DNA of 64,000 nucleotides from Deltaproteobacteria bacterium (GTDB lineage: Bacteria; Myxococcota_A; UBA796; GCA-2862545). The notes beneath the pieces were generated by a model, which saw nothing but the letters and a program-made list of their open reading frames with translations, made no database searches and was not told the origin of the DNA. Below, piece after piece: positions 1 through 64,000 of this stretch. Made by a program: the position numbers and the translations under genes. The stretch's first letter is position 1. Each line of letters starts with the position of its first letter. Location of the stretch: the NCBI GenBank assembly GCA_007693595.1, contig REDI01000048.1, positions 1 through 64,000 on the forward strand, read 5' to 3'.

Positions 1-55
1 GACCGCAACTCAAGCGACTTCGGTCGACCCGGACCGCAACTCAAGCGACTTCGGC
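1..55. repeat. 55-bp direct repeat, copy A, two 21-bp motifs
   Basis: The window opens with CCGCAACTCA-AGCGACTTCGG at 3-23 and again at 34-54, separated by the 10-nt spacer TCGACCCGGA, so the units repeat every 31 bp. The same 55 bases recur exactly at 4616-4670; homology stops at base 55 on the right and cannot be followed to the left. A diverged version in the opposite orientation lies at 4477-4528. Paired binding-site-like units of this kind are typical of transposon ends, but no transposase is recognisable next to this copy. On the minus strand each unit contains a TGA that closes reading frames with the residues AEVA. Confidence 0.85.
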
Positions 56-395
56 CGGCCGGGCCCGAGCGGAGCGGCGACATGCCGAGCTCGTCGAGCT
101 GCGACGGCGGACCGAGCTCGACGCCCTGCGCGCTCGGGCCCTCACCGAGGTGGGTGCGGTGCGGGAGGGCACGCTCTTCGACGCCCAGGTACGCGCCGCA
201 TTCCCCGCATCGCCCCGCGCGTCGACCACCCCATCGCGCGCCAAGCGCCTGTGCGCCCGCGACCGACATGAGCCCCCAAGCCGTTCGACGGCGCAACACC
301 TCCCCGCCACCAAGGTTAAACCGTACCGGCTCGTACACGTCGATGCGGAGATCCCCCAATGTGGTTCAAGAATATCGCCTCTATGTCAGGCATAA
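3..395 (+). other. Left-edge region, possible tail of a gene entering from the left
   Basis: No complete gene is seen in the first 358 bases. One plus-strand frame is open from base 3 to a TAA at 393-395. Its stretch at about 84-200 has natural-looking composition (AELVELRRRTELDALRARAL, alternating Leu, Glu and Arg as in a helix). After that it becomes Arg/Pro/Ser-rich and runs 37 nt into the next gene, which argues against it being coding to the end. It may be a degenerate C-terminal fragment linked to the repeat at 1-55. I do not recognise a family. Confidence 0.2.
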
Positions 396-2428
396 TGCTC
401 CTTTGTTGGTCGATCGCCTGCACCACCGACACCGAGCAGGCCTCGCCGCCCGTCGCCCTCGATGTCGATCGCCCCCTGCACGTCGAGCAGGTCTTCGGCA
501 ACGTCTCCGACGTCACGTTTCGACCCATCCACAGCGACGGCGCCCACGCGATCGCGATCGGCCAACGCAGATTCACGATCCCAGGGGGAGCCTCTTGGGC
601 GAGCCACACTCACCCACGGTACGCCGAGTGCTGGCTCACCCAAGACGGGGGCGCGTCGTGGAGTCCATGGACCTGCCCCGAGCTGGGCAGGTTCGTCGTC
701 GTCGCCCACGGTGCGGCGTTCATCACCGCAAACGCCGACGACCCCGGACTGTATCGCCAGGCCCTCCCCGACGGGTCGCCCGAGCGCGTCGTGAGCGGCG
801 AGATCCACGACGTGCACAAGGCCAGCGACGGCGCGATACTCGTCGAACTGGCAGACCGCACCTACCATGTCAGCACCGACGGGGGCGAGCGCTTCTCCCC
901 GTTGGACGAGGGCTCGCACGCCCGGCTCGCGGAGCTGGTCCGAGCCGAGGTGTCCAAGGCCGGGGGCGACGACCCCTTCGAGCGCGAGCGACATGCCAAT
1001 AGCGACCATGAATACCGTGTGCAGGCCATCTATCACGCCGACCCCCAGCTCCTCATGGTCCTGCGCATCCGATACTCTCTGGACGAGGACCTCTACGACT
1101 ACGGCCCACCCCCCGATCGCGCTGTCATCGTGCGGACCTCCGACGGGGGCGCCTCTTGGGAGCTCGTGCGCGTAGAGCAGGCCAATCCACGCGCACATCT
1201 GACCCCCTACCTCCTACCGGCCGTGCACGGGTTGCTCGCCCACGACACCACCGTCGCGCTGCTCACCAAGACCGCCGCCCCTCTCTCCCGCGACAAGGGC
1301 GAGACGTGGGAGGACGTCGGCGCCGGCATCTGGTCCGAAGCGGACTTGATCGCGGGTCCCCACGACTTCATGACCCTGAGCACCGCCCGGGGGCAAGGGA
1401 GCACCAGCACGCGCTATCCCGCGTGGTCCACCGCCCTCGCAGGCAACCACGAGGTGTGGCTCGCGGGCGGATCTCGGGGTCGCTTGGCCCGGTCCACCGA
1501 TCGCGGGCGCACCTGGTCCTCCCCGACCGCCCAGGATTTCTCGGCCGTCTGGCGGTCCGGCGAGGTGGCGATCGCCGCAGGCCTTGGCCCAGGCCTGCAC
1601 CGCTCCAAAGACGGCGGAAAGAGCTGGGACATCGTGGTACCACGCGATCCCGACGACACGCAGGAGCAGCGATGCTTGAAGACCCCGGACCACACCGTGC
1701 TCGGCGGCGACGACTCCGCGCTGTTCATCGGGGGATCCTTCAAGGACACCACCTTCCTCTGTCGCTCCTTGGATCGAGGCGAGAGCTGGGAGCAGGTGTG
1801 GTTCGGCGAGAAGGGCTCAGCGACCCCCTACCATCGCATCGAGAGCTTCCAGTTCGCGGGCGGGAGGGCGCTCCTGCTCACCGACCGCGCCCTGCTGCGA
1901 TCGGATGACCGTGGCGACTCCTGGAGCCCTGTGCCCCTGCCCGACTTCGACGCGCAGAAGCCCCCGAGCCCTCGAATGCCTGCGGGGGTCATGGCCTTCG
2001 ACGGCACCCGCGTGTTCATCGCCACCTGGTCCATGATCTGGCGATCCGACGACGCGGGGGAGACGTGGAGCCACGTGGCGCGCGAGCCCAGGTCGACCCT
2101 GTTGCGCGCCGCGGCGTTCCGCGGAGATACGCTGATCGTCGTCGGCAACGGTCAGTCGATCTTTCGGTCCACCGACGGGGGCGCCACCCTCGATAGGGTG
2201 CACGAGGGCGACGAGGCGCTCTTCGGGCTCACCGAGCGAGACGGGAACTGGGTCGCGGCCGGTGGGCTCGGTCGGGTGTTGCTGTCCACCGACGACGGCG
2301 CGTCGTGGACCGCCCTTGATTCGGGCACGGGGCACCACCTGTTGCGAGCCGTCGATCTGGCCCGCGACGGCAGCCTGCTGCTCGTCGGACACGGCGGCTA
2401 CATCGGGCGCGCGACCCAGACCCAGTGA
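359..2428 (+). CDS. Secreted BNR/Asp-box repeat lipoprotein
   Basis: Predicted cell-surface or periplasmic beta-propeller protein of 689 aa. The N-terminus MWFKNIASMSGIMLLCWSIAC ends in a plausible but non-ideal lipobox (S-I-A-C). About eleven Asp-box (BNR) motifs of the form S-x-D-x-G-x-[ST]-W follow along the whole length, for example SDGGASW, SRDKGETW, STDRGRTW, SKDGGKSW, SLDRGESW, SDDRGDSW, SDDAGETW and STDDGASW. Such repeats occur in sialidases and in the Ycf48/photosystem-stability-like propellers; no sialidase catalytic residues were identified, so enzymatic function is not claimed. GGAG at 350-353 supports the ATG at 359; an internal ATG at 383 is an alternative. The gene after it encodes another exported protein 48 nt downstream, so the two are probably co-transcribed. 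Confidence 0.85.
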   Translation: MWFKNIASMSGIMLLCWSIACTTDTEQASPPVALDVDRPLHVEQVFGNVSDVTFRPIHSDGAHAIAIGQRRFTIPGGASWASHTHPRYAECWLTQDGGASWSPWTCPELGRFVVVAHGAAFITANADDPGLYRQALPDGSPERVVSGEIHDVHKASDGAILVELADRTYHVSTDGGERFSPLDEGSHARLAELVRAEVSKAGGDDPFERERHANSDHEYRVQAIYHADPQLLMVLRIRYSLDEDLYDYGPPPDRAVIVRTSDGGASWELVRVEQANPRAHLTPYLLPAVHGLLAHDTTVALLTKTAAPLSRDKGETWEDVGAGIWSEADLIAGPHDFMTLSTARGQGSTSTRYPAWSTALAGNHEVWLAGGSRGRLARSTDRGRTWSSPTAQDFSAVWRSGEVAIAAGLGPGLHRSKDGGKSWDIVVPRDPDDTQEQRCLKTPDHTVLGGDDSALFIGGSFKDTTFLCRSLDRGESWEQVWFGEKGSATPYHRIESFQFAGGRALLLTDRALLRSDDRGDSWSPVPLPDFDAQKPPSPRMPAGVMAFDGTRVFIATWSMIWRSDDAGETWSHVAREPRSTLLRAAAFRGDTLIVVGNGQSIFRSTDGGATLDRVHEGDEALFGLTERDGNWVAAGGLGRVLLSTDDGASWTALDSGTGHHLLRAVDLARDGSLLLVGHGGYIGRATQTQ

Positions 2429-2476
2429 GCACACCTCCACGCCCATCGATCCCTCCCCCAGAACGAGCCTCCCACC

Positions 2477-3790
2477 ATGCATCGTCGCCACGTCCTCCTC
2501 GGCCTCGCCGCGCTCCTCGGCGCGATGGCGCTACCTGATCTCGCCCACGCAAACCCCCTCCCCGACGCCGACCTCCAGGCCGAGCGAGAGGCGCTCATCG
2601 CGCACGTGCGCGATCGGCTCCTGGGCTTCGACGCCATCGACCTGCTCGATCGCGTGCTCACGGATCTAAACTTTCCCAGGCGCGAGCGCACGATCGCCGA
2701 GCTCCGCGGGATCCTCGGGAACAAAGACGTGGGTCGCGGCTTTCGCTCGATCCAGGATCTCGGGGATGATGGCGAGTTGATGGGCGCGCTCCAGGGCTTC
2801 CTTACGCGAATGACGGACCCAACGTCGACCAAACGCTGGCTCCTACGCCTCGCCAAGCGCATCCCTGCGGACCCTGCCGCACGACAGGCCATGATCGAGC
2901 ACCTCTACACCGCGTGGTTGGGCCTCGACATGGATCGACTGCGCGCCCACGTCGCGCGCTACGATCGCGAGGATCTGGCGATCATCTACGGCCCCGTCAC
3001 CACCCTCCCCGAGGCCGCCGCCCTCGTCGTGCACGAGCCGATGGCCCTCTACCTTCAGCTCATCCACGGCCGTCGCGCCCAGGAGTGCTTCTTAGAGGGC
3101 CGATCGCCCCGGCGCGAGCTGCTCCGCGCCCTGCTGCGCCCCGAGATCAGCCGCGTCGCCCTCATCGGACATGGCGCGTGGTCGAGCTTCTCGCTGACGG
3201 GATGGTACAGCACGCCCACCGCCCTACGCGACCACGCCTGCGACCGCCTGCGCGCCGAGCCGAAAGAGGCGCTCCTCGAGCTCGCCAAACCCCCCTTCTA
3301 CTTTCTCCGACCCCTCACTTTTCACCGCAACTCCTTCGCAGAGGACGAGCTCTCGGCCGCCGTCGCCGCGCTCTACCCCTCCCCTGCGCGGCGAGCCCAG
3401 GTTCGTAAGGAGCTCATCGTTCGACACACCTGCGGGAGCAGCCGCTATCGCTACGGGGAGCCAAAGCTGGCGTGGGCGATGCTGGATGGCGACGAGATCG
3501 ACGGGCTCAGCATGGACAACGACGGCTTCTCCGCAGCGCGACCCCAAGACCGCGGGCGCTTCGAGCAGGCGGTCGAGGCCTGGCTCGCCGACACCGCCAT
3601 CACACCGCGCGAGGGCCCGGCCTTCGGGGAGTGCCTCGTCGAGGACCCAAGAGCGACCCGCGGCTACGAAGGGGGTTCGTGGCTCGCCGACTTCTTGGAG
3701 GACCCCGTCCCCGCGTGGTCGCCGGCCCACCCTGCCTGGGCGAGATCTCGCGAGGCGCCTGCACCGCCAGCGTCGGCCGATACCCCTTGA
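2477..3790 (+). CDS. Exported protein of unknown function
   Basis: A 437-aa protein with a classical signal peptide (MHRRHVLLGLAALLGAMA, then an A-H-A-type cleavage site near residue 25) and a mature part rich in Leu, Arg, Asp and Glu that looks helical and soluble. I do not recognise the family. The central part contains LIGHGAW, superficially like a hydrolase nucleophile loop but without the Gly-x-Ser-x-Gly pattern. No strong Shine-Dalgarno precedes the ATG. It follows the Asp-box lipoprotein in the same direction and is itself followed by a GC-rich hairpin at 3808-3827, so the two genes probably form one transcription unit delivering two envelope proteins. Confidence 0.75.
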   Translation: MHRRHVLLGLAALLGAMALPDLAHANPLPDADLQAEREALIAHVRDRLLGFDAIDLLDRVLTDLNFPRRERTIAELRGILGNKDVGRGFRSIQDLGDDGELMGALQGFLTRMTDPTSTKRWLLRLAKRIPADPAARQAMIEHLYTAWLGLDMDRLRAHVARYDREDLAIIYGPVTTLPEAAALVVHEPMALYLQLIHGRRAQECFLEGRSPRRELLRALLRPEISRVALIGHGAWSSFSLTGWYSTPTALRDHACDRLRAEPKEALLELAKPPFYFLRPLTFHRNSFAEDELSAAVAALYPSPARRAQVRKELIVRHTCGSSRYRYGEPKLAWAMLDGDEIDGLSMDNDGFSAARPQDRGRFEQAVEAWLADTAITPREGPAFGECLVEDPRATRGYEGGSWLADFLEDPVPAWSPAHPAWARSREAPAPPASADTP

Positions 3791-3807
3791 GTCCCTGGGC
3801 TCCGCAC

Positions 3808-3827
3808 CTCCGCCCCGACGGGCGGAG
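3808..3827 (+). terminator. GC-rich hairpin after the 2477-3790 gene
   Basis: CTCCGCCC and GGGCGGAG form a perfect 8-bp stem around the tetraloop CGAC, starting 18 nt after the stop codon. A larger alternative stem (GGGCTCCGC with GCGGAGCCC, 3797-3830) encloses it. There is no T-run, so this is a terminator-like structure only. Confidence 0.45.
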
Positions 3828-3979
3828 CCCCGATCCGCGTGGGCGCTTGTCGACCACTGTGTGCGTGAGGCGGGGCGCGCGAGGCTCTGAGCCAGGTCAG
3901 CGCCGCTCGAAGCGACCCGGTGAGGGAGCCCCGCCACCTCGGATGGGCTCGACTCAGCCAGCCGGCACAGCCTTGGCAA

Positions 3980-4477
3980 TCAGGAGTCGCATCGCCGCGA
4001 GTCGCTCGCGATGGGGCACGGCGTACTCGCGTGAACGCGGCGCGCAGCGAGACGGAGGAAGGCTGTCTGCTCTCCTCGCGGCATCTCCTCGATGACATCG
4101 GCCGTCGCGAGCAGCCAGAAGGTCCGACCGATGCCCCTTCGGGCCTCCATCGCCTTGATGAAGTTGAGCGTGATCCTACCTCCCAGGTCGTCGGCCTCCT
4201 CGTCTGCCGCGTCGCGCTGGCGATCGAGCTGTGCCAACGCCATGTCGCGTGCCAGCAGCCACTCATGAACCAGCGCCTGAGCGATCTCCCACCCTTCTCG
4301 CTCCTGGGCGATGTTCTTGACGATACCTCGCAGATGGCGTGCATCGACACCATCGGGCAGGGTCCCTGCCTTCTTCTTGCCCTCGAAGACGGCGACGCCC
4401 TCGGGAGGCCAGGAGCCGTCTGACTTTATCCCCGATCGTGCGAATGCAAGCGTCAGTCCGGCCGCGTCGAGCCCCAC
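3980..4477 (-). CDS. Small ORF, possible remnant of a mobile-element protein
   Basis: A 165-aa frame on the minus strand with natural composition: an N-terminal stretch (GVAVFEGKKKAGTLPDGVDA), a long amphipathic helical middle rich in Glu, Arg, Ala and Leu, and a basic end (LRLAARRVHASTP). The GTG start coincides with the first base of the 21-bp motif at 4477, so the N-terminus may have been cut by that element. I do not recognise the family securely. The position between 21-bp motif clusters makes a mobile-element accessory protein a reasonable guess. Nothing on the opposite strand here looks better. Confidence 0.45.
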   Translation of the reverse strand: MGLDAAGLTLAFARSGIKSDGSWPPEGVAVFEGKKKAGTLPDGVDARHLRGIVKNIAQEREGWEIAQALVHEWLLARDMALAQLDRQRDAADEEADDLGGRITLNFIKAMEARRGIGRTFWLLATADVIEEMPRGEQTAFLRLAARRVHASTPCPIASDSRRCDS

Positions 4478-4528
4478 CGTAGTCCGCTGAGTTGCGGTGT
4501 CCTCGGACCGTAGTCCGCTGAGTTGCGG
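4477..4528. repeat. Pair of 21-bp motifs, inverted relative to 1-55
   Basis: CCGTAGTCCG-CTGAGTTGCGG occurs at 4477-4497 and 4508-4528 with a 10-nt spacer (TGTCCTCGGA). The reverse complement of the 1-55 unit matches this unit at 17 of 21 positions, and unit plus spacer lengths are identical (21+10+21). The two clusters 4477-4528 and 4618-4669 therefore face each other as imperfect inverted repeats about 89 bp apart. Confidence 0.8.
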
Positions 4529-4615
4529 CCTTTCGGTCTCTCCCGCAGACTGAACGAGGACGCCCTACGAGCCAACGCCAGGAATAGGGAACCCTTACTC
4601 CTCGCGAGGGGGCCG

Positions 4616-4670
4616 GACCGCAACTCAAGCGACTTCGGTCGACCCGGACCGCAACTCAAGCGACTTCGGC
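4616..4670. repeat. 55-bp direct repeat, copy B
   Basis: Identical over 55 bases to positions 1-55 and containing two 21-bp units at 4618-4638 and 4649-4669. The 87 bases between this copy and the 4477-4528 pair (4529-4615) contain no gene. Two exact copies 4.6 kb apart in a region of accessory-looking genes suggest recent duplication or transposition of the motif block. Confidence 0.85.
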
Positions 4671-4810
4671 GCTCTCGGCTGACTTGGAGTCGTTGAGGAC
4701 CTTCTTGCCCGGCTCCAGGCCGGGGGTGACCGCAAGGCGGATCGCGAGCTCCGCGCCCATGCCCTCCACCTCGACTCCGTCCTCTGCTGGCTCAAAGGCC
4801 TCAGCGGGCC
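4656..4810 (-). pseudogene. Possible C-terminal gene fragment ending in the 21-bp motif
   Basis: Read on the minus strand, about 50 codons upstream of a TGA inside the 21-bp motif have ordinary protein composition (EDGVEVEGMGAELAIRLAV, then TPGLEPGKKVLNDSKSAESAEVA), while further upstream the frame is only the 81-bp tandem array. There is no plausible start codon outside the array. It may be the truncated end of a gene whose 5' part was replaced by the array, or chance. The family is not recognised. Confidence 0.2.
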
Positions 4811-4819
4811 GCCTCTGAC

Positions 4820-5198
4820 CCTTCGCAAGCGAGCCAGCGGCGAAGCGCGCAGCGAGGCCCAGCCGAGCGAAGCAAGTGCATGGACCGCGTTGGCTCTGAA
4901 CCTTCGCAAGCGAGCCAGCGGCGAAGCGCGCAGCGAGGCCCAGCCGAGCGAAGCAAGTGCATGGACCGCGTTGGCTCTGAACCTTCGCAAGCGAGCCAGC
5001 GGCGAAGCGCGCAGCGAGGCCCAGCCGAGCGAAGCAAGTGCATGGACCGCGTTGGCTCTGAACCTTCGCAAGCGAGCCAGCGGCGAAGCGCGCAGCGAGG
5101 CCCAGCCGAGCGAAGCAAGTGCATGGACCGCGTTGGCTCTGAACCTTCGCAAGCGAGCCAGCGGCGAAGCGCGCAGCGAGGCGCAGCCGAGCGAAGCA
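4820..5198. repeat. 81-bp tandem repeat array (4 full units plus 55 bp)
   Basis: Units start at 4820, 4901, 4982, 5063 and 5144, each beginning CCTTCGCAAGCGAGCCAGCG. The first four are full length and the fifth stops after 55 bp with a single C-to-G change (GAGGCCCAG to GAGGCGCAG). Each unit contains CTTCGC and GCGAAG half-sites that can pair. Because 81 is a multiple of three, several frames stay open on both strands across the array; those frames are artefacts of the repeat, not genes. The array lies immediately 3' of tRNA-Val on that gene's strand. Confidence 0.95.
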
Positions 5199-5205
5199 AA
5201 AAGTA

Positions 5206-5277
5206 TGGCCGCTACTGGGTTCGAACCAGTGACTTCCACCGTGTGAAGGTGGCACTCTCCCACTGAGTTAAGCGGCC
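5206..5277 (-). tRNA. tRNA-Val (anticodon CAC)
   Basis: On the minus strand the sequence folds as a complete 72-nt tRNA. The 7-bp acceptor stem is GGCCGCT with AGCGGCC plus discriminator A. The anticodon arm is CCACC-TTCACAC-GGTGG, giving anticodon CAC, and the T loop is GGTTCGAACC. CCA is not encoded; a short T-run (TACTTTTTG) follows and may act as terminator. Valine with CAC fits both the anticodon and the acceptor sequence. Confidence 0.97.
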
Positions 5278-5390
5278 TTGGATGGATGGGGACTTGCCCA
5301 AGCGCGCCCGTCTTATGCGGCTGCGCGGGGGGCGTCAAGGCCGAACGAACAGAGCGGGCCGCGCTCCCTGTCTCGCGCCAGGAGCCCCGC

Positions 5391-6185
5391 TCAGCCCTCA
5401 TCGTCCGCAGACCGAGGCACGAGCATGTAGAACTGGCGCAACTGGTAGCGGTTGGCGGGCTCGGGCCATTCGAAGGTGCTGGCGACTCTGCAGGCCTGCT
5501 CATGGTCGACGCCGTCGATCATGGCGCGCTCGCAGCGAAAGCCCTTGCCGTCGAACTGGACCGAGAACAGCAGGCTGTGCGGTCTGGAGGGATCGAGAGC
5601 GTCTATCTCGCCACGGATGGCCTCGAGCAGGCCCAGATGATCCATGGCGGCACCCGGAGCGGTCGCCCCCCGGAGGTCATGGGCACCAGGGTAGGCCGTA
5701 TACGACCCAATCTGCACTGCGGGGGGCGGATCGCCTTCAACCTTCTTTCCGCCTGCTCTGAGGGTGGCGTGCGTGGCCGCTCGGACCCCGGTGTCGAGTA
5801 CCGCATCGGCGAGGGCCGTACCAGCCAGACCCGCCCACTCCTCGGCCGCTCGGCTCAGGGCATCGGTGGGGCTCGTGCCCTTGCCGAGGATCTCGACCCC
5901 ATAGCTCAGTGGTTCCCCGGAGATAGAGGCTTCGTATCGGACCATGCGCGCCGCCTGACCTCCCAGATCGACCGAGTAGGTGATGGTGGCGCCGAGACGG
6001 TACGTCTTTCCTTCTACTTCTACGAGATCTTCGGAGACTCGACAGGGCTTGCCTGCGTGCTGAAAGACGTAGCAGAGTCTCTCGCCCGCCAGGCGCGTGG
6101 CGTCAGGATCGGGGCCCGGAGGCTCTGGCGCCTGGATCCCCCAGCTACATCCAGCAATAAACAGCAGCGACACCCAACCCCGCAT
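5391..6185 (-). CDS. Lipoprotein of unknown function
   Basis: A 264-aa lipoprotein with signal MRGWVSLLFIAGC, cleaved before Cys13; the following Ser favours the outer membrane if Lol rules apply. The mature protein has mixed alpha/beta composition without obvious repeats. The layout (a Gly-x-Gly then Asp-Ala-Leu helix, a later ERAMIDG segment) is faintly reminiscent of DUF6348, but I would not assign it. It is divergent from the S1P-lyase-like gene at 6325 with 139 nt between them, which must hold both promoters. Downstream lies tRNA-Val in the same direction. Confidence 0.75.
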   Translation of the reverse strand: MRGWVSLLFIAGCSWGIQAPEPPGPDPDATRLAGERLCYVFQHAGKPCRVSEDLVEVEGKTYRLGATITYSVDLGGQAARMVRYEASISGEPLSYGVEILGKGTSPTDALSRAAEEWAGLAGTALADAVLDTGVRAATHATLRAGGKKVEGDPPPAVQIGSYTAYPGAHDLRGATAPGAAMDHLGLLEAIRGEIDALDPSRPHSLLFSVQFDGKGFRCERAMIDGVDHEQACRVASTFEWPEPANRYQLRQFYMLVPRSADDEG

Positions 6186-6324
6186 CCGGCCTCCTTATGA
6201 CCCCCATCCCTTATCACGCGAGCCACGACCCGTGACCGCTGCGCAGTCGCGGTGCGCTCCCCACTTCTTCGGTTCGCGTCGAGGCTACGATCGGTTAGCG
6301 TAGCCGACCCCGAGGAGGTCTACC

Positions 6325-7770
6325 GTGCGCATTCCCCAACAAGGTCGCCCCAAGCAGGAGGTCTTCGACGATCTCAAGTCCTTCGCCCGCGACGACCTCG
6401 CCTGGCGCTCCGGTCGCGCCTTCGGCTACGTCTACAACGCCGGCAAAGACATCGCCGAGGTCGGAAAGCGAGCCTACATGGACTTCCTCTCCGAGAACGC
6501 GCTCGACCCCACCGAGTTCCCCAGCCTGCTCCGCTTCGAGAACGAGGTCGTCTCGATGTGCATCACCCACTTGGGTGGCGACTCCGAGTGCGTCGGCAAC
6601 TTCACCAGCGGGGGCACCGAGAGCATCCTGCTCGCCGTCAAGGCCGCTCGCGACGACTTCATGGCGAAGAACCCAGGCGTCAAGCCTCAGATCCTCTTGT
6701 GTCGCACAGGTCACGCAGCCTTCTACAAGGCCGCCCACTACTACGGCATGGACACCGTCATCACCGAGGCCGATCCCGAAACCTTCCAGGCCATCCCGAG
6801 CGCCTTCGGAGCCGCCATCACGGACCGAACCTGCTTGATCGTCGGCTCGGCGAGCCAGTACGCTCACGGCGTCGTCGATCCCATCGAAGAGCTGGCCGCC
6901 CTCGCCGCCTCGCGGGGGATCCGCATGCATGTCGACGGCTGTATCGGAGCTTTTGTCTTGCCCTTCTTCCGGGAGCTGGGCGACGACATCCCCCCCTTCG
7001 ACTTCTCGGTGCCCGGCGTCACCTCCCTCTCGATGGACCTCCACAAGTACGGCTACTGCCCCAAAGGCGCCTCGGTGGTGCTCCACCGCAACAAGGACCT
7101 CCGCCGCGCCCAGATCTACACCTGCGCCTCATGGTCAGGCTATACCCTCGCGAACCCCACGGTTCAGTCCTCTCGCTCCGGCGGACCGATGGCGGCGGCC
7201 TGGGCAACCCTCCAGCACGTCGGCCACGACGGATACCTCGAGCTGTGCCGCGGTCTGCTCGAGGGGCGTCGCGCCATCGTCGAGGGCGTTCGGCAGACCC
7301 CCGGCCTCCGCGTCCTCGGTGATCCCCAGATGTGCCTCATCGCCTTCACCTCCGACGATCCCGAGCTGAACATCTTCCACCTGGCCGACCTGTTGATCCG
7401 TCGCGGGTGGTACGTCCAGCCTCAGCTCTCGATGACCAACAGCCCAGCGAATGTTCACCTCACCCTGACCCCGGCCAACCTCCCGCACATGCCTGCCTTC
7501 CTACAGGACCTGCGCGCCTGCGCGAGCGAGGCCCGCGCCGCTGAGAGCCCCCAGATCAGCCCTTTCATCCAGCAAGCCCTCGCGAGCATCGACTTCGACA
7601 GCCTCGACGACGCCACCTTCACCCAGCTCCTCTCGGCGGCGGGGCTGGGGCCGGGAGGGGACCTGCCCGAGGACCGCGCCGAGATCAACATGATCCTCGA
7701 CAGCATGGTGCCCGCGCTTCGCGAGCGGGTGCTTCAGTTCTTCTTCAATGAGCTGTACCAACAGCCGTGA
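6325..7770 (+). CDS. PLP-dependent decarboxylase family, sphingosine-1-phosphate-lyase-like
   Basis: A 481-aa fold-type I PLP enzyme of the group II decarboxylase/S1P-lyase family, probably cleaving a phosphorylated long-chain base or a related amino substrate. The Schiff-base lysine is K241 in SMDLHKYGYCPKG, very close to the THKYGYAPKG motif of S1P lyases. TSGGTES (residues 95-100) is the cofactor phosphate-binding loop and MHVDGCIGAF carries the PLP-contacting Asp. Length is slightly below eukaryotic S1P lyase because the N-terminal membrane segment is absent, so it is predicted cytoplasmic. GAGGAGG before the GTG start fixes the N-terminus. Glutamate or tyrosine decarboxylase activity is the main alternative. 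Its stop abuts that of the convergent PDZ gene (TGATCA). Confidence 0.85.
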   Translation: MRIPQQGRPKQEVFDDLKSFARDDLAWRSGRAFGYVYNAGKDIAEVGKRAYMDFLSENALDPTEFPSLLRFENEVVSMCITHLGGDSECVGNFTSGGTESILLAVKAARDDFMAKNPGVKPQILLCRTGHAAFYKAAHYYGMDTVITEADPETFQAIPSAFGAAITDRTCLIVGSASQYAHGVVDPIEELAALAASRGIRMHVDGCIGAFVLPFFRELGDDIPPFDFSVPGVTSLSMDLHKYGYCPKGASVVLHRNKDLRRAQIYTCASWSGYTLANPTVQSSRSGGPMAAAWATLQHVGHDGYLELCRGLLEGRRAIVEGVRQTPGLRVLGDPQMCLIAFTSDDPELNIFHLADLLIRRGWYVQPQLSMTNSPANVHLTLTPANLPHMPAFLQDLRACASEARAAESPQISPFIQQALASIDFDSLDDATFTQLLSAAGLGPGGDLPEDRAEINMILDSMVPALRERVLQFFFNELYQQP

Positions 7771-8640
7771 TCAGCGGATCGTGATGAACCGCTCCTGGGG
7801 CTCGCCACGGCGGAGCAGCTCGACGTGCACCCGCTGGTTCCGTCGCATGCTCCGCAGCGCCCCGAACGCCGCGGCGAGGCTTCGGACCTGACGACCGTTG
7901 ATGCTCAAGATCACGTCCATGTTGCGGATGTCGAGCTGGTCCAGGGGCGAGCCACAGCGGATGTTTCCAACCTGAAAGCCCTCGACCTGCCCGTTCGCAT
8001 CACGGAACCACCGAACGGCGACGATACCTTGAACCGCGTCGAGGCTCCGGGTGTAGTGTTCGACGATGACCGCATCGACCGCGTAGCGTTCCCCTCCGAG
8101 GTGACGGATCCCATCGAGCGGGTCGTCGCAGTCGCGCGCCGCCGCTCGGGCGTCAGCGGCCCGAGCCGCCCGGCGCGCCTGTTCTCCGCCCCGATCGCGC
8201 GTGCGCCCTTCGCGGACCCGCCCAACCCCGCGGCCGACAGCGCCTCCGCCACCGCTCCATCCCGAGGAGCCCCCGCCTGCGGTCGGGCGTTGCTCCTGAA
8301 GGGCCGCGCGGGCCGCCGCCGTGCCGATGGGCTCAGGGTCTCGACGGATGGGGGTGACCTTCCCCTCGCCAGCCACCTTGCGCTCCTCACCGAAAAACTC
8401 CGTTGGAGGTCCCTCCCCCGCTCCACCCCCACCGCCGGAGGGCGGGAGCGAGACGTGGGCGAAGCGATCCCCGCTGCCGGGACCGAACTCCTCGGCGAGC
8501 TGCCCAGCGGGCACCAGATCCATGCGATAGCCCGGACCCCCGATGCCACAGATCGGAAGCAGAAACACGAAGAGGAGGAAGAAGGCCGTGGCCGCAGCCT
8601 GAGCCGCCGTCTTGATCAGCCGTAGCGCCTTTTCGATCAT
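7771..8640 (-). CDS. Membrane-anchored PDZ protein, GspC-like
   Basis: A 289-aa protein with one N-terminal membrane segment (about residues 15-33), a long low-complexity Gly/Arg/Ala linker (about 60-165) and a C-terminal PDZ-like domain. The domain carries the pattern seen in type II secretion GspC: IRCGSPLDQLDIRNMDVIL, then SINGRQV, a helix with LRSM, then VHVELLRRGEP. This supports a periplasmic scaffold or secretion-coupling role. No other general secretion genes lie nearby, so it is an orphan relative to any Gsp operon. Start ATG at 8640 is preceded by GGAG. It ends exactly where the convergent S1P-lyase-like gene ends. Confidence 0.75.
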   Translation of the reverse strand: MIEKALRLIKTAAQAAATAFFLLFVFLLPICGIGGPGYRMDLVPAGQLAEEFGPGSGDRFAHVSLPPSGGGGGAGEGPPTEFFGEERKVAGEGKVTPIRRDPEPIGTAAARAALQEQRPTAGGGSSGWSGGGGAVGRGVGRVREGRTRDRGGEQARRAARAADARAAARDCDDPLDGIRHLGGERYAVDAVIVEHYTRSLDAVQGIVAVRWFRDANGQVEGFQVGNIRCGSPLDQLDIRNMDVILSINGRQVRSLAAAFGALRSMRRNQRVHVELLRRGEPQERFITIR

Positions 8641-8983
8641 GGATCTCCGGAGACGATGGGCGAGTCGGACGACCCGAAACGAGGTCGCGAGGCGTGGCGC
8701 GAGGCGAGGCGCCCGCTCCCGGACCTATCACAACAGACGCGCTCGGGGGGAGATTCCTTCGACCGGGTACAGCGGCGGTCCGCTGGCCTCGCCCCTTCCA
8801 GCAAGCTGGAGGAACGCCTCGCACCGCGCCGGCCCCGCGAAGCCCCTCAGGCCTCAGGGTTCGGTGTTGCTCAGCGAAAAAATGGTTTCGAGAAGTCACT
8901 TATCCCATGCCATGCGGCTCGATACTTCACAACCCTGCCTGCACCGCGCGACGCGCGCGATAAGGTGGACCCAGGAGGTCTTC
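8641..8983. other. Intergenic region between divergent genes, no gene seen
   Basis: 343 bases separate the start of the PDZ gene from the start of the PstS-OmpA gene. Open frames across it have no coding character (Arg/Pro/Ser-rich). The right end is noticeably AT-richer (AAAAAATGG at 8877, CTTATCC near 8898), a plausible place for the promoter of the 8984 gene, but no clean -35/-10 pair was found. Confidence 0.5.
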
Positions 8984-10219
8984 ATGCGTTGGACGTGGCC
9001 GTGGCTCATCGCCGCCCTCTCCTGCACCCCCGAGCCCGTCGAGCCGACCGCCCCTACCATGCGGATCGTTGGTTCCGACACCATGACCAGCTCCCTCTTG
9101 CCCCACCTCGTCGGGGTCTACGGAACCCAGAAGGGCTTGCGCTTCCAGATCGAAGGCGGCGGCAGCTCGGACGGCTTCCGTGCCCTGCTCAACGGCAAGG
9201 CCGACCTCGCGGCGTCCGCTCGTTTGCCCACGCCCGCTGAGATCGAGCAGGCCACGGCCTACGGGTGGGCCTTCGAGCGGCACCTCGTGGGTTTGAGCGT
9301 GGTGACGCTGTCGGTTCATCCGAGCAATCCACTCCAGAGCCTGACGTGGGATCAGGCACGCGACATCTTCTGTACCGCCGAGATCCGCGACTGGTCTCAC
9401 TTCGGCATGGAGCCTGCCCCCATCCGGGTTCTGGTGCGGAACGAGCGCTCGGGCGCGCGCGAGGTCATCGAAGACTTCTTCTGTGGGGTCGAGGGTATCT
9501 CCCGCCGCCACGAGACCATGGATGCGGTCAAGATCGCCGATGAGGTCGAGCGCGATCCCAACGTGCTCACCTTCGCCCCCCTCTCGGACCGCAAGGGCAA
9601 GGTACTCTCGCTCCGGCAACGGTCCGACTCCAGGGCCTACGCCCCGACTCAGGCCAATGCGATCCGCTTCAAGTACCCCCTGACCCACGACCTCGCGCTC
9701 TTCACCGCCGGCGAGCCCTCTCCCGAGATCGACAAGTTCCTGAGGTGGATCGCCAGCCCCGCGGGCCAACACGAGGTCGACGAGGCCTGGGTCGTGCCGC
9801 TCTTCCTTCGCGCAGGGCTCTTCGATGATCCCCGCCCGGTCCGCGAGACCCTGACCTTCGCCAAGGACTCGACCGCCCTCGACGAACGCAGCCAGGCCCG
9901 ACTCAAGGTGCTGTCCGAAGAGCTGCGCAACCGCTCCGGCGAGGTCAACCACATCGTGCTTGAGGCGCACGCCGAGCCTGAGGAGCGCGACCCCTTCCCC
10001 CTCTCGTATCAGCGTGCCATCGCGATCCGCGACCTCATCGCCCGCGAGTCCACCGCCCTCTTCTTCGAGATCATCCCGCGCGGCGACGAGCAGGAGCTCG
10101 CCCCCACGGACACCCCGCTGGGCCGCGAGCGCAACCGAAGCGTCCGGATCTTCTTCGGTGACGACGACGACGCCAGCCGCACCATCGTCACGGCGCCTCC
10201 GTCCGCCGAAGCCGAGTGA
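8984..10219 (+). CDS. PstS-like solute-binding domain fused to OmpA domain, lipoprotein
   Basis: A 411-aa envelope lipoprotein. The signal is MRWTWPWLIAALSC (Cys14). A PstS/PBP-like domain follows: MRIVGSDTM at the start, GGGSSDGFRALLNGKADLAASAR with the typical ligand-loop layout, and a C-terminal lobe ending near residue 285. Residues about 300-400 form an OmpA C-terminal domain (FAKDSTALDE, VLEAHAE, SYQRAIAIRDL, ERNRSVRI), which usually binds peptidoglycan. AGGAGG at 8973 sets the ATG at 8984; the frame is open further upstream but without a ribosome site. No pstCAB transport genes are adjacent, so a sensor or structural role is as likely as transport. It overlaps the convergent pyroglutamyl-peptidase gene by 32 nt. 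Confidence 0.85.
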   Translation: MRWTWPWLIAALSCTPEPVEPTAPTMRIVGSDTMTSSLLPHLVGVYGTQKGLRFQIEGGGSSDGFRALLNGKADLAASARLPTPAEIEQATAYGWAFERHLVGLSVVTLSVHPSNPLQSLTWDQARDIFCTAEIRDWSHFGMEPAPIRVLVRNERSGAREVIEDFFCGVEGISRRHETMDAVKIADEVERDPNVLTFAPLSDRKGKVLSLRQRSDSRAYAPTQANAIRFKYPLTHDLALFTAGEPSPEIDKFLRWIASPAGQHEVDEAWVVPLFLRAGLFDDPRPVRETLTFAKDSTALDERSQARLKVLSEELRNRSGEVNHIVLEAHAEPEERDPFPLSYQRAIAIRDLIARESTALFFEIIPRGDEQELAPTDTPLGRERNRSVRIFFGDDDDASRTIVTAPPSAEAE

Positions 10220-10742
10220 GCCAGCGCTCCAAGCCCTCGCGGACGGCCTCGACCGAGATCCCCGAGGGCGGGACATGGATGAAGGCGGCGGGCGCCGCGC
10301 AACGCTGTGGCACGCGATAGGCCCATGCGTTGCAGACATAGCGGCCAGGATCGTCGCTGATCCCAGCATCGAGGGCAAGAGCGAGACGTTCGAGGTCCAG
10401 GGTCGCTCGGACGCGATCGGGCCCCTCCCCGTTGGAAGAGGGCCGACAGCCATCGATGTCGGGGGAGTCCCCGCAGTCACGGTAGCCGAAGCGCTCGACC
10501 TCGAGCCTGGATCGACGGCGAGCCACCCCGAAGCCCAGGACCGCCACGGGCTCAAGGGCGCGCGCTCGGTCCAGCAGCGCCTCGACGCCGCGCTCGTAGC
10601 TGACGGGTAGCACGATGCCGACCACCGGCACGCCGGCGAGGAGTGTGCCGTCGAGCTCCCGCGCGAGTCGCTCGGTCGGGTTCTTCTCGACGTCGAGGAA
10701 AGGTCCGAAACCCGAAATCAGGAGAGGGGCGGCGAGAGGCAC
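10188..10742 (-). CDS. pcp: Pyroglutamyl peptidase I-like (family C15)
   Basis: A 184-aa cytoplasmic cysteine peptidase predicted to remove N-terminal pyroglutamate. It opens with LLISGFGPFLDVEKNPTERL, the classic GFGPF...NP start of the family. A catalytic Glu lies in LEVERFGY (residues 81-83), Cys137 in RYVCNAWAY and His156 in FIHVPP. The usual RIPDN segment is degenerate here (DSPDIDG), with two extra Cys residues nearby, so substrate preference may differ. Start is GTG. It shares 32 nt at the 3' end with the convergent PstS-OmpA gene. Confidence 0.8.
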   Translation of the reverse strand: MPLAAPLLISGFGPFLDVEKNPTERLARELDGTLLAGVPVVGIVLPVSYERGVEALLDRARALEPVAVLGFGVARRRSRLEVERFGYRDCGDSPDIDGCRPSSNGEGPDRVRATLDLERLALALDAGISDDPGRYVCNAWAYRVPQRCAAPAAFIHVPPSGISVEAVREGLERWLTRLRRTEAP

Positions 10743-10798
10743 AGGCTGTTCCGCGGTTCGTGATGGGTCGGCGAGCGCGCTGCTGATAACCTGATCCC

Positions 10799-11512
10799 AT
10801 GTTCCATCCCGACGGCCCCACCCTCCCTCAACTCGCGCGACAAGCCTTGTCGTCGACGGTGCGTGGCTACGACCTGATCGCCCCCCGCTTCGACCACACC
10901 CCGTTCCGAACCCCCGACAACCTCCTCCAGCAGGTGGTCGATCACCTCGATCCGGTCGATCGGGCTGTGGATCTGTGCTGTGGTACGGGCGCGGGCCTCC
11001 AGGCGATCCGCCCCCTCGTCCGCCAAGAGCTGGTGGGCGTAGACTTCAGCGAAGGCATGCTCGACATCGCGCGGCAGCGCCTCGCCGCTGGAACGGGCCT
11101 GAAGCCCACCTTGGTCCATCAAGACGTGCTGGCCTACGACGGCGAGAAGCGCTTCGATCTGGTGGTCAGCTTCGGGGCCTTCGGTCACTTTCTACCCAAG
11201 GATCAACCCGCCCTAAGCCGGACCATCGCCCGCGCGCTGCGCCCCGGCGGACGCTTCGTCTTCGTGACGGGCCGGCACCCCGGCGCGTTGAACCCCCTCA
11301 CCTGGGCCGCGTGGGGCTTCAACGCCGCCATGGTTCTCCGCAACGCCGTCATCCGCCCCCCCTTCATCATGTACTACCTGACCTTTCTTTGGCCCGACTG
11401 CGTCGAGCCTCTCTCGCGGGCGGGCCTCGAGGTCTCGATCGTGCACGACGGCCTCTCGGCGCCCTACCAACGGGCGATGCTCATCGAGGCGCGCAAGCCC
11501 TCCTCGCCTTGA
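10799..11512 (+). CDS. Class I SAM-dependent methyltransferase
   Basis: A 237-aa Rossmann-fold methyltransferase. Motif I is VDLCCGTGAGL (about residues 59-68), followed by the acidic ribose-binding residue in LVGVDFSEGML. Motif post-I/II appears as VHQDVLAY, and FDLVVSFGAFGHF with LRPGGRFVFVTG completes the core of the Methyltransf_11/25 type. The C-terminal part has a hydrophobic segment (PPFIMYYLTFLWPD) that may form a substrate pocket. The substrate is unknown; ubiquinone/menaquinone-type enzymes are related but longer. The gene stands 56 nt from the divergent pcp gene. Confidence 0.85.
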   Translation: MFHPDGPTLPQLARQALSSTVRGYDLIAPRFDHTPFRTPDNLLQQVVDHLDPVDRAVDLCCGTGAGLQAIRPLVRQELVGVDFSEGMLDIARQRLAAGTGLKPTLVHQDVLAYDGEKRFDLVVSFGAFGHFLPKDQPALSRTIARALRPGGRFVFVTGRHPGALNPLTWAAWGFNAAMVLRNAVIRPPFIMYYLTFLWPDCVEPLSRAGLEVSIVHDGLSAPYQRAMLIEARKPSSP

Positions 11513-11653
11513 TCCACCAGCCTCCTCGCTCGATCCCCCAGGGCCGACCCTCGCGGCCCGCAACGCGCCTGCCAAGATAGCTGATTCGGAATACACCCCT
11601 GCTCCGCATCGGCCTTCGGGCCACCCCCTCTCCCTCGATCTCGGAGCACCTCC

Positions 11654-14350
<2,697 letters not shown>

Positions 14351-14410
14351 TCGGGCGCGGGGGTGCGTCGCGTCGGCGCCCCCCAACCCTCCCCCCCTGC
14401 CCGAGTCGCC

Positions 14411-14974
14411 ATGTCCGGCACGCTCCTCATCGGCGATGTGCATGGCTGTGCGGACGAGCTGAGCGAGCTGCTGCAGCACGTCCAGCCTCATCGTGTGATC
14501 CTCCTCGGAGACCTGTTCTCGCGCGGCCCGGACCCAGTCGGGGTGTGGTCGCTGATCGAGGCCTGGGAGGCGGAGGCGGTGCTGGGCAACCACGACGTCG
14601 ACGTCCTGAAGGGACGAAAACCTGCCAAGAAGCTGCCCCCCGAAGCGATCGCCTGGCTCGGGGAGAGGCCGCTGTGGATCGAGGACCGAGACTGGATCGC
14701 GGTCCACGCAGGGATCCATCCCAAAGGGCTCAAGAAGACCCCCAAGCGCCTGGCGACGGGGCAGCGCACCCTTAAGGGCACCCCTTGGTATAAGCGATAC
14801 CGAGGGGACAAGCTCGTGGTTCATGGCCACGCGGCCGCGCGCACAGTCCGCGATCGGCGCCCCTACACCTTGGGGTTAGACACCGGCTGCGTCCGCGGGG
14901 GAACCCTCACGGGCTGGATCCCCGAGAAGAACAGGATCGTGACCGTGCCCGCGCTGCGGGACTGGACCCGCTGA
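14411..14974 (+). CDS. Calcineurin-type metallophosphoesterase
   Basis: A 187-aa protein of the PPP-type phosphoesterase superfamily (bacterial PrpE/ApaH-like). The metal-ligand motifs occur in order: GDVHG at residue 8, GDLFSRGPD near 37, GNHD near 60, HAG near 100 and HGH near 137. Together they make a complete binuclear site. Likely substrates are phosphoproteins or dinucleoside polyphosphates. I use the ATG at 14411 because it gives the usual N-terminus directly before the first motif. It follows acnA by 60 nt and precedes the hot-dog gene by 12 nt, so the three may be co-transcribed. Confidence 0.88.
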   Translation: MSGTLLIGDVHGCADELSELLQHVQPHRVILLGDLFSRGPDPVGVWSLIEAWEAEAVLGNHDVDVLKGRKPAKKLPPEAIAWLGERPLWIEDRDWIAVHAGIHPKGLKKTPKRLATGQRTLKGTPWYKRYRGDKLVVHGHAAARTVRDRRPYTLGLDTGCVRGGTLTGWIPEKNRIVTVPALRDWTR

Positions 14975-14986
14975 CCCGGAGCCCCG

Positions 14987-15457
14987 ATGCCGATGCCCTC
15001 CGACTACGCCGCGCAGGCCCTCTACCGGCCCGAGGCCTGGTTCGTTCACGACGTGCTCGAGCTCGACGCCGAGGCGGGCCGGGTGGTGGGCCTCATCGAC
15101 ACGACCCGTCTCGGACCCTTGGTCGACGCACAGGTCGAGCGCCCCGGCCATCCCAAGCACTTTCCTGGCGCCGTGGCGATCCAAGTCACCGGCACCCTCG
15201 GGCAGCTCCACGCCATCTACATCCTAGGCCTTCGGGGCAGCGAGGGATGGTCAGGCTTCGGCACACACATCCTCGACGCGCGCTTCCGCAAGCTCGGCGA
15301 GATCGGGCCCCCGGTGTACGCCGAGTGCCTCGCGACGCGGGTTCGCACCCTCCGAGGCACCACCTTCATCGACTACCAGTTCTGCTTTACTCAGCATGGG
15401 GAGCCGATCTACGAGTCCAAGCAACGCGCAGCCTGGGTCAAGACACCCGGCGGGTGA
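14987..15457 (+). CDS. Hot-dog fold protein, FabZ/dehydratase-like
   Basis: A 156-aa protein that looks like a single hot-dog domain. RPGHPKHFPGAVAIQVTGTL recalls the GHFP...P segment and central helix of FabA/FabZ 3-hydroxyacyl-ACP dehydratases. GFGTHILDARFRKLGEIG and the strand FIDYQFCFTQHGEPIYES fit the remaining sheet. The catalytic Glu/Asp expected in the helix is not obvious, so it may be a thioester-binding or non-canonical dehydratase. GGAG precedes the ATG. It ends in a 20-nt tail-to-tail overlap with the GAF-like gene. Confidence 0.6.
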   Translation: MPMPSDYAAQALYRPEAWFVHDVLELDAEAGRVVGLIDTTRLGPLVDAQVERPGHPKHFPGAVAIQVTGTLGQLHAIYILGLRGSEGWSGFGTHILDARFRKLGEIGPPVYAECLATRVRTLRGTTFIDYQFCFTQHGEPIYESKQRAAWVKTPGG

Positions 15458-16037
15458 TGACGCTGGCCAGCGCGCTCCAGCGGCGACGACGAGCCTGACG
15501 AGCTGAGGCCTGGCGAAGGGCGCTCATGGGGTCCACCATGGGCGCGGGGCGGGTGCGGCGGCCCAGCGAGGTGACCAGGCTGGCGGCCAGATCGCGGAGG
15601 GAGTGCAGGTCCACCGCGCTAGGCGCTTGGGTCTCGCGGCCGACGATGACCAACACGCCGCGCGCATCCCCGACCGGGAGGCCCACCACCCAGCGGATCC
15701 CGTGGGCGTGCAGGCTGCGCCCGACCTGGCCTCCGAGCTCAGGGGTGAGCAGGACGGGAGCCTGGGACGAGGCGAGCCGACGGAGCAGGAGCTTGTCGTC
15801 GACCTTGGCGGCAACAGCGCGCTCCAGGTGGGTGGCCGAGGAGCAGAGGACCCGCTCGAAGCGTCCGCCTTGCCCCGCGTTGAAGAGGGCGAAGCTATCG
15901 CCACCGAGCGTAGAGGTGATGCGAGCGAGGCCCCGGTGGGAGGTCGCGCTCGAGCACCGGACGAGGTCGGCCAGCAAGGCCGAGGTGGCCAGGTCGGTGG
16001 CGGGAGCGGAGAGGTGAAGTGCGTTGAAGTGAGTCAT
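15438..16037 (-). CDS. GAF-domain-like protein
   Basis: A 199-aa protein whose middle (about residues 35-165) has the alternation of a GAF domain: ARITSTLGGDSFALFNAG, a Cys-Ser-Ser turn, a helix KLLLRRLASSQAPVLL, then GIRWVVGLPVGDARGVLVIVGR and a closing helix. A ligand-sensing role is possible; no output domain follows, only an Arg-rich tail. I start at 16037, where GGAGGT stands 6 nt upstream, rather than at an earlier in-frame codon at 16088. Confidence 0.6.
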   Translation of the reverse strand: MTHFNALHLSAPATDLATSALLADLVRCSSATSHRGLARITSTLGGDSFALFNAGQGGRFERVLCSSATHLERAVAAKVDDKLLLRRLASSQAPVLLTPELGGQVGRSLHAHGIRWVVGLPVGDARGVLVIVGRETQAPSAVDLHSLRDLAASLVTSLGRRTRPAPMVDPMSALRQASARQARRRRWSALASVITRRVS

Positions 16038-16195
16038 CGGGGACCTCCGTGTCGTGGCTTCTGACTTCAATCTACGGTGCCAAGACACGGCGGGCTATGA
16101 GGGCTTCCCACTACGTAGAAGTCCTTAGGCAGGTTCGCGGCCCGGTTGCGGAGTGACGGGGGCTCGGCGGCACAGCCCCCCGTGACCGATCCGGC

Positions 16196-16522
16196 TCAAC
16201 TCGTCATGACGACGAACCCGATCACCACCGCGATGTAGAGGATAAAGAACACGATGTAGATCAACCCGATGATGATCCCCGCCACCGAGGTCCAGAGCCC
16301 GACGTTGGCATAAGCCAGATCTTCACCCAAGGGCTCGTCGGCCAGGGCCGACCGAGCCATGACGATCGTGATCACACTGAGCACAAACATAGAGATGGGC
16401 CCGATGCAGCTGGTGCAGGGCGCTGAGGCGCCGAGCACCATCGCGATCACGCCTAGGATCGCCACCACCTTTGCTGAGAATGACGGTCTGACTAAACGCT
16501 CCATGCCCGCCGCTTCACTCAT
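16196..16522 (-). CDS. Small membrane protein, DUF4190-like
   Basis: A 108-aa protein with a soluble N-terminus of about 15 residues and three hydrophobic segments: about 18-36 (VVAILGVIAMVLGASAP), 40-58 (IGPISMFVLSVITIVM) and 75-105. A CTSC pair follows the first segment. Layout resembles the DUF4190 family of small membrane proteins, but family membership is a guess. GGAGG lies 5 nt upstream of the ATG. Function unknown. Confidence 0.65.
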   Translation of the reverse strand: MSEAAGMERLVRPSFSAKVVAILGVIAMVLGASAPCTSCIGPISMFVLSVITIVMARSALADEPLGEDLAYANVGLWTSVAGIIIGLIYIVFFILYIAVVIGFVVMTS

Positions 16523-16638
16523 TCAAGCCTCCTACAGACCATTCAAGACTCCCGAAACAGTCCCCGACCCTAACCCAAGGCCGTTCGCACGACAAACTAG
16601 GACTCTGGCGCGAACCGGCGCCCCTGCTCGACTGGGGT

Positions 16639-17862
16639 CTACCCCGGGACGACCCGATAGACCGTCCCCTTGTGATCGACGAGGTAGATCTCTCCTTCAT
16701 CATCGGTCCCGAAGGAGCTAATGTTCCCTCGGACCTGGCCAACCTCATCGGTGATCGCCCGATCACGGGGATCGAGCACCACCGCCGACGTCGGGCTCAG
16801 GGTCTCGGCCTCGGGCCAGCCCCGAAAGCGCACCGTCCACAGGTTGCCGGTGCAGTAGTCGCTCGCAAGATAGATGCCTTGAAGAGCAGGAACCTGGCGC
16901 CCCCGATAGACGTGGCCCCCGGTGATGGAGCAGCCACGGCTGTGGTCATACTCGAGCACCGGCAAGGCCAGTCCGGCGCGATCGCACCCCTCACTCGGCT
17001 CGTAGCAGTGAGAGCCCTCGAGGACGTTCCAGCCGTAGTCCACCCCACCCAGGCTTCCTGGCGCGACGTGCACTTCTTCGTACTTGTTCTGCCCGACATC
17101 GGCGATCCATAGGTCACCCGTCTCGCTGTCGAAGCTGAACTTCCATGGGTTCCTGAGCCCCATGGCCCAGATCTCGTCGCGGCCTTCTTTGCCGATCAGA
17201 GGGTTACCGGCGGGGATGGCGTAGGGCTGACCGTCCGGACCGGGCTTGGAGACGTCGATCCGAAGGAGCTTGGCGAGGAGGGTGTCGTTGGTCCGGCTGT
17301 TCTTGAATCGGTCCCCCGCAGCGCCCCCATCGCCCCAGCCGATGTAGAGCATGCCGTCGGGACCAAAAACAATCGTTCCACCGTTATGATTGCCGGCCGG
17401 CTGAGGGGCGGTGAGGATCACCTGCTCGGTGGAGGGAGCCGGGCGCCCGGTCTGGGGATCGAGGCGCATCCGGCTGATGACCGACTCGCCTGCGGGCTCG
17501 CCCTGGGTGGTGTAGCTTAGGTAGAAGGTCCCGCTCTCGGAAAAATCTGGCGCGAAGGCCAGCCCGAGGAGCCCCTGCTCATTGTGCTGACGCACCACGC
17601 GATCGCCGTGGTCGTGCCAGAGCGTCTTGTCTTGGCCCTTGAGCTGCCAGATCTTGCCCCCCTGCTCGACGATGAAGAGGCGGCCAGACCCATCGCCCGC
17701 CCCGGTCACATGGAGCGGACGGTCCAGATCGGTGGCGACCGCTCGTAGGCCGACCTGGACCTCGCCGAGCTTCAGGGGAAGCGTCTCGCCGACCGGAGGG
17801 CCGCCGGCCCCGAGCAACCAGGTGCAGCTCGAGAGCAGTAGGGTGAGGTGAAGGGGGCGCAT
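16639..17862 (-). CDS. Glucose/sorbosone dehydrogenase-like PQQ propeller lipoprotein
   Basis: A 407-aa exported six-bladed propeller of the glucose/sorbosone dehydrogenase (soluble aldose dehydrogenase) family. The signal MRPLHLTLLLSSC ends in a lipobox. Family hallmarks are VATDLDRPLHVT, FIVEQGGKIW, EQGLLGLAFAPDF, NHNGGTIVFGPDGMLYIGWGDGG (with the active-site His), AKLLRIDV, GLRNPWKFSFD and GWNVLEGSHCY. The PQQ-binding Arg in the GLRNPW motif is present. Likely oxidises sugars or aldoses in the periplasm or at the surface. GGAGT before the ATG. No PQQ biosynthesis genes are in the window. Confidence 0.9.
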   Translation of the reverse strand: MRPLHLTLLLSSCTWLLGAGGPPVGETLPLKLGEVQVGLRAVATDLDRPLHVTGAGDGSGRLFIVEQGGKIWQLKGQDKTLWHDHGDRVVRQHNEQGLLGLAFAPDFSESGTFYLSYTTQGEPAGESVISRMRLDPQTGRPAPSTEQVILTAPQPAGNHNGGTIVFGPDGMLYIGWGDGGAAGDRFKNSRTNDTLLAKLLRIDVSKPGPDGQPYAIPAGNPLIGKEGRDEIWAMGLRNPWKFSFDSETGDLWIADVGQNKYEEVHVAPGSLGGVDYGWNVLEGSHCYEPSEGCDRAGLALPVLEYDHSRGCSITGGHVYRGRQVPALQGIYLASDYCTGNLWTVRFRGWPEAETLSPTSAVVLDPRDRAITDEVGQVRGNISSFGTDDEGEIYLVDHKGTVYRVVPG

Positions 17863-17986
17863 GGGGACTCCAGAGTCGACTCCGGCCTAACGCGAACGGG
17901 CGCTACGTCTCGCCAAGCCCAACCCCAGCCCACGGTCGGCTGGTCTGTTGGCTACGCTACGGACCGACCTCAGCCACAGGAGCCTC

Positions 17987-18631
17987 ATGCGCATTTTCCC
18001 GCTCACCCTGCTCTCGCTCATCGCCCCGGCTTGTACCAGCGCCCGGATTTTCCTTGAGGAGGGCGAAGCGGTGGCCGTCGGGGGTCGCGCCTCCGTCGAG
18101 GCCCATGTCTCGCGCGGCGACTGTATTCAGATCATCGGAGACAGCTGCAACCCCGTCGTTCCGATCGACGAGGGCGAGGTCCGCGATCCCGAGATCGCCC
18201 AGTTCGTCGACGGCCGGGATGGCATGATCCAGCTCGAAGGTCTGTCCGAGGGGGAAGCCGCCGTGCGGGTGCGCTTCACGGTCCGCGACCGGACCTTCCG
18301 CCGTCGCGCGTGGTTTCGCGTGGTCGAACCCCAAGGGCTCCACGCCGACTACGACGACGACCGTCTGGGCCTCGACGAGTCGCGCCTCGAGCTGCGACCG
18401 GGAGACTCCGTCGCGATCCGCACCCGCGTCCACGGCGAGAGCGAGTGGCAGGAGCTCGCCGCCGACGGGCTCCACACCCTACGCGCCGACAACGACCTGC
18501 TCACGATCGAAGGCGACGGCGGCCCAGAGCACGTGCTCACCGCCGGCGAGGAGGCAGGAAGCGTTCTCGTCTCGTCCGAGCTCCTCGACCTACCTGCCTT
18601 CGAGGTCGCGATCATCGCTGACGAAGGGTGA
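17987..18631 (+). CDS. Lipoprotein of unknown function
   Basis: A 214-aa lipoprotein with signal MRIFPLTLLSLIAPAC and a mature part that reads like two beta-sandwich units. One is about residues 25-110 (AVAVGGRASVEAHV, GEAAVRVRFTV) and one about 115-214 (LELRPGDSVAIRTRV, AGSVLVSSELL), similar in feel to bacterial Ig-like (BIG2) domains. A CIQIIGDSC pair may form a disulfide. AGGAG at 17978 supports the ATG at 17987. It overlaps the convergent PBP1C gene by 20 nt. Confidence 0.75.
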   Translation: MRIFPLTLLSLIAPACTSARIFLEEGEAVAVGGRASVEAHVSRGDCIQIIGDSCNPVVPIDEGEVRDPEIAQFVDGRDGMIQLEGLSEGEAAVRVRFTVRDRTFRRRAWFRVVEPQGLHADYDDDRLGLDESRLELRPGDSVAIRTRVHGESEWQELAADGLHTLRADNDLLTIEGDGGPEHVLTAGEEAGSVLVSSELLDLPAFEVAIIADEG

Positions 18632-21017
18632 GCTCCGATGCCATGCGCACGGTCAGGACCGCCTTGCCAGCACGGCCCGCCTCGTCCCGCACCATGAACG
18701 TGTGCTCCCCAGGGGTCGGGGTCCACCACAGACGCTCGTCGGCGGCGGCTTCGCCCAAGAAGCGTCCGTCGACAAACCAGGCCAGCTTGCCGCTCATGGC
18801 GCTGTCGGCCTCGAGAGGGATGGTCTGGGCGGAAGGCTCCATCCCCTCGATCAGGACCCGCGTCTCGCCGTGGGGCGGAGAGAGGATCTTGGGAGGATCG
18901 GCCCGCCCCCCGAGCTGACATCCCTCGGCGTAGACGGGGAGCTGTGGGAGTCGGCGGTGCTGATCGGTGAGCCAGCGACGCACGGCCGAGGGGAAGACGA
19001 TCACGGTGCGCAGCTCGGTGCGGCGGCCAGCGCGACACAGGGGAGTCACCGCCTCGCCCGTGTCGAGATCGACCTCGATGAGGCGGTGGAAAGGGTCGGG
19101 GGTCGTCGGTACGGCATGGCGTAAGGCCCAGACGTCACGACGGGAGGGGCTGGCGGCGGTAGGCAGGTAGCCGGACCAGGCGTCGACCTCGATCCGGGTG
19201 AGGTCGGGGGTCGGAGGGTCGACCCAAGGGGTCGAGGGACCGACGGCTTCGAGGATGTCGAAGAGGAGATCGCCGGCGGCCTCGGCTCCGACGAGGTGGC
19301 GAGAGGGGGTCATGTCGGCGTTGCCGAGCCAGACACAGGCCGTGTGGGTCGGGCCGGAACCGCAGGCCCAGGCGTCGCGGTGACCAAAGCTGGTGCCTGT
19401 CTTCCAGTGGATGTGTCGGGGGATGGCGGTGAGGTCCCGGCGCGAGGGGAAGTCGGGACGGTCGCGCAGCTTGAGCGCGCGGCGGGTGAGCCAGGCGGCG
19501 CCAGGCGCGAAGAGCTGGGCCGAGGGGGGCGGGCGGAGGCCGGGCTCGGTGAGGGAGAGCGGGGTCGCCCGACCGTCGGAGGCCAGCGCGACGTACAGGG
19601 CCGTCACCTCGAGGGGGGTGAGCTCGATGCCTCCGACCGCAGAAGAGAGGCCGTAGTACCCTCGTTCCTGACTGAGAGAGCGCGCGCCGGAACGGCCAAG
19701 CAGATCGATGAAGGCGTCGACGCCGAGCTCTTCGAGCAAAAAGACGAAGGGCAGGTTGAGCGACCGCGAGAGGGCGCTCTCGAGCCGGACGAGGCCGTCG
19801 TAGCCTTCCTCGTAGTTGCGGGGAGCGTAGCCCCGATAGGCGGCAGGGATGTCTCGGACGAGCTGCTCGGGGAGCACGAGCCCTTGATCGATCCCCTGGG
19901 CATAGAGGAAGGGCTTGAGGGCGGATCCGGGGCTGCGCGGCACGTCGAACATCGCGACCTGATCGCCGGGCCCCGCCCCGTATGCGTAAGGGCTGCCGAT
20001 GAGGGCCGTCACCTCGCCGGTCTCGGTGTGGGCAACCACGACGCTGACGTGCCGGATCCCGCGGTGCTCACGAGCCCGCTGATCGCGGCGCACGATGCGC
20101 TCGATCACAGCCTGGGTTCCCCCGTCTAGGGTGGAGATCTGGTCGAGCTCCTCGGGATGGCGGGCGCGCAGCCAACGCGCCACCTCAGGCACGGCTCGAG
20201 GGAAGGAGCGTAGGCGATCCGGCGCAGGGCGATCCACGATCTCTTGAAGGAGCGCCTGGGGATCATCGCGGTCCTGCCCCTGCGCCAGCGCGCCCTCGGT
20301 GAGCAGCCAGCCGGCGATCTGGTCGCGAGCACGCTGCAGACGGGGCTGGTTGGAGGGGCTCGGATGGCGCGAAGTGGGCGCCTGGGGCACCGCGAGCAAG
20401 GTCGCGATCTCGTGGGGCGCGAGCTTCTCGGCACCATGACCGAAGTAAGCCCAGGAGGCGGCTTCGACTCCCTCGATGTTTCGACCGTAGGGGGTGAAGG
20501 TTAGATAGGCCTCGAGGATCTCTCGCTTGCTCAGGCAACGCTCAAGCTGCAGGGCGCGCCAAGCCTCGACCGCCTTGGACCGCAAGGTACGGGGACGCGG
20601 CTCGACCACCCGCACCACCTGCATGGTCAGGGTGGACGCGCCCGTGCGGACCCGACCGGCGGTGAGGTTCTTCAGCAGCGCCCGCCCCAGGGCCAAGGGA
20701 TCGACGCCCGGGTGCTGTTCGAAGCGCTTGTCTTCGAGCCGGATCAGCGCCTCGACGTAGGAGGGATCGACCTGATCGAGCCGGACCGCCACCCGCGCCC
20801 GGTCATCGGGGGCGAGGAAGAGGTGGGCGGTCGTGCCATCGCGCCACCGAACCACCGGGGAGGCCGTCGCGCTGAGCCGGTCGGGCAACGGCACCCATGT
20901 AAAGCTCAGCTCCAGCGCCCCCCAGCTCAAGCCGGTGACGAGCAGCAGGCCGCAGAGGACGAGCCCGAGGCGCCGCGCGGGCCTCGGGAGCTTGGTGAGG
21001 AGGTGAGGCATCGTCAT
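18612..21017 (-). CDS. pbpC: Penicillin-binding protein 1C
   Basis: An 801-aa bifunctional peptidoglycan synthase anchored by one N-terminal membrane helix (residues 17-35). The GT51 transglycosylase domain has catalytic E95 in EDKRF and the RTGASTLTMQ motif near 125. The transpeptidase domain has S365-A-L-K368, S419-L-N421 and K539-T-G541, a complete acylation site. A C-terminal BiPBP_C-type domain of about 85 residues (PKILSPPHGETRVL to the end) identifies it as 1C. I start at MTM (21017), 4 nt after the macroglobulin stop codon; this pairing matches the yfhM-pbpC arrangement of enterobacteria. Product: envelope repair or cell-wall synthesis linked to protease trapping. Confidence 0.95.
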   Translation of the reverse strand: MTMPHLLTKLPRPARRLGLVLCGLLLVTGLSWGALELSFTWVPLPDRLSATASPVVRWRDGTTAHLFLAPDDRARVAVRLDQVDPSYVEALIRLEDKRFEQHPGVDPLALGRALLKNLTAGRVRTGASTLTMQVVRVVEPRPRTLRSKAVEAWRALQLERCLSKREILEAYLTFTPYGRNIEGVEAASWAYFGHGAEKLAPHEIATLLAVPQAPTSRHPSPSNQPRLQRARDQIAGWLLTEGALAQGQDRDDPQALLQEIVDRPAPDRLRSFPRAVPEVARWLRARHPEELDQISTLDGGTQAVIERIVRRDQRAREHRGIRHVSVVVAHTETGEVTALIGSPYAYGAGPGDQVAMFDVPRSPGSALKPFLYAQGIDQGLVLPEQLVRDIPAAYRGYAPRNYEEGYDGLVRLESALSRSLNLPFVFLLEELGVDAFIDLLGRSGARSLSQERGYYGLSSAVGGIELTPLEVTALYVALASDGRATPLSLTEPGLRPPPSAQLFAPGAAWLTRRALKLRDRPDFPSRRDLTAIPRHIHWKTGTSFGHRDAWACGSGPTHTACVWLGNADMTPSRHLVGAEAAGDLLFDILEAVGPSTPWVDPPTPDLTRIEVDAWSGYLPTAASPSRRDVWALRHAVPTTPDPFHRLIEVDLDTGEAVTPLCRAGRRTELRTVIVFPSAVRRWLTDQHRRLPQLPVYAEGCQLGGRADPPKILSPPHGETRVLIEGMEPSAQTIPLEADSAMSGKLAWFVDGRFLGEAAADERLWWTPTPGEHTFMVRDEAGRAGKAVLTVRMASELTLRQR

Positions 21018-21021
21018 GGTC

Positions 21022-24000
21022 CTAGAGGTAGGAGCCGGCCCAAGGGCCAAAGACGCGCACCCGCCCTCCCGGCGCCCGCGCCCAGAGGCTCGGGTCGTAC
21101 ATGGCCTCGACCTCGGTGGGGGGGAGCGTGAAGGTGCCCGCCGTGACCGCGCGGACGGTATAGACCACCTCGACCTCCTGCCCTGCGTCGAGCGCCCCGA
21201 AGACCTCGACACGATCGTCGCGCACGCTCAGGTGGTCCTTGGACCACACCTTTTGGCGGTCCACCTGATCCGAGCCGCCGCTGCGCCCCAGGCGTGGGTT
21301 CTCGATCTCGAAGCCAGCGGGCACCCGGTCGACCAAGGCGAGGTTCTGCACCCGGCTGCCGGTGGTGTTCTTGAGGGTGACCCGCGCGAGCAGCAGATCG
21401 CCGACCTGCACATCGTCGAGGTTGACCGCGCGACCGTCGAGGGCGCTGTAGCTTCGGCGCACCGACAAGCCGTCCCCCCCGAAGGTCCAGACCGCGTCCT
21501 CGCGCACTCCCTCGCTCTGCACGAGCGCGTAGAGCTTGCCCGAGCCGGTCTTGGACACCGACAAGGACAGGTCGGAGACCTCGCTGGCGCGGATGAGACT
21601 CCAGATCAGCGCATCGGAGGGAGAGCCCGAGCCCCAGGCGTCGCGCGGGATCTCCCGTCCGCCAGCCTTCAGGGTCACGTCGAAGTCGCGGGCGCCATCC
21701 GAGACGATCTTGCCCAGCCCGCTCGTGCCCCAGGCGAGCTCCTGGGTGGTGAAGCTCCGACTCGGCCGACCGACCGAGAGGCCATCCGCCACCAGCCGCG
21801 CGAGGGGGTCGGCGCCTTCACTTCCAAAGAGGTCCGCGTAGATCGAGAGCATGAAGGCCCTTCGTCGAAGGTCGCTATAGAAGCTCCAGTCGTTCACCCG
21901 CTTCTTCGTGATCGCGCTGGTGTCGGGCTGACGGAGCTCGGACTCGTAGCGTCGATCGCCCGCGTGGTAGAGCCCGGCCTGCAAGAGGTAGGTGGCCTCG
22001 CGAACCGGACCAGAGTCGCCCGAGAGCTTGGCCAGCTCGGCCTGCATGGCGGCGACGTCGCCCTGACCGCCCCGCGCGAGCACGTAGTGGGCGTAGGCCG
22101 CTCCCCCAGGGGTGCCTGAGTGGAAGTCCCGCACATCGCTATTGGATCGTACGGCCTTCCGCAGCCAGCTCACCGCCTCGTCAAGCTTGCGCTCCGGCAC
22201 CGGATAACCGGCCTTCTGGGCGTCGAGCAGGAGGTGGGTCGCGTAGGCGGTGCCCCAGGCGGTCGGCTGACTCTGACCCTGCCAGTACGCGAAGCCTCCA
22301 GAGGGCGTCTGCATGCTCAGGATGCGGTCGATCCCGTGCTTGAGCATGGCGTCGAGGTCCTTGGACGCCGCCAGATCGGGGTCCGCGGAGGGCAATAGGT
22401 TTCCGACGTAGAGCAGCGGCCGGGTGGTGGAGGTCGTCTGCTCGATGCACCCGTGAGGGTAGCGCACCAGGTACGCGAGGTGCGCAAAGGCCCGGCCGTA
22501 GGGGTTGTTGGTGACCGTGACCGTGCTGCGCTCGCTGCCCGGCACCCAGCCGGTCATGGCGGAGGTCAGGCTCACCTCACCGGCTTCGAGCGGCAAGAGC
22601 TGGTGGCGGCGCTCCCGCGGCCCCTCGGGCTCCACGGGTACATCGAGGGACTCCGTGAAGGTCAGATCATCGCTTACCGCCTGGACCGCCAGGTTGATCG
22701 CCCCCGCGGGAAGGTGGGTGCGGAAGCGGAAGACCGCGGTGCGGCTCTCGCCATCTTCGAGGGTGAAGGTCGCCTCGCGGGCCCCTTCGAAGCGGACCGG
22801 GGGCAAGGAGCGCTCCGCCAGGGCGCTGCCCGACTGTCCGAGCTGCTCGGCGGCCATCGAGACGGTGACCTCGCGCCGCACCCCCGATCGATTGGTGAGG
22901 AAGACTGGGACCTCGGCTTGATCGCCCTGTACCAAGAAGCGCGGCACCGTGGTCTGGACCACGACCGGATCGGCAACGGTGACCTGCGCATCGGCGTGGG
23001 CGACGCGCTCCCGGCCGGCTGAGACCGCCATCACCCGGAGCCGGCCCTGGTACTGCGGCACCTCGAAGCTCACCGAGGTCTTGCCGCTCTCAGGCACCTC
23101 GACCAGACCGGACCACAGGCTGACGGGCTTGACCATCTGGACCCGGCTCGGCATGCCTCCGTCGCCATCCCCGCCAGTGGATCGGGAGCCATCGGCGGCA
23201 GGTAGGTGGAGGGCCCAGCCGATGGTCTCCCAGGTGCGGATCCCGAGCGCGCGCTGCGGGAAGAGCTCCAGGGTCGGATCGGGGGTCTGAAAGTTGGTGA
23301 GCGAGAGGATGCCCTCATCGACCGCCGCGACGGTGACGTAGCGCGCGCCACGGCCCGGACCCAGATCGAGGTCGACCTTCAGCTCGGAACCTCCACGGAT
23401 CTCGTCGGGGACGCTCAGCGCGATCTCACCCTGGTAGGCCGTGGGGGCGACACGGATCGATCGAACGCCAAAGGCCCGATCGGGCAGGAAAGCCTCGCGG
23501 CTCTCGAGGTGAGGATCTTTGACGAGCAGGCCGCTGACATAGACGTTGTCGACGAACTCCGCCAGGGTGAAGGACCACTCCCCAGGACCCGCGTCGACAC
23601 TCACCCACTCGCTGCGCAAGACCTCGTCGGTCTCGACCGTGAGCAGCAGCTTGCCCTTGAAGGGCGCAACATACGAAACCTTGGCGTTCTCGCCCACCTC
23701 GATCCGCTCGGGCACGGTGAGGCGGACCTCGCTGGGCTTGAGCGGCTTGGGGGTGGCGTCGGCGGTGCGCTGATCGTCGCCCCACCACCACCAGCGCTGG
23801 GAGCCCTCGACCTCGACGACGCTCGATGCCGCTCCATCGGTCGCGACAACGCGAAAGCTGCCGGAGTTCTCGGGGGCGGTCAGGGTGGTCGAGAACCGCC
23901 CATTCTTCGCTTGGACACGCTCCTTGGTCAGCGAGACCGGACGCTGGATGCGCTGGTAGCGATCGCGTCCTTGCTGCGCGTCGAAGACGTGGCCCCAGTG

Positions 24001-26655
24001 CGTCTCGAGCTTGACCAGCTCCACCTCGACCTCACGCTCACCCTCGACCGCTCGGCCCTCCCAGTCGACCACGACCCCGTCGACCTGGAAGGGCTTATCG
24101 GCTTCGATGCGGGCCGCCGCGACCTGGAGCCCGACGTAGTGCTCGGTGCTATGGATCGGCACCCGCACGGTTCGCTGGGTCGTGCGCCCACTGCCCGACT
24201 CGAAGACGGCAAAGTCCGCGACCAGCCGTGCGTGCCCCGCTGGACGCGCCGAGGCGTCGGCGGTGGGGCAGCGGAGCTCGGCCTTTCCGTCGGCGTCGAG
24301 CGTGCCCATGACCGAACCCAGCTCGATGGGGCGGGTGTCGGCGACGGGCCGACCAAAGCTGAAACCAGGGTGCCCTTCGGGACGAAAGGCGGAGGGGATC
24401 AGCCGACAGGTGAGCTCCGCGTTGTGATCCTCCGCGCTGCCCCCGAAGAGGTAGCGCGCCTCGCCTCGCACGGGCACGGGCTGGGTGTCGAGGAAGCCTT
24501 CTCCGGCGACCTGAGCCGCGACCTCCATGCGCTCCGGCACGAACTCCTCGACCCCGAAGCCGACCTCTCCGAGCTTCTTGCCCCCCGCCAGCGCCACGAC
24601 CCGATAGGACCCGGTCCGCGCATAGTCGGCGAAGGGGACCGCCAGCTCGAACATACCCGCGCCGTTCAGCCGCACGGCCTCGGTGCGCATGACGCGACCC
24701 TGGGTATCGCGCACCTCGAGATCGACCGGCATGCCCCTCGGAGGCGCGCGGTGGGACTCGTCGCGCACCACTCCGGCGACATGCGCCGTCTCGCCAGGTC
24801 GGAAGACCCCCCGCTCGCTCCACAGCGAGGCCCGATAGGGCACCTCGGAGACGAAGGGCTCGCCTTGTACCTTCTGTTCGCTCAGATCGGTCTCAAGATC
24901 ACTGAACTTGAGGTACGTCACGTCCTTTCCGCGGCGCGCGAGGAGGGCGATGGGCTTCTGGTCGCCGAGCGGTCCGCGATCAAAGTCGAGCACGCAGCCC
25001 GAGCTCCCGGTCAAGCACGAGCCGATCACCTTGCCCGAGGGCAGGATCGCGCTCACGTCGACCGCGCCTTGCTGGGCCCCATCACGCATGCCGAGGGCCC
25101 AGACGTGCAGGCGGCCTTCGCCCTCGATGGGCGAGCCCTTCACCACCAGGTTGAGATCGGTCTGGAGCAGGCGTCGGACGTCCTTGGAGCCCGCTCCGTC
25201 GATCTCCACCTCATAGACCCCCGGCTTGGGGTTTGGGACCATCGACGCGAGATCGAGCCAGGTCGAGACCCGCTCGTCGACCGCGCCCCGAACTGGGATC
25301 ACCTCCTCGACGATCGGATCCGCCACCCGAGCGCCGGCGCGCTCCGAGTCGCCAGTCAGCCAGAATACCAGGTTTCTTTCAGGAACATGGCGTATTCTGA
25401 CCGTGAGCTCTTCGACGTTGCGGTGCTGTACGGGCAGCGATCGCCATGCCCCTGTCGGTAGATAGCGCCCCGAGGACGAGAACGAGACCGAGGGAGAGAG
25501 CGCGGGGACATCCAAGTCAAAGGTCTTGGTCTCGGCGAGACGCCCCCCATCGACCGTCTCTAGCCCAGCGCCCAAGGTCAGCTTGACCGCCCCTCTGGGG
25601 AGCTGCCCTTGGACCCGGAACCCCGACCGGGTCTGCACCACGGTGAGCGGCGTGGCGGGGCTGATCTGGACGCGCTCCGCCACGCTGTCGTCGGTGGGCA
25701 AGCAGCGCGGGGAGGTGCGAAACGACCGCTCTAGCTCCTGGTTCCACGTCCACCGCTTGTAGCCCTTGGAGGCCTCATCATCGCAGATCACCTGGATCTG
25801 GAAGCTGCTGCCGCCCTCGACGAGGTGGACGTGCTCGACATTGACTGGGGGAAGCGTAGGATCAACACTCGCTGTGACCTTCCCGGAAGAACCTGTCGCC
25901 TTCGTGAAGAGGGAGCGGTAGCCCGAGCGGACCGTCGCGGTGAAGGTGCCCTTGGACTGGGTCACCGGCCCGGTGAGGGTCGTGGTCAGGCGGTTGGGCT
26001 GGTCGCCCTGTACGCCCCACTTCGCCGACACCTGGCCCAGGGAGCTGTGGGAGAGCACCACCTGCGATTGGGCGGTCGCGACGTCGACGGGGCCCGAGAA
26101 CACGAGATCGAGCTTGATAGCGCTCGAAGAGGCCTCCACCGGCTCGAGGCGGAGGGGCGCGAGCGCCGGCGCGTCGAACTGCAGCTCGCCTTCGCCTTGA
26201 GGAACGTCGAGCACCCCGTCGCGGGTCGCGACCTGGGTCAGACGAAACTGGTACGACGTCTCAGGTTCAAAGCCTTGCGCGGGATGGAAGGCCACACTCA
26301 TCGGAGACAGGACCTGGAGTCGCCCCTGAACCGGGGGATCGAGGACGTGCTCCGTACCTTCAGGGGGGCTCTCGCCGACGGACGCGCTCCCGAAGATCGC
26401 TCGCCCGAAGGTCACCACCAGCCGATCGGGCGCCGCCCCTTCATCGCCGGTCACACTCAGGTGTGGCCGGAGGTCTTCGGGACGGATGGGCGTGCGCTCC
26501 TTGCGCTGCTCACCCGAATCGGAGGTGGACCACGAGAACTCCTCGTCAGCCCAGACGTCGTCGTCGTGTCCGACCTCTCCGGTGGAAGAGAAGATCTGGC
26601 ACCCCGAGAGCAGAATGGCGAGGAGTCCGAGGCGGGCAGAGAGCGGTGAGATCAT
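21022..26655 (-). CDS. Bacterial alpha-2-macroglobulin lipoprotein
   Basis: An 1877-aa periplasmic protease-trapping lipoprotein. The signal MISPLSARLGLLAILLSGC gives Cys19 followed by Gln, an outer-membrane type. The N-terminal half contains MG domains, including SLWSERGVFRPGETAHVAGV (A2M N-terminal MG2-like). The WWWWGDD segment near residue 955 and the YVAPFKGKLLLTVE strand are typical of bacterial A2Ms. The thioester motif is intact as C1403-I-E-Q in RYPHGCIEQTTS, followed by alpha-alpha toroid helices (TPSGGFAYW) and a receptor-binding-like end. GGAGGAAAC before the ATG at 26655 sets the start. It is the first gene of the operon with pbpC. Confidence 0.95.
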   Translation of the reverse strand: MISPLSARLGLLAILLSGCQIFSSTGEVGHDDDVWADEEFSWSTSDSGEQRKERTPIRPEDLRPHLSVTGDEGAAPDRLVVTFGRAIFGSASVGESPPEGTEHVLDPPVQGRLQVLSPMSVAFHPAQGFEPETSYQFRLTQVATRDGVLDVPQGEGELQFDAPALAPLRLEPVEASSSAIKLDLVFSGPVDVATAQSQVVLSHSSLGQVSAKWGVQGDQPNRLTTTLTGPVTQSKGTFTATVRSGYRSLFTKATGSSGKVTASVDPTLPPVNVEHVHLVEGGSSFQIQVICDDEASKGYKRWTWNQELERSFRTSPRCLPTDDSVAERVQISPATPLTVVQTRSGFRVQGQLPRGAVKLTLGAGLETVDGGRLAETKTFDLDVPALSPSVSFSSSGRYLPTGAWRSLPVQHRNVEELTVRIRHVPERNLVFWLTGDSERAGARVADPIVEEVIPVRGAVDERVSTWLDLASMVPNPKPGVYEVEIDGAGSKDVRRLLQTDLNLVVKGSPIEGEGRLHVWALGMRDGAQQGAVDVSAILPSGKVIGSCLTGSSGCVLDFDRGPLGDQKPIALLARRGKDVTYLKFSDLETDLSEQKVQGEPFVSEVPYRASLWSERGVFRPGETAHVAGVVRDESHRAPPRGMPVDLEVRDTQGRVMRTEAVRLNGAGMFELAVPFADYARTGSYRVVALAGGKKLGEVGFGVEEFVPERMEVAAQVAGEGFLDTQPVPVRGEARYLFGGSAEDHNAELTCRLIPSAFRPEGHPGFSFGRPVADTRPIELGSVMGTLDADGKAELRCPTADASARPAGHARLVADFAVFESGSGRTTQRTVRVPIHSTEHYVGLQVAAARIEADKPFQVDGVVVDWEGRAVEGEREVEVELVKLETHWGHVFDAQQGRDRYQRIQRPVSLTKERVQAKNGRFSTTLTAPENSGSFRVVATDGAASSVVEVEGSQRWWWWGDDQRTADATPKPLKPSEVRLTVPERIEVGENAKVSYVAPFKGKLLLTVETDEVLRSEWVSVDAGPGEWSFTLAEFVDNVYVSGLLVKDPHLESREAFLPDRAFGVRSIRVAPTAYQGEIALSVPDEIRGGSELKVDLDLGPGRGARYVTVAAVDEGILSLTNFQTPDPTLELFPQRALGIRTWETIGWALHLPAADGSRSTGGDGDGGMPSRVQMVKPVSLWSGLVEVPESGKTSVSFEVPQYQGRLRVMAVSAGRERVAHADAQVTVADPVVVQTTVPRFLVQGDQAEVPVFLTNRSGVRREVTVSMAAEQLGQSGSALAERSLPPVRFEGAREATFTLEDGESRTAVFRFRTHLPAGAINLAVQAVSDDLTFTESLDVPVEPEGPRERRHQLLPLEAGEVSLTSAMTGWVPGSERSTVTVTNNPYGRAFAHLAYLVRYPHGCIEQTTSTTRPLLYVGNLLPSADPDLAASKDLDAMLKHGIDRILSMQTPSGGFAYWQGQSQPTAWGTAYATHLLLDAQKAGYPVPERKLDEAVSWLRKAVRSNSDVRDFHSGTPGGAAYAHYVLARGGQGDVAAMQAELAKLSGDSGPVREATYLLQAGLYHAGDRRYESELRQPDTSAITKKRVNDWSFYSDLRRRAFMLSIYADLFGSEGADPLARLVADGLSVGRPSRSFTTQELAWGTSGLGKIVSDGARDFDVTLKAGGREIPRDAWGSGSPSDALIWSLIRASEVSDLSLSVSKTGSGKLYALVQSEGVREDAVWTFGGDGLSVRRSYSALDGRAVNLDDVQVGDLLLARVTLKNTTGSRVQNLALVDRVPAGFEIENPRLGRSGGSDQVDRQKVWSKDHLSVRDDRVEVFGALDAGQEVEVVYTVRAVTAGTFTLPPTEVEAMYDPSLWARAPGGRVRVFGPWAGSYL

Positions 26656-26762
26656 GTTTCCTCCGAGATTCGATGCAGAAAGAAGCAAGGGTCATGCCAA
26701 CCGGAGCACCCGTAGGAGCGCCCTTCGAGTGGCGTAGAGATTCGATTGATAGATCAGGGGAT

Positions 26763-26789
26763 CGGATGAATAGATTTATTCTTCATCCG
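26763..26789. terminator. Inverted repeat across the stop codon of 26776-27879
   Basis: CGGATGAA (26763-26770) and TTCATCCG (26782-26789) can form an 8-bp stem with an 11-nt loop that contains the TAA stop of the lipoprotein gene. The loop is AT-rich and no T-run follows on the minus strand. It may mark the transcript end. Confidence 0.3.
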
Positions 26790-27879
26790 GCGGGAACTCG
26801 CACTCGAGGTCGATCGAGAGCTCGAGGGCCTGCTCTTCGGTGAGTGGCGGGCCGTCGCTATCTACGTCGAACGAAGCGATAGTGGTGATGCCCCAGCCGG
26901 GGGCGAGGTCCTGCGCCGCCAGGCCCAGGGCCAGAGAAGCATCGGTGGGGATCGGGGTCCAGACCATCACGACGGGCTCCCCATGGAAGCAGATCGGGCG
27001 CTGGGCTTCGGGGTCGGAGCCGGGCCAGCCCTCGCCCTCGCCACGGAGGTAGGCCATGGGGACCTGGATGGACAGGCCAGGCAGATCGATGTCGGGGGCG
27101 TCGTGGTCGGGGGGCGGGGCATCGGTGAGAGTGAGGGTGAAGGGGGATTCGAGGTCCTGATCGACGAGCAGGGCCTCGACCTCGACCTCGGCGAAGACCG
27201 AGGTGGGGACGACGGCGAGACCAAAATCTTCGACCGACAGCCCCTCGCCGACCTCACCCTCGACGGTCAAGCTGAGGTTGGGGGTCAGGTTGAGTTCGAG
27301 GGGAACCTGGCTGAGGGGCAGCGCGCTGGGGATCTCGCCCTCGAGCCGCAGACCGTTCCATCCGTCGACAAAGCCCAAGAAGCTGACGCGCAGCGGCACA
27401 TCGCGAAACCAACCCATCGCCGAAGGCCCGACGCCGCGCACCGGCTCATCGGGATCGTGCACGCCATCGTCGTTCAGGTCGACGAAGACATAAGGCACAT
27501 AGATGGCTCCTTCGAAGGCGTTCGCCCCTTCGCCGATCGGGCCGAGGTGCGCTTCGGGAGCGGGGGGGAGCAGGACGGTGGTGGAGACCCCCTCGAACGG
27601 GAAGGTCTGCCACGCGGGCTGGAGCGCGTCGTCGACGAGGGGGGCGAGCGCGAGGACGAGCTGCTCCTCGGGTTCTCGGTCCAACACAAAGGTTACAGGT
27701 TCGTTTTCGACATCGCTCGAGGACTCCGTCTGCCGGTCGGAGGACGTCTCAGAGGACTTATCGGAGGAGGTATCGGAGGACGAGTCGGTGTCGACTTGCG
27801 AAGGCTCGGAGGTCAGCTCGGGCTCATCGATGGCGGTCGAGCATGCGCTGAGCACCAGAAGGAGGGAGACACGTCGCAT
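26776..27879 (-). CDS. Large acidic lipoprotein, Ser/Asp/Thr spacer, possible paralogue of 58254-59273
   Basis: A 367-aa lipoprotein with signal MRRVSLLLVLSAC. It is followed by a roughly 35-residue Ser/Asp/Thr/Glu-rich spacer (residues 25-60) like a flexible surface tether, then a folded part with a calcium-loop-like VFVDLNDDGVHDPDEP. Layout resembles the lipoprotein at 58254-59273: lipobox, a DxNxDG-type loop in a YVPYVFVDLN/YLPVIFDDAN context, then a similar ending with Cys close to the C-terminus. Function unknown; probably outer-membrane surface exposed. It sits upstream of the A2M gene in the same direction, 120 nt away. Confidence 0.75.
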   Translation of the reverse strand: MRRVSLLLVLSACSTAIDEPELTSEPSQVDTDSSSDTSSDKSSETSSDRQTESSSDVENEPVTFVLDREPEEQLVLALAPLVDDALQPAWQTFPFEGVSTTVLLPPAPEAHLGPIGEGANAFEGAIYVPYVFVDLNDDGVHDPDEPVRGVGPSAMGWFRDVPLRVSFLGFVDGWNGLRLEGEIPSALPLSQVPLELNLTPNLSLTVEGEVGEGLSVEDFGLAVVPTSVFAEVEVEALLVDQDLESPFTLTLTDAPPPDHDAPDIDLPGLSIQVPMAYLRGEGEGWPGSDPEAQRPICFHGEPVVMVWTPIPTDASLALGLAAQDLAPGWGITTIASFDVDSDGPPLTEEQALELSIDLECEFPPDEE

Positions 27880-28008
27880 GGGAAACCTCGCAGATCGTCC
27901 TCCGTGAGCCTAACAGGACGACCGCCCCCCGGCCCGTGCAGAACGGGGCTTCTACGGAATCGGCGCCCCATGGACGCAGCCCGGGCTCGACTGCGATAAG
28001 GCCGGCTC

Positions 28009-28593
28009 ATGGCAGACCCCCATCACATCCCGACCCTCGACGGACACGATCGACTCACGGTCACGCTCTACCGCTCGGGACTGGTCCTGAGCGCCTTGTC
28101 GATCTTGGCGATCGCGGTGGGCTACGGGCTGCGCGCCGCCCTTCTTCCGCCGCCGGCCTGGCTCGGGCCGGCGCTCCTGGTGGCCTCGGGAGTGGCGGTC
28201 AGCGTCGCGACGGCCAACCTGCACCTCTACGACAAGCGCATCCGGTGGGTCCTTCAAGGGTGCGCCCCAGCAGGGCTCGCGCTCCAGGCGTTGGGGCTGG
28301 CGATGCCGGACCTGTGGCTCGCCTCATGGCCTCTACAGGTGGCGGGTCTCGGTCTGGGCTGGGTGAGCCTCTCGGGGATCGCCCTCAAGGAGCAGTTTTG
28401 CTTTCGGATCTTCGGGCTGCGCGCCACCCCGGCCTTGCTCGCGCTCGCAGTGCTGCTGATCCTGATCGACTGGCCCCTCGCTATACCCTACTTGCTCGGC
28501 CCCGCAGCCGTCGTGCTCTTCTGGCTCGCCCTCGCCAAGCTGCGTCAGCCCATGCACTTCGACATCGGCGACAAGTCCTCCTACCAGGTCTAG
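28009..28593 (+). CDS. Integral membrane protein, DUF2301-like
   Basis: A 194-aa membrane protein with about six hydrophobic segments (near residues 24-45, 50-68, 80-100, 108-126, 138-155, 158-176). Polar signposts are LTVTLYRSGL near the start, GIALKEQFCFRIFGL in the centre and KLRQPMHFDIGDKSSYQV at the end. These resemble the DUF2301 family, which I recall but cannot verify here. No catalytic motif. It is flanked by lipoprotein genes and a cytosolic unknown. Confidence 0.65.
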   Translation: MADPHHIPTLDGHDRLTVTLYRSGLVLSALSILAIAVGYGLRAALLPPPAWLGPALLVASGVAVSVATANLHLYDKRIRWVLQGCAPAGLALQALGLAMPDLWLASWPLQVAGLGLGWVSLSGIALKEQFCFRIFGLRATPALLALAVLLILIDWPLAIPYLLGPAAVVLFWLALAKLRQPMHFDIGDKSSYQV

Positions 28594-28699
28594 GCCGGCG
28601 CAGCCCAACCCCGTGAGGTCCCTCACCCAAGACCCGACCTTCGGGGGTGCCACGCCGGGTGGCAGTGTCAACCCATCACGGGGTGACTACCCCTTAGCC

Positions 28700-29518
28700 A
28701 TGAGACACACACCGCTGTTCCAAGGGTCCTACGACGACACCCGCGCCGCGCGCCACGAAGCCCGGCGCCGCTGGTCTGACCTCGACCGGGTCGAGCCCAC
28801 GAAGGTCACCTTCCAAGAGCTGCTCGCCGCTCATGCCTCCATCCATCGGGTCGCAGAGCAGATCTCCGGCACCTCGACCTGCGCGGGGCAGCGCGCCACC
28901 CATTACTATGCCTTATACGAAGAATCAAAGGGAAACCTCATGTTTCCCTTGATCGCCTCCCACGGCTCCCTGTGGGGTGTCCGCCACACGCTCCGCCTGC
29001 AGCGCCTCCTCGAACGCGCCAAGCCCCTGAGCCGACACGGCCGCATCGACCGATGGATCGAGGCCCTCGACGCGGTGCGCGACGTCAACCGCAAGGTCTT
29101 CGTCGAGATCTACACCACCTTCTACTTTACCCGCTTCTACGGCACGCACCCCCACGCCTCCGAGATCATCCACCCCGACGTGCTGCCGCTCTACAACGCC
29201 GTCCACCGAGCCATCGCCGACGAGGTCCAACTCAGCGAGGTACGTCGGCGCGAGATCTACTACGCCATCTTCCTGCACGAGCAGGAGCACATCGTCGATC
29301 CCGGCGTGAACGAAGCCGCCCAGGCTGCCGGCAGCCGCCTCCTCCTCGAGGCGTTCAAGAGGGTCCGACCACGCTTCGCCTACTTCCCCCCTGGCGAGCG
29401 CTTGTACTTCACCGACTTCACCGACGTCGAACAGCGAAACCGCGAAGGCCTGCGCGCCCTCGCCTTCGCCGAGCAGGTTGGACCCGCCCGTGTCTTCGAG
29501 GCCCTGTCCGAATACTGA
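28700..29518 (+). CDS. Conserved-looking cytosolic protein with HEQEH motif
   Basis: A 272-aa helical protein without signal peptide or membrane segment; family not recognised. It contains YAIFLHEQEHIVDPGVNEAAQ near residue 195, which fits the HExxH zinc-metalloprotease signature with a possible third acidic ligand downstream. The surrounding helix is less hydrophobic than usual, so the match could be chance. I chose the ATG at 28700; an upstream GTG at 28613 would add 29 residues of poor composition. It ends within a palindrome shared with the convergent small gene at 29528. Confidence 0.7.
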   Translation: MRHTPLFQGSYDDTRAARHEARRRWSDLDRVEPTKVTFQELLAAHASIHRVAEQISGTSTCAGQRATHYYALYEESKGNLMFPLIASHGSLWGVRHTLRLQRLLERAKPLSRHGRIDRWIEALDAVRDVNRKVFVEIYTTFYFTRFYGTHPHASEIIHPDVLPLYNAVHRAIADEVQLSEVRRREIYYAIFLHEQEHIVDPGVNEAAQAAGSRLLLEAFKRVRPRFAYFPPGERLYFTDFTDVEQRNREGLRALAFAEQVGPARVFEALSEY

Positions 29519-29530
29519 GCGCGACGCTCA
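29516..29530. terminator. Palindrome spanning two convergent stop codons
   Basis: TGAGCG-CGA-CGCTCA is a perfect 6-bp stem with a 3-nt loop. It starts with the TGA of the 28700 gene and covers the stop of the 29528 gene on the other strand, so it could terminate both transcripts. No T-run. Confidence 0.4.
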
Positions 29531-29770
29531 GGTGAAATGCCAGCCTCTCACACGCTCCTCAGCCTCTTCGAGGGTCGGCGCGTCGAGCTCGACCACCACA
29601 CAGAAGGGCGGGGGGCAGACCTCGTCGAGGGCCTGAAGGTACGCCGCCCGCTCCTCAGGCTGGATCACCCGATCGAGCCGCGCGGCTTGGTGAGCCGAGA
29701 CCGGCCCGACCGCCGCACGCCCAAGGAAGCGTCCGGTCGATGAGTTCCACGCCAAGATGAAGCTGGGCAC
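29528..29770 (-). CDS. Small protein of unknown function
   Basis: An 80-aa ORF starting at GTG 29770 behind a GGGAGGG run. The N-terminal PSFILAWNSSTGRFLGRAAV and later RVIQPEERAAYLQALDEV, then FCVVVELDAPTLEEAEERV, have natural alpha/beta composition. The longer frame upstream (to 29920) is Arg/Gly/Pro-rich and not coding-like. Family unknown. It is divergent from the pilin-like lipoprotein gene at 29854. Confidence 0.45.
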   Translation of the reverse strand: MPSFILAWNSSTGRFLGRAAVGPVSAHQAARLDRVIQPEERAAYLQALDEVCPPPFCVVVELDAPTLEEAEERVRGWHFT

Positions 29771-29853
29771 CCCTCCCCCCTCGACGCAGGGTCCTGCCCC
29801 GGCATCGGACTCCAGGTTAACCGCCGAGGGCAACCCGACCGTCGGAGGTCCGC

Positions 29854-30246
29854 GTGAACCGACTGCTCCCCTTGCTCCTGACCGGCTGTCTCGGCGCCTT
29901 CCTGGGACCGACCGCCCCATCAGCCGACGAAGAGCTGCTGCGCAACGTCGAGCAGCTCCGCGAAGCTCAGCAGGAGCTCTTGGTGGTCGACGACTTCGTC
30001 GCCTGCGGAACCGAGGAGCAGGCCCGCGCGCAGGTGAGCGCTCAGCCTCGGCCCTGGGAAGGCGGCGACTGCTGGACGCGGATCGGGTGGGAGCCCGATG
30101 GTCCCGTCCGGGGAGGATACTGGGTCGAGGTGAGCGACGACGGGCAAGACTTCACCGTACACGGGCTCGCCACGAGCCCCTCCGGAGAGCTTCACATCAT
30201 CGCCACCCGCCACCAGGCCGCCACCCCGATCGAGCCCGCGCCATGA
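29854..30246 (+). CDS. Pilin-like small lipoprotein
   Basis: A 130-aa lipoprotein with signal MNRLLPLLLTGC and a mature part of about 118 residues. ACGTEEQARAQVSAQPRPWE followed by GGDCWTRIGWEPDGPVRGGY resembles the C-terminal domain of type IV pilin-like proteins (Cys pair, then IGW-P-DG-VR-x-Y), but there is no prepilin N-methylation motif; the hydrophobic helix is replaced by a lipoprotein signal. First gene of a closely packed string running to 34309; its TGA overlaps the ATG of the next gene (ATGA). Confidence 0.7.
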   Translation: MNRLLPLLLTGCLGAFLGPTAPSADEELLRNVEQLREAQQELLVVDDFVACGTEEQARAQVSAQPRPWEGGDCWTRIGWEPDGPVRGGYWVEVSDDGQDFTVHGLATSPSGELHIIATRHQAATPIEPAP

Positions 30247-30731
30247 GACTGCTGATCCTCCTGGCATGGACCGGCTGCGGCTCCGACGCAGGCTTCTCGG
30301 TTCAAGATACCCCTCCCCCACCGCCCGTCGGTGAGGCCCTCATCGAGCCGCTCGAGCTCGACCTCGTCGATGCGATCTTCGATACGCCGCGGGTGGGCGA
30401 GGTCCGGATCGAAAACATCGGCACCCACCCCTTGCGCCTGAGGAGCGGCACCGTCCATGGCGGCGACGGCATCCTCTTGACCAACACCGAGTCGAACAGC
30501 GATCGCCGGATCGAAGAAGGCGAGCACTTCGACCTACTCATCGTCTGCCGCTACCGCGAACGTCCCATGGAGCCCGTCGAAGCCACTTTGATAGTCCAGA
30601 CCAACGATCCCCAGGCCGCCCAGGTCGAGATCCCGATCTCGTGCACGCCCTCCGCTCACGACGAAGGGACGGACTCCGGCGAGGGGCAAGGCAGCACCCA
30701 CGAGACCGATGAATCCACCGACCCTCCATGA
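30243..30731 (+). CDS. ASH/choice-of-anchor-D-like lipoprotein
   Basis: A 162-aa lipoprotein with signal MRLLILLAWTGC and a Pro-rich linker. A beta-sandwich follows (residues about 45-135) with the signature of ASPM-SPD-2-Hydin domains: VRIENIGTHPLRL, IEEGEHFDLLIVC and EATLIVQTNDPQAAQVEIPISC. The tail is Asp/Glu/Ser/Thr-rich. Such domains act as structural or adhesive modules. Its ATG overlaps the preceding stop by 4 nt and its 3' end overlaps the next gene by 23 nt, indicating translational coupling. Confidence 0.8.
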   Translation: MRLLILLAWTGCGSDAGFSVQDTPPPPPVGEALIEPLELDLVDAIFDTPRVGEVRIENIGTHPLRLRSGTVHGGDGILLTNTESNSDRRIEEGEHFDLLIVCRYRERPMEPVEATLIVQTNDPQAAQVEIPISCTPSAHDEGTDSGEGQGSTHETDESTDPP

Positions 30732-31128
30732 GCTGCCAGAGCGCGTGCGGGTCCTGATCGAAGTCCCCTCTGGAGGCTTCGTCAAGCGGGACCCCGCGGG
30801 GCGAATCGATCTGATCTCTCCCTTGCCGAGCCCCTTCAACTACGGCGCGCTGCCCGACCAGCTCGCCCCCGACGGCGAGGGGCTCGATGCCATCGTGCTG
30901 GGCTCCCGACTGCCACGCGGGCACCTCGGCACCTACGCGCTGCACGGTTGGGTTCAGTTCGTCGATGCCGGGCTGAGCGACCCTAAGCTGATGTGCGGGG
31001 AGCGGCCGACTCCACGGGATCTCTTCCGGCTGCGCTGCTTCTTCACGCTCTATGCCCAGGCCAAGTCCCTGGCTGCCCTGGTACAGCGACGCCCTGCGAG
31101 CCGCCTGCTCGGCATCGAGCTGCGATGA
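30709..31128 (+). CDS. Divergent soluble inorganic pyrophosphatase-family protein
   Basis: A 139-aa protein related to family I inorganic pyrophosphatase but shorter than the usual 170-180 aa. VRVLIEVPSGGFVK matches the IE(I/V)P...K start, PFNYGAL the PCNYGY loop, DGEGLDAIVLG the DGDPVDVLV metal loop, and VDAGLSDPKLM the D-x4-D-x-K catalytic strand. Compared with E. coli PPase, D65, D70, D97, D102 and K104 equivalents are present, D67 is Glu, and the equivalents of R43 and K142 appear lost. It may be a weak or specialised pyrophosphatase, or a regulator. Its TGA overlaps the ATG of the glycosyltransferase gene, whose reaction cycle could produce the phosphate substrate. Confidence 0.75.
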   Translation: MNPPTLHELPERVRVLIEVPSGGFVKRDPAGRIDLISPLPSPFNYGALPDQLAPDGEGLDAIVLGSRLPRGHLGTYALHGWVQFVDAGLSDPKLMCGERPTPRDLFRLRCFFTLYAQAKSLAALVQRRPASRLLGIELR

Positions 31129-32816
31129 GCCGCTGGCTACCCTGGATCCCGGCAGCGGTGCTGGCGATGGCCCTGCTCGGGACCCTAGGATGGGCCGTGA
31201 GCCTGCGCCTGCCCTATCCCTACGATCTGGAATGGATGGAAGGGGGCATGCTGGCGCACGCCTGGCGCCTCCAGCGCGGACTCCCGCTCTATCCCGAGCC
31301 GGGCCCTGACTGGATCCCCTACATCTACCCTCCGGGCTACCCCGCCCTGCTCGCCCTGAGCGGATCCGCCCTGAGCGCGCCCGTCGCACGCGCGCTGAGC
31401 CTGTTCGGCGCCGTGCTCACCGCCTGCTCGATCGGGTGGATCCTGATGCGCCAGGCCCCGGCACCCCACCGGATCGCCCTGGGGATCTTCACGCCCCTGC
31501 TCTTCCTCGGCACCTGGTCCGATACCGGCACCTTCCTCGACCTCGCTCGGCCCGACGCCCTCGCCCTCGGGCTCCTCACGGCCGGTCTCGCCGCCTCGCT
31601 CGAGCCGAACCGATGGGGACCTTGGATCGGAGGCCTCCTGCTCGCGGCCTCCTTCTTCGTCAAGCAGCCGGCGCTCGCCTTCGTCCCTGCGATCGCCCTC
31701 GGGCTGTGGGCGCGTCACGGTCGCGCCCGCGACGCCCTGCACCTCACCCTCGCCGCCCTCGTGCCTGCGGCGATCGGCACCGCTATCCTGCACGGGGTGA
31801 GCGGCGGGACCTACCTCCGCTACCTGCTGGCGGTGCCCGCCTCCCATCCCCTGGTGGGCGCCCGCGCCTTTCCCGGAACCCCGTGGGAGCTCGGGGGTGC
31901 GCTCCCCGCGGCCCTCCTGATCCTGGCGCTCTGGGCGCTCTGGCCTCGGCCCGGCACAAGGCGCTGGATCATCGCCCTCGCCGTGTCGGGGGTCGGTGCA
32001 CTCGCGCTCTTCACCGGACCCAGCTCGGGCCCTGCCGCCCTCGGTCCGCTCGACCACGCGCTGAGCGTCCTGCCCTCCTTGGTCCCCACGCCCGAGGACC
32101 GCCTCGCGACCGCGGGGCGGGTGACAGGGGGGCTCGGGCTCGCCGTCCTCGCGGCCACCCTCTTGGGTGCAACGCTCCGAGCGTGGGGATCGGGTTGGCG
32201 CCCTCTGGCCCTACCTGTCCTGATCGGAGCGACAGCCCTGACGCTGAGCGCCACCCTGCGCGCCCACCACGGGGGCTTCGTCAACGCCCACCTGATCGCC
32301 TGCGCCATGATCGCGCTCGGGGCCGGGGTCGCAGCCCGCGTCCTGCTCGCGGAGAGGCCCTGGTTAATCTGGCTCCTCGCCCCTCTCTTCGCCCTTCAGA
32401 TCGGTTGGTCGTACCTCCGCCTCCCCGCCGAACGGCTCGTCCCCACCGCCGAGGACCGCGAGGCGGGTGACCGGCTCGTCGCCTACCTCTCGAGGCTGGA
32501 GGGTCCCCTGTGGTCCCCCATCTCGCCTTGGCTGGCCGTCCAAGCCGGCCAGGATCCCGGACCTCACCTGATCGCCGTCTGGGACACCACCCTACACCCC
32601 ACCGGCCCTTGGCCGAACACCGCGGAGCGGTTCGAGGAGGCGGCACGCACAGGGCGGTGGCGCCATGTGCTCGACGCCCGCCGGAGCGTCGGCCTCGGCG
32701 TCGACCGAGCGACCGTCCACCGCGAGCTCTTGCCGATCCCCACCCGAACCCTCTGGCCCAAGGCAGGCTGGCGATCTCGCCCCGCCGTGCTGCGAGAGCT
32801 GCGCCCGGAGCCGTGA
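31125..32816 (+). CDS. Polytopic membrane glycosyltransferase (GT-C fold, GT39/ArnT-like)
   Basis: A 563-aa membrane protein with roughly ten to twelve transmembrane segments in the first 450 residues and a C-terminal soluble part of about 100 residues. The first periplasmic loop PYPYDLEWMEGGMLAHAWR carries an Asp-Leu-Glu pair where GT-C enzymes have their catalytic DE-type acid, and YIYPPGYPALLAL is the typical aromatic/proline segment of polyprenyl-phosphate-sugar-dependent transferases. Predicted to glycosylate lipid or protein outside the inner membrane. Start ATG at 31125 overlaps the preceding TGA. The substrate is unknown. Confidence 0.85.
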   Translation: MSRWLPWIPAAVLAMALLGTLGWAVSLRLPYPYDLEWMEGGMLAHAWRLQRGLPLYPEPGPDWIPYIYPPGYPALLALSGSALSAPVARALSLFGAVLTACSIGWILMRQAPAPHRIALGIFTPLLFLGTWSDTGTFLDLARPDALALGLLTAGLAASLEPNRWGPWIGGLLLAASFFVKQPALAFVPAIALGLWARHGRARDALHLTLAALVPAAIGTAILHGVSGGTYLRYLLAVPASHPLVGARAFPGTPWELGGALPAALLILALWALWPRPGTRRWIIALAVSGVGALALFTGPSSGPAALGPLDHALSVLPSLVPTPEDRLATAGRVTGGLGLAVLAATLLGATLRAWGSGWRPLALPVLIGATALTLSATLRAHHGGFVNAHLIACAMIALGAGVAARVLLAERPWLIWLLAPLFALQIGWSYLRLPAERLVPTAEDREAGDRLVAYLSRLEGPLWSPISPWLAVQAGQDPGPHLIAVWDTTLHPTGPWPNTAERFEEAARTGRWRHVLDARRSVGLGVDRATVHRELLPIPTRTLWPKAGWRSRPAVLRELRPEP

Positions 32817-32879
32817 GCCCAGACGCATCGCGTGGTGGCGGCGCCTGCCAGAGCTTCGACAAGTCGATAGACCCTCCTC

Positions 32880-33782
32880 ATGCGTATCTGCCTCCTTGCC
32901 CTCTTCGCTGCCGGCTGCTTTCAGCCCCACCTACCCCAGGAGCGGCCCGACAACGCCTGCGAGGCCGGGGCGTGGTCCCCGCGCGAGACCGTGATCACCG
33001 TCAAGGTCGGCCGAGCCGAGCGCCGCGCCCTGGTCTGGTTCCCCCCCTCCGAAGGCCCCCACGACGTCGTCGTCAACCTGCACGAGTTCCGATCGAGCCC
33101 CCGAACCCAGGTCAAGTACAGCGGGTGGGCACAACACCTCTACGAGCTCGACGCGATCCTCGTCGCGCCCGACGCCAAGTACGCCATGTGGAACGCGGGC
33201 AAGTGCTGCGGGCGCTCCGTCGATAAGCTGATCGACGACGTGGCCTACCTCAACGCCGTCGTCAAGCGGCTCGACGAGGTCGCGTGCACGAGCGGCAACG
33301 TGCTCGCCACCGGCATCGGCAACGGCGCGATGATGGCGCAGATGTGGGCCTGTGAGTCCGACGTGCCCGACGCGGTCGTCAGCGTGGGGGGCTCGCTGCA
33401 GTGGCCCGAGTGCCGCAACGCGCGCCCGATCCCCCTGCTGCACTACCACGGCAGCGACGACACCTTTATCCCACTCGACGGCTCCGCCACCGGGCTGGTC
33501 GCCCAAGAGAACGCGCCCTTCAACCTAGATCATGCCCTTGGGCTCTGGGTGAATCGGAACGCGGCACGCGCGTCGGAGTCCGTGCAAGCCGGAGCCCTGT
33601 CGTGTCGGCAGTGGACGGGCAAGGCGCCGATCACCTCGTGCATCATCGAGGGGGGCCGCGATACCTGGCCCGGCGCTGCCGATGGAGCCGTCGCCAGCGA
33701 GAGCCCTCTCGCCAACGCCACCACCGGAGCGTGGGCCTGGGTGAAGCACGCCTGGTCGAAGGCGCCCGAGGCCTCTCCTTGA
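32880..33782 (+). CDS. Esterase-fold (PHB depolymerase/LpqC-like) lipoprotein lacking catalytic Ser and His
   Basis: A 300-aa lipoprotein (signal MRICLLALFAAGC) with an alpha/beta hydrolase of the PHB-depolymerase/feruloyl-esterase type: VVNLHEFRSS, VAPDAKYAMWNAGKCCG, VAYLNAVVKRLDE, LLHYHGSDDTFIP. The nucleophile elbow normally reads G-x-S-N-G; here it is G145-I-G147-N-G149, an AGC-to-GGC-type change that removes the serine. The catalytic-His motif, usually GGGHTWPG, reads GGRDTWPG, so His is replaced by D261. The acidic member (D193/D194) remains. The protein is therefore probably not an active serine esterase; binding or structural function is inferred. The 63-nt gap to the glycosyltransferase is the largest in the string. 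Confidence 0.88.
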   Translation: MRICLLALFAAGCFQPHLPQERPDNACEAGAWSPRETVITVKVGRAERRALVWFPPSEGPHDVVVNLHEFRSSPRTQVKYSGWAQHLYELDAILVAPDAKYAMWNAGKCCGRSVDKLIDDVAYLNAVVKRLDEVACTSGNVLATGIGNGAMMAQMWACESDVPDAVVSVGGSLQWPECRNARPIPLLHYHGSDDTFIPLDGSATGLVAQENAPFNLDHALGLWVNRNAARASESVQAGALSCRQWTGKAPITSCIIEGGRDTWPGAADGAVASESPLANATTGAWAWVKHAWSKAPEASP

Positions 33783-34309
33783 GCCTCGTCGTCCGCTGCC
33801 TGACCTGCCACCACCGCGCCCGGTGGCGAGACGTCGGCGCCCCCGAGCCCGTCGAGGTGCTCCAGACGGGTGGGAGCCGGCGCCCCGCGATCCCGCACGA
33901 GCTCGCCGCGTGGCGGGTCTGGGCCCGTAGCCTGCGCGGGGAGCTCGGCCCGGTCGTCGGTCGCTGCCCGCACTGCGATCAGCCGCTCATCAGCGAGCAG
34001 CCCGACGGTCCGAGCCCTGTCTCCTGGGTGTTGCCCACCCCCCTTGGCGAGGTTCAGATCGAGACAGAGCAGATCCAGCTCGACGGCGAGGTCCAAGATC
34101 TCGCGTCGATCGACGAGCGTCTCGAAGCGGCCATGGCCCCACGCTTCTCGCCTCGGTCCCTGTTCGACATCCGCAACCTCTTCGGCGGCGTCTTCTTGCT
34201 CATTCTGGGTGTACTCGCTAGCCTCTGGGTCATGGCGGCCCTCTTTCTGGTCCGCTTCATCATCGCCGTAGGCGTTCAAGACAACGTCGCGATCCCCCTG
34301 CCGCCCTGA
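33779..34309 (+). CDS. Zinc-ribbon protein with C-terminal membrane segment
   Basis: A 176-aa protein starting at a TTG that overlaps the preceding stop (TTGA). Two CxxC pairs, CLTCHH near residue 7 and CPHC near 63, form a likely zinc ribbon interrupted by a 50-residue insertion. A hydrophobic stretch (about 140-165, FGGVFLLILGVLASLWVMAALF) is a single membrane span. No enzyme motif. The start is inferred from frame continuity and coupling, since no ATG exists upstream in this frame near the gene end. Confidence 0.65.
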   Translation: MSLVVRCLTCHHRARWRDVGAPEPVEVLQTGGSRRPAIPHELAAWRVWARSLRGELGPVVGRCPHCDQPLISEQPDGPSPVSWVLPTPLGEVQIETEQIQLDGEVQDLASIDERLEAAMAPRFSPRSLFDIRNLFGGVFLLILGVLASLWVMAALFLVRFIIAVGVQDNVAIPLPP

Positions 34310-34326
34310 GCGCTGCGAAGAAGCCC

Positions 34327-34340
34327 GGCTGCGGTCAGCC
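34327..34340. terminator. Small hairpin at the 34309/34335 convergent junction
   Basis: GGCTG-CGGT-CAGCC, a 5-bp stem with a 4-nt loop, lies 18 nt after the 33779 gene and includes the stop codon of the 34335 gene on the opposite strand. No T-run. Confidence 0.3.
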
Positions 34341-36368
34341 CTGCCAGGACCGCACCGCCTGGACCACCTGATCGAGCTCGGCCCCGGTCCAGCCGATGGC
34401 CTCGGGGCCTCCGAGGTCGGACCAGCCAAGGAGCAAGCTCGACTCCACCGGGAGCACCGCGACCTGAGGCCTGTCGGAGAGGGCGAGCAGCGGGAGGGCG
34501 CCACGGCCTTCGGGGGGGAGATCTTGCGCCACCCAGACTTCGCCACGAACGCCATTGACCTCGAAGACCAACCGCCAGAGATCCTCAACCGCCGGGCCAA
34601 GCGCTTCGAGGGCGCGGTGCTCGCGGGCCTCGCGCCGGGTCACACCCCGCAGGACGCGATCGAGGGCGAAGCCGGCCTGCTGGAGCGCGACGCCGACCTG
34701 GATCACGATCTCGGCGCCGGGCCCTCCGAAGCGGTCAGCGGTCGGGGGATCGAGGAGGAGACGCGCCACGTCGCTCTGAGGACCCGCATTGGAGGCCAGC
34801 CGGAGAATCATCGACACGGCTTGCATCAGACGCACCTTGGGATCGACCTCGGCGTCGACCGCCCGGAGTAGCGCGACCACTCTGGACTCGACGTCGATCA
34901 TGTCAAGCTGAGAGGCGAGATCGAGGACATCGCGCGCCCGACGGATCGGAGCGACCAAGGGTCGAAGTTCCTCGACCGTTGGCGCGGGATCGGCGGTGAG
35001 GGCTCCCCGCACAGCCTCGAGCAGCGTAGCGCGCTCACTTCGAGGCTCAGTGCGTGGACGAGGGGCGGAGGAGGGCTCGATCTGTTCGAGCGAGTCGACC
35101 ACGCGGAGCCCCTCGCCCACCGCGAGCTCGCGAAGCTCGGCGTGCCCTGGGCCCGGCGCGTAGAGGAAGGCACCGGCTCCGAGCTGGGCGATACGCCTCG
35201 CGACCGCCCGCGCGTGCCCCTCGGCAACCGGCTCGGACTGCTCGGACCGCTCGGCGGCGACCGCGACCATGAAGCGCCCCGCGGGTCCCGCGAACCGAGC
35301 GGTCCAGACCTGGTGTCCCTCGGGCTCACCGCGCATGATGCCGCAGCGAAAGTCTTGCAGATCGAGCCCCTCGGCGCGAAGGCGGCGCCAGAGGGTGACG
35401 AGATCGGTGAAGGGCGCGTCGGCGTAGAGCTCGACGAAGGAGGCCCCCTGCTCGCCGAGCTCCCGCAGGGCGCTCAGGGTCGACGGAGCCTCGTCGGCTA
35501 CCGCGCGAGCCACCAGGCCCACGAGCCAGGGCGCAGCCGCGCCCGGATCCTGATCGAGCTGGTCGCGCAGCGCCGCTTCGGCCATCGCGTCGGCCTGGGC
35601 AGGTCCTTGCTGGGCGTAGGCGTGCATGGCGCTCAGGGCACGGGCGCGCTTGGCCGAGGGCTCTTGGCCCAGGAGTCGGCCGACCCTGCTGGTAGGCGCC
35701 GGGGGGTTTGGGGCCCCCGCCGACCGCTCGCTCGCCGGGGATGACCCCTTGGTGGACGACGCGGGTAGCTCGCGCTCTAGCCGAGCAAGGAGCTTCTCGA
35801 GCCGGCCCAGGCGCTGCGCCTCGGGGCCCGTCAAGGCGCGGTGGAGATCGAGCCAGGTGCGCACCACCGACGCCCGCTCCCCGCTCACGCCTTTGAGCAC
35901 CTTGAAGCCCTGCGAGTGCTTGCCGGCCCGCCCAAGGTCCACGGCGGTGCGGAGCGCCTCGGCCTGGGACCCCTGCGGCGAGGCACGTTCCTTCTTGGCG
36001 CCGGGGCGCTCTCCCTTGGCCCGAGGTGCCCGCTCCCCCCGAGCGGCGCGGGATGCCGGGGTAGCGGCGGGCTTGACGCGACCCAAGACCTCTCCCAGCC
36101 TGGCCTCCGCCGCGTCGATCTGAGCCGCGGAGGCCTTGGGGGGCGTGCTGCAGAGCGAGTGGAGCGATCGGGCCTCGGCCTCAGCGCCCGGCTTATCCCC
36201 CAGCTCCATCAGGAGGTGCGACAAGGCCCAGGCGCTGTCGCGCTGCCCTACGACGTCGATCAGGTTCGCGGCGCGCCACTGGTTGATGCGAAGGACCAAG
36301 GCGCGACGAGCCTCGGCGGAGTTCGCGGCCACGAGGTCGTGAGACCAGCGGGGAAAAGGGTCGGTCAT
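34335..36368 (-). CDS. Large cytosolic protein of unknown function
   Basis: A 677-aa protein without signal or membrane segments. The N-terminal 80 residues are helical and TPR-like (RINQWRAANLID, then SHLLMELGDKPGAEAEARSL). A basic Ala/Pro/Lys-rich linker follows (about 110-145). The rest is largely alpha-helical, with a possible restriction-endonuclease-like or sensor fold near residues 345-440 (LQDFRCGIMRGEPEGHQVWT, then ARFAGPAGRFMVAVAAERSE). I recognise no family. I start at ATG 36368 since the frame further upstream is non-coding in character. It is divergent from the AsmA-like gene, sharing the 168-bp region with the hairpin at 36511. Confidence 0.7.
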   Translation of the reverse strand: MTDPFPRWSHDLVAANSAEARRALVLRINQWRAANLIDVVGQRDSAWALSHLLMELGDKPGAEAEARSLHSLCSTPPKASAAQIDAAEARLGEVLGRVKPAATPASRAARGERAPRAKGERPGAKKERASPQGSQAEALRTAVDLGRAGKHSQGFKVLKGVSGERASVVRTWLDLHRALTGPEAQRLGRLEKLLARLERELPASSTKGSSPASERSAGAPNPPAPTSRVGRLLGQEPSAKRARALSAMHAYAQQGPAQADAMAEAALRDQLDQDPGAAAPWLVGLVARAVADEAPSTLSALRELGEQGASFVELYADAPFTDLVTLWRRLRAEGLDLQDFRCGIMRGEPEGHQVWTARFAGPAGRFMVAVAAERSEQSEPVAEGHARAVARRIAQLGAGAFLYAPGPGHAELRELAVGEGLRVVDSLEQIEPSSAPRPRTEPRSERATLLEAVRGALTADPAPTVEELRPLVAPIRRARDVLDLASQLDMIDVESRVVALLRAVDAEVDPKVRLMQAVSMILRLASNAGPQSDVARLLLDPPTADRFGGPGAEIVIQVGVALQQAGFALDRVLRGVTRREAREHRALEALGPAVEDLWRLVFEVNGVRGEVWVAQDLPPEGRGALPLLALSDRPQVAVLPVESSLLLGWSDLGGPEAIGWTGAELDQVVQAVRSWQG

Positions 36369-36510
36369 GGCAAGCTCCGGGCGGTCGAGGGGCGCGGATA
36401 GAGGGATCCATCCGCGTCGGTCGAGCCCGATAACCCGCCCCTGGCCCACTGGAAGAGCGACGCGACGGGCATCTCGATCGGTCACGGGTCTGTCTTGGAC
36501 ACCCAGAGGT

Positions 36511-36536
36511 CGGAGGGATCGGGTAAGATCCCTCCG
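36511..36536 (+). promoter_or_regulatory. Perfect 10-bp hairpin directly before a start codon
   Basis: CGGAGGGATC and GATCCCTCCG form a perfect stem around the loop GGGTAA, and the ATG of the AsmA-like gene follows immediately at 36537. The left arm holds the only Shine-Dalgarno-like run (GGAGGG) and the right arm is its exact complement, so in RNA the ribosome site would be closed. As DNA it could equally be an operator. Spacing from GGAGGG to ATG is about 19 nt, longer than usual. Confidence 0.6.
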
Positions 36537-37979
36537 ATGTTGGAACTGGACGCGAACGAGGCCGAAGCGCGGCTCGAGCGCATGACCCGCTACAGACGTC
36601 GGCTCAAGCGGCTCTTGGTCAGCGGCTTCTTGCTGTCGATCCTGGCGGTCCTGAGCCTCGGGAGCGGGGCGCTCTGGTTGCTTCTCACCCCCGACGGCTT
36701 GCGCACCTTGATCCCCTACTTGGTCAACGAAGAGAACAGCACAGTCACCGTCGAGCGCGTCGCGATCCATCCCCAGAGCGAGCTCCTGAACCTCCCAAGC
36801 TGGGGGCTGATCGTCTACGGCCTGTCGATCGAGCCGCGAGATCGTACCCGCACCGGGGTCTCCATCGATCAACTCGTCTTACAAGGGCCGGACCTGCCCC
36901 GACTCTGGTCGAACCGGGAGTTGCATGTCCGCCGGGCGGTCATCGGACGCATGCACGTCAAGGCGCGCCAGCAGCGTCCGTCACCCAAGCGAGAGCGTCC
37001 CCCGAACGCCCTCAGGCTCCTCAGCGCCGACCGGGTGGAGCTCTGGGATGGCCTCTACACCGCCCCTTTCGACGACCCGCTGCCAGCCGCCTCCTTCACC
37101 GGAATCTACGCGGAGGTCGAGCACATGCGCTACGACCCCTTCGATCGGACCCTGCACGGGCTTGGCTGGCTCGCGGCTCAAGATCTCACCACGGGTGACC
37201 TGCACTTCAGCCACATCCTGCTCCCCAAGGTCCAGGCCGCCGGCAGCACACTGAACATCAACCGAGGCACCGTGCGATGGGAAGCCGTCCGCGCCCGAGT
37301 CTCGGGTCGCATCACCGCCATCGACTCCCGCGCCTCGGTCCACCTCAAGGTCACCCTGCGCCAGGCTCGCATCGAGAAGCTCGTGCGCAACGCGACCGGC
37401 CAAGAGAGCCCTGTGCTCGGCCACGCCGACATCGATCTCGACCTCTACTCCGGGGGCAACCTGCCGCGTGGCGGGGGCTACATGGACGCCCACGTCGAGC
37501 TCAGCGACGTCTTGATCCCCCTTCCCCCCACCACCCGAGGGATCTACAAAGACGTCATCCGCCTCGCTCCCATCGCCCGCCTCGACGAAGAGGACCGCGT
37601 GGTGCTCAAGGAGCTCGAAGGCCGGCTCAGCGTCACTCGTGGTCGGGTCACGCTGCACGAGCTCATCTACAAGGCTCGACCTCCCGTCCTGATCCGGGGC
37701 GAGATCGACAGCGAGGACATGGACCTCTACTTCCGTTTGGTCCTGCGCGGCGATCCATCGACGCATCCGGGCATCGGCTTGCGGCTCTTCGGGAGCCCGA
37801 GCTCCCCGAGTGTGGCCCGCGCCAACCGCGACGAGCTGCTCCCCGGCTGGCGCGAGGCCCGCGAGGCCGCCCGCGAAGAGGCTCGCGCGGACGGGGGACG
37901 AGGACTTCGCAGGCTCTTTCGGCGCAGGGGCCCCCCCGGCGACGACGAGCCGAAAGACGAGGCCGAAGAAGATCTCTGA
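36537..37979 (+). CDS. AsmA/DUF748-like membrane-anchored protein
   Basis: A 480-aa protein with one N-terminal membrane helix (about residues 25-50, LLVSGFLLSILAVLSLGSGALWLLL) and a long periplasmic beta-rich body. The opening TPDGLRTLIPYLV, the VTVERVAIHPQS strand and the late segment KELEGRLSVTRGRVTLHELI followed by LIRGEIDSEDMDLYFRLVL are the pattern of AsmA-like proteins, thought to move or organise lipids between membranes. The last 50 residues are Arg/Glu-rich and charged. ATG 36537 sits right after the hairpin; a TTG at 36495 is an alternative start. Family assignment rests on pattern, not on search. Confidence 0.65.
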   Translation: MLELDANEAEARLERMTRYRRRLKRLLVSGFLLSILAVLSLGSGALWLLLTPDGLRTLIPYLVNEENSTVTVERVAIHPQSELLNLPSWGLIVYGLSIEPRDRTRTGVSIDQLVLQGPDLPRLWSNRELHVRRAVIGRMHVKARQQRPSPKRERPPNALRLLSADRVELWDGLYTAPFDDPLPAASFTGIYAEVEHMRYDPFDRTLHGLGWLAAQDLTTGDLHFSHILLPKVQAAGSTLNINRGTVRWEAVRARVSGRITAIDSRASVHLKVTLRQARIEKLVRNATGQESPVLGHADIDLDLYSGGNLPRGGGYMDAHVELSDVLIPLPPTTRGIYKDVIRLAPIARLDEEDRVVLKELEGRLSVTRGRVTLHELIYKARPPVLIRGEIDSEDMDLYFRLVLRGDPSTHPGIGLRLFGSPSSPSVARANRDELLPGWREAREAAREEARADGGRGLRRLFRRRGPPGDDEPKDEAEEDL

Positions 37980-38044
37980 AGCACCTCGCCCCAACGGGCC
38001 GCGACGGGGCTGGCCGGGGGCGCCCCTGCGCTTACACTCCTAGC

Positions 38045-38491
38045 ATGCGAATCAGACGACTCTACGGTCTCGCCCCCCCCCTCTTGTTGGTAAGCTTTCT
38101 CTGCATCGCCAACGCGGTCAACTACTCGGGAACCGGCGAGCTCGATTTTCACTCAAGCCACGCGGAGCCAAGCATCATGCGCGAGATCGATGTCCAACAG
38201 CTCAAGGCCGATCGCGATCAGGGGAGCGTCCCCGTCCTCTTCGACGTGCGCACTCCGGCCGAGTACGCCGAGGGGCACGTCCCAGGGGCCATCAATGTCC
38301 CTCTTGACCAGGTGCCCTCTCGGCTCGATGCCTTCGAGCCCCACAAAGGCGATGAGATCTACCTGATCTGTCGCTCTGGTGGCCGGTCTGGGCAGGCGGG
38401 GCGCTACCTTGAGGGACAGGGCTACAAGACCGTCAATGTGATGGGCGGTACGGCGGGCTGGGCCAACACCGGCTTGCCGATCGACCGTTGA
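38045..38491 (+). CDS. Membrane-anchored or secreted rhodanese
   Basis: A 148-aa protein with an N-terminal hydrophobic segment (MRIRRLYGLAPPLLLVSFLC, signal or anchor) and a single rhodanese domain. VPVLFDVRTPAEYAEGHVPGA is the substrate-side signature, and the active-site loop C109-RSGGRS holds the persulfide Cys. It probably handles sulfane sulfur in the periplasm. Its stop overlaps the TTG start of the next gene. Confidence 0.9.
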   Translation: MRIRRLYGLAPPLLLVSFLCIANAVNYSGTGELDFHSSHAEPSIMREIDVQQLKADRDQGSVPVLFDVRTPAEYAEGHVPGAINVPLDQVPSRLDAFEPHKGDEIYLICRSGGRSGQAGRYLEGQGYKTVNVMGGTAGWANTGLPIDR

Positions 38492-39408
38492 GCATCGCCG
38501 GCCGAGCCGGCGTCTTGCTGCTGCTAGGATGCACCCCCGAGCTGGGGGACTCCGACGGCCAAGGGTCCGATCCGCCCCGCTGCCCCACCTACAACGCCCC
38601 CGAGGCGATGGCGACGGTCGACGAGCCAGCCCTCGACGAGATGTCGGGGATCGTCGCGAGCCGTAAACACCCCGACATCTTCTGGGTCCACAACGACTCC
38701 GGCGACGTCGCCCGCTTCTTCGCCATCGACGTGCGGGGCCAGGTCCGAGGGGTCTACCGGCTGCGCGGGGTCGCCGCCTTCGACTGGGAAGACCTCGCCA
38801 TCGGGCCCGGCCCCGACGGCACTCCGTGGCTCTACCTGGGCGACATCGGAGACAACCGCGAGACCCGTGCAGGCATCGTCGTTCACGCCCTCCCTGAGCC
38901 CGACGAGCTCAGCGGTCATCTGACCGATCCGACCATGGTCGACGCTGAGTCCTACTACATGCAGTACCCCGACGGTGCCTTCGACGCCGAGACCCTACTG
39001 CTGGAGCCTGACCGCAGCCTGATCATCATCACCAAGTCCCCGATCGGACAGTCAGGCGTCTATCGCTCGACCTACCCCCACGACGCCGAGGAGCTGCGCA
39101 CCCTCGATAAGATCGGCGAGATCATTCTAGGCATCGAGCCGATCCCCGGAGATCGGCGCGCGACCGGCGGCGACCTGACGCCCGACGGCCGACTCTTCGC
39201 CTTGCGGACCAATAACCACGTCTGGATCTGGCCCATCGGCACCGAAGAGCGCCTCGAAGAGGCCATCTTGCGCCCCCCCTGCATCGCGCCGAGCCCCCAC
39301 GAACCCCAGGGCGAGGCGCTGGGCTTCGACATCGACCCTCCGACCTACTGGACTATCTCGGAAGGTGTCGGGCAGTCCCTCTACCGGATCCGGGTCAACG
39401 AGGGGTAG
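38488..39408 (+). CDS. Propeller-type lipoprotein, phytase-like fold
   Basis: A 306-aa lipoprotein starting at TTG 38488 (TTGA overlap with the rhodanese stop). Signal MSIAGRAGVLLLLGC. The body has ordered beta-propeller motifs: MSGIVASRKHPDIFWVHNDSGD, FDWEDLAIGPGPDG, LYLGDIGDNRETR and GEALGFD. DWEDLA plus GDIGDN is a combination known from secreted phytase-like/esterase-like propellers, but no assigned activity follows from it. The neighbouring rhodanese and coupling suggest coordinated expression. Confidence 0.75.
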   Translation: MSIAGRAGVLLLLGCTPELGDSDGQGSDPPRCPTYNAPEAMATVDEPALDEMSGIVASRKHPDIFWVHNDSGDVARFFAIDVRGQVRGVYRLRGVAAFDWEDLAIGPGPDGTPWLYLGDIGDNRETRAGIVVHALPEPDELSGHLTDPTMVDAESYYMQYPDGAFDAETLLLEPDRSLIIITKSPIGQSGVYRSTYPHDAEELRTLDKIGEIILGIEPIPGDRRATGGDLTPDGRLFALRTNNHVWIWPIGTEERLEEAILRPPCIAPSPHEPQGEALGFDIDPPTYWTISEGVGQSLYRIRVNEG

Positions 39409-39429
39409 AGCCGACGGAGAATCGCGGCC

Positions 39430-39828
39430 CTACGGCAGTTCGACGACCGCCTGGGCTCGCTCACGCCGCTCTTCGACCTTGTCGAAGGCTGAGGAATCGA
39501 ATCCGTTGACCGTGAGCATCTCGTGCTCCAGGTCCTTCAGCTCTTGCTGCGCCTGGGCCTTGTCGACCTGATCTGCCGGGGTGCACGACTCGGTGAGCAC
39601 CGTCACGCGCTCGGGACCCGCTTCGACGAAGCCCCGCCCCACGACGAAGCGCTCAGAGCCCCGCTCCCCGACCACCGTGAGCACCCCACCACGCAGAAGC
39701 GAGAGATAGAGCGCATGACCCGGAAGCAGGTCGGCCTCGCCGTTCCACAGCGGAGCGACGAGCTCGGTCGCGGTGCCGCTAAAGACCAGGCTCGAGGGAG
39801 TGACGATGTCGACATGAAGTTCGGCCAC
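39430..39828 (-). CDS. atpC: ATP synthase F1 epsilon subunit
   Basis: A 132-aa protein with the epsilon beta-sandwich (MAELHVDIVTPSSLVFSG, the family's VxTPxxxxF start) and a helical C-terminus rich in Glu, Gln and Ala. Length is normal. GTG start behind GGAGGCC. Last gene of the atp operon, 49 nt after atpD. Confidence 0.95.
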   Translation of the reverse strand: MAELHVDIVTPSSLVFSGTATELVAPLWNGEADLLPGHALYLSLLRGGVLTVVGERGSERFVVGRGFVEAGPERVTVLTESCTPADQVDKAQAQQELKDLEHEMLTVNGFDSSAFDKVEERRERAQAVVELP

Positions 39829-39877
39829 GGGGCCTCCAAGGGGTCATCGCGGCCCGGCGAGGCGCCGGGCCCACGGA

Positions 39878-41446
<1,569 letters not shown>

Positions 41447-42334
41447 CTACTTGAGGGCCTCGGCGCCAGAGACGATCTCGATGATCTCGGTGGTGATCGC
41501 CGCCTGACGGGCGCGGTTGTACTCGAGCGTCAGCGCGCCGATGAGATCGGACGCGTTGCGGGTCGCGTTGTCCATGGCGGTCATGCGCGCGGCGTGCTCG
41601 CCGGCTTCGGTCTCGAGGAAGGCCTGCAAGACGAGCGTGCGGAGGTAGAGCGGGAGCAGCGCATCGAGCAGCTCCTTGGCGGAGGGCTCAAACTCGAACT
41701 CGACCATCTCCCCCGAAGGCTGGGCCGGCGCGCCGGACTCCGCGGCCTCGAGCTGGAGGGGGAGCAGCTGCACGATCTGCGGCACCTGGCTGATGGTGTT
41801 CTCGTAGCGGTTGTACGCGATGAAAACGGCATCGTAGGAGCCGCTGACGAAGCCTTGCTCGGCGCGCTCGCCGAGCGACCGCACCAGCTCCATCTTGTCG
41901 GTCTTGCCATAGTTGACGACCGGCAGCGTGACCTCGAAGTGTCGGTTGCGGAAGTAGTCGTTGGCCTTACGACCGAAGACGCCGAGCTCGACCTCGACCC
42001 CGGCGGCGCGCTGCTCCTGGATCCAAGCCTGCGCGCGCTTGCTGAGGTTATTGTTGAAGCCACCACACAGCCCGCGATCCGAGGTGATCACGACGATCAG
42101 GGCGCGACGTACCTCGGGACGCGCCCGCAGCAGGGGGCTACTCACCGACTCCCCCGCCGCAGCCCCGACCCGCTGGAGCACGCCCGCGAGCTGCTGCTGA
42201 TAGGGCTGAGCCGCGGTCGCCGCAGCGCTGGCTCGCGAGAGCTTGGCACCCGACACGAGCTTCATGGCGGAGGTGATCTGCTTGGTCTTCTTGACCGAGC
42301 CGATGCGTCGCTTGATTTCCTTGAGGTTTGCCAC
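41447..42334 (-). CDS. atpG: ATP synthase F1 gamma subunit
   Basis: A 295-aa rotor subunit with the two conserved ends: N-terminal ANLKEIKRRIGSVKKTKQIT and C-terminal ATRNASDLIGALTLEYNRAR. The internal segment VVITSDRGLCGGFNNNL is the standard gamma motif. Start is GTG. It lies 35 nt after atpA and 78 nt before atpD. Confidence 0.97.
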   Translation of the reverse strand: MANLKEIKRRIGSVKKTKQITSAMKLVSGAKLSRASAAATAAQPYQQQLAGVLQRVGAAAGESVSSPLLRARPEVRRALIVVITSDRGLCGGFNNNLSKRAQAWIQEQRAAGVEVELGVFGRKANDYFRNRHFEVTLPVVNYGKTDKMELVRSLGERAEQGFVSGSYDAVFIAYNRYENTISQVPQIVQLLPLQLEAAESGAPAQPSGEMVEFEFEPSAKELLDALLPLYLRTLVLQAFLETEAGEHAARMTAMDNATRNASDLIGALTLEYNRARQAAITTEIIEIVSGAEALK

Positions 42335-42369
42335 GGGGGCCTCTCGTTCGGATCAGCTGGGGAGTCGGC

Positions 42370-43899
42370 TCAGGCCGACCAGGTCTTCGCGAAGGTCTGG
42401 ATCTGCTCGGTGAGTCGGCCGCGAAGGTTCTCTTTCTTGAGGGTTCCGCGGTCGACGATCTCTTGAAGCAGGTCGGGGTGGTTCGCACGGAACCAGACCA
42501 AGAGGTCACGCACGAAGGGCCCGACGTGCCGAAGCTCGAGGGGGTCGAGCGCGCCGCTCTCGCCAGCGAGGATCTGCACGACCTGCTCTTGCGCAGGCAG
42601 CGGCTGATACTGCCCCTGCTTGAGCAGCTCGGTCAGGCGCGCGCCACGGCGGAGCTGTTGCTGGGTCGCGGCGTCGAGGTCCGAGGCGAACTGTGAGAAG
42701 GCGGCGAGCTCCCGATACTGTGCCAGGTTGACCCGCAGCGTACCCGCGACCTCCTTCATGGCCTTGATCTGCGCCGCGCCGCCAACCCGCGAGACCGACA
42801 GACCCACGTTGACCGCGGGACGCTGGCCGGCGTTGAAGAGGTCGGTCTCAAGGTAGATCTGGCCGTCGGTGATCGAGATGACGTTGGTGGGGACGTAGGC
42901 CGAGACGTCGCCGCCCTGGGTCTCGATGATGGGAAGGGCCGTGAGCGAGCCCGCGCCGACCGCGTCGGACATCTTGGCGGCCCGCTCGAGCAAGCGACTG
43001 TGAAGGTAGAAGACGTCGCCTGGGAAGGCCTCGCGACCAGGGGGGCGGCGAAGGAGCAGCGAGAGCTGCCGATACGCCACGGCGTGCTTGGACAGGTCGT
43101 CGTAGATGACCAGGGCGTGACGGCCGCTATCGCGGAAGTACTCGCCGATGGTCGCGCCGGTGAAGGGGGCGAGGAACTGGATGGGCGCAGCCGAGGCCGC
43201 CGGCGCCGAGACGACGCAGGTGTACTCCCAGGCGCCGTACTCCTTGAGCTTCTCGACGACCTGGGCCACGGTGGACTGCTTCTGGCCGATGGCCACATAG
43301 ATGCAGAAGACCTTCTTGTCGGGATCGTCTTTGAAGACCTTCTGCGCGATGATCGTGTCGAGGGCGACCGCGGTCTTGCCGGTCTGGCGGTCCCCGATGA
43401 TCAGCTCGCGCTGGCCACGCCCGATGGGGGTCATGGCGTCGATGGCCTTGATGCCGGTCTGCATGGGCTCATGCACCGACTTGCGCTTGACGATGCCCGG
43501 AGCCTTGACCTCGACCACCCGGCGCTCCGCGGCCTCGATGGGCGGTCCGCCGTCGAGGGGGTTGCCCAACGCGTCGACCACCCGACCCATGAGGGCCTCG
43601 CCGACCCCGATGTCGACGATACGGTCGGTGCGCTTCACCTCGTCGCCCTCGCGGATGCCCTTGTCGGCTCCGAAGAGCGCGGCACCTACGTTGTCTTCTT
43701 CGAGGTTGAGCACCATGCCCGCGACCCCGCCGGGGAACTCGAGCAGCTCGCCAGCCTTGGCGTTCTGAAGCCCGAAGATGCGGGCGATACCATCGCCGAT
43801 GGACAGGATGGTGCCAGTCTCGGCGACCGAGACCCGGGACTCGTAGTCCTTGATCTGCTGCTTGAGGATCTTGCTGATCTCGTCAGCGCGAATCTGCAT
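42370..43899 (-). CDS. atpA: ATP synthase F1 alpha subunit
   Basis: A 509-aa non-catalytic nucleotide-binding subunit. Signatures: [16 protein letters not shown] at the N-terminus, [13 protein letters not shown] (Walker A, near residue 170), [17 protein letters not shown], and [26 protein letters not shown] start at ATG 43899 with GGAG upstream; an upstream TTG at 43911 would add four residues. Confidence 0.98.
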
Positions 43900-43941
43900 G
43901 ACGTACTCCAAGGAAGGGCGAAGAAGCGTGTGGGCGCTGGG

Positions 43942-44511
43942 TCACGCCTCGGCGATGGGTTGGCCGAGGATGAGACGATGCTTGAGATCGTCGAGACGAG
44001 CGCGAATCGAGGCGTCGTAGACCTTGCCGCCGACGCGGGCGACCAGCCCCCCGATGAGCTCGGGGTCGACCCGACGGTCGAGCACGACCTCACGGCCGGT
44101 GGACTGGGTGAGGGCGTCGCGCACCTCGGTGGCGAGGGCTTGGCCGAGAGGCTCCGCGGTGACGATCTCGACCCGGACCCGGCCGGCCAGATCGTCTGCC
44201 GCTTGGTGGTAGAACTTGACCAGATCAGGCAGCACCGAGAAACGTCCCCGATCGATGAGCAATCGGAGCAGGTTCAGGGTCATGGGATCGATCTCGACCC
44301 CGACGCTCTCGATGGTCTCTTCGAGGGATCCGCGGCGCTCTTCGGAGGTGAAGACCGGGTTGCTGAGCGTGTTGAGTAGCAGGCCACTCGCAGCGTTCAC
44401 CAGATCGAGCACCTCGTCGAGGTCGTCGCCCATGCGGGCGACCGCGTCGAGCTCAGCAGCGAGCGAGAGGAAGGCCTGCGCGTAGCGGCGCGCGACGGTG
44501 CGGTCAGCCAT
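43942..44511 (-). CDS. atpH: ATP synthase F1 delta subunit
   Basis: A 189-aa stalk subunit with the characteristic VARRYAQAFLSLA start, a helical N-terminal domain, and the C-terminal GGLVARVGGKVYDASIRARL motif that ties F1 to the b stalk. Start at ATG 44511, which overlaps the end of the b-subunit gene by 8 nt. Confidence 0.96.
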   Translation of the reverse strand: MADRTVARRYAQAFLSLAAELDAVARMGDDLDEVLDLVNAASGLLLNTLSNPVFTSEERRGSLEETIESVGVEIDPMTLNLLRLLIDRGRFSVLPDLVKFYHQAADDLAGRVRVEIVTAEPLGQALATEVRDALTQSTGREVVLDRRVDPELIGGLVARVGGKVYDASIRARLDDLKHRLILGQPIAEA

Positions 44512-45232
44512 GGGGGCCTCCGGAGGGGGCTTCGGCACGGATGGTCTGGAGGAAGTCGCTCGCCAGCCGCTTGCGATCATCTTCGGAGAGCTCGGCCGTG
44601 AGCGTGCGCTCCGCGAGCTCCACCGCGAGCTGGACCGCTTCGGCTCGGAGCACCTTGGTAGCCTTGTGCTGCTCGTCGAGGATCGTGCGCTCCGCGGACT
44701 GCCGGATGCGATCCGCCGTCTCTCGGGCGCGCTGCAGCGCTGCGGCCTTCTCGGCCTCGATCGCCTTGGCAGCCTCGCTCTTCATGGTTGCGACCTCGTC
44801 TTCAAAGCCGGCGAGGCGCTGCTCGAGCTCTTCGTAGCGCCCCTGGGCCTCGGCTTGGACCTCGGCGGACTCGTCGAGCTCCTTCTGGACCGCGGTGGAG
44901 CGATCCTTGAGCGCCGCCTTGATCCCCTTGCGCGCCAAAAAGACCAGACCGCCCACGAGGATCAGCAGGTTCATGAGGTGCCAGACCCACTGCATGGCCG
45001 GGGAGAAGCCCCAGGTGTCGCTGAGGGCCTCGTTCTCGCCGTCGAGGAAGTTGGGGACGCCGTTGCCGGTGTCGTCTTCCCAGGGGCCACCGTGCTTGGA
45101 GTCGCCCGCCGCGTAGGCGGGGGTGTCGAGGTTGGGGACCACCTGCTCCACCACCGGCGCGGCAAAGACCAAGCCCACCAACACCATGAAGGCGCCAAGG
45201 AACCGAAGGAATCGTGAGGGGATGCGCGTCAT
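44504..45232 (-). CDS. atpF: ATP synthase Fo b subunit with long N-terminal extension
   Basis: A 242-aa protein, longer than the usual 155-170. It has an N-terminal signal-like hydrophobic segment (residues 10-28, FLGAFMVLVGLVFAAP), about 55 acidic periplasmic residues (DSKHGGPWEDDTGNG), then the true anchor helix near residues 82-100 (LMNLLILVGGLVFLARK). A long charged coiled coil completes the b stalk (LEQRLAGFEDEVATMKSEAA onward). The extension is the odd part. ATG 45232 is preceded by GGAG. Confidence 0.92.
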   Translation of the reverse strand: MTRIPSRFLRFLGAFMVLVGLVFAAPVVEQVVPNLDTPAYAAGDSKHGGPWEDDTGNGVPNFLDGENEALSDTWGFSPAMQWVWHLMNLLILVGGLVFLARKGIKAALKDRSTAVQKELDESAEVQAEAQGRYEELEQRLAGFEDEVATMKSEAAKAIEAEKAAALQRARETADRIRQSAERTILDEQHKATKVLRAEAVQLAVELAERTLTAELSEDDRKRLASDFLQTIRAEAPSGGPHG

Positions 45233-45243
45233 GTGGAGCTCCA

Positions 45244-45681
45244 TCAGGCCTGGACCGGCCGACCGAGGATCTGGCTGGCCATGTCGTCGGCGATGGCGCG
45301 GGAGGCGTCGGCCAGTCCACGGCGAGCGATCTCGCTCTGCTCCCCGATCTGCGCCGCCGCTTCGGAGAGCTTCTGCTCGACCTCGGTGCGGGCCGCCGCA
45401 AGGACCTCGGCCTCGGCCGCGGCAGACTCGGCCCGACCGGAGGTTCGCAGCTCAGAGATCTCAGCGCGCACGGATTGAAGCCGCGACTCGACCTCTTGCA
45501 GCCGAAGGTCGATCTGCTCGTCGAGGCGGAGCGCCTCGGCGCGGGCGCCAGTCACGGCCTGATCTCGCTCATCCATCCACTCGAGCAAGGGCTTCCAGAG
45601 GATGAGCCAAGATGCGACCACCGCGACCAGGAAGCCGGGCAGGAAGGCGGCTACGAGGATCGGATCGGGAAAGACTTCCAT
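45244..45681 (-). CDS. ATP synthase Fo b' (second b-type) subunit
   Basis: A 145-aa short b-type subunit: one membrane helix (residues 10-33, LVAAFLPGFLVAVVASWLILW), the kink WKPLLEWMDERD, and a continuous coiled coil to the end. A b/b' pair suggests a heterodimeric peripheral stalk, as in many bacteria outside the enterics. It is the first gene of the operon; subunits a and c (atpB, atpE) are not next to it and must lie elsewhere. Confidence 0.9.
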   Translation of the reverse strand: MEVFPDPILVAAFLPGFLVAVVASWLILWKPLLEWMDERDQAVTGARAEALRLDEQIDLRLQEVESRLQSVRAEISELRTSGRAESAAAEAEVLAAARTEVEQKLSEAAAQIGEQSEIARRGLADASRAIADDMASQILGRPVQA

Positions 45682-45713
45682 GGGCCGTACCAAGTCTAGA
45701 AGTGGGGGGCGCG

Positions 45714-45740
45714 ACTATCGGATTGATGGTGACCTGTCAA
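45714..45740 (-). promoter_or_regulatory. Candidate sigma70-like promoter for the atp operon
   Basis: Minus-strand TTGACA (45735-45740 on the plus strand reads TGTCAA) is a perfect -35. A weak -10 (GATAGT, 45714-45719) follows after 15 nt. If used, transcription would begin about 25-30 nt before the b' start codon. Spacing is short, so this is tentative. Confidence 0.35.
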
Positions 45741-45924
45741 AGCCGTTCGACGCGCAGAGAACGAGGCAAGGATGGCAGGCTCCGTGGGCGAAGGCCCAGC
45801 CTCCGTGCGATGCCCCGAAGAGGCGCGGCAGCTATCTCGACCGGACCCCACGTCACCGCAACGATGGGATGCGCACGCCACCCTCCGCGACGGATGGAGC
45901 CGCCCCCAGGATCGAAGCCCGACT

Positions 45925-46596
45925 TCAGCGCTCCTCCGGCTCGTCGGAGGCGCGGCGTGGCCACTCGAAGGCCAGGGTGAAGGCCGCCTCGGAGCCCACC
46001 CATCCCGTGACGGAGGCCGCCTCGGTGGTGCGGATGACCGCACGGTGGACTTGGCCCGTCCAGAGAAACCCAGCAGAGACGTGCTGGTGGACCCGAAAGT
46101 CGACGCCAACCCCGAGCCGACCTCCAGCGCCACCGAGCCTGGCTCGCTCCACCGAGGCGTCGCGCCTGGCCTCATCGCGCTCTTCGGGAGAGAAGGAGCT
46201 GCCGACGTTCCGGGCGGATGGGATCGTGCCGTGTAGGCCCACTAGACCGTAGGGGCGTGGCCGATCGTCGCTTCGCTTGAGGAGAGAGATCCGAAGATCG
46301 GCGCCGGGGCGGAAGACCCCGACATGCCGGCTCTGCCACGCCTCGCCGACGTAGGTGGTGGTGGTGAGGCGCGCGACGCCCAAGGTCCCGGTCAGCCCAA
46401 CCCGCTCCGAGAGCCAGGCCCCCCCGAAGGCGCGCATGGACGGCCAGACCGTACCGTCGAACTCCCCGACCCCCGTTCCGGTGCGGCGCCCATCGGCCAC
46501 CTGAACCGCGTCGGCCCGCGAGAAGGGCGCGAGCTCGAGCCCGGCCGTGGGCTCCACGGCGGCGGCGACGGCAACGATGAGCACAAGCATCGACAT
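45925..46596 (-). CDS. Outer-membrane beta-barrel-like protein
   Basis: A 223-aa secreted protein: signal MSMLVLIVAVAAAVEPTAG, then alternating hydrophobic/polar strands with Gly-rich turns (GGAWLSERVGLTGTLGVARL, VGLHGTIPSARNVG, LGVGVDFRVHQHVSAGFLWT) typical of an eight-stranded barrel, ending in AFTLAFEWPRR rather than a terminal Phe. Start chosen at ATG 46596 with GGAG 5 nt upstream. Function unknown. Confidence 0.7.
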   Translation of the reverse strand: MSMLVLIVAVAAAVEPTAGLELAPFSRADAVQVADGRRTGTGVGEFDGTVWPSMRAFGGAWLSERVGLTGTLGVARLTTTTYVGEAWQSRHVGVFRPGADLRISLLKRSDDRPRPYGLVGLHGTIPSARNVGSSFSPEERDEARRDASVERARLGGAGGRLGVGVDFRVHQHVSAGFLWTGQVHRAVIRTTEAASVTGWVGSEAAFTLAFEWPRRASDEPEER

Positions 46597-46674
46597 GGAG
46601 CTCCCCGCACGCGTCACCCGACGCGCGACTTCCACCACATAACGTTAGAGGACCCGCACGACCCAAGGAGCACC

Positions 46675-47625
46675 GTGTACGTCACCTCGCTGCGCACCGA
46701 CGGCCTCCGATTCGCTCACGACGCCGCCGTCGACCTCCCGAGCCGCCTCGTCCACCTCGCGGATGGGCCGGCCAACCTCGCACTCTTCGACGCCCTCGAG
46801 TTGTTTCGCGCCGCTTGCGAGGCGGAGCACCTCGAGTCCGCCCTGAGCCGACTGGACGTGGTGGACCCCTTCGAGGACCTCGAGGTCTCCGCCGAGCACG
46901 GCCTGCCCGAGCAGATCTCCTTCGCCCACGGCGACGCCGAGAGCCTGCTCCGCCCCGACGGCACGCGCACCATCAAGGTCCGGGTCGATCTGGCGCTCGA
47001 CCCCCTCTTGTACGGCACCCTGCGCGAGCAGGCCCTCCGCGATCCCCGCCTGGTCACTGCGCTGGGCGACGCCACGGCGAGCATCACGGTCGGCTGGGTC
47101 TTCACCAACGATCTCCACACCGCCTCCATCGCCCGCCTGCAAGTCCGGATCGGCGACGTCAGCTTCCCGAGCGCCGGCAACGAGCGTCCCCGCTGGCTCG
47201 CGCCCTGGCTGCGCGACATCGCCGGTCGATTCCGGCGCATCACCAGCGACGACCTCGACGTGGTCGCGGAGCGCTTGCTCGAGGCAGCGTTCTCTTCCGA
47301 CCCTGTCATGCGCCAGCGCTACCATACCCTCCGTCAGGCCCTCGAGGCCCCCCCCTTCAACCTGGGTCGCCTCGAACTCGTCCACCTGCGGGGCGTGGTC
47401 ACGCCGTGCTTCGGCCCGGAGCTGGTCCGTCCTCGGCTGGTCGGGCGACGGGGGGCCGAGCTGCTGCAGATCGCCACCGCCGTTCTCCTCGACCAACCCG
47501 ACGTGCTCCTCATCGAACGCATCGATCCGGCCGATGCCCCCCTGCTCGCCTGGCTCGAAGCGGCCACCCAGGGCGAAGACGCCGTGCTCGAGCAGGTCCT
47601 CATCGCCCAAGGGGCTCCCCGATGA
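46675..47625 (+). CDS. RecF/SMC-like protein with eroded ATPase motifs
   Basis: A 316-aa protein. Its N-terminus (LRTDGLRFAHDAAVDLPSRL) has the strand-and-turn layout of AAA_23/RecF proteins, where a Walker A G-x-N-G-x-G-K-S should follow; here it reads HLADGPANLALFDAL, with no Lys/Ser. Near the end, GRRGAELLQIATAVLLDQPDVLLIERIDP mimics the ABC signature helix plus Walker B (hhhhDE), but the terminal residues are ER rather than DE. ATP hydrolysis is therefore unlikely. GTG start at 46675 has AAGGAG 4 nt upstream. It is coupled (ATGA) to the zinc-ribbon gene. Confidence 0.6.
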   Translation: MYVTSLRTDGLRFAHDAAVDLPSRLVHLADGPANLALFDALELFRAACEAEHLESALSRLDVVDPFEDLEVSAEHGLPEQISFAHGDAESLLRPDGTRTIKVRVDLALDPLLYGTLREQALRDPRLVTALGDATASITVGWVFTNDLHTASIARLQVRIGDVSFPSAGNERPRWLAPWLRDIAGRFRRITSDDLDVVAERLLEAAFSSDPVMRQRYHTLRQALEAPPFNLGRLELVHLRGVVTPCFGPELVRPRLVGRRGAELLQIATAVLLDQPDVLLIERIDPADAPLLAWLEAATQGEDAVLEQVLIAQGAPR

Positions 47626-48089
47626 GCCGCGCCCTCTGCCCGCGCTGTGGCGACGACCGCGACGACTACCGCGACATCTGTCCTGCCTGCGGTCACCGCC
47701 CCATCGACGAGGGCCTCTTGGTGGCGTGGCTGCTCTCCGACCACCATCTGACCGACCTTCAGCTCGATCAAGCGGCCGATCGCATCCGAGACGGGCATCC
47801 CATCCGGCCCTCCGATCGACAGATCCGTATTGCGCGGCGGGCCCTAGGTCGCACCTTCTCCTCCGACCCTGGGCTCTCGGTCAACGAGCGCCTCCTCCTG
47901 CTCGGGTGCAGCTTGGTGCTGACCCCCCTGCCGGCTTGGGTGTGCTTTGGGTGGTGGTTCAACGCCCGGCCTCGGGCGGCGTGGCAGAGCTTTGGGATCG
48001 CCATCCCCGGGAGCGTGATCTTCGGCGCCTTTGGCCTGTGGCTCGCCTTGCGGCCCTGGCTTCAAGCCCTGGCCGAGCAGGGCGGCTAG
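47622..48089 (+). CDS. Zinc-ribbon membrane protein
   Basis: A 155-aa protein: N-terminal C-x2-C ... C-x2-C zinc ribbon (LCPRCGDD, ICPACGHRP), a helical middle of about 60 residues (LTDLQLDQAADRIRDGHP), and two C-terminal hydrophobic segments (about 95-115 and 125-145). Overlaps the preceding gene by 4 nt (ATGA), implying joint function with the RecF-like protein. Family not identified. Confidence 0.7.
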   Translation: MSRALCPRCGDDRDDYRDICPACGHRPIDEGLLVAWLLSDHHLTDLQLDQAADRIRDGHPIRPSDRQIRIARRALGRTFSSDPGLSVNERLLLLGCSLVLTPLPAWVCFGWWFNARPRAAWQSFGIAIPGSVIFGAFGLWLALRPWLQALAEQGG

Positions 48090-48094
48090 CCGCC
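48081..48094. terminator. Palindrome over the stop codon of 47622-48089
   Basis: GGCGG-CTAG-CCGCC is a perfect 14-bp palindrome; the TAG stop of the zinc-ribbon gene is in its centre. The convergent recQ gene ends 22 nt later. Confidence 0.35.
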
Positions 48095-48115
48095 AGACCT
48101 CGACCCCAGAGCCCG

Positions 48116-50476
48116 CTACGAAGGGCCCACGTTGTAGTCCCGCACCACCTTGAGCAGCTCGCTCCCGTAGCGCTCGAGCTTGGTCGGCCCGATCCCGTGC
48201 ACGGCCTGGAGCGCCTTGCGGGTGGTGGGCCGAAGGCGCGCGATCTCGTCGAGGGTCGCGTTGGAGGCGATGACGTAAGCGGGCACGTCGTGCTTCTGGG
48301 CGAGGGCGCGCCGGAGCTCTCGGAGCTGTTCGAGCAAGTCCTCCGCCAAGGCGGCACCCGCAACGGACTCGGGCTGATCGAGCTTGCTTCCGTGGGGGAA
48401 GCTCATGCGGAAGTCCGACTCTTCCTGGCGCATGACCCGCCACCCCACAGGCGAGACAGCATACTCCTTATAGGTGCGTAGTTTGCCGTTGATCTCGCGC
48501 GAGACGAAGGATTCTTCGAGGGCGCCCGCCTGAGCCAGCGCCCCGATCAGGTCCGCCGCCTCGCCGAGGGTCCACGCGCGGCCTGGGGCTCGCTTGCCCT
48601 CGTTGCCCCGAGGCCCGAGCAAGCCGTAGGTGCTCGTGTGCTGAAAACCCCACTGCAGCACCTTGGCGTCGCGGCTGCCGGTGGCGACCCTGGCGATCAG
48701 ATCAGCGCCGAAGCCAGACTTCTTCGCCATCTGCTCCATGCGCGCCACCACCGCCAGCAGCATGCGCACCACCTTCTCTTGGGCCGGTGAGAGCGGCCGG
48801 GGACCCGTGTCCCCCGCCCCACCCCGACGGCAGACATCGCAGGTGCCGCAGCGCTCGAAAGGCGCCACCTCGCCGAAGTATTCGATGATGTACCGCCGCC
48901 GACAGCCCGCGCCCGTGTACGTGACCATCGCGTCGAGCTTGGCGTATTCGCGGTTTCTCCGTTCGATGAGCCGCTCCTCGTCGAGGTTGAGCGGACGCTC
49001 CGGGGCGAGCAGCTCGACCCCACCCCGTCGATCAGCGGCCCGATACTGCAAAAAGCCACGGTCTTCGAGCCCACGGAGCGCTACCGTGAGCTGCTCCCGC
49101 GAGAGCTGAATCTCACGAGACCACGCCTCAAAGTCGAAGGACAGGCGATCGCCAGGTTCCAGTCGACGAGCGGCCAGGGCGTCGAGCACCGCCCCACGAT
49201 GCCCGGTGGCGCGCTCCGCGGGCGACGACGGCGCGAGGATGATCTCGGCCGGCCGATCCGAGGGGGCGATCCTTCGGATCATACCCTCTCGCTGCAGCTC
49301 GTAAAGGCAGGGGGCGGCGCCCCGACGACCCGCTTCGTGGGGGAGGGCCTCGGCCATCTCTTCGATCGAGGCGAAGACCGGGTTTTCGCCCCGATCGACG
49401 AGCCAGTCGTACAGGGCGTGAACCCACTCCACCGGGGGGTGGCTATTGTCGATGAAGAACTGCTGAACCCGACGGTCCCCCTTGTTGAACAGCAGGACGG
49501 CTCGGCTCATGCGCCCATCTCGACCCGCGCGCCCGATCTCTTGGTAGTAGGCCTCGACCGTTCCTGGAAGGTCATAGTGAATGATCGCCCGAATATCTCG
49601 CTTGTCGATGCCCATGCCGAAGGCGTTGGTCGCGACCACCACGGGCAAGACGCCGTTCATAAAGTCTTCTTGCACCCGAGTTCGGGCCTCGGAGTCGAGC
49701 CCTGCATGATAAAAGCCCGCTCGCACGCCGGATTCGCGCAGCGCGCGCGTCGCCCGCTCGACGTGCTTTCGCGTCGCGGCGTAGACCAAGGCGGGCCCCG
49801 GATCGACGAGCTCGGCCAGCAGCGCGTCCTTCTCGGCGCGGCCCCGCACTTGGATGACGTCGAGGATCAGGTTCTCGCGGTCGAAGCCGCGCACAAAGAC
49901 CCGCCCCTGCTCCAGCCGAAGGGTAGAGACGATGTCGCGCTGAACTTCGGGGGTGGCGGTCGCGGTGAGCGCGAGGGTCGCGGGATCGCCCAAAGACGCC
50001 CGGACCTTCCCCAAGCGTAGGTAGTCCGGGCGAAAGTCATGCCCCCACTGCGAGAGGCAGTGGGCCTCATCGACCGCCAACAAGCGGATGTCGAGCGCAC
50101 TCAGGAAGTCCAAGAAGGCGGGACTGAAGCGCTCGGGGGCCACATAGAGGAGCTCGACCTCGCCCCGGCGAAGGGCCTCGACCCGCTCCGCATAGGCCTC
50201 GGAGCTCAGGCTGCTGTTGAGAAAGGTCGCGCGCACGCCGTGCTCGGTGAGCGCGTCGACCTGATCCTTCATGAGCGCGATGAGGGGGCTGACCACGATC
50301 GCGAGGCCGCCCCTGGCGAGGGCGGGGACCTGATAGCACAGGGACTTTCCCGCCCCGGTGGGCATGACGACGAGGGCGTCGCCGCCGCTGACCACATGCT
50401 GAATAATCTGCTTTTGCCCTGGTCTAAAGCCAGGAAATCCGAATCGTTCGAGGAGCAGTTCGTCGAGGTCGATCAT
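48116..50476 (-). CDS. recQ: ATP-dependent DNA helicase RecQ
   Basis: A 786-aa superfamily 2 helicase, 3'-5', for recombination and repair. Walker A PTGAGKSLCYQ lies near residue 45, DEAH in LAVDEAHCLSQWGHDFR, motif III LALTATAT, and motif VI as YYQEIGRAGRDGR. The zinc-binding site (C...C-x2-C-x2-C) is present in the RQC part (GAGCRRRYIIEYFGE, CGTCDVC). A C-terminal HRDC domain (residues about 695-775, LAQKHDVPAYVIASNATLDE) completes it. About 180 residues longer than E. coli RecQ because of an extended RQC-HRDC linker. Confidence 0.96.
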   Translation of the reverse strand: MIDLDELLLERFGFPGFRPGQKQIIQHVVSGGDALVVMPTGAGKSLCYQVPALARGGLAIVVSPLIALMKDQVDALTEHGVRATFLNSSLSSEAYAERVEALRRGEVELLYVAPERFSPAFLDFLSALDIRLLAVDEAHCLSQWGHDFRPDYLRLGKVRASLGDPATLALTATATPEVQRDIVSTLRLEQGRVFVRGFDRENLILDVIQVRGRAEKDALLAELVDPGPALVYAATRKHVERATRALRESGVRAGFYHAGLDSEARTRVQEDFMNGVLPVVVATNAFGMGIDKRDIRAIIHYDLPGTVEAYYQEIGRAGRDGRMSRAVLLFNKGDRRVQQFFIDNSHPPVEWVHALYDWLVDRGENPVFASIEEMAEALPHEAGRRGAAPCLYELQREGMIRRIAPSDRPAEIILAPSSPAERATGHRGAVLDALAARRLEPGDRLSFDFEAWSREIQLSREQLTVALRGLEDRGFLQYRAADRRGGVELLAPERPLNLDEERLIERRNREYAKLDAMVTYTGAGCRRRYIIEYFGEVAPFERCGTCDVCRRGGAGDTGPRPLSPAQEKVVRMLLAVVARMEQMAKKSGFGADLIARVATGSRDAKVLQWGFQHTSTYGLLGPRGNEGKRAPGRAWTLGEAADLIGALAQAGALEESFVSREINGKLRTYKEYAVSPVGWRVMRQEESDFRMSFPHGSKLDQPESVAGAALAEDLLEQLRELRRALAQKHDVPAYVIASNATLDEIARLRPTTRKALQAVHGIGPTKLERYGSELLKVVRDYNVGPS

Positions 50477-50553
50477 GGCTGGTGTCTACTCCACCTCGGT
50501 CGATCCCGCGCACTGGCGAGCCGAGGTTTCCGGGGGACGGACGAGAGGCGTGT

Positions 50554-50817
50554 TCACGGAGCGCACTCTTCTTCTCGGCCCTCGTCGAAGAGGTGACACG
50601 GCCCGCCGTCGAGATCGGCGTCTTCGAAGCAGGCGAGCTGGACCCTGCACGTCTCTTGAAGCGAGGCGCCCGCGCCCTCGAAGACCTGACGACGCTCCTC
50701 GCACTCCTCGGGACCACACAGGCAGAGGTAGTCCACGTATTCATCGCAAGGCTGAAGGAGCGGATCGATACAACCGAAGAGTAGGAGCGTGCCAAAGACG
50801 CGCGCGCTGGACCACAT
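50554..50817 (-). CDS. Small Cys-rich lipoprotein
   Basis: An 87-aa lipoprotein with signal MWSSARVFGTLLLFGC and a mature part with about nine further cysteines (PCDEYVDYLCLCGPEECEER, then CRVQLACFED), suggesting several disulfides. GGGAGG lies 6 nt before the ATG. Function unknown. A longer plus-strand frame across the same bases looks less natural. Confidence 0.6.
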   Translation of the reverse strand: MWSSARVFGTLLLFGCIDPLLQPCDEYVDYLCLCGPEECEERRQVFEGAGASLQETCRVQLACFEDADLDGGPCHLFDEGREEECAP

Positions 50818-50959
50818 CGAGCAACCTCCCGGGGGTCTTCCCCCGGCCCCCCGTATCGAGTCTACGGCGCTGCACCAAGCGCAGTGAGCGACCGGGCTCG
50901 GCCTCCGTCGGGCGACAGGGGCTCCCTAGACGTTATGCACCGGCGGCAACGGAGGTCCT

Positions 50960-51892
50960 GTGAGCGAAACCACCGAAGATAGCGACATCGCCCTCGAGGT
51001 CCGCGCCCTGACGCGCCGGTACGGCTCCCTCATCGCCGTCGACCACCTGGATCTCACCGTGCATCGCGGAGACATCTACGCCTTCCTCGGCCCCAACGGG
51101 GCCGGCAAGACCACCGCGATGCGGTGCATGCTCGGCATTATTCGGCGCGACGCGGGCACGGTCAAGATCTTCGGCGACGACCACCTCTCACGGGCCCGTC
51201 GCGCCCTGGGCGCAATCATCGAGATCCCCGCCTTTCATAACTGGTTATCCGCCAAGAAGAACCTTCAGATGGCGTGCGCCTACGCCGGGCTACCCAAGGA
51301 CCAGTGGAACGCGGAGGTCGACCGCGTCATCGAGCGGGTGGCCCTCAAGGGGCGCGAAAACGAGACCGTTCGAACCTACTCCCTCGGCATGAAGCAGCGC
51401 CTCGGGATCGCCCGCGCGCTGCTCGGCCACCCGCGGCTGCTGCTGCTCGACGAGCCGACCAATGGGCTGGACCCCAAGGGCATGCGCGAGATGCGAGAGC
51501 TCATCCGCAGTCTGGCCCTCAATGACAAGATCACCGTCTTCGTGAGCTCCCACCTGCTCGCCGAGGTCCAGGCCATGGCGAACCGCGTCGGGATCATCCA
51601 ACACGGCAAGCTGCGCGCCGAAGGGCACCTCGACGATCTGCTCCGCGCGGCCGACGCCGCGGGCCGCATCCGGGTGCACTCCCCCGACTTGCCCAAGCTC
51701 AAGGCGGCCGTCGAAGCCATCGACGGCGCCAGCTTCACCGAAGACGAGCAAGGCGGCTTCCTCGACGTCGCCAGCGCCAACATGGACTCCGTCGAGCTGA
51801 ACCGCGTCCTCGTCACCCGCGAGGTCCCGGTGAGCGCCATCGCGCCGGTGCGCTCCACCCTCGAAGACATCTTCTTGGAGGCCACCCGATGA
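50960..51892 (+). CDS. ABC transporter ATP-binding protein
   Basis: A 310-aa ATPase of the BcrA/CcmA exporter type: Walker A GPNGAGKTT near residue 43, signature YSLGMKQRLGIARAL, Walker B LLLLDEPTNGLDP, H-loop VFVSSH. The last 75 residues are the usual extra domain of drug/Na+-type export ATPases. GTG start with GGAGGT immediately upstream. The ATGA overlap with the permease gene makes a two-gene exporter. Substrate unknown. Confidence 0.93.
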   Translation: MSETTEDSDIALEVRALTRRYGSLIAVDHLDLTVHRGDIYAFLGPNGAGKTTAMRCMLGIIRRDAGTVKIFGDDHLSRARRALGAIIEIPAFHNWLSAKKNLQMACAYAGLPKDQWNAEVDRVIERVALKGRENETVRTYSLGMKQRLGIARALLGHPRLLLLDEPTNGLDPKGMREMRELIRSLALNDKITVFVSSHLLAEVQAMANRVGIIQHGKLRAEGHLDDLLRAADAAGRIRVHSPDLPKLKAAVEAIDGASFTEDEQGGFLDVASANMDSVELNRVLVTREVPVSAIAPVRSTLEDIFLEATR

Positions 51893-52851
51893 CCCCCGTG
51901 CACTTCTTTCACATCTACCAGGCCGAAACCGAGCGCCTCTTTCGCCGCATGACGGCGATCGTGGGCCTGGTCCTCTCTGTGCTCTTCGGGCTCGCGGGGC
52001 CAGGGTTGCTGCTAGGGATCAACCTGATCGCATGGTATAGCTATCAAAGTCTGGCCGAAGGGCAGAGCCCCGACGACCTCATCCCCTTCGAGATCGTCGG
52101 ATCGTGGGACTTTTCGCTCTCGATCTCCTACTACCTGCGCAACTTCATGTTCCTGCCCATCTTGATCTTCCTGCTGGGCGGGCTGTCGATGGCGTCGGAG
52201 TTCGTCGGCCGCACCGTGCGCGAAGACGTGCTGCGCCCCGTCCCTAGGTGGAGCCTGCTGCTCTCGAAGTGGTTGGCCCTGCTCACCTGGATCGTGGTCG
52301 CCTCCTTGGCCCTCGCCTGCCTCTCTGCTGGGCTCGGCGTGCTCGTGACCTGGGGCGCGTCCGCCGCGCCCACCGCCTGGGAGGAGCTCGAGGGCCTGTC
52401 AGGCTGGGACTGGTTCACCGCCTGGATGAGCGCGTACTGGGCCACGATCAAGCCCTCGCTCATTCAGGTGGGCGTGACCTTCGCGACCGACGTGGGCTTC
52501 GCCTCGCTGGCCCTCGCCGTCGCTGTCGTCACGCGCTCGGTGGCCGCAACCGTCGCGGGGCTGGTCATGGTCTTCATGGTGCAGCTCGCCGTCGCCGTCG
52601 GCTTCGGGGTGCTCGGCCTCGACATGGCCCGGCAGTTCGGCCCTCAGCTCACCGCGCAGTGGGTGCCCGCCGACGCCTGGGGGTCCATCTACGAGTGGAT
52701 CGACTTCTTCGCCAGGTGGCAGCCCCCCTTCGTCCTGGGCACCTGCCCCTTCTCGGATCTTACACCCGAGAGCTTCATCACCCTGAGCTTCATCACCCTG
52801 GCCAGCCTCGCGACAGCGCTCTTCGTCTTCGAACGCATGGATGTTCCCTGA
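51889..52851 (+). CDS. ABC transporter permease
   Basis: A 320-aa ABC-2-type permease with about six transmembrane segments (for example residues 22-50, 88-104, 125-150, 190-215, 220-245, 290-310). The loop SMASEFVGRTVREDVLRPVPR matches the amphipathic coupling helix region of such permeases (E-x-x-x-x-T). Partner of the preceding ATPase. Confidence 0.88.
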   Translation: MTPVHFFHIYQAETERLFRRMTAIVGLVLSVLFGLAGPGLLLGINLIAWYSYQSLAEGQSPDDLIPFEIVGSWDFSLSISYYLRNFMFLPILIFLLGGLSMASEFVGRTVREDVLRPVPRWSLLLSKWLALLTWIVVASLALACLSAGLGVLVTWGASAAPTAWEELEGLSGWDWFTAWMSAYWATIKPSLIQVGVTFATDVGFASLALAVAVVTRSVAATVAGLVMVFMVQLAVAVGFGVLGLDMARQFGPQLTAQWVPADAWGSIYEWIDFFARWQPPFVLGTCPFSDLTPESFITLSFITLASLATALFVFERMDVP

Positions 52852-52967
52852 GCGGGTGCGGGTTCTTCCGGTCCACGCCAAGCCCGTGCCTCGGGTTTTC
52901 CGTCGTGGCTTCCCCGCCATCCCAGGTTACGCCGTGACCCACCCCACTCCCTCCCGGAGGTTTCCCC

Positions 52968-53447
52968 ATGAAGACCCTCGTGCCCCTTCTCCTTCTCGCC
53001 ATCTCGGTCCCGGCAGCCGCCCAGTCTCGCGGCGCGGATCAGATCACCCAGCGCCTCAACGAGCGCGGTCCGGTCGGCTACATCAACACCCTGTGCGATC
53101 AGCTCAACGGGGTGCCGGTGTGGGGTGGCGTGCGCTCCTCGCAGCAGCGGAACGCGACCGAGCTTCAAGGGTCGGGCGTCAAGGTCACCTGTGGCAGCAA
53201 CGGTCGCGCGGAGTCCGTGGAGCTGAGCGCCGGCTTCACCGGCCCCCTCCCCGAGAACACCAGCCTCGACATGAACTTTCGCCAGGTCTGGCGCACCCTC
53301 AAGCGCGCCAAGCTGCACAAGCGCGCCGATCGCGAGCGCAGCAAGATGGGCTCTACGATCCGACTCAACCGCAAGGTCCCCGTCACCTGGCGCTTCGCCG
53401 ACCGTCGGGGCCGTAACGGAGTCCAGACCGTCGAGATCAACAAGTAG
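52968..53447 (+). CDS. Secreted protein of unknown function
   Basis: A 159-aa exported protein: signal MKTLVPLLLLAISVPAAAQS cut after AAA or AAAQ. A basic beta-rich mature part contains a Cys pair (NTLCDQLNGV and VTCGSNG) and ends RFADRRGRNGVQTVEI. GGAGGT precedes the ATG. Family not recognised. It stands 116 nt from the permease gene and may be separately transcribed. Confidence 0.7.
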   Translation: MKTLVPLLLLAISVPAAAQSRGADQITQRLNERGPVGYINTLCDQLNGVPVWGGVRSSQQRNATELQGSGVKVTCGSNGRAESVELSAGFTGPLPENTSLDMNFRQVWRTLKRAKLHKRADRERSKMGSTIRLNRKVPVTWRFADRRGRNGVQTVEINK

Positions 53448-53457
53448 CGCCCCCCCA

Positions 53458-53484
53458 CGCCGCAGTCGTTCACCGGCTGCGGCG
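53458..53484. terminator. Hairpin at the 53447/53470 convergent junction
   Basis: CGCCGCAG and CTGCGGCG form a perfect 8-bp stem with an 11-nt loop. It starts 10 nt after the secreted-protein stop and spans the stop codon of the WG-repeat gene, so it could end both transcripts. No T-run. Confidence 0.45.
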
Positions 53485-54726
53485 CCGCTCCCGACCGTCT
53501 CGGTCCAGGTAGAGCACCTCACAGCGCTCTCGCTGCCGTCCGACGGCCCGCTGCTCCCACTCGCATCGGGTCGCCAGGGCGAGTCCGTTCTGAAAGGAGC
53601 TGATCTGTGCATAGCGCTCGGGGACCAGGACCTTGCCATCGCGGAGCAAGACACCGACGGCCCCGCCCTGCCGCGTCGAGAAGCTGATCCGATCTTCGGA
53701 GAGCTCTCCGAGCTGGGCGTAGCGGATCGGCACGACCTCTTGCCCTTTCGGATCGATGAGCCCATAGCTCCCGTCTCGCGCCACGCGGGCCAGCCCGTCG
53801 TGGAAGGGGGCTGGATCCTCGAACTCTGGGGGAATGACCAGGCGACCGGACACGTCGATGGCCCCCCAGAGGTTGGTCTTGGGATCGCGAACCCAGGCTC
53901 GTCCTTCGCACATGTCCTGCGCTTCACGCCAGCGCGGCTCACTGACGACGGCTCCCTTACGATCGATGAAGCCGACCTGATCGGCCCCGTAGCGCAGCCA
54001 GGCCCGCCCCTCGCGAAAGGGGCCTGCCGCCTCGACCGTCGCGGGGATCCTTCGATGCCCCTTGGGATCGATGTAGCTGGTCAGACCCGCCTCGTGGACG
54101 AAGGCCAGGCCCTCGCTGAAGGGCTGAGCGCGATCGAAGCGAAGCGAGATGACGAGCTCTCCGGAAGGCTCGACGAAGCCCCACCGATCCCCGAGCCGGA
54201 CGCGGGCACGGCCATCGGAGAAGGCGGGATCGCACTCATCGAAGCGGAAACCCGTGAGGGGGAGGCCCTCGGCGTCGACCAGGCCCGACCGCATGGCCTG
54301 GGGATCCCGAACACAGGCGAAACCTTCGTGAAAGGGGCTCGCTTGCTCGTATTGGGCGGGCAGGACCCAGTCCCCTTGGGGGTCGAGGTAGCCATAGAGG
54401 CCGTCCTTGCTGACGAGCACGGGCCCTGCGGCGTAGAGCTGCGGGTGGACCCAGTCCAAGGTGGCGGGATGGATCCAGTCTCCGTCTCGATCGATAATGC
54501 CCCACCGACCCTCGACCATGGCCGCAGCCCGGCCCTGACGGAAGCGCGTGACGCGCTCGAAGCGCGGCTCGGTGACGGTTCGACCGCTCCAGGTCGACAG
54601 GCCGAACTGTCCACCTTGGAGCTCGGGCACGCGTCGAGCCTTTCCGGTAGCGAGGGCCCCGATGGACGCGCAAGCCACGAAGATCAGTAGGAGTGAAGGT
54701 CGACGCAGATCGGCTCCCAAGCGCAA
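53470..54726 (-). CDS. WG-repeat lipoprotein
   Basis: A roughly 418-aa protein with about ten WG (tryptophan-glycine) repeats of about 35-40 residues: GRWGIIDRDGDWI, DGLYGYLDPQGDWV, DRWGFVEPSGELV, TNLWGAIDVSGRLV, DGSYGLIDPKGQEV and others, each followed by P-x-x-F/Y-x-x-A/x-P-F-x-[ED]-G. WG repeats form beta-solenoid-like, protein-binding surfaces. The start is uncertain: no ATG exists. I use TTG 54726, which gives a plausible signal (RRPSLLLIFVACAS); a TTG at 54801 would overlap the asparaginase gene. Confidence 0.8.
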   Translation of the reverse strand: MRLGADLRRPSLLLIFVACASIGALATGKARRVPELQGGQFGLSTWSGRTVTEPRFERVTRFRQGRAAAMVEGRWGIIDRDGDWIHPATLDWVHPQLYAAGPVLVSKDGLYGYLDPQGDWVLPAQYEQASPFHEGFACVRDPQAMRSGLVDAEGLPLTGFRFDECDPAFSDGRARVRLGDRWGFVEPSGELVISLRFDRAQPFSEGLAFVHEAGLTSYIDPKGHRRIPATVEAAGPFREGRAWLRYGADQVGFIDRKGAVVSEPRWREAQDMCEGRAWVRDPKTNLWGAIDVSGRLVIPPEFEDPAPFHDGLARVARDGSYGLIDPKGQEVVPIRYAQLGELSEDRISFSTRQGGAVGVLLRDGKVLVPERYAQISSFQNGLALATRCEWEQRAVGRQRERCEVLYLDRDGRERRRSR

Positions 54727-54775
54727 GAAGCGTGGCCGGCGCCCTAACCCGTCGCTGCGTCCTCGGTCGAACGCC

Positions 54776-55864
54776 TCACGCACGCCAGGACCGACGCACA
54801 ACCCCCGAGAGCTCCGTGAGCTCCCCGCGGAGGCTGCGGGTGACCAGCGCCCGCACCTCCTCGGGCTCTCGCGGCTCCGAGAGCAGCCATTGAAGCTTGG
54901 TCAGGGCCGCTTCGGGGGTCATGTCGGCTCCCGGCACCACCCCTGCCTCGGCGAGGGCCTGGCCCGCCGCGTAGTCCGGCCGGACCATCCCGCGGTGACA
55001 CTGGGTGGTGTTGACCAGGACGACCCCTCGATCCGAGGCCTCGCGAAGGACCCTGAGCAGGTCCGTCTGGGCGTCGGGGGCGTTGCCTGCGCCATAGGTC
55101 TCGAGGATCGCGCCCCGGAGCGGTGGCCCGAGCACCTGCTCCACCATCGGGGTCGTGATCCCCGGAAAGAGGCGCAGCGCGACCACGTGCTGATCGGTGA
55201 TGGGGCGCACCCGCAGCGCGGGGGCCGTGGGTGGCAAGACCAGATCCCACCGGATCTCGACCTGGAGTCCGAGCTCGGCCAGGGGAGGCAGGTTGCCCGA
55301 TCGGAACGCGTTGAGCCCCTGGGCGTCGACCTTCTGACTTCGATTGCCGCGGAGCAGCTTGTGGTTGAAGTAGAGTACGACCTCGGGGATCTCGAAGTGG
55401 CCGGCGATCAACAGCGCGCCAAGCAGGTTGTCGACCGCGTCGTTCCGCACGCGCGACAAGGGGATCTGCGAGCCGGTGACGACCACGGGCTTCTGCAGCC
55501 CCTCGAGCATGAAGGAGAGCGCGGAGGCTGTGTACGCCATGGTATCCGTGCCGTGGACCACGACGAAGCCGGCGTATTCCTCGTGGAGCTCCGCGATGCG
55601 GTGGGCGAGGGCGACCCAGTCCACCCGCGTCATGTTCGAGGAGTCCACGAGCCGCTCGGACTCAAAGATGGTGTAGTGGATCGCGCCCCCCAGATCGGAG
55701 GGGGGCAGGGTGAGCCGAGGTGCACCGGGCAGGTGAAAGGTGGCCATCGAGCCCATGCGCTCGCCAAGGTAGCCCGGCACAGGGACGTAGCCCCTCGGCC
55801 CCCGCTGCATGCCGATGGTGCCTCCCGTGAACAGCACCGCGACCTTGGGGGGTGTCTCGCTCAT
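54776..55864 (-). CDS. L-asparaginase, type I-like
   Basis: A 362-aa enzyme hydrolysing asparagine to aspartate and ammonia. Both catalytic threonine motifs are present: VLFTGGTIGM (residues 10-20) and VVVHGTDTMAYTA (near 100). SQIPL and DAVDNLLGAL are also family features. No signal peptide, so cytoplasmic, consistent with type I (AnsA). GAGGAAG precedes the ATG. Close to, and upstream of, the WG-repeat gene. Confidence 0.94.
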   Translation of the reverse strand: MSETPPKVAVLFTGGTIGMQRGPRGYVPVPGYLGERMGSMATFHLPGAPRLTLPPSDLGGAIHYTIFESERLVDSSNMTRVDWVALAHRIAELHEEYAGFVVVHGTDTMAYTASALSFMLEGLQKPVVVTGSQIPLSRVRNDAVDNLLGALLIAGHFEIPEVVLYFNHKLLRGNRSQKVDAQGLNAFRSGNLPPLAELGLQVEIRWDLVLPPTAPALRVRPITDQHVVALRLFPGITTPMVEQVLGPPLRGAILETYGAGNAPDAQTDLLRVLREASDRGVVLVNTTQCHRGMVRPDYAAGQALAEAGVVPGADMTPEAALTKLQWLLSEPREPEEVRALVTRSLRGELTELSGVVRRSWRA

Positions 55865-55926
55865 GCTTCCTCGCTCCGTTCGATCCCCGGGCTGCGAACC
55901 CGGTGGAGGCCCGCTACACTGCGCCC

Positions 55927-58272
55927 ATGCGCACCGCCCTGATCCTCTTCGCCGTCGTACCTGGGATGGCCCTCGCTGGCCAGCCCGTCGACGAGTTCGA
56001 TGCGAACGTGGCCCGAGGGCTGGAGCCCGATCCGGGTCAGCTCGTCGTGGTGGCCCAGGATCTGGACCCTCCCCTGCTGAACGCGCTGCGCGCCCTGGGC
56101 TGCCACCTCGACCACCGTTGGGGCCAACGCCTCATCGCGACCTTCCGCTGCGCCTCCTCCGGGCCCCCCCGATCGCTCTTGCTCCAGGCGACCCAGATCC
56201 CAGGCATCACCTGGGCCCAGATCCCTTTCACGCTCGACCTCTCTTCGATCCCCGACGATCTGACCAGCAGCCAGTGGCACCACCTCAACCACGGCCAGAC
56301 CATCGCAGGCCAAGAGGGCATCGTCGGGGCCGACATGTCGTCGATCGAAGCCTGGGAGCGCACGATCGGCGGGGCGACCCCCATCGTGGCCGTCCTCGAC
56401 ACCGGGGTCTACCTCGACCACCGCGAGCTCCGCGACCAGATCGCCGTCAACGAGGGCGAGATCTGCGACAACGGCGTCGATGATGACGGAAACGGCTACA
56501 TCGACGACTGCTACGGCTGGGACACGGCCGACGACGACAACGACGTCGATCCTCGGACCCTGCCCACCACCGCGGCGGCCGGCGGCCCGTGCCAGCGCGA
56601 GCACGGCACCTTCATCTCGGGCTTGATCGCCGGAACCTCCAACAACGGCACCGGGGTCGCTGGAGTGATCTGGGATGGGCGTGTCCTGCCCCTCAAGATC
56701 GCCTCCGACGACGGCTGCCGCGTCTTCGACACCAGCGTCGCCGAGGCCTTGCTCTACGCCCACGACCGAGGCGCGCGCATCGTCAACGCCTCCTGGGCCT
56801 TCACCGGCAGCTCGACCCTGCTTCAAGAGGCCTTCCTCGAAGCGGAGGGCCGGGGAACATTCTTCGCCCTCGCCGCTGGGAACGACGGGATCGACACCAA
56901 CCTCCACACCCTCTATCCCCTCGCCTACGACCTCGAGGGAGCGCTCTCCGTCACCGCCACCACCAACCGCGACACCCGCCCCCCCTACGCCAACTGGGGC
57001 GCCACCACCATCCACCTCGGAGCGCCGGGGCACGAGCTGTGGTCGAGCGGGATCGGCGGCATCGATGACCACCACCGCGGGAGCGGCACCTCGTACGCGG
57101 CCCCCCTGGTCGCCGCCACGGCCGCCCTGATCTGGTCGGAGTGGCCCAGCCTGAGCGCCAACGAAGTCCGCGACGCGATCCTCGACAGCGTGGATCCGGT
57201 CGAGGACCTCGACTGTGGCGTGACCGACCGATGTGTGCTGTCCGGCGGTCGGCTGAACGCTGGCGCAGCGCTCGCCGAGGCGGAGCGCCGAGCGACGCAG
57301 CCGAACCTTCGCCTGAGCGGCATGATCTTCGATGACTCGGTCGGCGGCGACGGCGACGGCCAGCCTGAGCGCGGCGAGACCTTCGACCTGCGCCTGGCCC
57401 TCGAGAACCGCGGCCCTGTGCGCGCGCAGCCAGACCTGACCCTTCACATCGACCACCCTCACCTCACCCCTACCTCGGTCGAGCTCGCCCTGAGCCCCAT
57501 CGAGCCCGCGAGCTCGGCCCTCTCCGAGCCCCCAGTCTCCCTCAGCATCCCCCTCGACTGCCTCGAAGACACGGACGCCACCTTCTCGATCGTCCTCCAC
57601 GACGCGGCGACCGGCGCCGAGTTCTCCTTCACCCGCGTCGTGTCCATCCGGTGCGACATCGACGACGACGACGATGGCTGGCGCTATCCCGAGGACTGCG
57701 ACGACAACGATCCCCTTGTCAACCCCGGCATGCCCGAGCGCTGCACCGGGGTCGACGACAACTGCGACGGCATCATCGACGGCGACGACGCCCTCGATGC
57801 CATCGCCTGGTTCCCCGACGAAGACGGGGATGGCTACGGCGGCGAGGGCCCCAGCGTCAACTCCTGCGCTCCCCCCGAGGGCTACGGCTGGGGCGAGGGC
57901 GACTGCGACGACCAGGACCCCACGGTCTACCCACGCGCTCCCGAGATCTGCGATGGGATCGACAACAACTGCGATGGTCAGATCGACGTGGGGGCCATCG
58001 ATGCCGAGGTCTTCTACGAAGATCTCGACGGGGATGGCTGGGGGAGCGACCGCGAGATCCTCGCCTGTGAGCAGCCCCGATTCACCGCGACCCGCTCCGG
58101 GGACTGCGACGATCGCGACCCTTCGGTCTACCCAGGGAGCGATAGCCACGACGAAGACTGCCGCCCTCGCCGAGCCTCAACCTGCAGCGCCGCGCCTGTC
58201 GAGGCGGGGTGGCTGGGCCTGCTCGCGCTGGTCGCGCTGCGGCGGAGGCGTCGTCAGAGGGGACAGCCCTGA
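55927..58272 (+). CDS. Subtilase (S8) with MopE-type repeats and MYXO-CTERM-like tail
   Basis: A 781-aa secreted serine protease. Signal MRTALILFAVVPGMALAG; prodomain-like segment about 20-110. The catalytic triad is D158 (AVLDTGVYLDH), H226 (REHGTFISGL) and S389 (GSGTSYAAPLVA). After a beta-sandwich (about 460-570) come Asp/Asn-rich modules (about 575-755) with D-C-D-D-x-D/N and IDNNCDGxxD cores, as in Myxococcus MopE copper/calcium-binding proteins. The C-terminus has Cys-Ser-Ala-Ala-Pro, a hydrophobic helix GWLGLLALVALR and RRRRRQ, a MYXO-CTERM sorting pattern, suggesting cell-surface lipid anchoring after processing. Overlaps the convergent lipoprotein gene by 19 nt. Confidence 0.94.
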   Translation: MRTALILFAVVPGMALAGQPVDEFDANVARGLEPDPGQLVVVAQDLDPPLLNALRALGCHLDHRWGQRLIATFRCASSGPPRSLLLQATQIPGITWAQIPFTLDLSSIPDDLTSSQWHHLNHGQTIAGQEGIVGADMSSIEAWERTIGGATPIVAVLDTGVYLDHRELRDQIAVNEGEICDNGVDDDGNGYIDDCYGWDTADDDNDVDPRTLPTTAAAGGPCQREHGTFISGLIAGTSNNGTGVAGVIWDGRVLPLKIASDDGCRVFDTSVAEALLYAHDRGARIVNASWAFTGSSTLLQEAFLEAEGRGTFFALAAGNDGIDTNLHTLYPLAYDLEGALSVTATTNRDTRPPYANWGATTIHLGAPGHELWSSGIGGIDDHHRGSGTSYAAPLVAATAALIWSEWPSLSANEVRDAILDSVDPVEDLDCGVTDRCVLSGGRLNAGAALAEAERRATQPNLRLSGMIFDDSVGGDGDGQPERGETFDLRLALENRGPVRAQPDLTLHIDHPHLTPTSVELALSPIEPASSALSEPPVSLSIPLDCLEDTDATFSIVLHDAATGAEFSFTRVVSIRCDIDDDDDGWRYPEDCDDNDPLVNPGMPERCTGVDDNCDGIIDGDDALDAIAWFPDEDGDGYGGEGPSVNSCAPPEGYGWGEGDCDDQDPTVYPRAPEICDGIDNNCDGQIDVGAIDAEVFYEDLDGDGWGSDREILACEQPRFTATRSGDCDDRDPSVYPGSDSHDEDCRPRRASTCSAAPVEAGWLGLLALVALRRRRRQRGQP

Positions 58273-59273
58273 CCGAAGGGCACCCACCGCAGCGCGTTGG
58301 TGTTGAACTCTTCGCCATCGACCAGAAAGCGCCACCCAGAGGTGATCTGGTGATCCGCGAGCGCCCGCGCATCTTCGATGGTGCGAGGTGTGTCGGTGAA
58401 GCGGAGATCGAGGCGCTGGCCGTCGAAGCAGAGCGCCGCGTCACGGAGGATGTCGGTGCCTTCGGTGTAGACCCCATCGCCGTTGACGTCCTCGAAGACC
58501 ATGTTCACCATGTGCACGAAGCGGGGAGCGTCGGTGGGGGACTGGAAGGCGGCGGCCGAGGGCCGGATCGTGACCGTGATGTCGAAGCGCCCGGTCTCGG
58601 GGGGCGGCACCACGTTGTAGGCGACGAAGTTCGAGGGCTCCCCCTGGCCAAAGCGCCGCGCGTCGAGGGCGACCACACCCAAAGGATCGCCTTGGAGCGA
58701 GAGCACGCCGGACAGCCGAGGTTGGGAGGAGAGCCCCCAGAGCGGGACCTCGGCTTGGGTGTTCAAGGCGCGGAAGAGAGGCTCCTCGTCGATGCGCTCG
58801 TAGACCGACCACCCCGCAGGCTGATCCCCCTGAGCGCTCGGCGCATAGGCGAGCCAGCGTTCTTCGCCAAAGCCAAGGATGAAGTCGTCGGAGCGCTCCT
58901 CGAAGAGCCCGTTGCGGTTCGCATCATCGAAGATGACGGGCAGGTAGAGCGCGCCGGTCCCCCCAAAAGGCAGCTCCCCAAGGTGCTCCGTGGGCGGATC
59001 GTCGGGCAAGGGGAGCGAGAAGTTCCCGGTGCCCCCTAAGGTTTGGATCGCGAGCTGCTCGCCGAGGCTCCAGGAGTCCGCGGCGTGCACGTCGACGCGC
59101 ACCAGCGCGACCTGGATCGAGGTGCCGCGCCGCTCCGCGTCGGACGTGCGCGAGGTGTAGCCGATGAAGGCCTGCGGGATCTCTGAGCCGCTGCCCATAC
59201 CGTTGGGCTGGCTCTCGACGGAGCCATCGCCACACGCCGCCAAGCCGATGCCAAGCCAGATGAACCACCGCAT
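58254..59273 (-). CDS. Lipoprotein, possible paralogue of 26776-27879
   Basis: A 339-aa lipoprotein: signal MRWFIWLGIGLAAC. It has a calcium-loop-like segment YLPVIFDDANRNGLFEERSD and a second (VFEDVNGDGVYTEGTD) near residue 265. The organisation matches the lipoprotein at 26776-27879: lipobox, D-x-N-x-D/N-G loop inside a Y(V/L)P(Y/V)(V/I)F context, Cys near the end. Similarity is modest. GGAGG lies 5 nt upstream. Function unknown. Confidence 0.75.
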   Translation of the reverse strand: MRWFIWLGIGLAACGDGSVESQPNGMGSGSEIPQAFIGYTSRTSDAERRGTSIQVALVRVDVHAADSWSLGEQLAIQTLGGTGNFSLPLPDDPPTEHLGELPFGGTGALYLPVIFDDANRNGLFEERSDDFILGFGEERWLAYAPSAQGDQPAGWSVYERIDEEPLFRALNTQAEVPLWGLSSQPRLSGVLSLQGDPLGVVALDARRFGQGEPSNFVAYNVVPPPETGRFDITVTIRPSAAAFQSPTDAPRFVHMVNMVFEDVNGDGVYTEGTDILRDAALCFDGQRLDLRFTDTPRTIEDARALADHQITSGWRFLVDGEEFNTNALRWVPFGQGCPL

Positions 59274-59350
59274 GACAACCTCCGAGCGCTCCCTAACGCG
59301 CCGCGCACCGCGCCGGTCCGCGCGGATCCAGACCGCGCGAAGACGACGGC

Positions 59351-59833
59351 CTATGGCTCCCCCTCACGCGCCGCGCTACCGCGACGGAAGGTCTGAATGC
59401 GCTGGCGTAGATCGGAGGGGATCGGGATCGCCCGCTGAAAGGTCTCGCTGGAGGGATCGAGATCCATGACCACGCAGACGGTACGCCCCGTGACCCGAAG
59501 CCCTCCGTCCGGGCCTCGGACCTGATAGTCGAAGTGGACGGAGGAGCTCCCAAGGCGCGCGATCGACAACACCACTGCGACCTGCTCCCCGAAGCGACTC
59601 GGCGCCCTATAGTCAGCTTCTGCCCTGACTGAAGGCAGGCCAAGCCTGTGCTGACGAATGAGGCTCGCGTACGGCAGCCCGAGGGGCCCGTCGAACCACG
59701 ACTCCATCGCCTGATGAAAGAGGTCGAAGTACCTTGGATAGTAGATGATCCCTGCCGGGTCACAGTCGCCGAACCGGATCTCGACCCGCCAGGTGAACTG
59801 CCCGACCTCGGCCGAGTCAGAGGGTACGCTCAA
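59351..59833 (-). CDS. Acyl-CoA thioesterase, hot-dog fold (4HBT-like)
   Basis: A 160-aa single hot-dog enzyme. RFGDCDPAGIIYYPRYFDLFHQAMESW is the 4-hydroxybenzoyl-CoA thioesterase signature with the catalytic Asp. The central helix and strands (VRAEADYRAPSRFGEQVAV) are complete. Starts at TTG 59833 behind AGGAG. Downstream of the small membrane gene at 59846 in the same direction, 12 nt away. Likely hydrolyses an acyl-CoA intermediate. Confidence 0.9.
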   Translation of the reverse strand: MSVPSDSAEVGQFTWRVEIRFGDCDPAGIIYYPRYFDLFHQAMESWFDGPLGLPYASLIRQHRLGLPSVRAEADYRAPSRFGEQVAVVLSIARLGSSSVHFDYQVRGPDGGLRVTGRTVCVVMDLDPSSETFQRAIPIPSDLRQRIQTFRRGSAAREGEP

Positions 59834-59845
59834 GGCTACTCCTGC

Positions 59846-60160
59846 TTACTTACCGGCTTTGGCCCTTGCCTTGGCCAGCTTCTTCTTGCGCTCCTTCTCG
59901 GCGGCCTTCTCGGGGTCGTCGATGAAGGTGAGCACGATCCCCACGATCAACCCGATGCTCCCGAAGCAGCAGCACGCCCAGCCGCAGGCGACCGTCCACG
60001 GGTAGAAGAGTTGCTCCTCGGTGATCATGTTCTGCGTGGCGATGGGCACGATGTAGAGGAAGGCTAGGAGCAGGACCGCGATAATGATGGTCAGACAGGA
60101 GACGCCTGTGCAGCTCCGCCCGCCGTTGCCTGAACCATACGCGTAGTCTTCGTCAGCCAT
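59846..60160 (-). CDS. Small membrane protein
   Basis: A 104-aa protein with two membrane segments (about residues 24-42, LTIIIAVLLLAFLYIVPIA, and 58-80), a Cys-rich part (ACGWACCCFGS), a polar Gly/Ser-rich start and a Lys/Ala-rich tail (KAAEKERKKKLAKAR). Different from the DUF4190-like gene at 16196. Function unknown. GGAGG upstream of the ATG. Confidence 0.6.
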   Translation of the reverse strand: MADEDYAYGSGNGGRSCTGVSCLTIIIAVLLLAFLYIVPIATQNMITEEQLFYPWTVACGWACCCFGSIGLIVGIVLTFIDDPEKAAEKERKKKLAKARAKAGK

Positions 60161-60273
60161 GATCGCCTCTCCTCCGAGCGGTGAGGCTACCCGAGAGCAG
60201 CCACGGTTTCAACCCGTCCCCGATCGCGGGGAACCCTTATGCCAGGAACCCGCCCCGCTACCCCTTCGCACGC

Positions 60274-62826
60274 TCAAGGCTCCGAACAATCCACCACGTC
60301 GGCTCGCAGATCGAGCACGTCGAGATCGGCCTCGCCGAGCTGGCCTTCATAGCGCTCATCGCCCAGGTTGTCGGAGAAGGAGAAGTGGGAGCGATCGAAG
60401 GTCTCGCAGCGGGTCTCGTCGCCGTCGGTGAAGGAGCGGCCCAGGAGCACCACCCCAAACTTGAGGCTGTTCACGACCGAGACCTCCTCGACCGAGGGCG
60501 TGGCGGTGTCGAAGGTGACCGCCCCGAGCGCGGCGAGGGCGCCCCCCCCATCGACGAGGACATGCTCGAGCGCGCTCCGGCCTGCTGGTGGGAAGGGAAT
60601 GGAGGCTTCCTCGCGGAGGAAGTCTTCGTTGCGGAAGGTGAGACCCACAAAACCCGCGTCGGGGTCGGCTGCGGAGAAAGCGATGGGGCTGGTCGACAGC
60701 CCGATCGCCTCGAGGGAGCCGTGCGCTCGATCGCCAGCATCGTTCTCGTAGCGCTCCGTGCGCAGACCGCCCGAGGGCCCAAAGGTGATCTGAGTGCCGG
60801 GACGCAGGATCAGCCGCGCCGGCTCGAGCTCGTCGGTGTCGGTGACCGCGCCTCGGATCGTGAGGATCTGGTTGATCCGGTACGGAAGGTTGAACGGCCT
60901 CCAGGTGCCGGACTGGTCGAGTCGAGTCCCTTGCACGAGGATCCAAGGGCGCTCGAGCGCCGAGAGCGAGGCGCCGGCCCGGGGGAGGGACGCGACCGAG
61001 GCCGCATCGGCGCGGAGGACGCCTTCGCCACCCGAGATGAGCAGACCGGCGCTGTCTTCGTGGAAGGTGCCGGTGAGGGCCAGGCCGTCGCCCAGGTGAT
61101 CGGTGATGCTCAGGTCATCGATGAGCAGATCGTGAGCCGCGACCTCGACCGCTTGCCCCGAGGATCCCGCACCATCGACGGTGACGCGCCGAAGGCTGGA
61201 CGGCAACAAGGCGGGGCCCAACGTGAGGCCCCTCCACGGGCTCTCGGCTCCATCGAGACCGCTGAGGGTCACGGGCGCAGAATCACTCTCGCCAAAGTGG
61301 ACCGCGCTTGGCCCGTCGACGCCCGCGGTCAGTCCGCGACCCGGTAGAAAGCGGATCCGAACCCCGGGCTCGATGGCGAGCTCTCCGGGCTCGAGCTCGG
61401 TTCCCCGGACGTCGAGATCCCCATCGGCGCGGTAGGTCACCCCGAGCGACTTGAACAAGCCCCCCTGGGCGACAGAGCCGGGGAGCAGGTAGATGGTGTT
61501 GCCTTCGGCGCGGCCGCTGGCGCTCACCCCGCCCTGCCGGCCGTTGCCAACATACGAGCTGCCGGCATGAGGGAGGGAGGAGGCGGCGCTGGGTGCGGCG
61601 ACCACGGGATAGGCGTGGTCGGTGATCGAGAGTCCGGAGCTGTCGGGGTCGAAGGTGCCGCCGTCGAGGTACACCCCAGCGCCCAGACCATCGACCAGAT
61701 CGACCTCGTTCACGGAGACGACCGCGCCGTCGCGGACGGTGAGCGAGGCGGGCTCGGGCACCACCGAGGCCCCCGCCCCTTCGATACGAACGTGATGGAG
61801 CTCGCCGGTGACCTCGCCGGGGCCCCCGACGAAGTGCAGGCCACCCCAGGCCGACTCGGGAGCCCCAGTCGGCGCCAGAGAGAACGTGACCGGAGCGCTC
61901 GACGTCCCTCGGGCGACCAGACGCGAGGCCTGATCGCGCCGGTAGGCCCCGGAGGAGCCTTCGGGCACGACCCCGTACTGCGGACCTTCTTGGGTGCCCC
62001 CGACGAGGATCGAGGTCTGGTTGGCGACGCGGAGGTCGAGTCCGGGCTCAAGGACCAGCTCACCACGAAAGATCTCGACATCGCCCGCGAGACGAAGGGG
62101 GTAGCCCTTGGGAGACCACACATGGCGACCGGAGAGCTCGCCCGCGCTGACGTCGATGTGAGCATCGACGTCGAGTTCGATGCCGTCGGGTAGCGTGGTG
62201 ACCGCCCGAGGGTGCGCGCAGATCGCCGCCTGGTTCGCACCGGAGATCTCGAGATCGGCGCTGTCGGAGGTGAGTCGTGCTTCGGCGCCGAGGGTGAGGC
62301 CACACTGGCGGGAGCCCTGGATCTCGACCCCTTCGAGGGTCACGTTGCTGCGGTCGATGATGAGGGAGCCGCCCTGCCCCGCCTCGCCGCCGGACGCGAC
62401 GCCCGCTCCCGAGAAGACGGCGTGCCGAAGGACGACCTCGCCCTGGTTGGTTCGCGGCGGGACCACCGTGGAGGCGGAGTCCGGGTCGTCGCCCCGCGTC
62501 CAGCGGTTCACCCGGATCCCACCCCAGGAGCCATCCCCTGCCGCTTCGAGGTGGACGGGACGCCCGGGCTCACCCTCGATGCGGAGAGAGCCGTTGATGG
62601 TCAGGGTGACGTCGGGCTCGAACCGGATGCGTGCGCCTGGACCGATCACCAGCTCGCCCTCGACGGTCATGCTGCACGTGACCGTGTGGGGGTTGAGGTC
62701 TCGGCCCCAGACCTCGTCATCGACCGGGTTGCAGTGGTCGGGGCCAGCGGTGCTCGAGAACTCGGAGCACGCCACCCCCGTGAGGGAGAGAGTCGCAAGG
62801 ACCGGATACAGAACACGTCTTGGCAC
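60274..62826 (-). CDS. Large beta-helix lipoprotein
   Basis: An 850-aa outer-envelope lipoprotein (signal VPRRVLYPVLATLSLTGVAC). The body is a series of repetitive strands typical of right-handed parallel beta-helices/choice-of-anchor proteins: LVIGPGARIRFEPDVTLTIN, LVLEPGLDLRV, LAIEPGVRIRFLPGRGL, LILRPGTQITFGPSGGL, each followed by Gly-rich turns and hydrophobic strands such as GVEIQGSRQCGLTL. No catalytic site identified. GTG 62826 has GGAG upstream. It may act in adhesion or surface display. Confidence 0.85.
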   Translation of the reverse strand: MPRRVLYPVLATLSLTGVACSEFSSTAGPDHCNPVDDEVWGRDLNPHTVTCSMTVEGELVIGPGARIRFEPDVTLTINGSLRIEGEPGRPVHLEAAGDGSWGGIRVNRWTRGDDPDSASTVVPPRTNQGEVVLRHAVFSGAGVASGGEAGQGGSLIIDRSNVTLEGVEIQGSRQCGLTLGAEARLTSDSADLEISGANQAAICAHPRAVTTLPDGIELDVDAHIDVSAGELSGRHVWSPKGYPLRLAGDVEIFRGELVLEPGLDLRVANQTSILVGGTQEGPQYGVVPEGSSGAYRRDQASRLVARGTSSAPVTFSLAPTGAPESAWGGLHFVGGPGEVTGELHHVRIEGAGASVVPEPASLTVRDGAVVSVNEVDLVDGLGAGVYLDGGTFDPDSSGLSITDHAYPVVAAPSAASSLPHAGSSYVGNGRQGGVSASGRAEGNTIYLLPGSVAQGGLFKSLGVTYRADGDLDVRGTELEPGELAIEPGVRIRFLPGRGLTAGVDGPSAVHFGESDSAPVTLSGLDGAESPWRGLTLGPALLPSSLRRVTVDGAGSSGQAVEVAAHDLLIDDLSITDHLGDGLALTGTFHEDSAGLLISGGEGVLRADAASVASLPRAGASLSALERPWILVQGTRLDQSGTWRPFNLPYRINQILTIRGAVTDTDELEPARLILRPGTQITFGPSGGLRTERYENDAGDRAHGSLEAIGLSTSPIAFSAADPDAGFVGLTFRNEDFLREEASIPFPPAGRSALEHVLVDGGGALAALGAVTFDTATPSVEEVSVVNSLKFGVVLLGRSFTDGDETRCETFDRSHFSFSDNLGDERYEGQLGEADLDVLDLRADVVDCSEP

Positions 62827-63067
62827 GGATCGCTCCACCAGCAGCCGCCCTAGACTAGCGCAGTCGAAACGACCTTGCTGGCCCCCCCCGACACACGAGC
62901 CCAAACCCTGCGGGACGGGCCGAGTTCTTGGAGGCAAGCATCCCTCTCTCCGCCGCTCAGGGCTGCGCACCTCGGGCGCCACACGCCTCGTGGGGCCTCG
63001 GAAGTCTCTACCGATCAAGCGAAGCGCCGCCCGGTAAGCTAGGCTCAGCCCGCCCTTCGGAGCCCCG

Positions 63068-63511
63068 ATGCCTCGCGCCTTGATCCGCCAGCTCGTTTGG
63101 TATCTCTTCATCGGCGGTCTGACGACCGGCATGTACTACGTGCTATGGGCGGTTCTGTTCACTCTCGGCGTCGACTACCGGATCGCCGCGGCGGTGGGCT
63201 ACGGCATCGGAAGTCTCGTCAACTACGGCCTCCAAAAGGTGATCACCTTCCGAGATAAGAGCCGAGGCGTCGCCATGGGCGGTCAGTTCCTCGTCTACTG
63301 GATCATCGTCGCCCTCTCGCTGGGCCTGACGGTGCTGGGGGTCTGGATCGGGGTCGCGGGTCTGGGTCTGTCGGAGTGGCTCTCGGTCGTCCTGACCAGC
63401 GCGGTGAACCTTGGCTTCAACTTTGGCGCACACCGAGGAATCACCTTCAATGCTAGGCTTTGGGACCCCAGACCTCCCAGCCCCTCCCCGGAGCGGACTC
63501 CACTACGGTAG
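63068..63511 (+). CDS. GtrA-like membrane protein
   Basis: A 147-aa protein with four predicted transmembrane helices (about 10-28, 36-55, 73-95, 102-120) and the GtrA pattern: a short N-terminus before the first helix, YFIGGLTTG-type start (LVWYLFIGGLTTGMYY), VGYGIGSLVNYGLQKVITFRDKS with the conserved FxxxxxWxF-like NY...TF segment, and the end LGFNFGAHRGITF. GtrA proteins help flip bactoprenol-linked glucose or similar. The Pro/Ser-rich tail is unusual. 241 nt of sequence to its left hold no gene that I can see. Confidence 0.85.
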   Translation: MPRALIRQLVWYLFIGGLTTGMYYVLWAVLFTLGVDYRIAAAVGYGIGSLVNYGLQKVITFRDKSRGVAMGGQFLVYWIIVALSLGLTVLGVWIGVAGLGLSEWLSVVLTSAVNLGFNFGAHRGITFNARLWDPRPPSPSPERTPLR

Positions 63512-63541
63512 AACGGAGCAGCACCCAGACGAGGGGAGAGC

Positions 63542-64000
63542 ATGACACGACGCGAAGAAGAAGGCCGCTATCAGATGCTTTGGGACTGCCCCGCCTGCGG
63601 GGCCGAGAAGCTCCTGGGGCTCGATCACCGCTTTTGCCCCGCATGCGGGAGTCCTCAGGACCCGGAGCTGCGCTACTTCCCCTCCGACGACGACAAGGTG
63701 GCCGTCGACGATCACCCCTACCACGGGGCCGACAAGGTCTGCCCTGCCTGCGACACGCCCAACAGCGCCGCGTCGGACTTCTGCGAGGCCTGCGGCTCTC
63801 CCCTCGACGACGCGGCCGCGGCCAAACAGCGTCAACGAAAGGTCACCGCCGAAGGCGAGCGCTTCGACGGCGAGAGCGGCTCCGACGCCAAGCGAGAGGC
63901 CCGCGAACGCAAGCAGGCCGCCAAAGAGGCGCGGCTTCGCGAGATGCAGGGCGTCGGTCCCGAGCCGGCCGGGCCTCCCAAGAAGTCCTTCGGAAACTCC
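63542..64000 (+). CDS. Zinc-ribbon protein, truncated by the window edge
   Basis: At least 153 residues, open to the end of the window with no stop. Two CxxC pairs make a first zinc ribbon (WDCPACGAEK, FCPACGSPQ) and two more a second (KVCPACDTPN, FCEACGSPL). A charged Lys/Arg/Glu/Ala-rich helix follows. GGGGAG before the ATG supports the start. The full domain architecture lies to the right of the window. Confidence 0.75.
   Translation, partial: MTRREEEGRYQMLWDCPACGAEKLLGLDHRFCPACGSPQDPELRYFPSDDDKVAVDDHPYHGADKVCPACDTPNSAASDFCEACGSPLDDAAAAKQRQRKVTAEGERFDGESGSDAKREARERKQAAKEARLREMQGVGPEPAGPPKKSFGNS

Follow-up and report, generated by a model that had tools for sequence, protein, structure and literature searches.

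What do the paired 21-bp motifs at the start of this 64,000-nucleotide stretch of DNA (the window) represent? The first nucleotide of the window is also the first of contig C15, in an assembly of a 4.9-Mb genome (97 contigs, 98% complete). The initial annotation described six copies of the motif as three pairs bracketing an accessory block, and proposed either transposon ends of the Tn7/Mu or Tn552 type, possibly non-autonomous, or a different kind of motif system. All six copies are indeed present, at 3-23, 34-54, 4477-4497, 4508-4528, 4618-4638, and 4649-4669, with a 31-bp period in every pair; the units at 4477 and 4508 are inverted and match the others at 17 of 21 positions, and 1-55 is identical to 4616-4670. 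The coordinates of the three pairs are right, but 4477-4528 and 4618-4669 form one composite site instead of two independent pairs. The pair at 1-55 (minus strand) is real, but since the window starts at base 1 of the contig, it is only the right arm array, with two inverted units, of a site that the contig start cuts off.

The complete site, from 4477 to 4669, consists of direct 21-bp units with a 31-bp period, a centre containing a core of about 20 bp, and the same type of units in inverted orientation. On the plus strand, the left arm comprises the outer unit CCGTAGTCCGCTGAGTTGCGG (4477-4497) and, 31 bp from it, the inner unit (4508-4528). The centre (4529-4617) is 89 bp long, compared to 91 bp in most other sites, and carries the core ACGAGCCAACGCCAGGAATA (4567-4586, plus strand), for which the order-wide consensus is about ACGAnCgAACGCCgrTTTTC. 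The inner and outer units of the right arm (4618-4638 and 4649-4669) lie on the minus strand. The left flank (4390-4476, plus strand) is 93% identical, arm included, to the flank of the site at the end of contig C67, which suggests that flank and site were copied together here. Judging from the sequence shared by the C67 end and the complete site of the window (C15b), the C67 end is probably the missing left half of the site at 1-55. Elsewhere in the window, an 81-bp repeat occurs in five tandem copies, up to 99% identical (4732-5217), abutting a tRNA-Val gene (5206-5277, minus strand), and 359-2428 encodes a putative lipoprotein with BNR/Sortilin-Vps10-like repeats, whose neighbour is a 437-residue protein without Pfam match.

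The motif is not confined to the window. With up to 3 mismatches allowed, a search of both strands of the whole genome found the two-unit pattern at 76 places (a near-palindromic copy is counted once per strand), against 0 for a reversed-pattern control, which excludes chance as the origin of the repeat pattern. Taking the truncated C67 and C15 ends as a single site, there are about 17 sites, distributed over 14 contigs. They are thus neither specific to this locus nor scattered at random with variable spacing. The unit has the consensus CCGWAGTC-N5-RAYTKCGG and occurs in arrays of one to five copies at 31 bp, which face an inverted array over a centre of mostly 91 bp. Between the inner units, the distance from start to start is 112 bp in the majority of sites; values of 111 and 110 and a single 101 also occur, and the number of outer units varies between sites.

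Three subfamilies of centres (A, B1, and B2) and singletons can be distinguished, with a common core that starts near position 38; the cores of C10a, C10b, and C58 were placed by alignment, as automated location misplaces these three. Outside arms and core, 11 of 105 pairs of centres are homologous when compared to the best shuffle, and some sites of subfamilies A, B1, and B2 were copied fairly recently. A decayed copy is present at C76b. When the outer flanks of 15 sites were compared, no common terminus and no visible target-site duplication were found.

Several further features were observed around these sites. At L074 (C6, 231-282), two degenerate units ending in GAGTGTCCG/GAATGTCCG are closer to the arm units of genome G001 than to the families of this genome. 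A repeat of about 90 bp, 94-99% identical, occurs on three contigs (L038 1-94, L081 121-214, and L077 1513-1599), and on C57 it intrudes into an arm array at its outer end, a pattern suggestive of the insertion of another element. In the L078 and L085 sites (C58, C19), the arm types are swapped relative to the orientation of the core (C19 compared to C15b), as would result from an inversion of the core between the arms.

The genome encodes three genes resembling REP-associated tyrosine transposases (RAYTs), two of which directly adjoin sites: P0002, with sites C10a and C10b on either side, and P0001, to the left of C67a. Both proteins contain the HUH motif (MPNHVH/MPDHLH) and the catalytic tyrosine with the class 2 signature Y---NP (YVHLNPC); in most strong homologs the distance from MP[DN]H[VILA]H to Y[VI]HLNPC is 57-63 residues. 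The NCBIfam model NF047646 (REP-associated tyrosine transposase) matches 10 of 10 aligned members below its cut-off (best E 2.4e-12; 37-38 bits for P0001 and P0002, cut-off 80), the family profile matches TnpA_REP 4er8 with an E of 7e-8, and a search of the genome with Pfam Y1_Tnp returned no match at E≤0.001. The proteins carry a long C-terminal extension in which all helix-turn-helix (HTH) matches (HTH_23, Xre-like, and IclR type) are weak and below cut-off. Judged by published descriptions, the enzyme is probably a RAYT of group 1, or TIRYT. The third gene, at L151 (C52, contig coordinates 2340-3257), is a RAYT pseudogene with three internal stops that is 56% identical to P0002; its contig, 4 kb long, shows no recognised site. 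No intact RAYT gene was found in this genome for subfamily B1. At E≤1e-25, the RAYT family occurs in 25 of 379 genomes of the phylum sample, all from the family or order of the source genome. The viral contigs searched contained no relative, and a homolog on a Rhodospirillum rubrum plasmid has no site.

Throughout the order, homologous RAYT genes are found next to sites that share this geometry but have lineage-specific arm sequences. Loci were scored for two direct and two inverted 20-nt windows at periods of 24 to 41, and with thresholds chosen after the scores had been seen, a composite site with a best period of 31 or 32 was recognised in 25 of 61 RAYT loci (scores 54-73). The highest score was 52 among 183 shuffles and likewise among 40 of 41 control loci, the one outlier (L099) being a real site in G009, a genome from another genus of the family. 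Six RAYT loci score 54-58 at other, scattered periods. A site accompanies 23 of the 37 strong homologs (E<1e-30), and two further loci score 68 and 62 with period 31; no site was recognised near the other 14 strong homologs, which include pseudogenes and genes at contig ends. A matrix trained on the source genome alone located the core at the axis in 14 of 24 test loci (p<0.02); in about 10 of 24, the core was weak or unrecognised.

The arms differ between genera more than the geometry does. The CCGTAG tag is confined to the genus of the source genome, and the units of other genera lack this tag, many of them not being palindromic. The exact pattern of the source genome gave no match in GTDB r220 and viral contigs, and a relaxed pattern matched only a marine metagenome bin (run ERR599030), which appears to be the same-genus genome G001. 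Weak R1 model matches outside the genus were at chance level in the geometry test, except L099. Arm similarity correlates with RAYT similarity (Mantel p=0.0005), about as strongly for the catalytic part as for the C-terminal part; the HTH is therefore not singled out, and the correlation may simply follow ancestry.

G009 offers an independent view of these sites. The arm unit beside one of its RAYT genes is present in 88 copies in G009, compared to 0-3 in each of 59 other genomes, and a G009 RAYT gene lies between two sites, like P0002. Among the 18 sites read, the direct spacing is 31 in 36 of 36 cases, and the inverted inner spacing is 112 in fourteen, 101 in three, and 111 in one. Where the core is recognised (two of the 18 sites lack a clear one), its distance to one arm is 31, 41, or 52 bp and its distance to the opposite arm 38, 48-49, or 59 bp, which corresponds to steps of 10-11 bp, about one helical turn. 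C19 of the source genome, with its spacing of 101, obeys the same rule. Outside arms and core, none of the 153 comparisons between G009 centres exceeds the similarity of the best shuffle, and the facing arms show no hairpin-type pairing covariation (p=0.75). The retention of arms and core against otherwise diverged centres speaks for selection acting on every site, and from their sequences the G009 sites look old and individually maintained. Most of them are solitary on long contigs, so that the bracketing of an accessory block in the window looks incidental.

Taken together, these observations make it likely, in our view, that the motif represents one arm unit within a dispersed, duplex, helically phased site for a domesticated HUH RAYT with a putative C-terminal HTH. 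RAYT subunits would bind the arm units through the HTH domain, and the 31-bp spacing, about three helical turns, would place them on one face of the DNA. The two inverted stacks would then meet over the core, which the HUH domain would recognise and probably nick or rejoin. The strict spacing, the helical quantisation, and the missing covariation favour such a duplex nucleoprotein site over a single-strand hairpin. The helically spaced protein-binding arrays of the initial annotation, and its suggestion of a different kind of motif system, fit this geometry well. A more specific version, in which selection maintains about 20 four-arm sites throughout the genome and the RAYT complex works for the host, in chromosome organisation, repair, or ordered recombination, and not for its own spread, is possible but is put forward only tentatively.

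Alternatively, the sites could be selfish miniature elements, REPIN- or MITE-like, that are copied by the RAYT as single-strand hairpins and have no host role. The recent copies in the source genome, with their 11 homologous pairs of centres, and the decayed copy at C76b agree with this, as does the known dispersal of REPs and TIR families (PMC3733652, PMC3116915). The inverted arms also fold well as a single strand (z -4.2), although any inverted arrays would. Nevertheless, we regard a purely selfish origin as doubtful, because the G009 centres share no sequence outside the core while their arms are intact, and their facing arms do not covary while their spacing is quantised by the helical turn, all of which points to duplex binding and selection per site. 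Selection at each site, as in G009, and recent copying, as in the source genome, may both operate.

It is quite improbable that the sites are integron- or att-like sequences at which mobile gene cassettes recombine, the accessory genes between sites being their cargo. Several sites in the same orientation do lie 1-9 kb apart with accessory genes between them (C16, C67/C15, and C10), and an asymmetric core between inverted arms recalls att sites. However, the consistently associated enzyme is RAYT-like, and the G009 sites mostly stand alone. A tyrosine recombinase acting on att or integron sites was discarded because the assembly encodes just two Phage_integrase (PF00589) proteins, both away from the sites, although at 98% completeness a further one could have been missed. 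Large serine recombinases were also considered as the site enzyme; the genome has two, one of them beside a tRNA-Pro gene on C67, and neither is linked to the sites. The C67 gene (L039, 1665-3338) overlaps with its 3' end the tRNA-Pro gene (3216-3292, minus strand), an arrangement suggestive of the border of an integrated element.

Operators of a transcription regulator, near RAYT genes by accident, would also explain bipartite units with helical spacing, which resemble regulator sites. This is very unlikely, since RAYT genes throughout the order adjoin such sites with lineage-specific arms and since, according to rough gene calls, most G009 sites separate convergent or co-directional genes and few are located between divergent promoters, with 10 of 18 no more than 35 bp from a predicted stop codon. 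Finally, ends of a Tn7/Mu/Tn552-type transposon or of a non-autonomous derivative share arrays of protein-binding sites of roughly 20 bp (about 22 bp), inverted between the two sides, but are extremely unlikely here, because the arrays face each other over a core across about 90 bp, the 15 sites compared have neither common termini nor visible target duplications, the number of outer units is variable, and the enzyme found with the sites is of the HUH/Y1 RAYT-like type, with no DDE transposase among about 30 scanned ORFs neighbouring sites.

Our preferred reading, a duplex site for an HTH-bearing RAYT, can be compared to known systems. TIRYTs (TIRtrons) are RAYT-like genes flanked by inverted repeats that are not REPs (Di Nocera 2013, PMC3733652). 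Most of them have been equated with subclass 2.1 of TnpA_Y1, which corresponds to RAYT group 1, has C-terminal HTH-like domains, and for which no REP-like sequences were found (Quentin 2018, PMC6006769). The present proteins share with them the RAYT-like HUH/Y domain, the long C-terminal extension, here putatively HTH-like, and flanking inverted repeats instead of GTAG REPs; indeed, inverted repeats unrelated to GTAG REPs flank both P0002 (C10a/C10b) and the G009 RAYT. Some TIRYT inverted repeats are also moderately abundant families, in dimers or clusters. In contrast, the papers on TIRYTs and subclass 2.1 describe terminal inverted repeats, many with the consensus GGGGWSAS, without the 31-bp arm arrays, the fixed 112/101 spacing, or the conserved core that are all present here.

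REPtrons and the REP, BIME, and REPIN sequences associated with TnpA_REP (Nunvar 2010, PMC2817692; Bertels and Rainey 2011, PMC3116915) are similar in that flanking inverted repeats also occur in intergenic regions, each repeat type is linked to its own RAYT, and two inverted repeats lie close together. REPs and REPINs are, however, GT(A/G)G-tagged palindromes that fold as hairpins, whereas the arm units do not have this form: they are often non-palindromic, lack a general GTAG tag outside the genus of the source genome, show no pairing constraint in G009, and flank a conserved core. In the literature searched, that is, openly accessible main texts, we found no description of the four-arm architecture.

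Why hosts keep RAYT genes is an open question (PMC6006769). The fixed architecture and conserved core provide a concrete, testable DNA substrate for HTH-bearing RAYTs, a large group reported to lack REP-like partners, and the occurrence of the same measurements with different arms in related genera shows what form the probable DNA partner of this transposase family takes. The geometry can be searched for in other phyla independently of the arm sequence. The diverged centres in G009 make selection per site, and hence a host role, directly testable.
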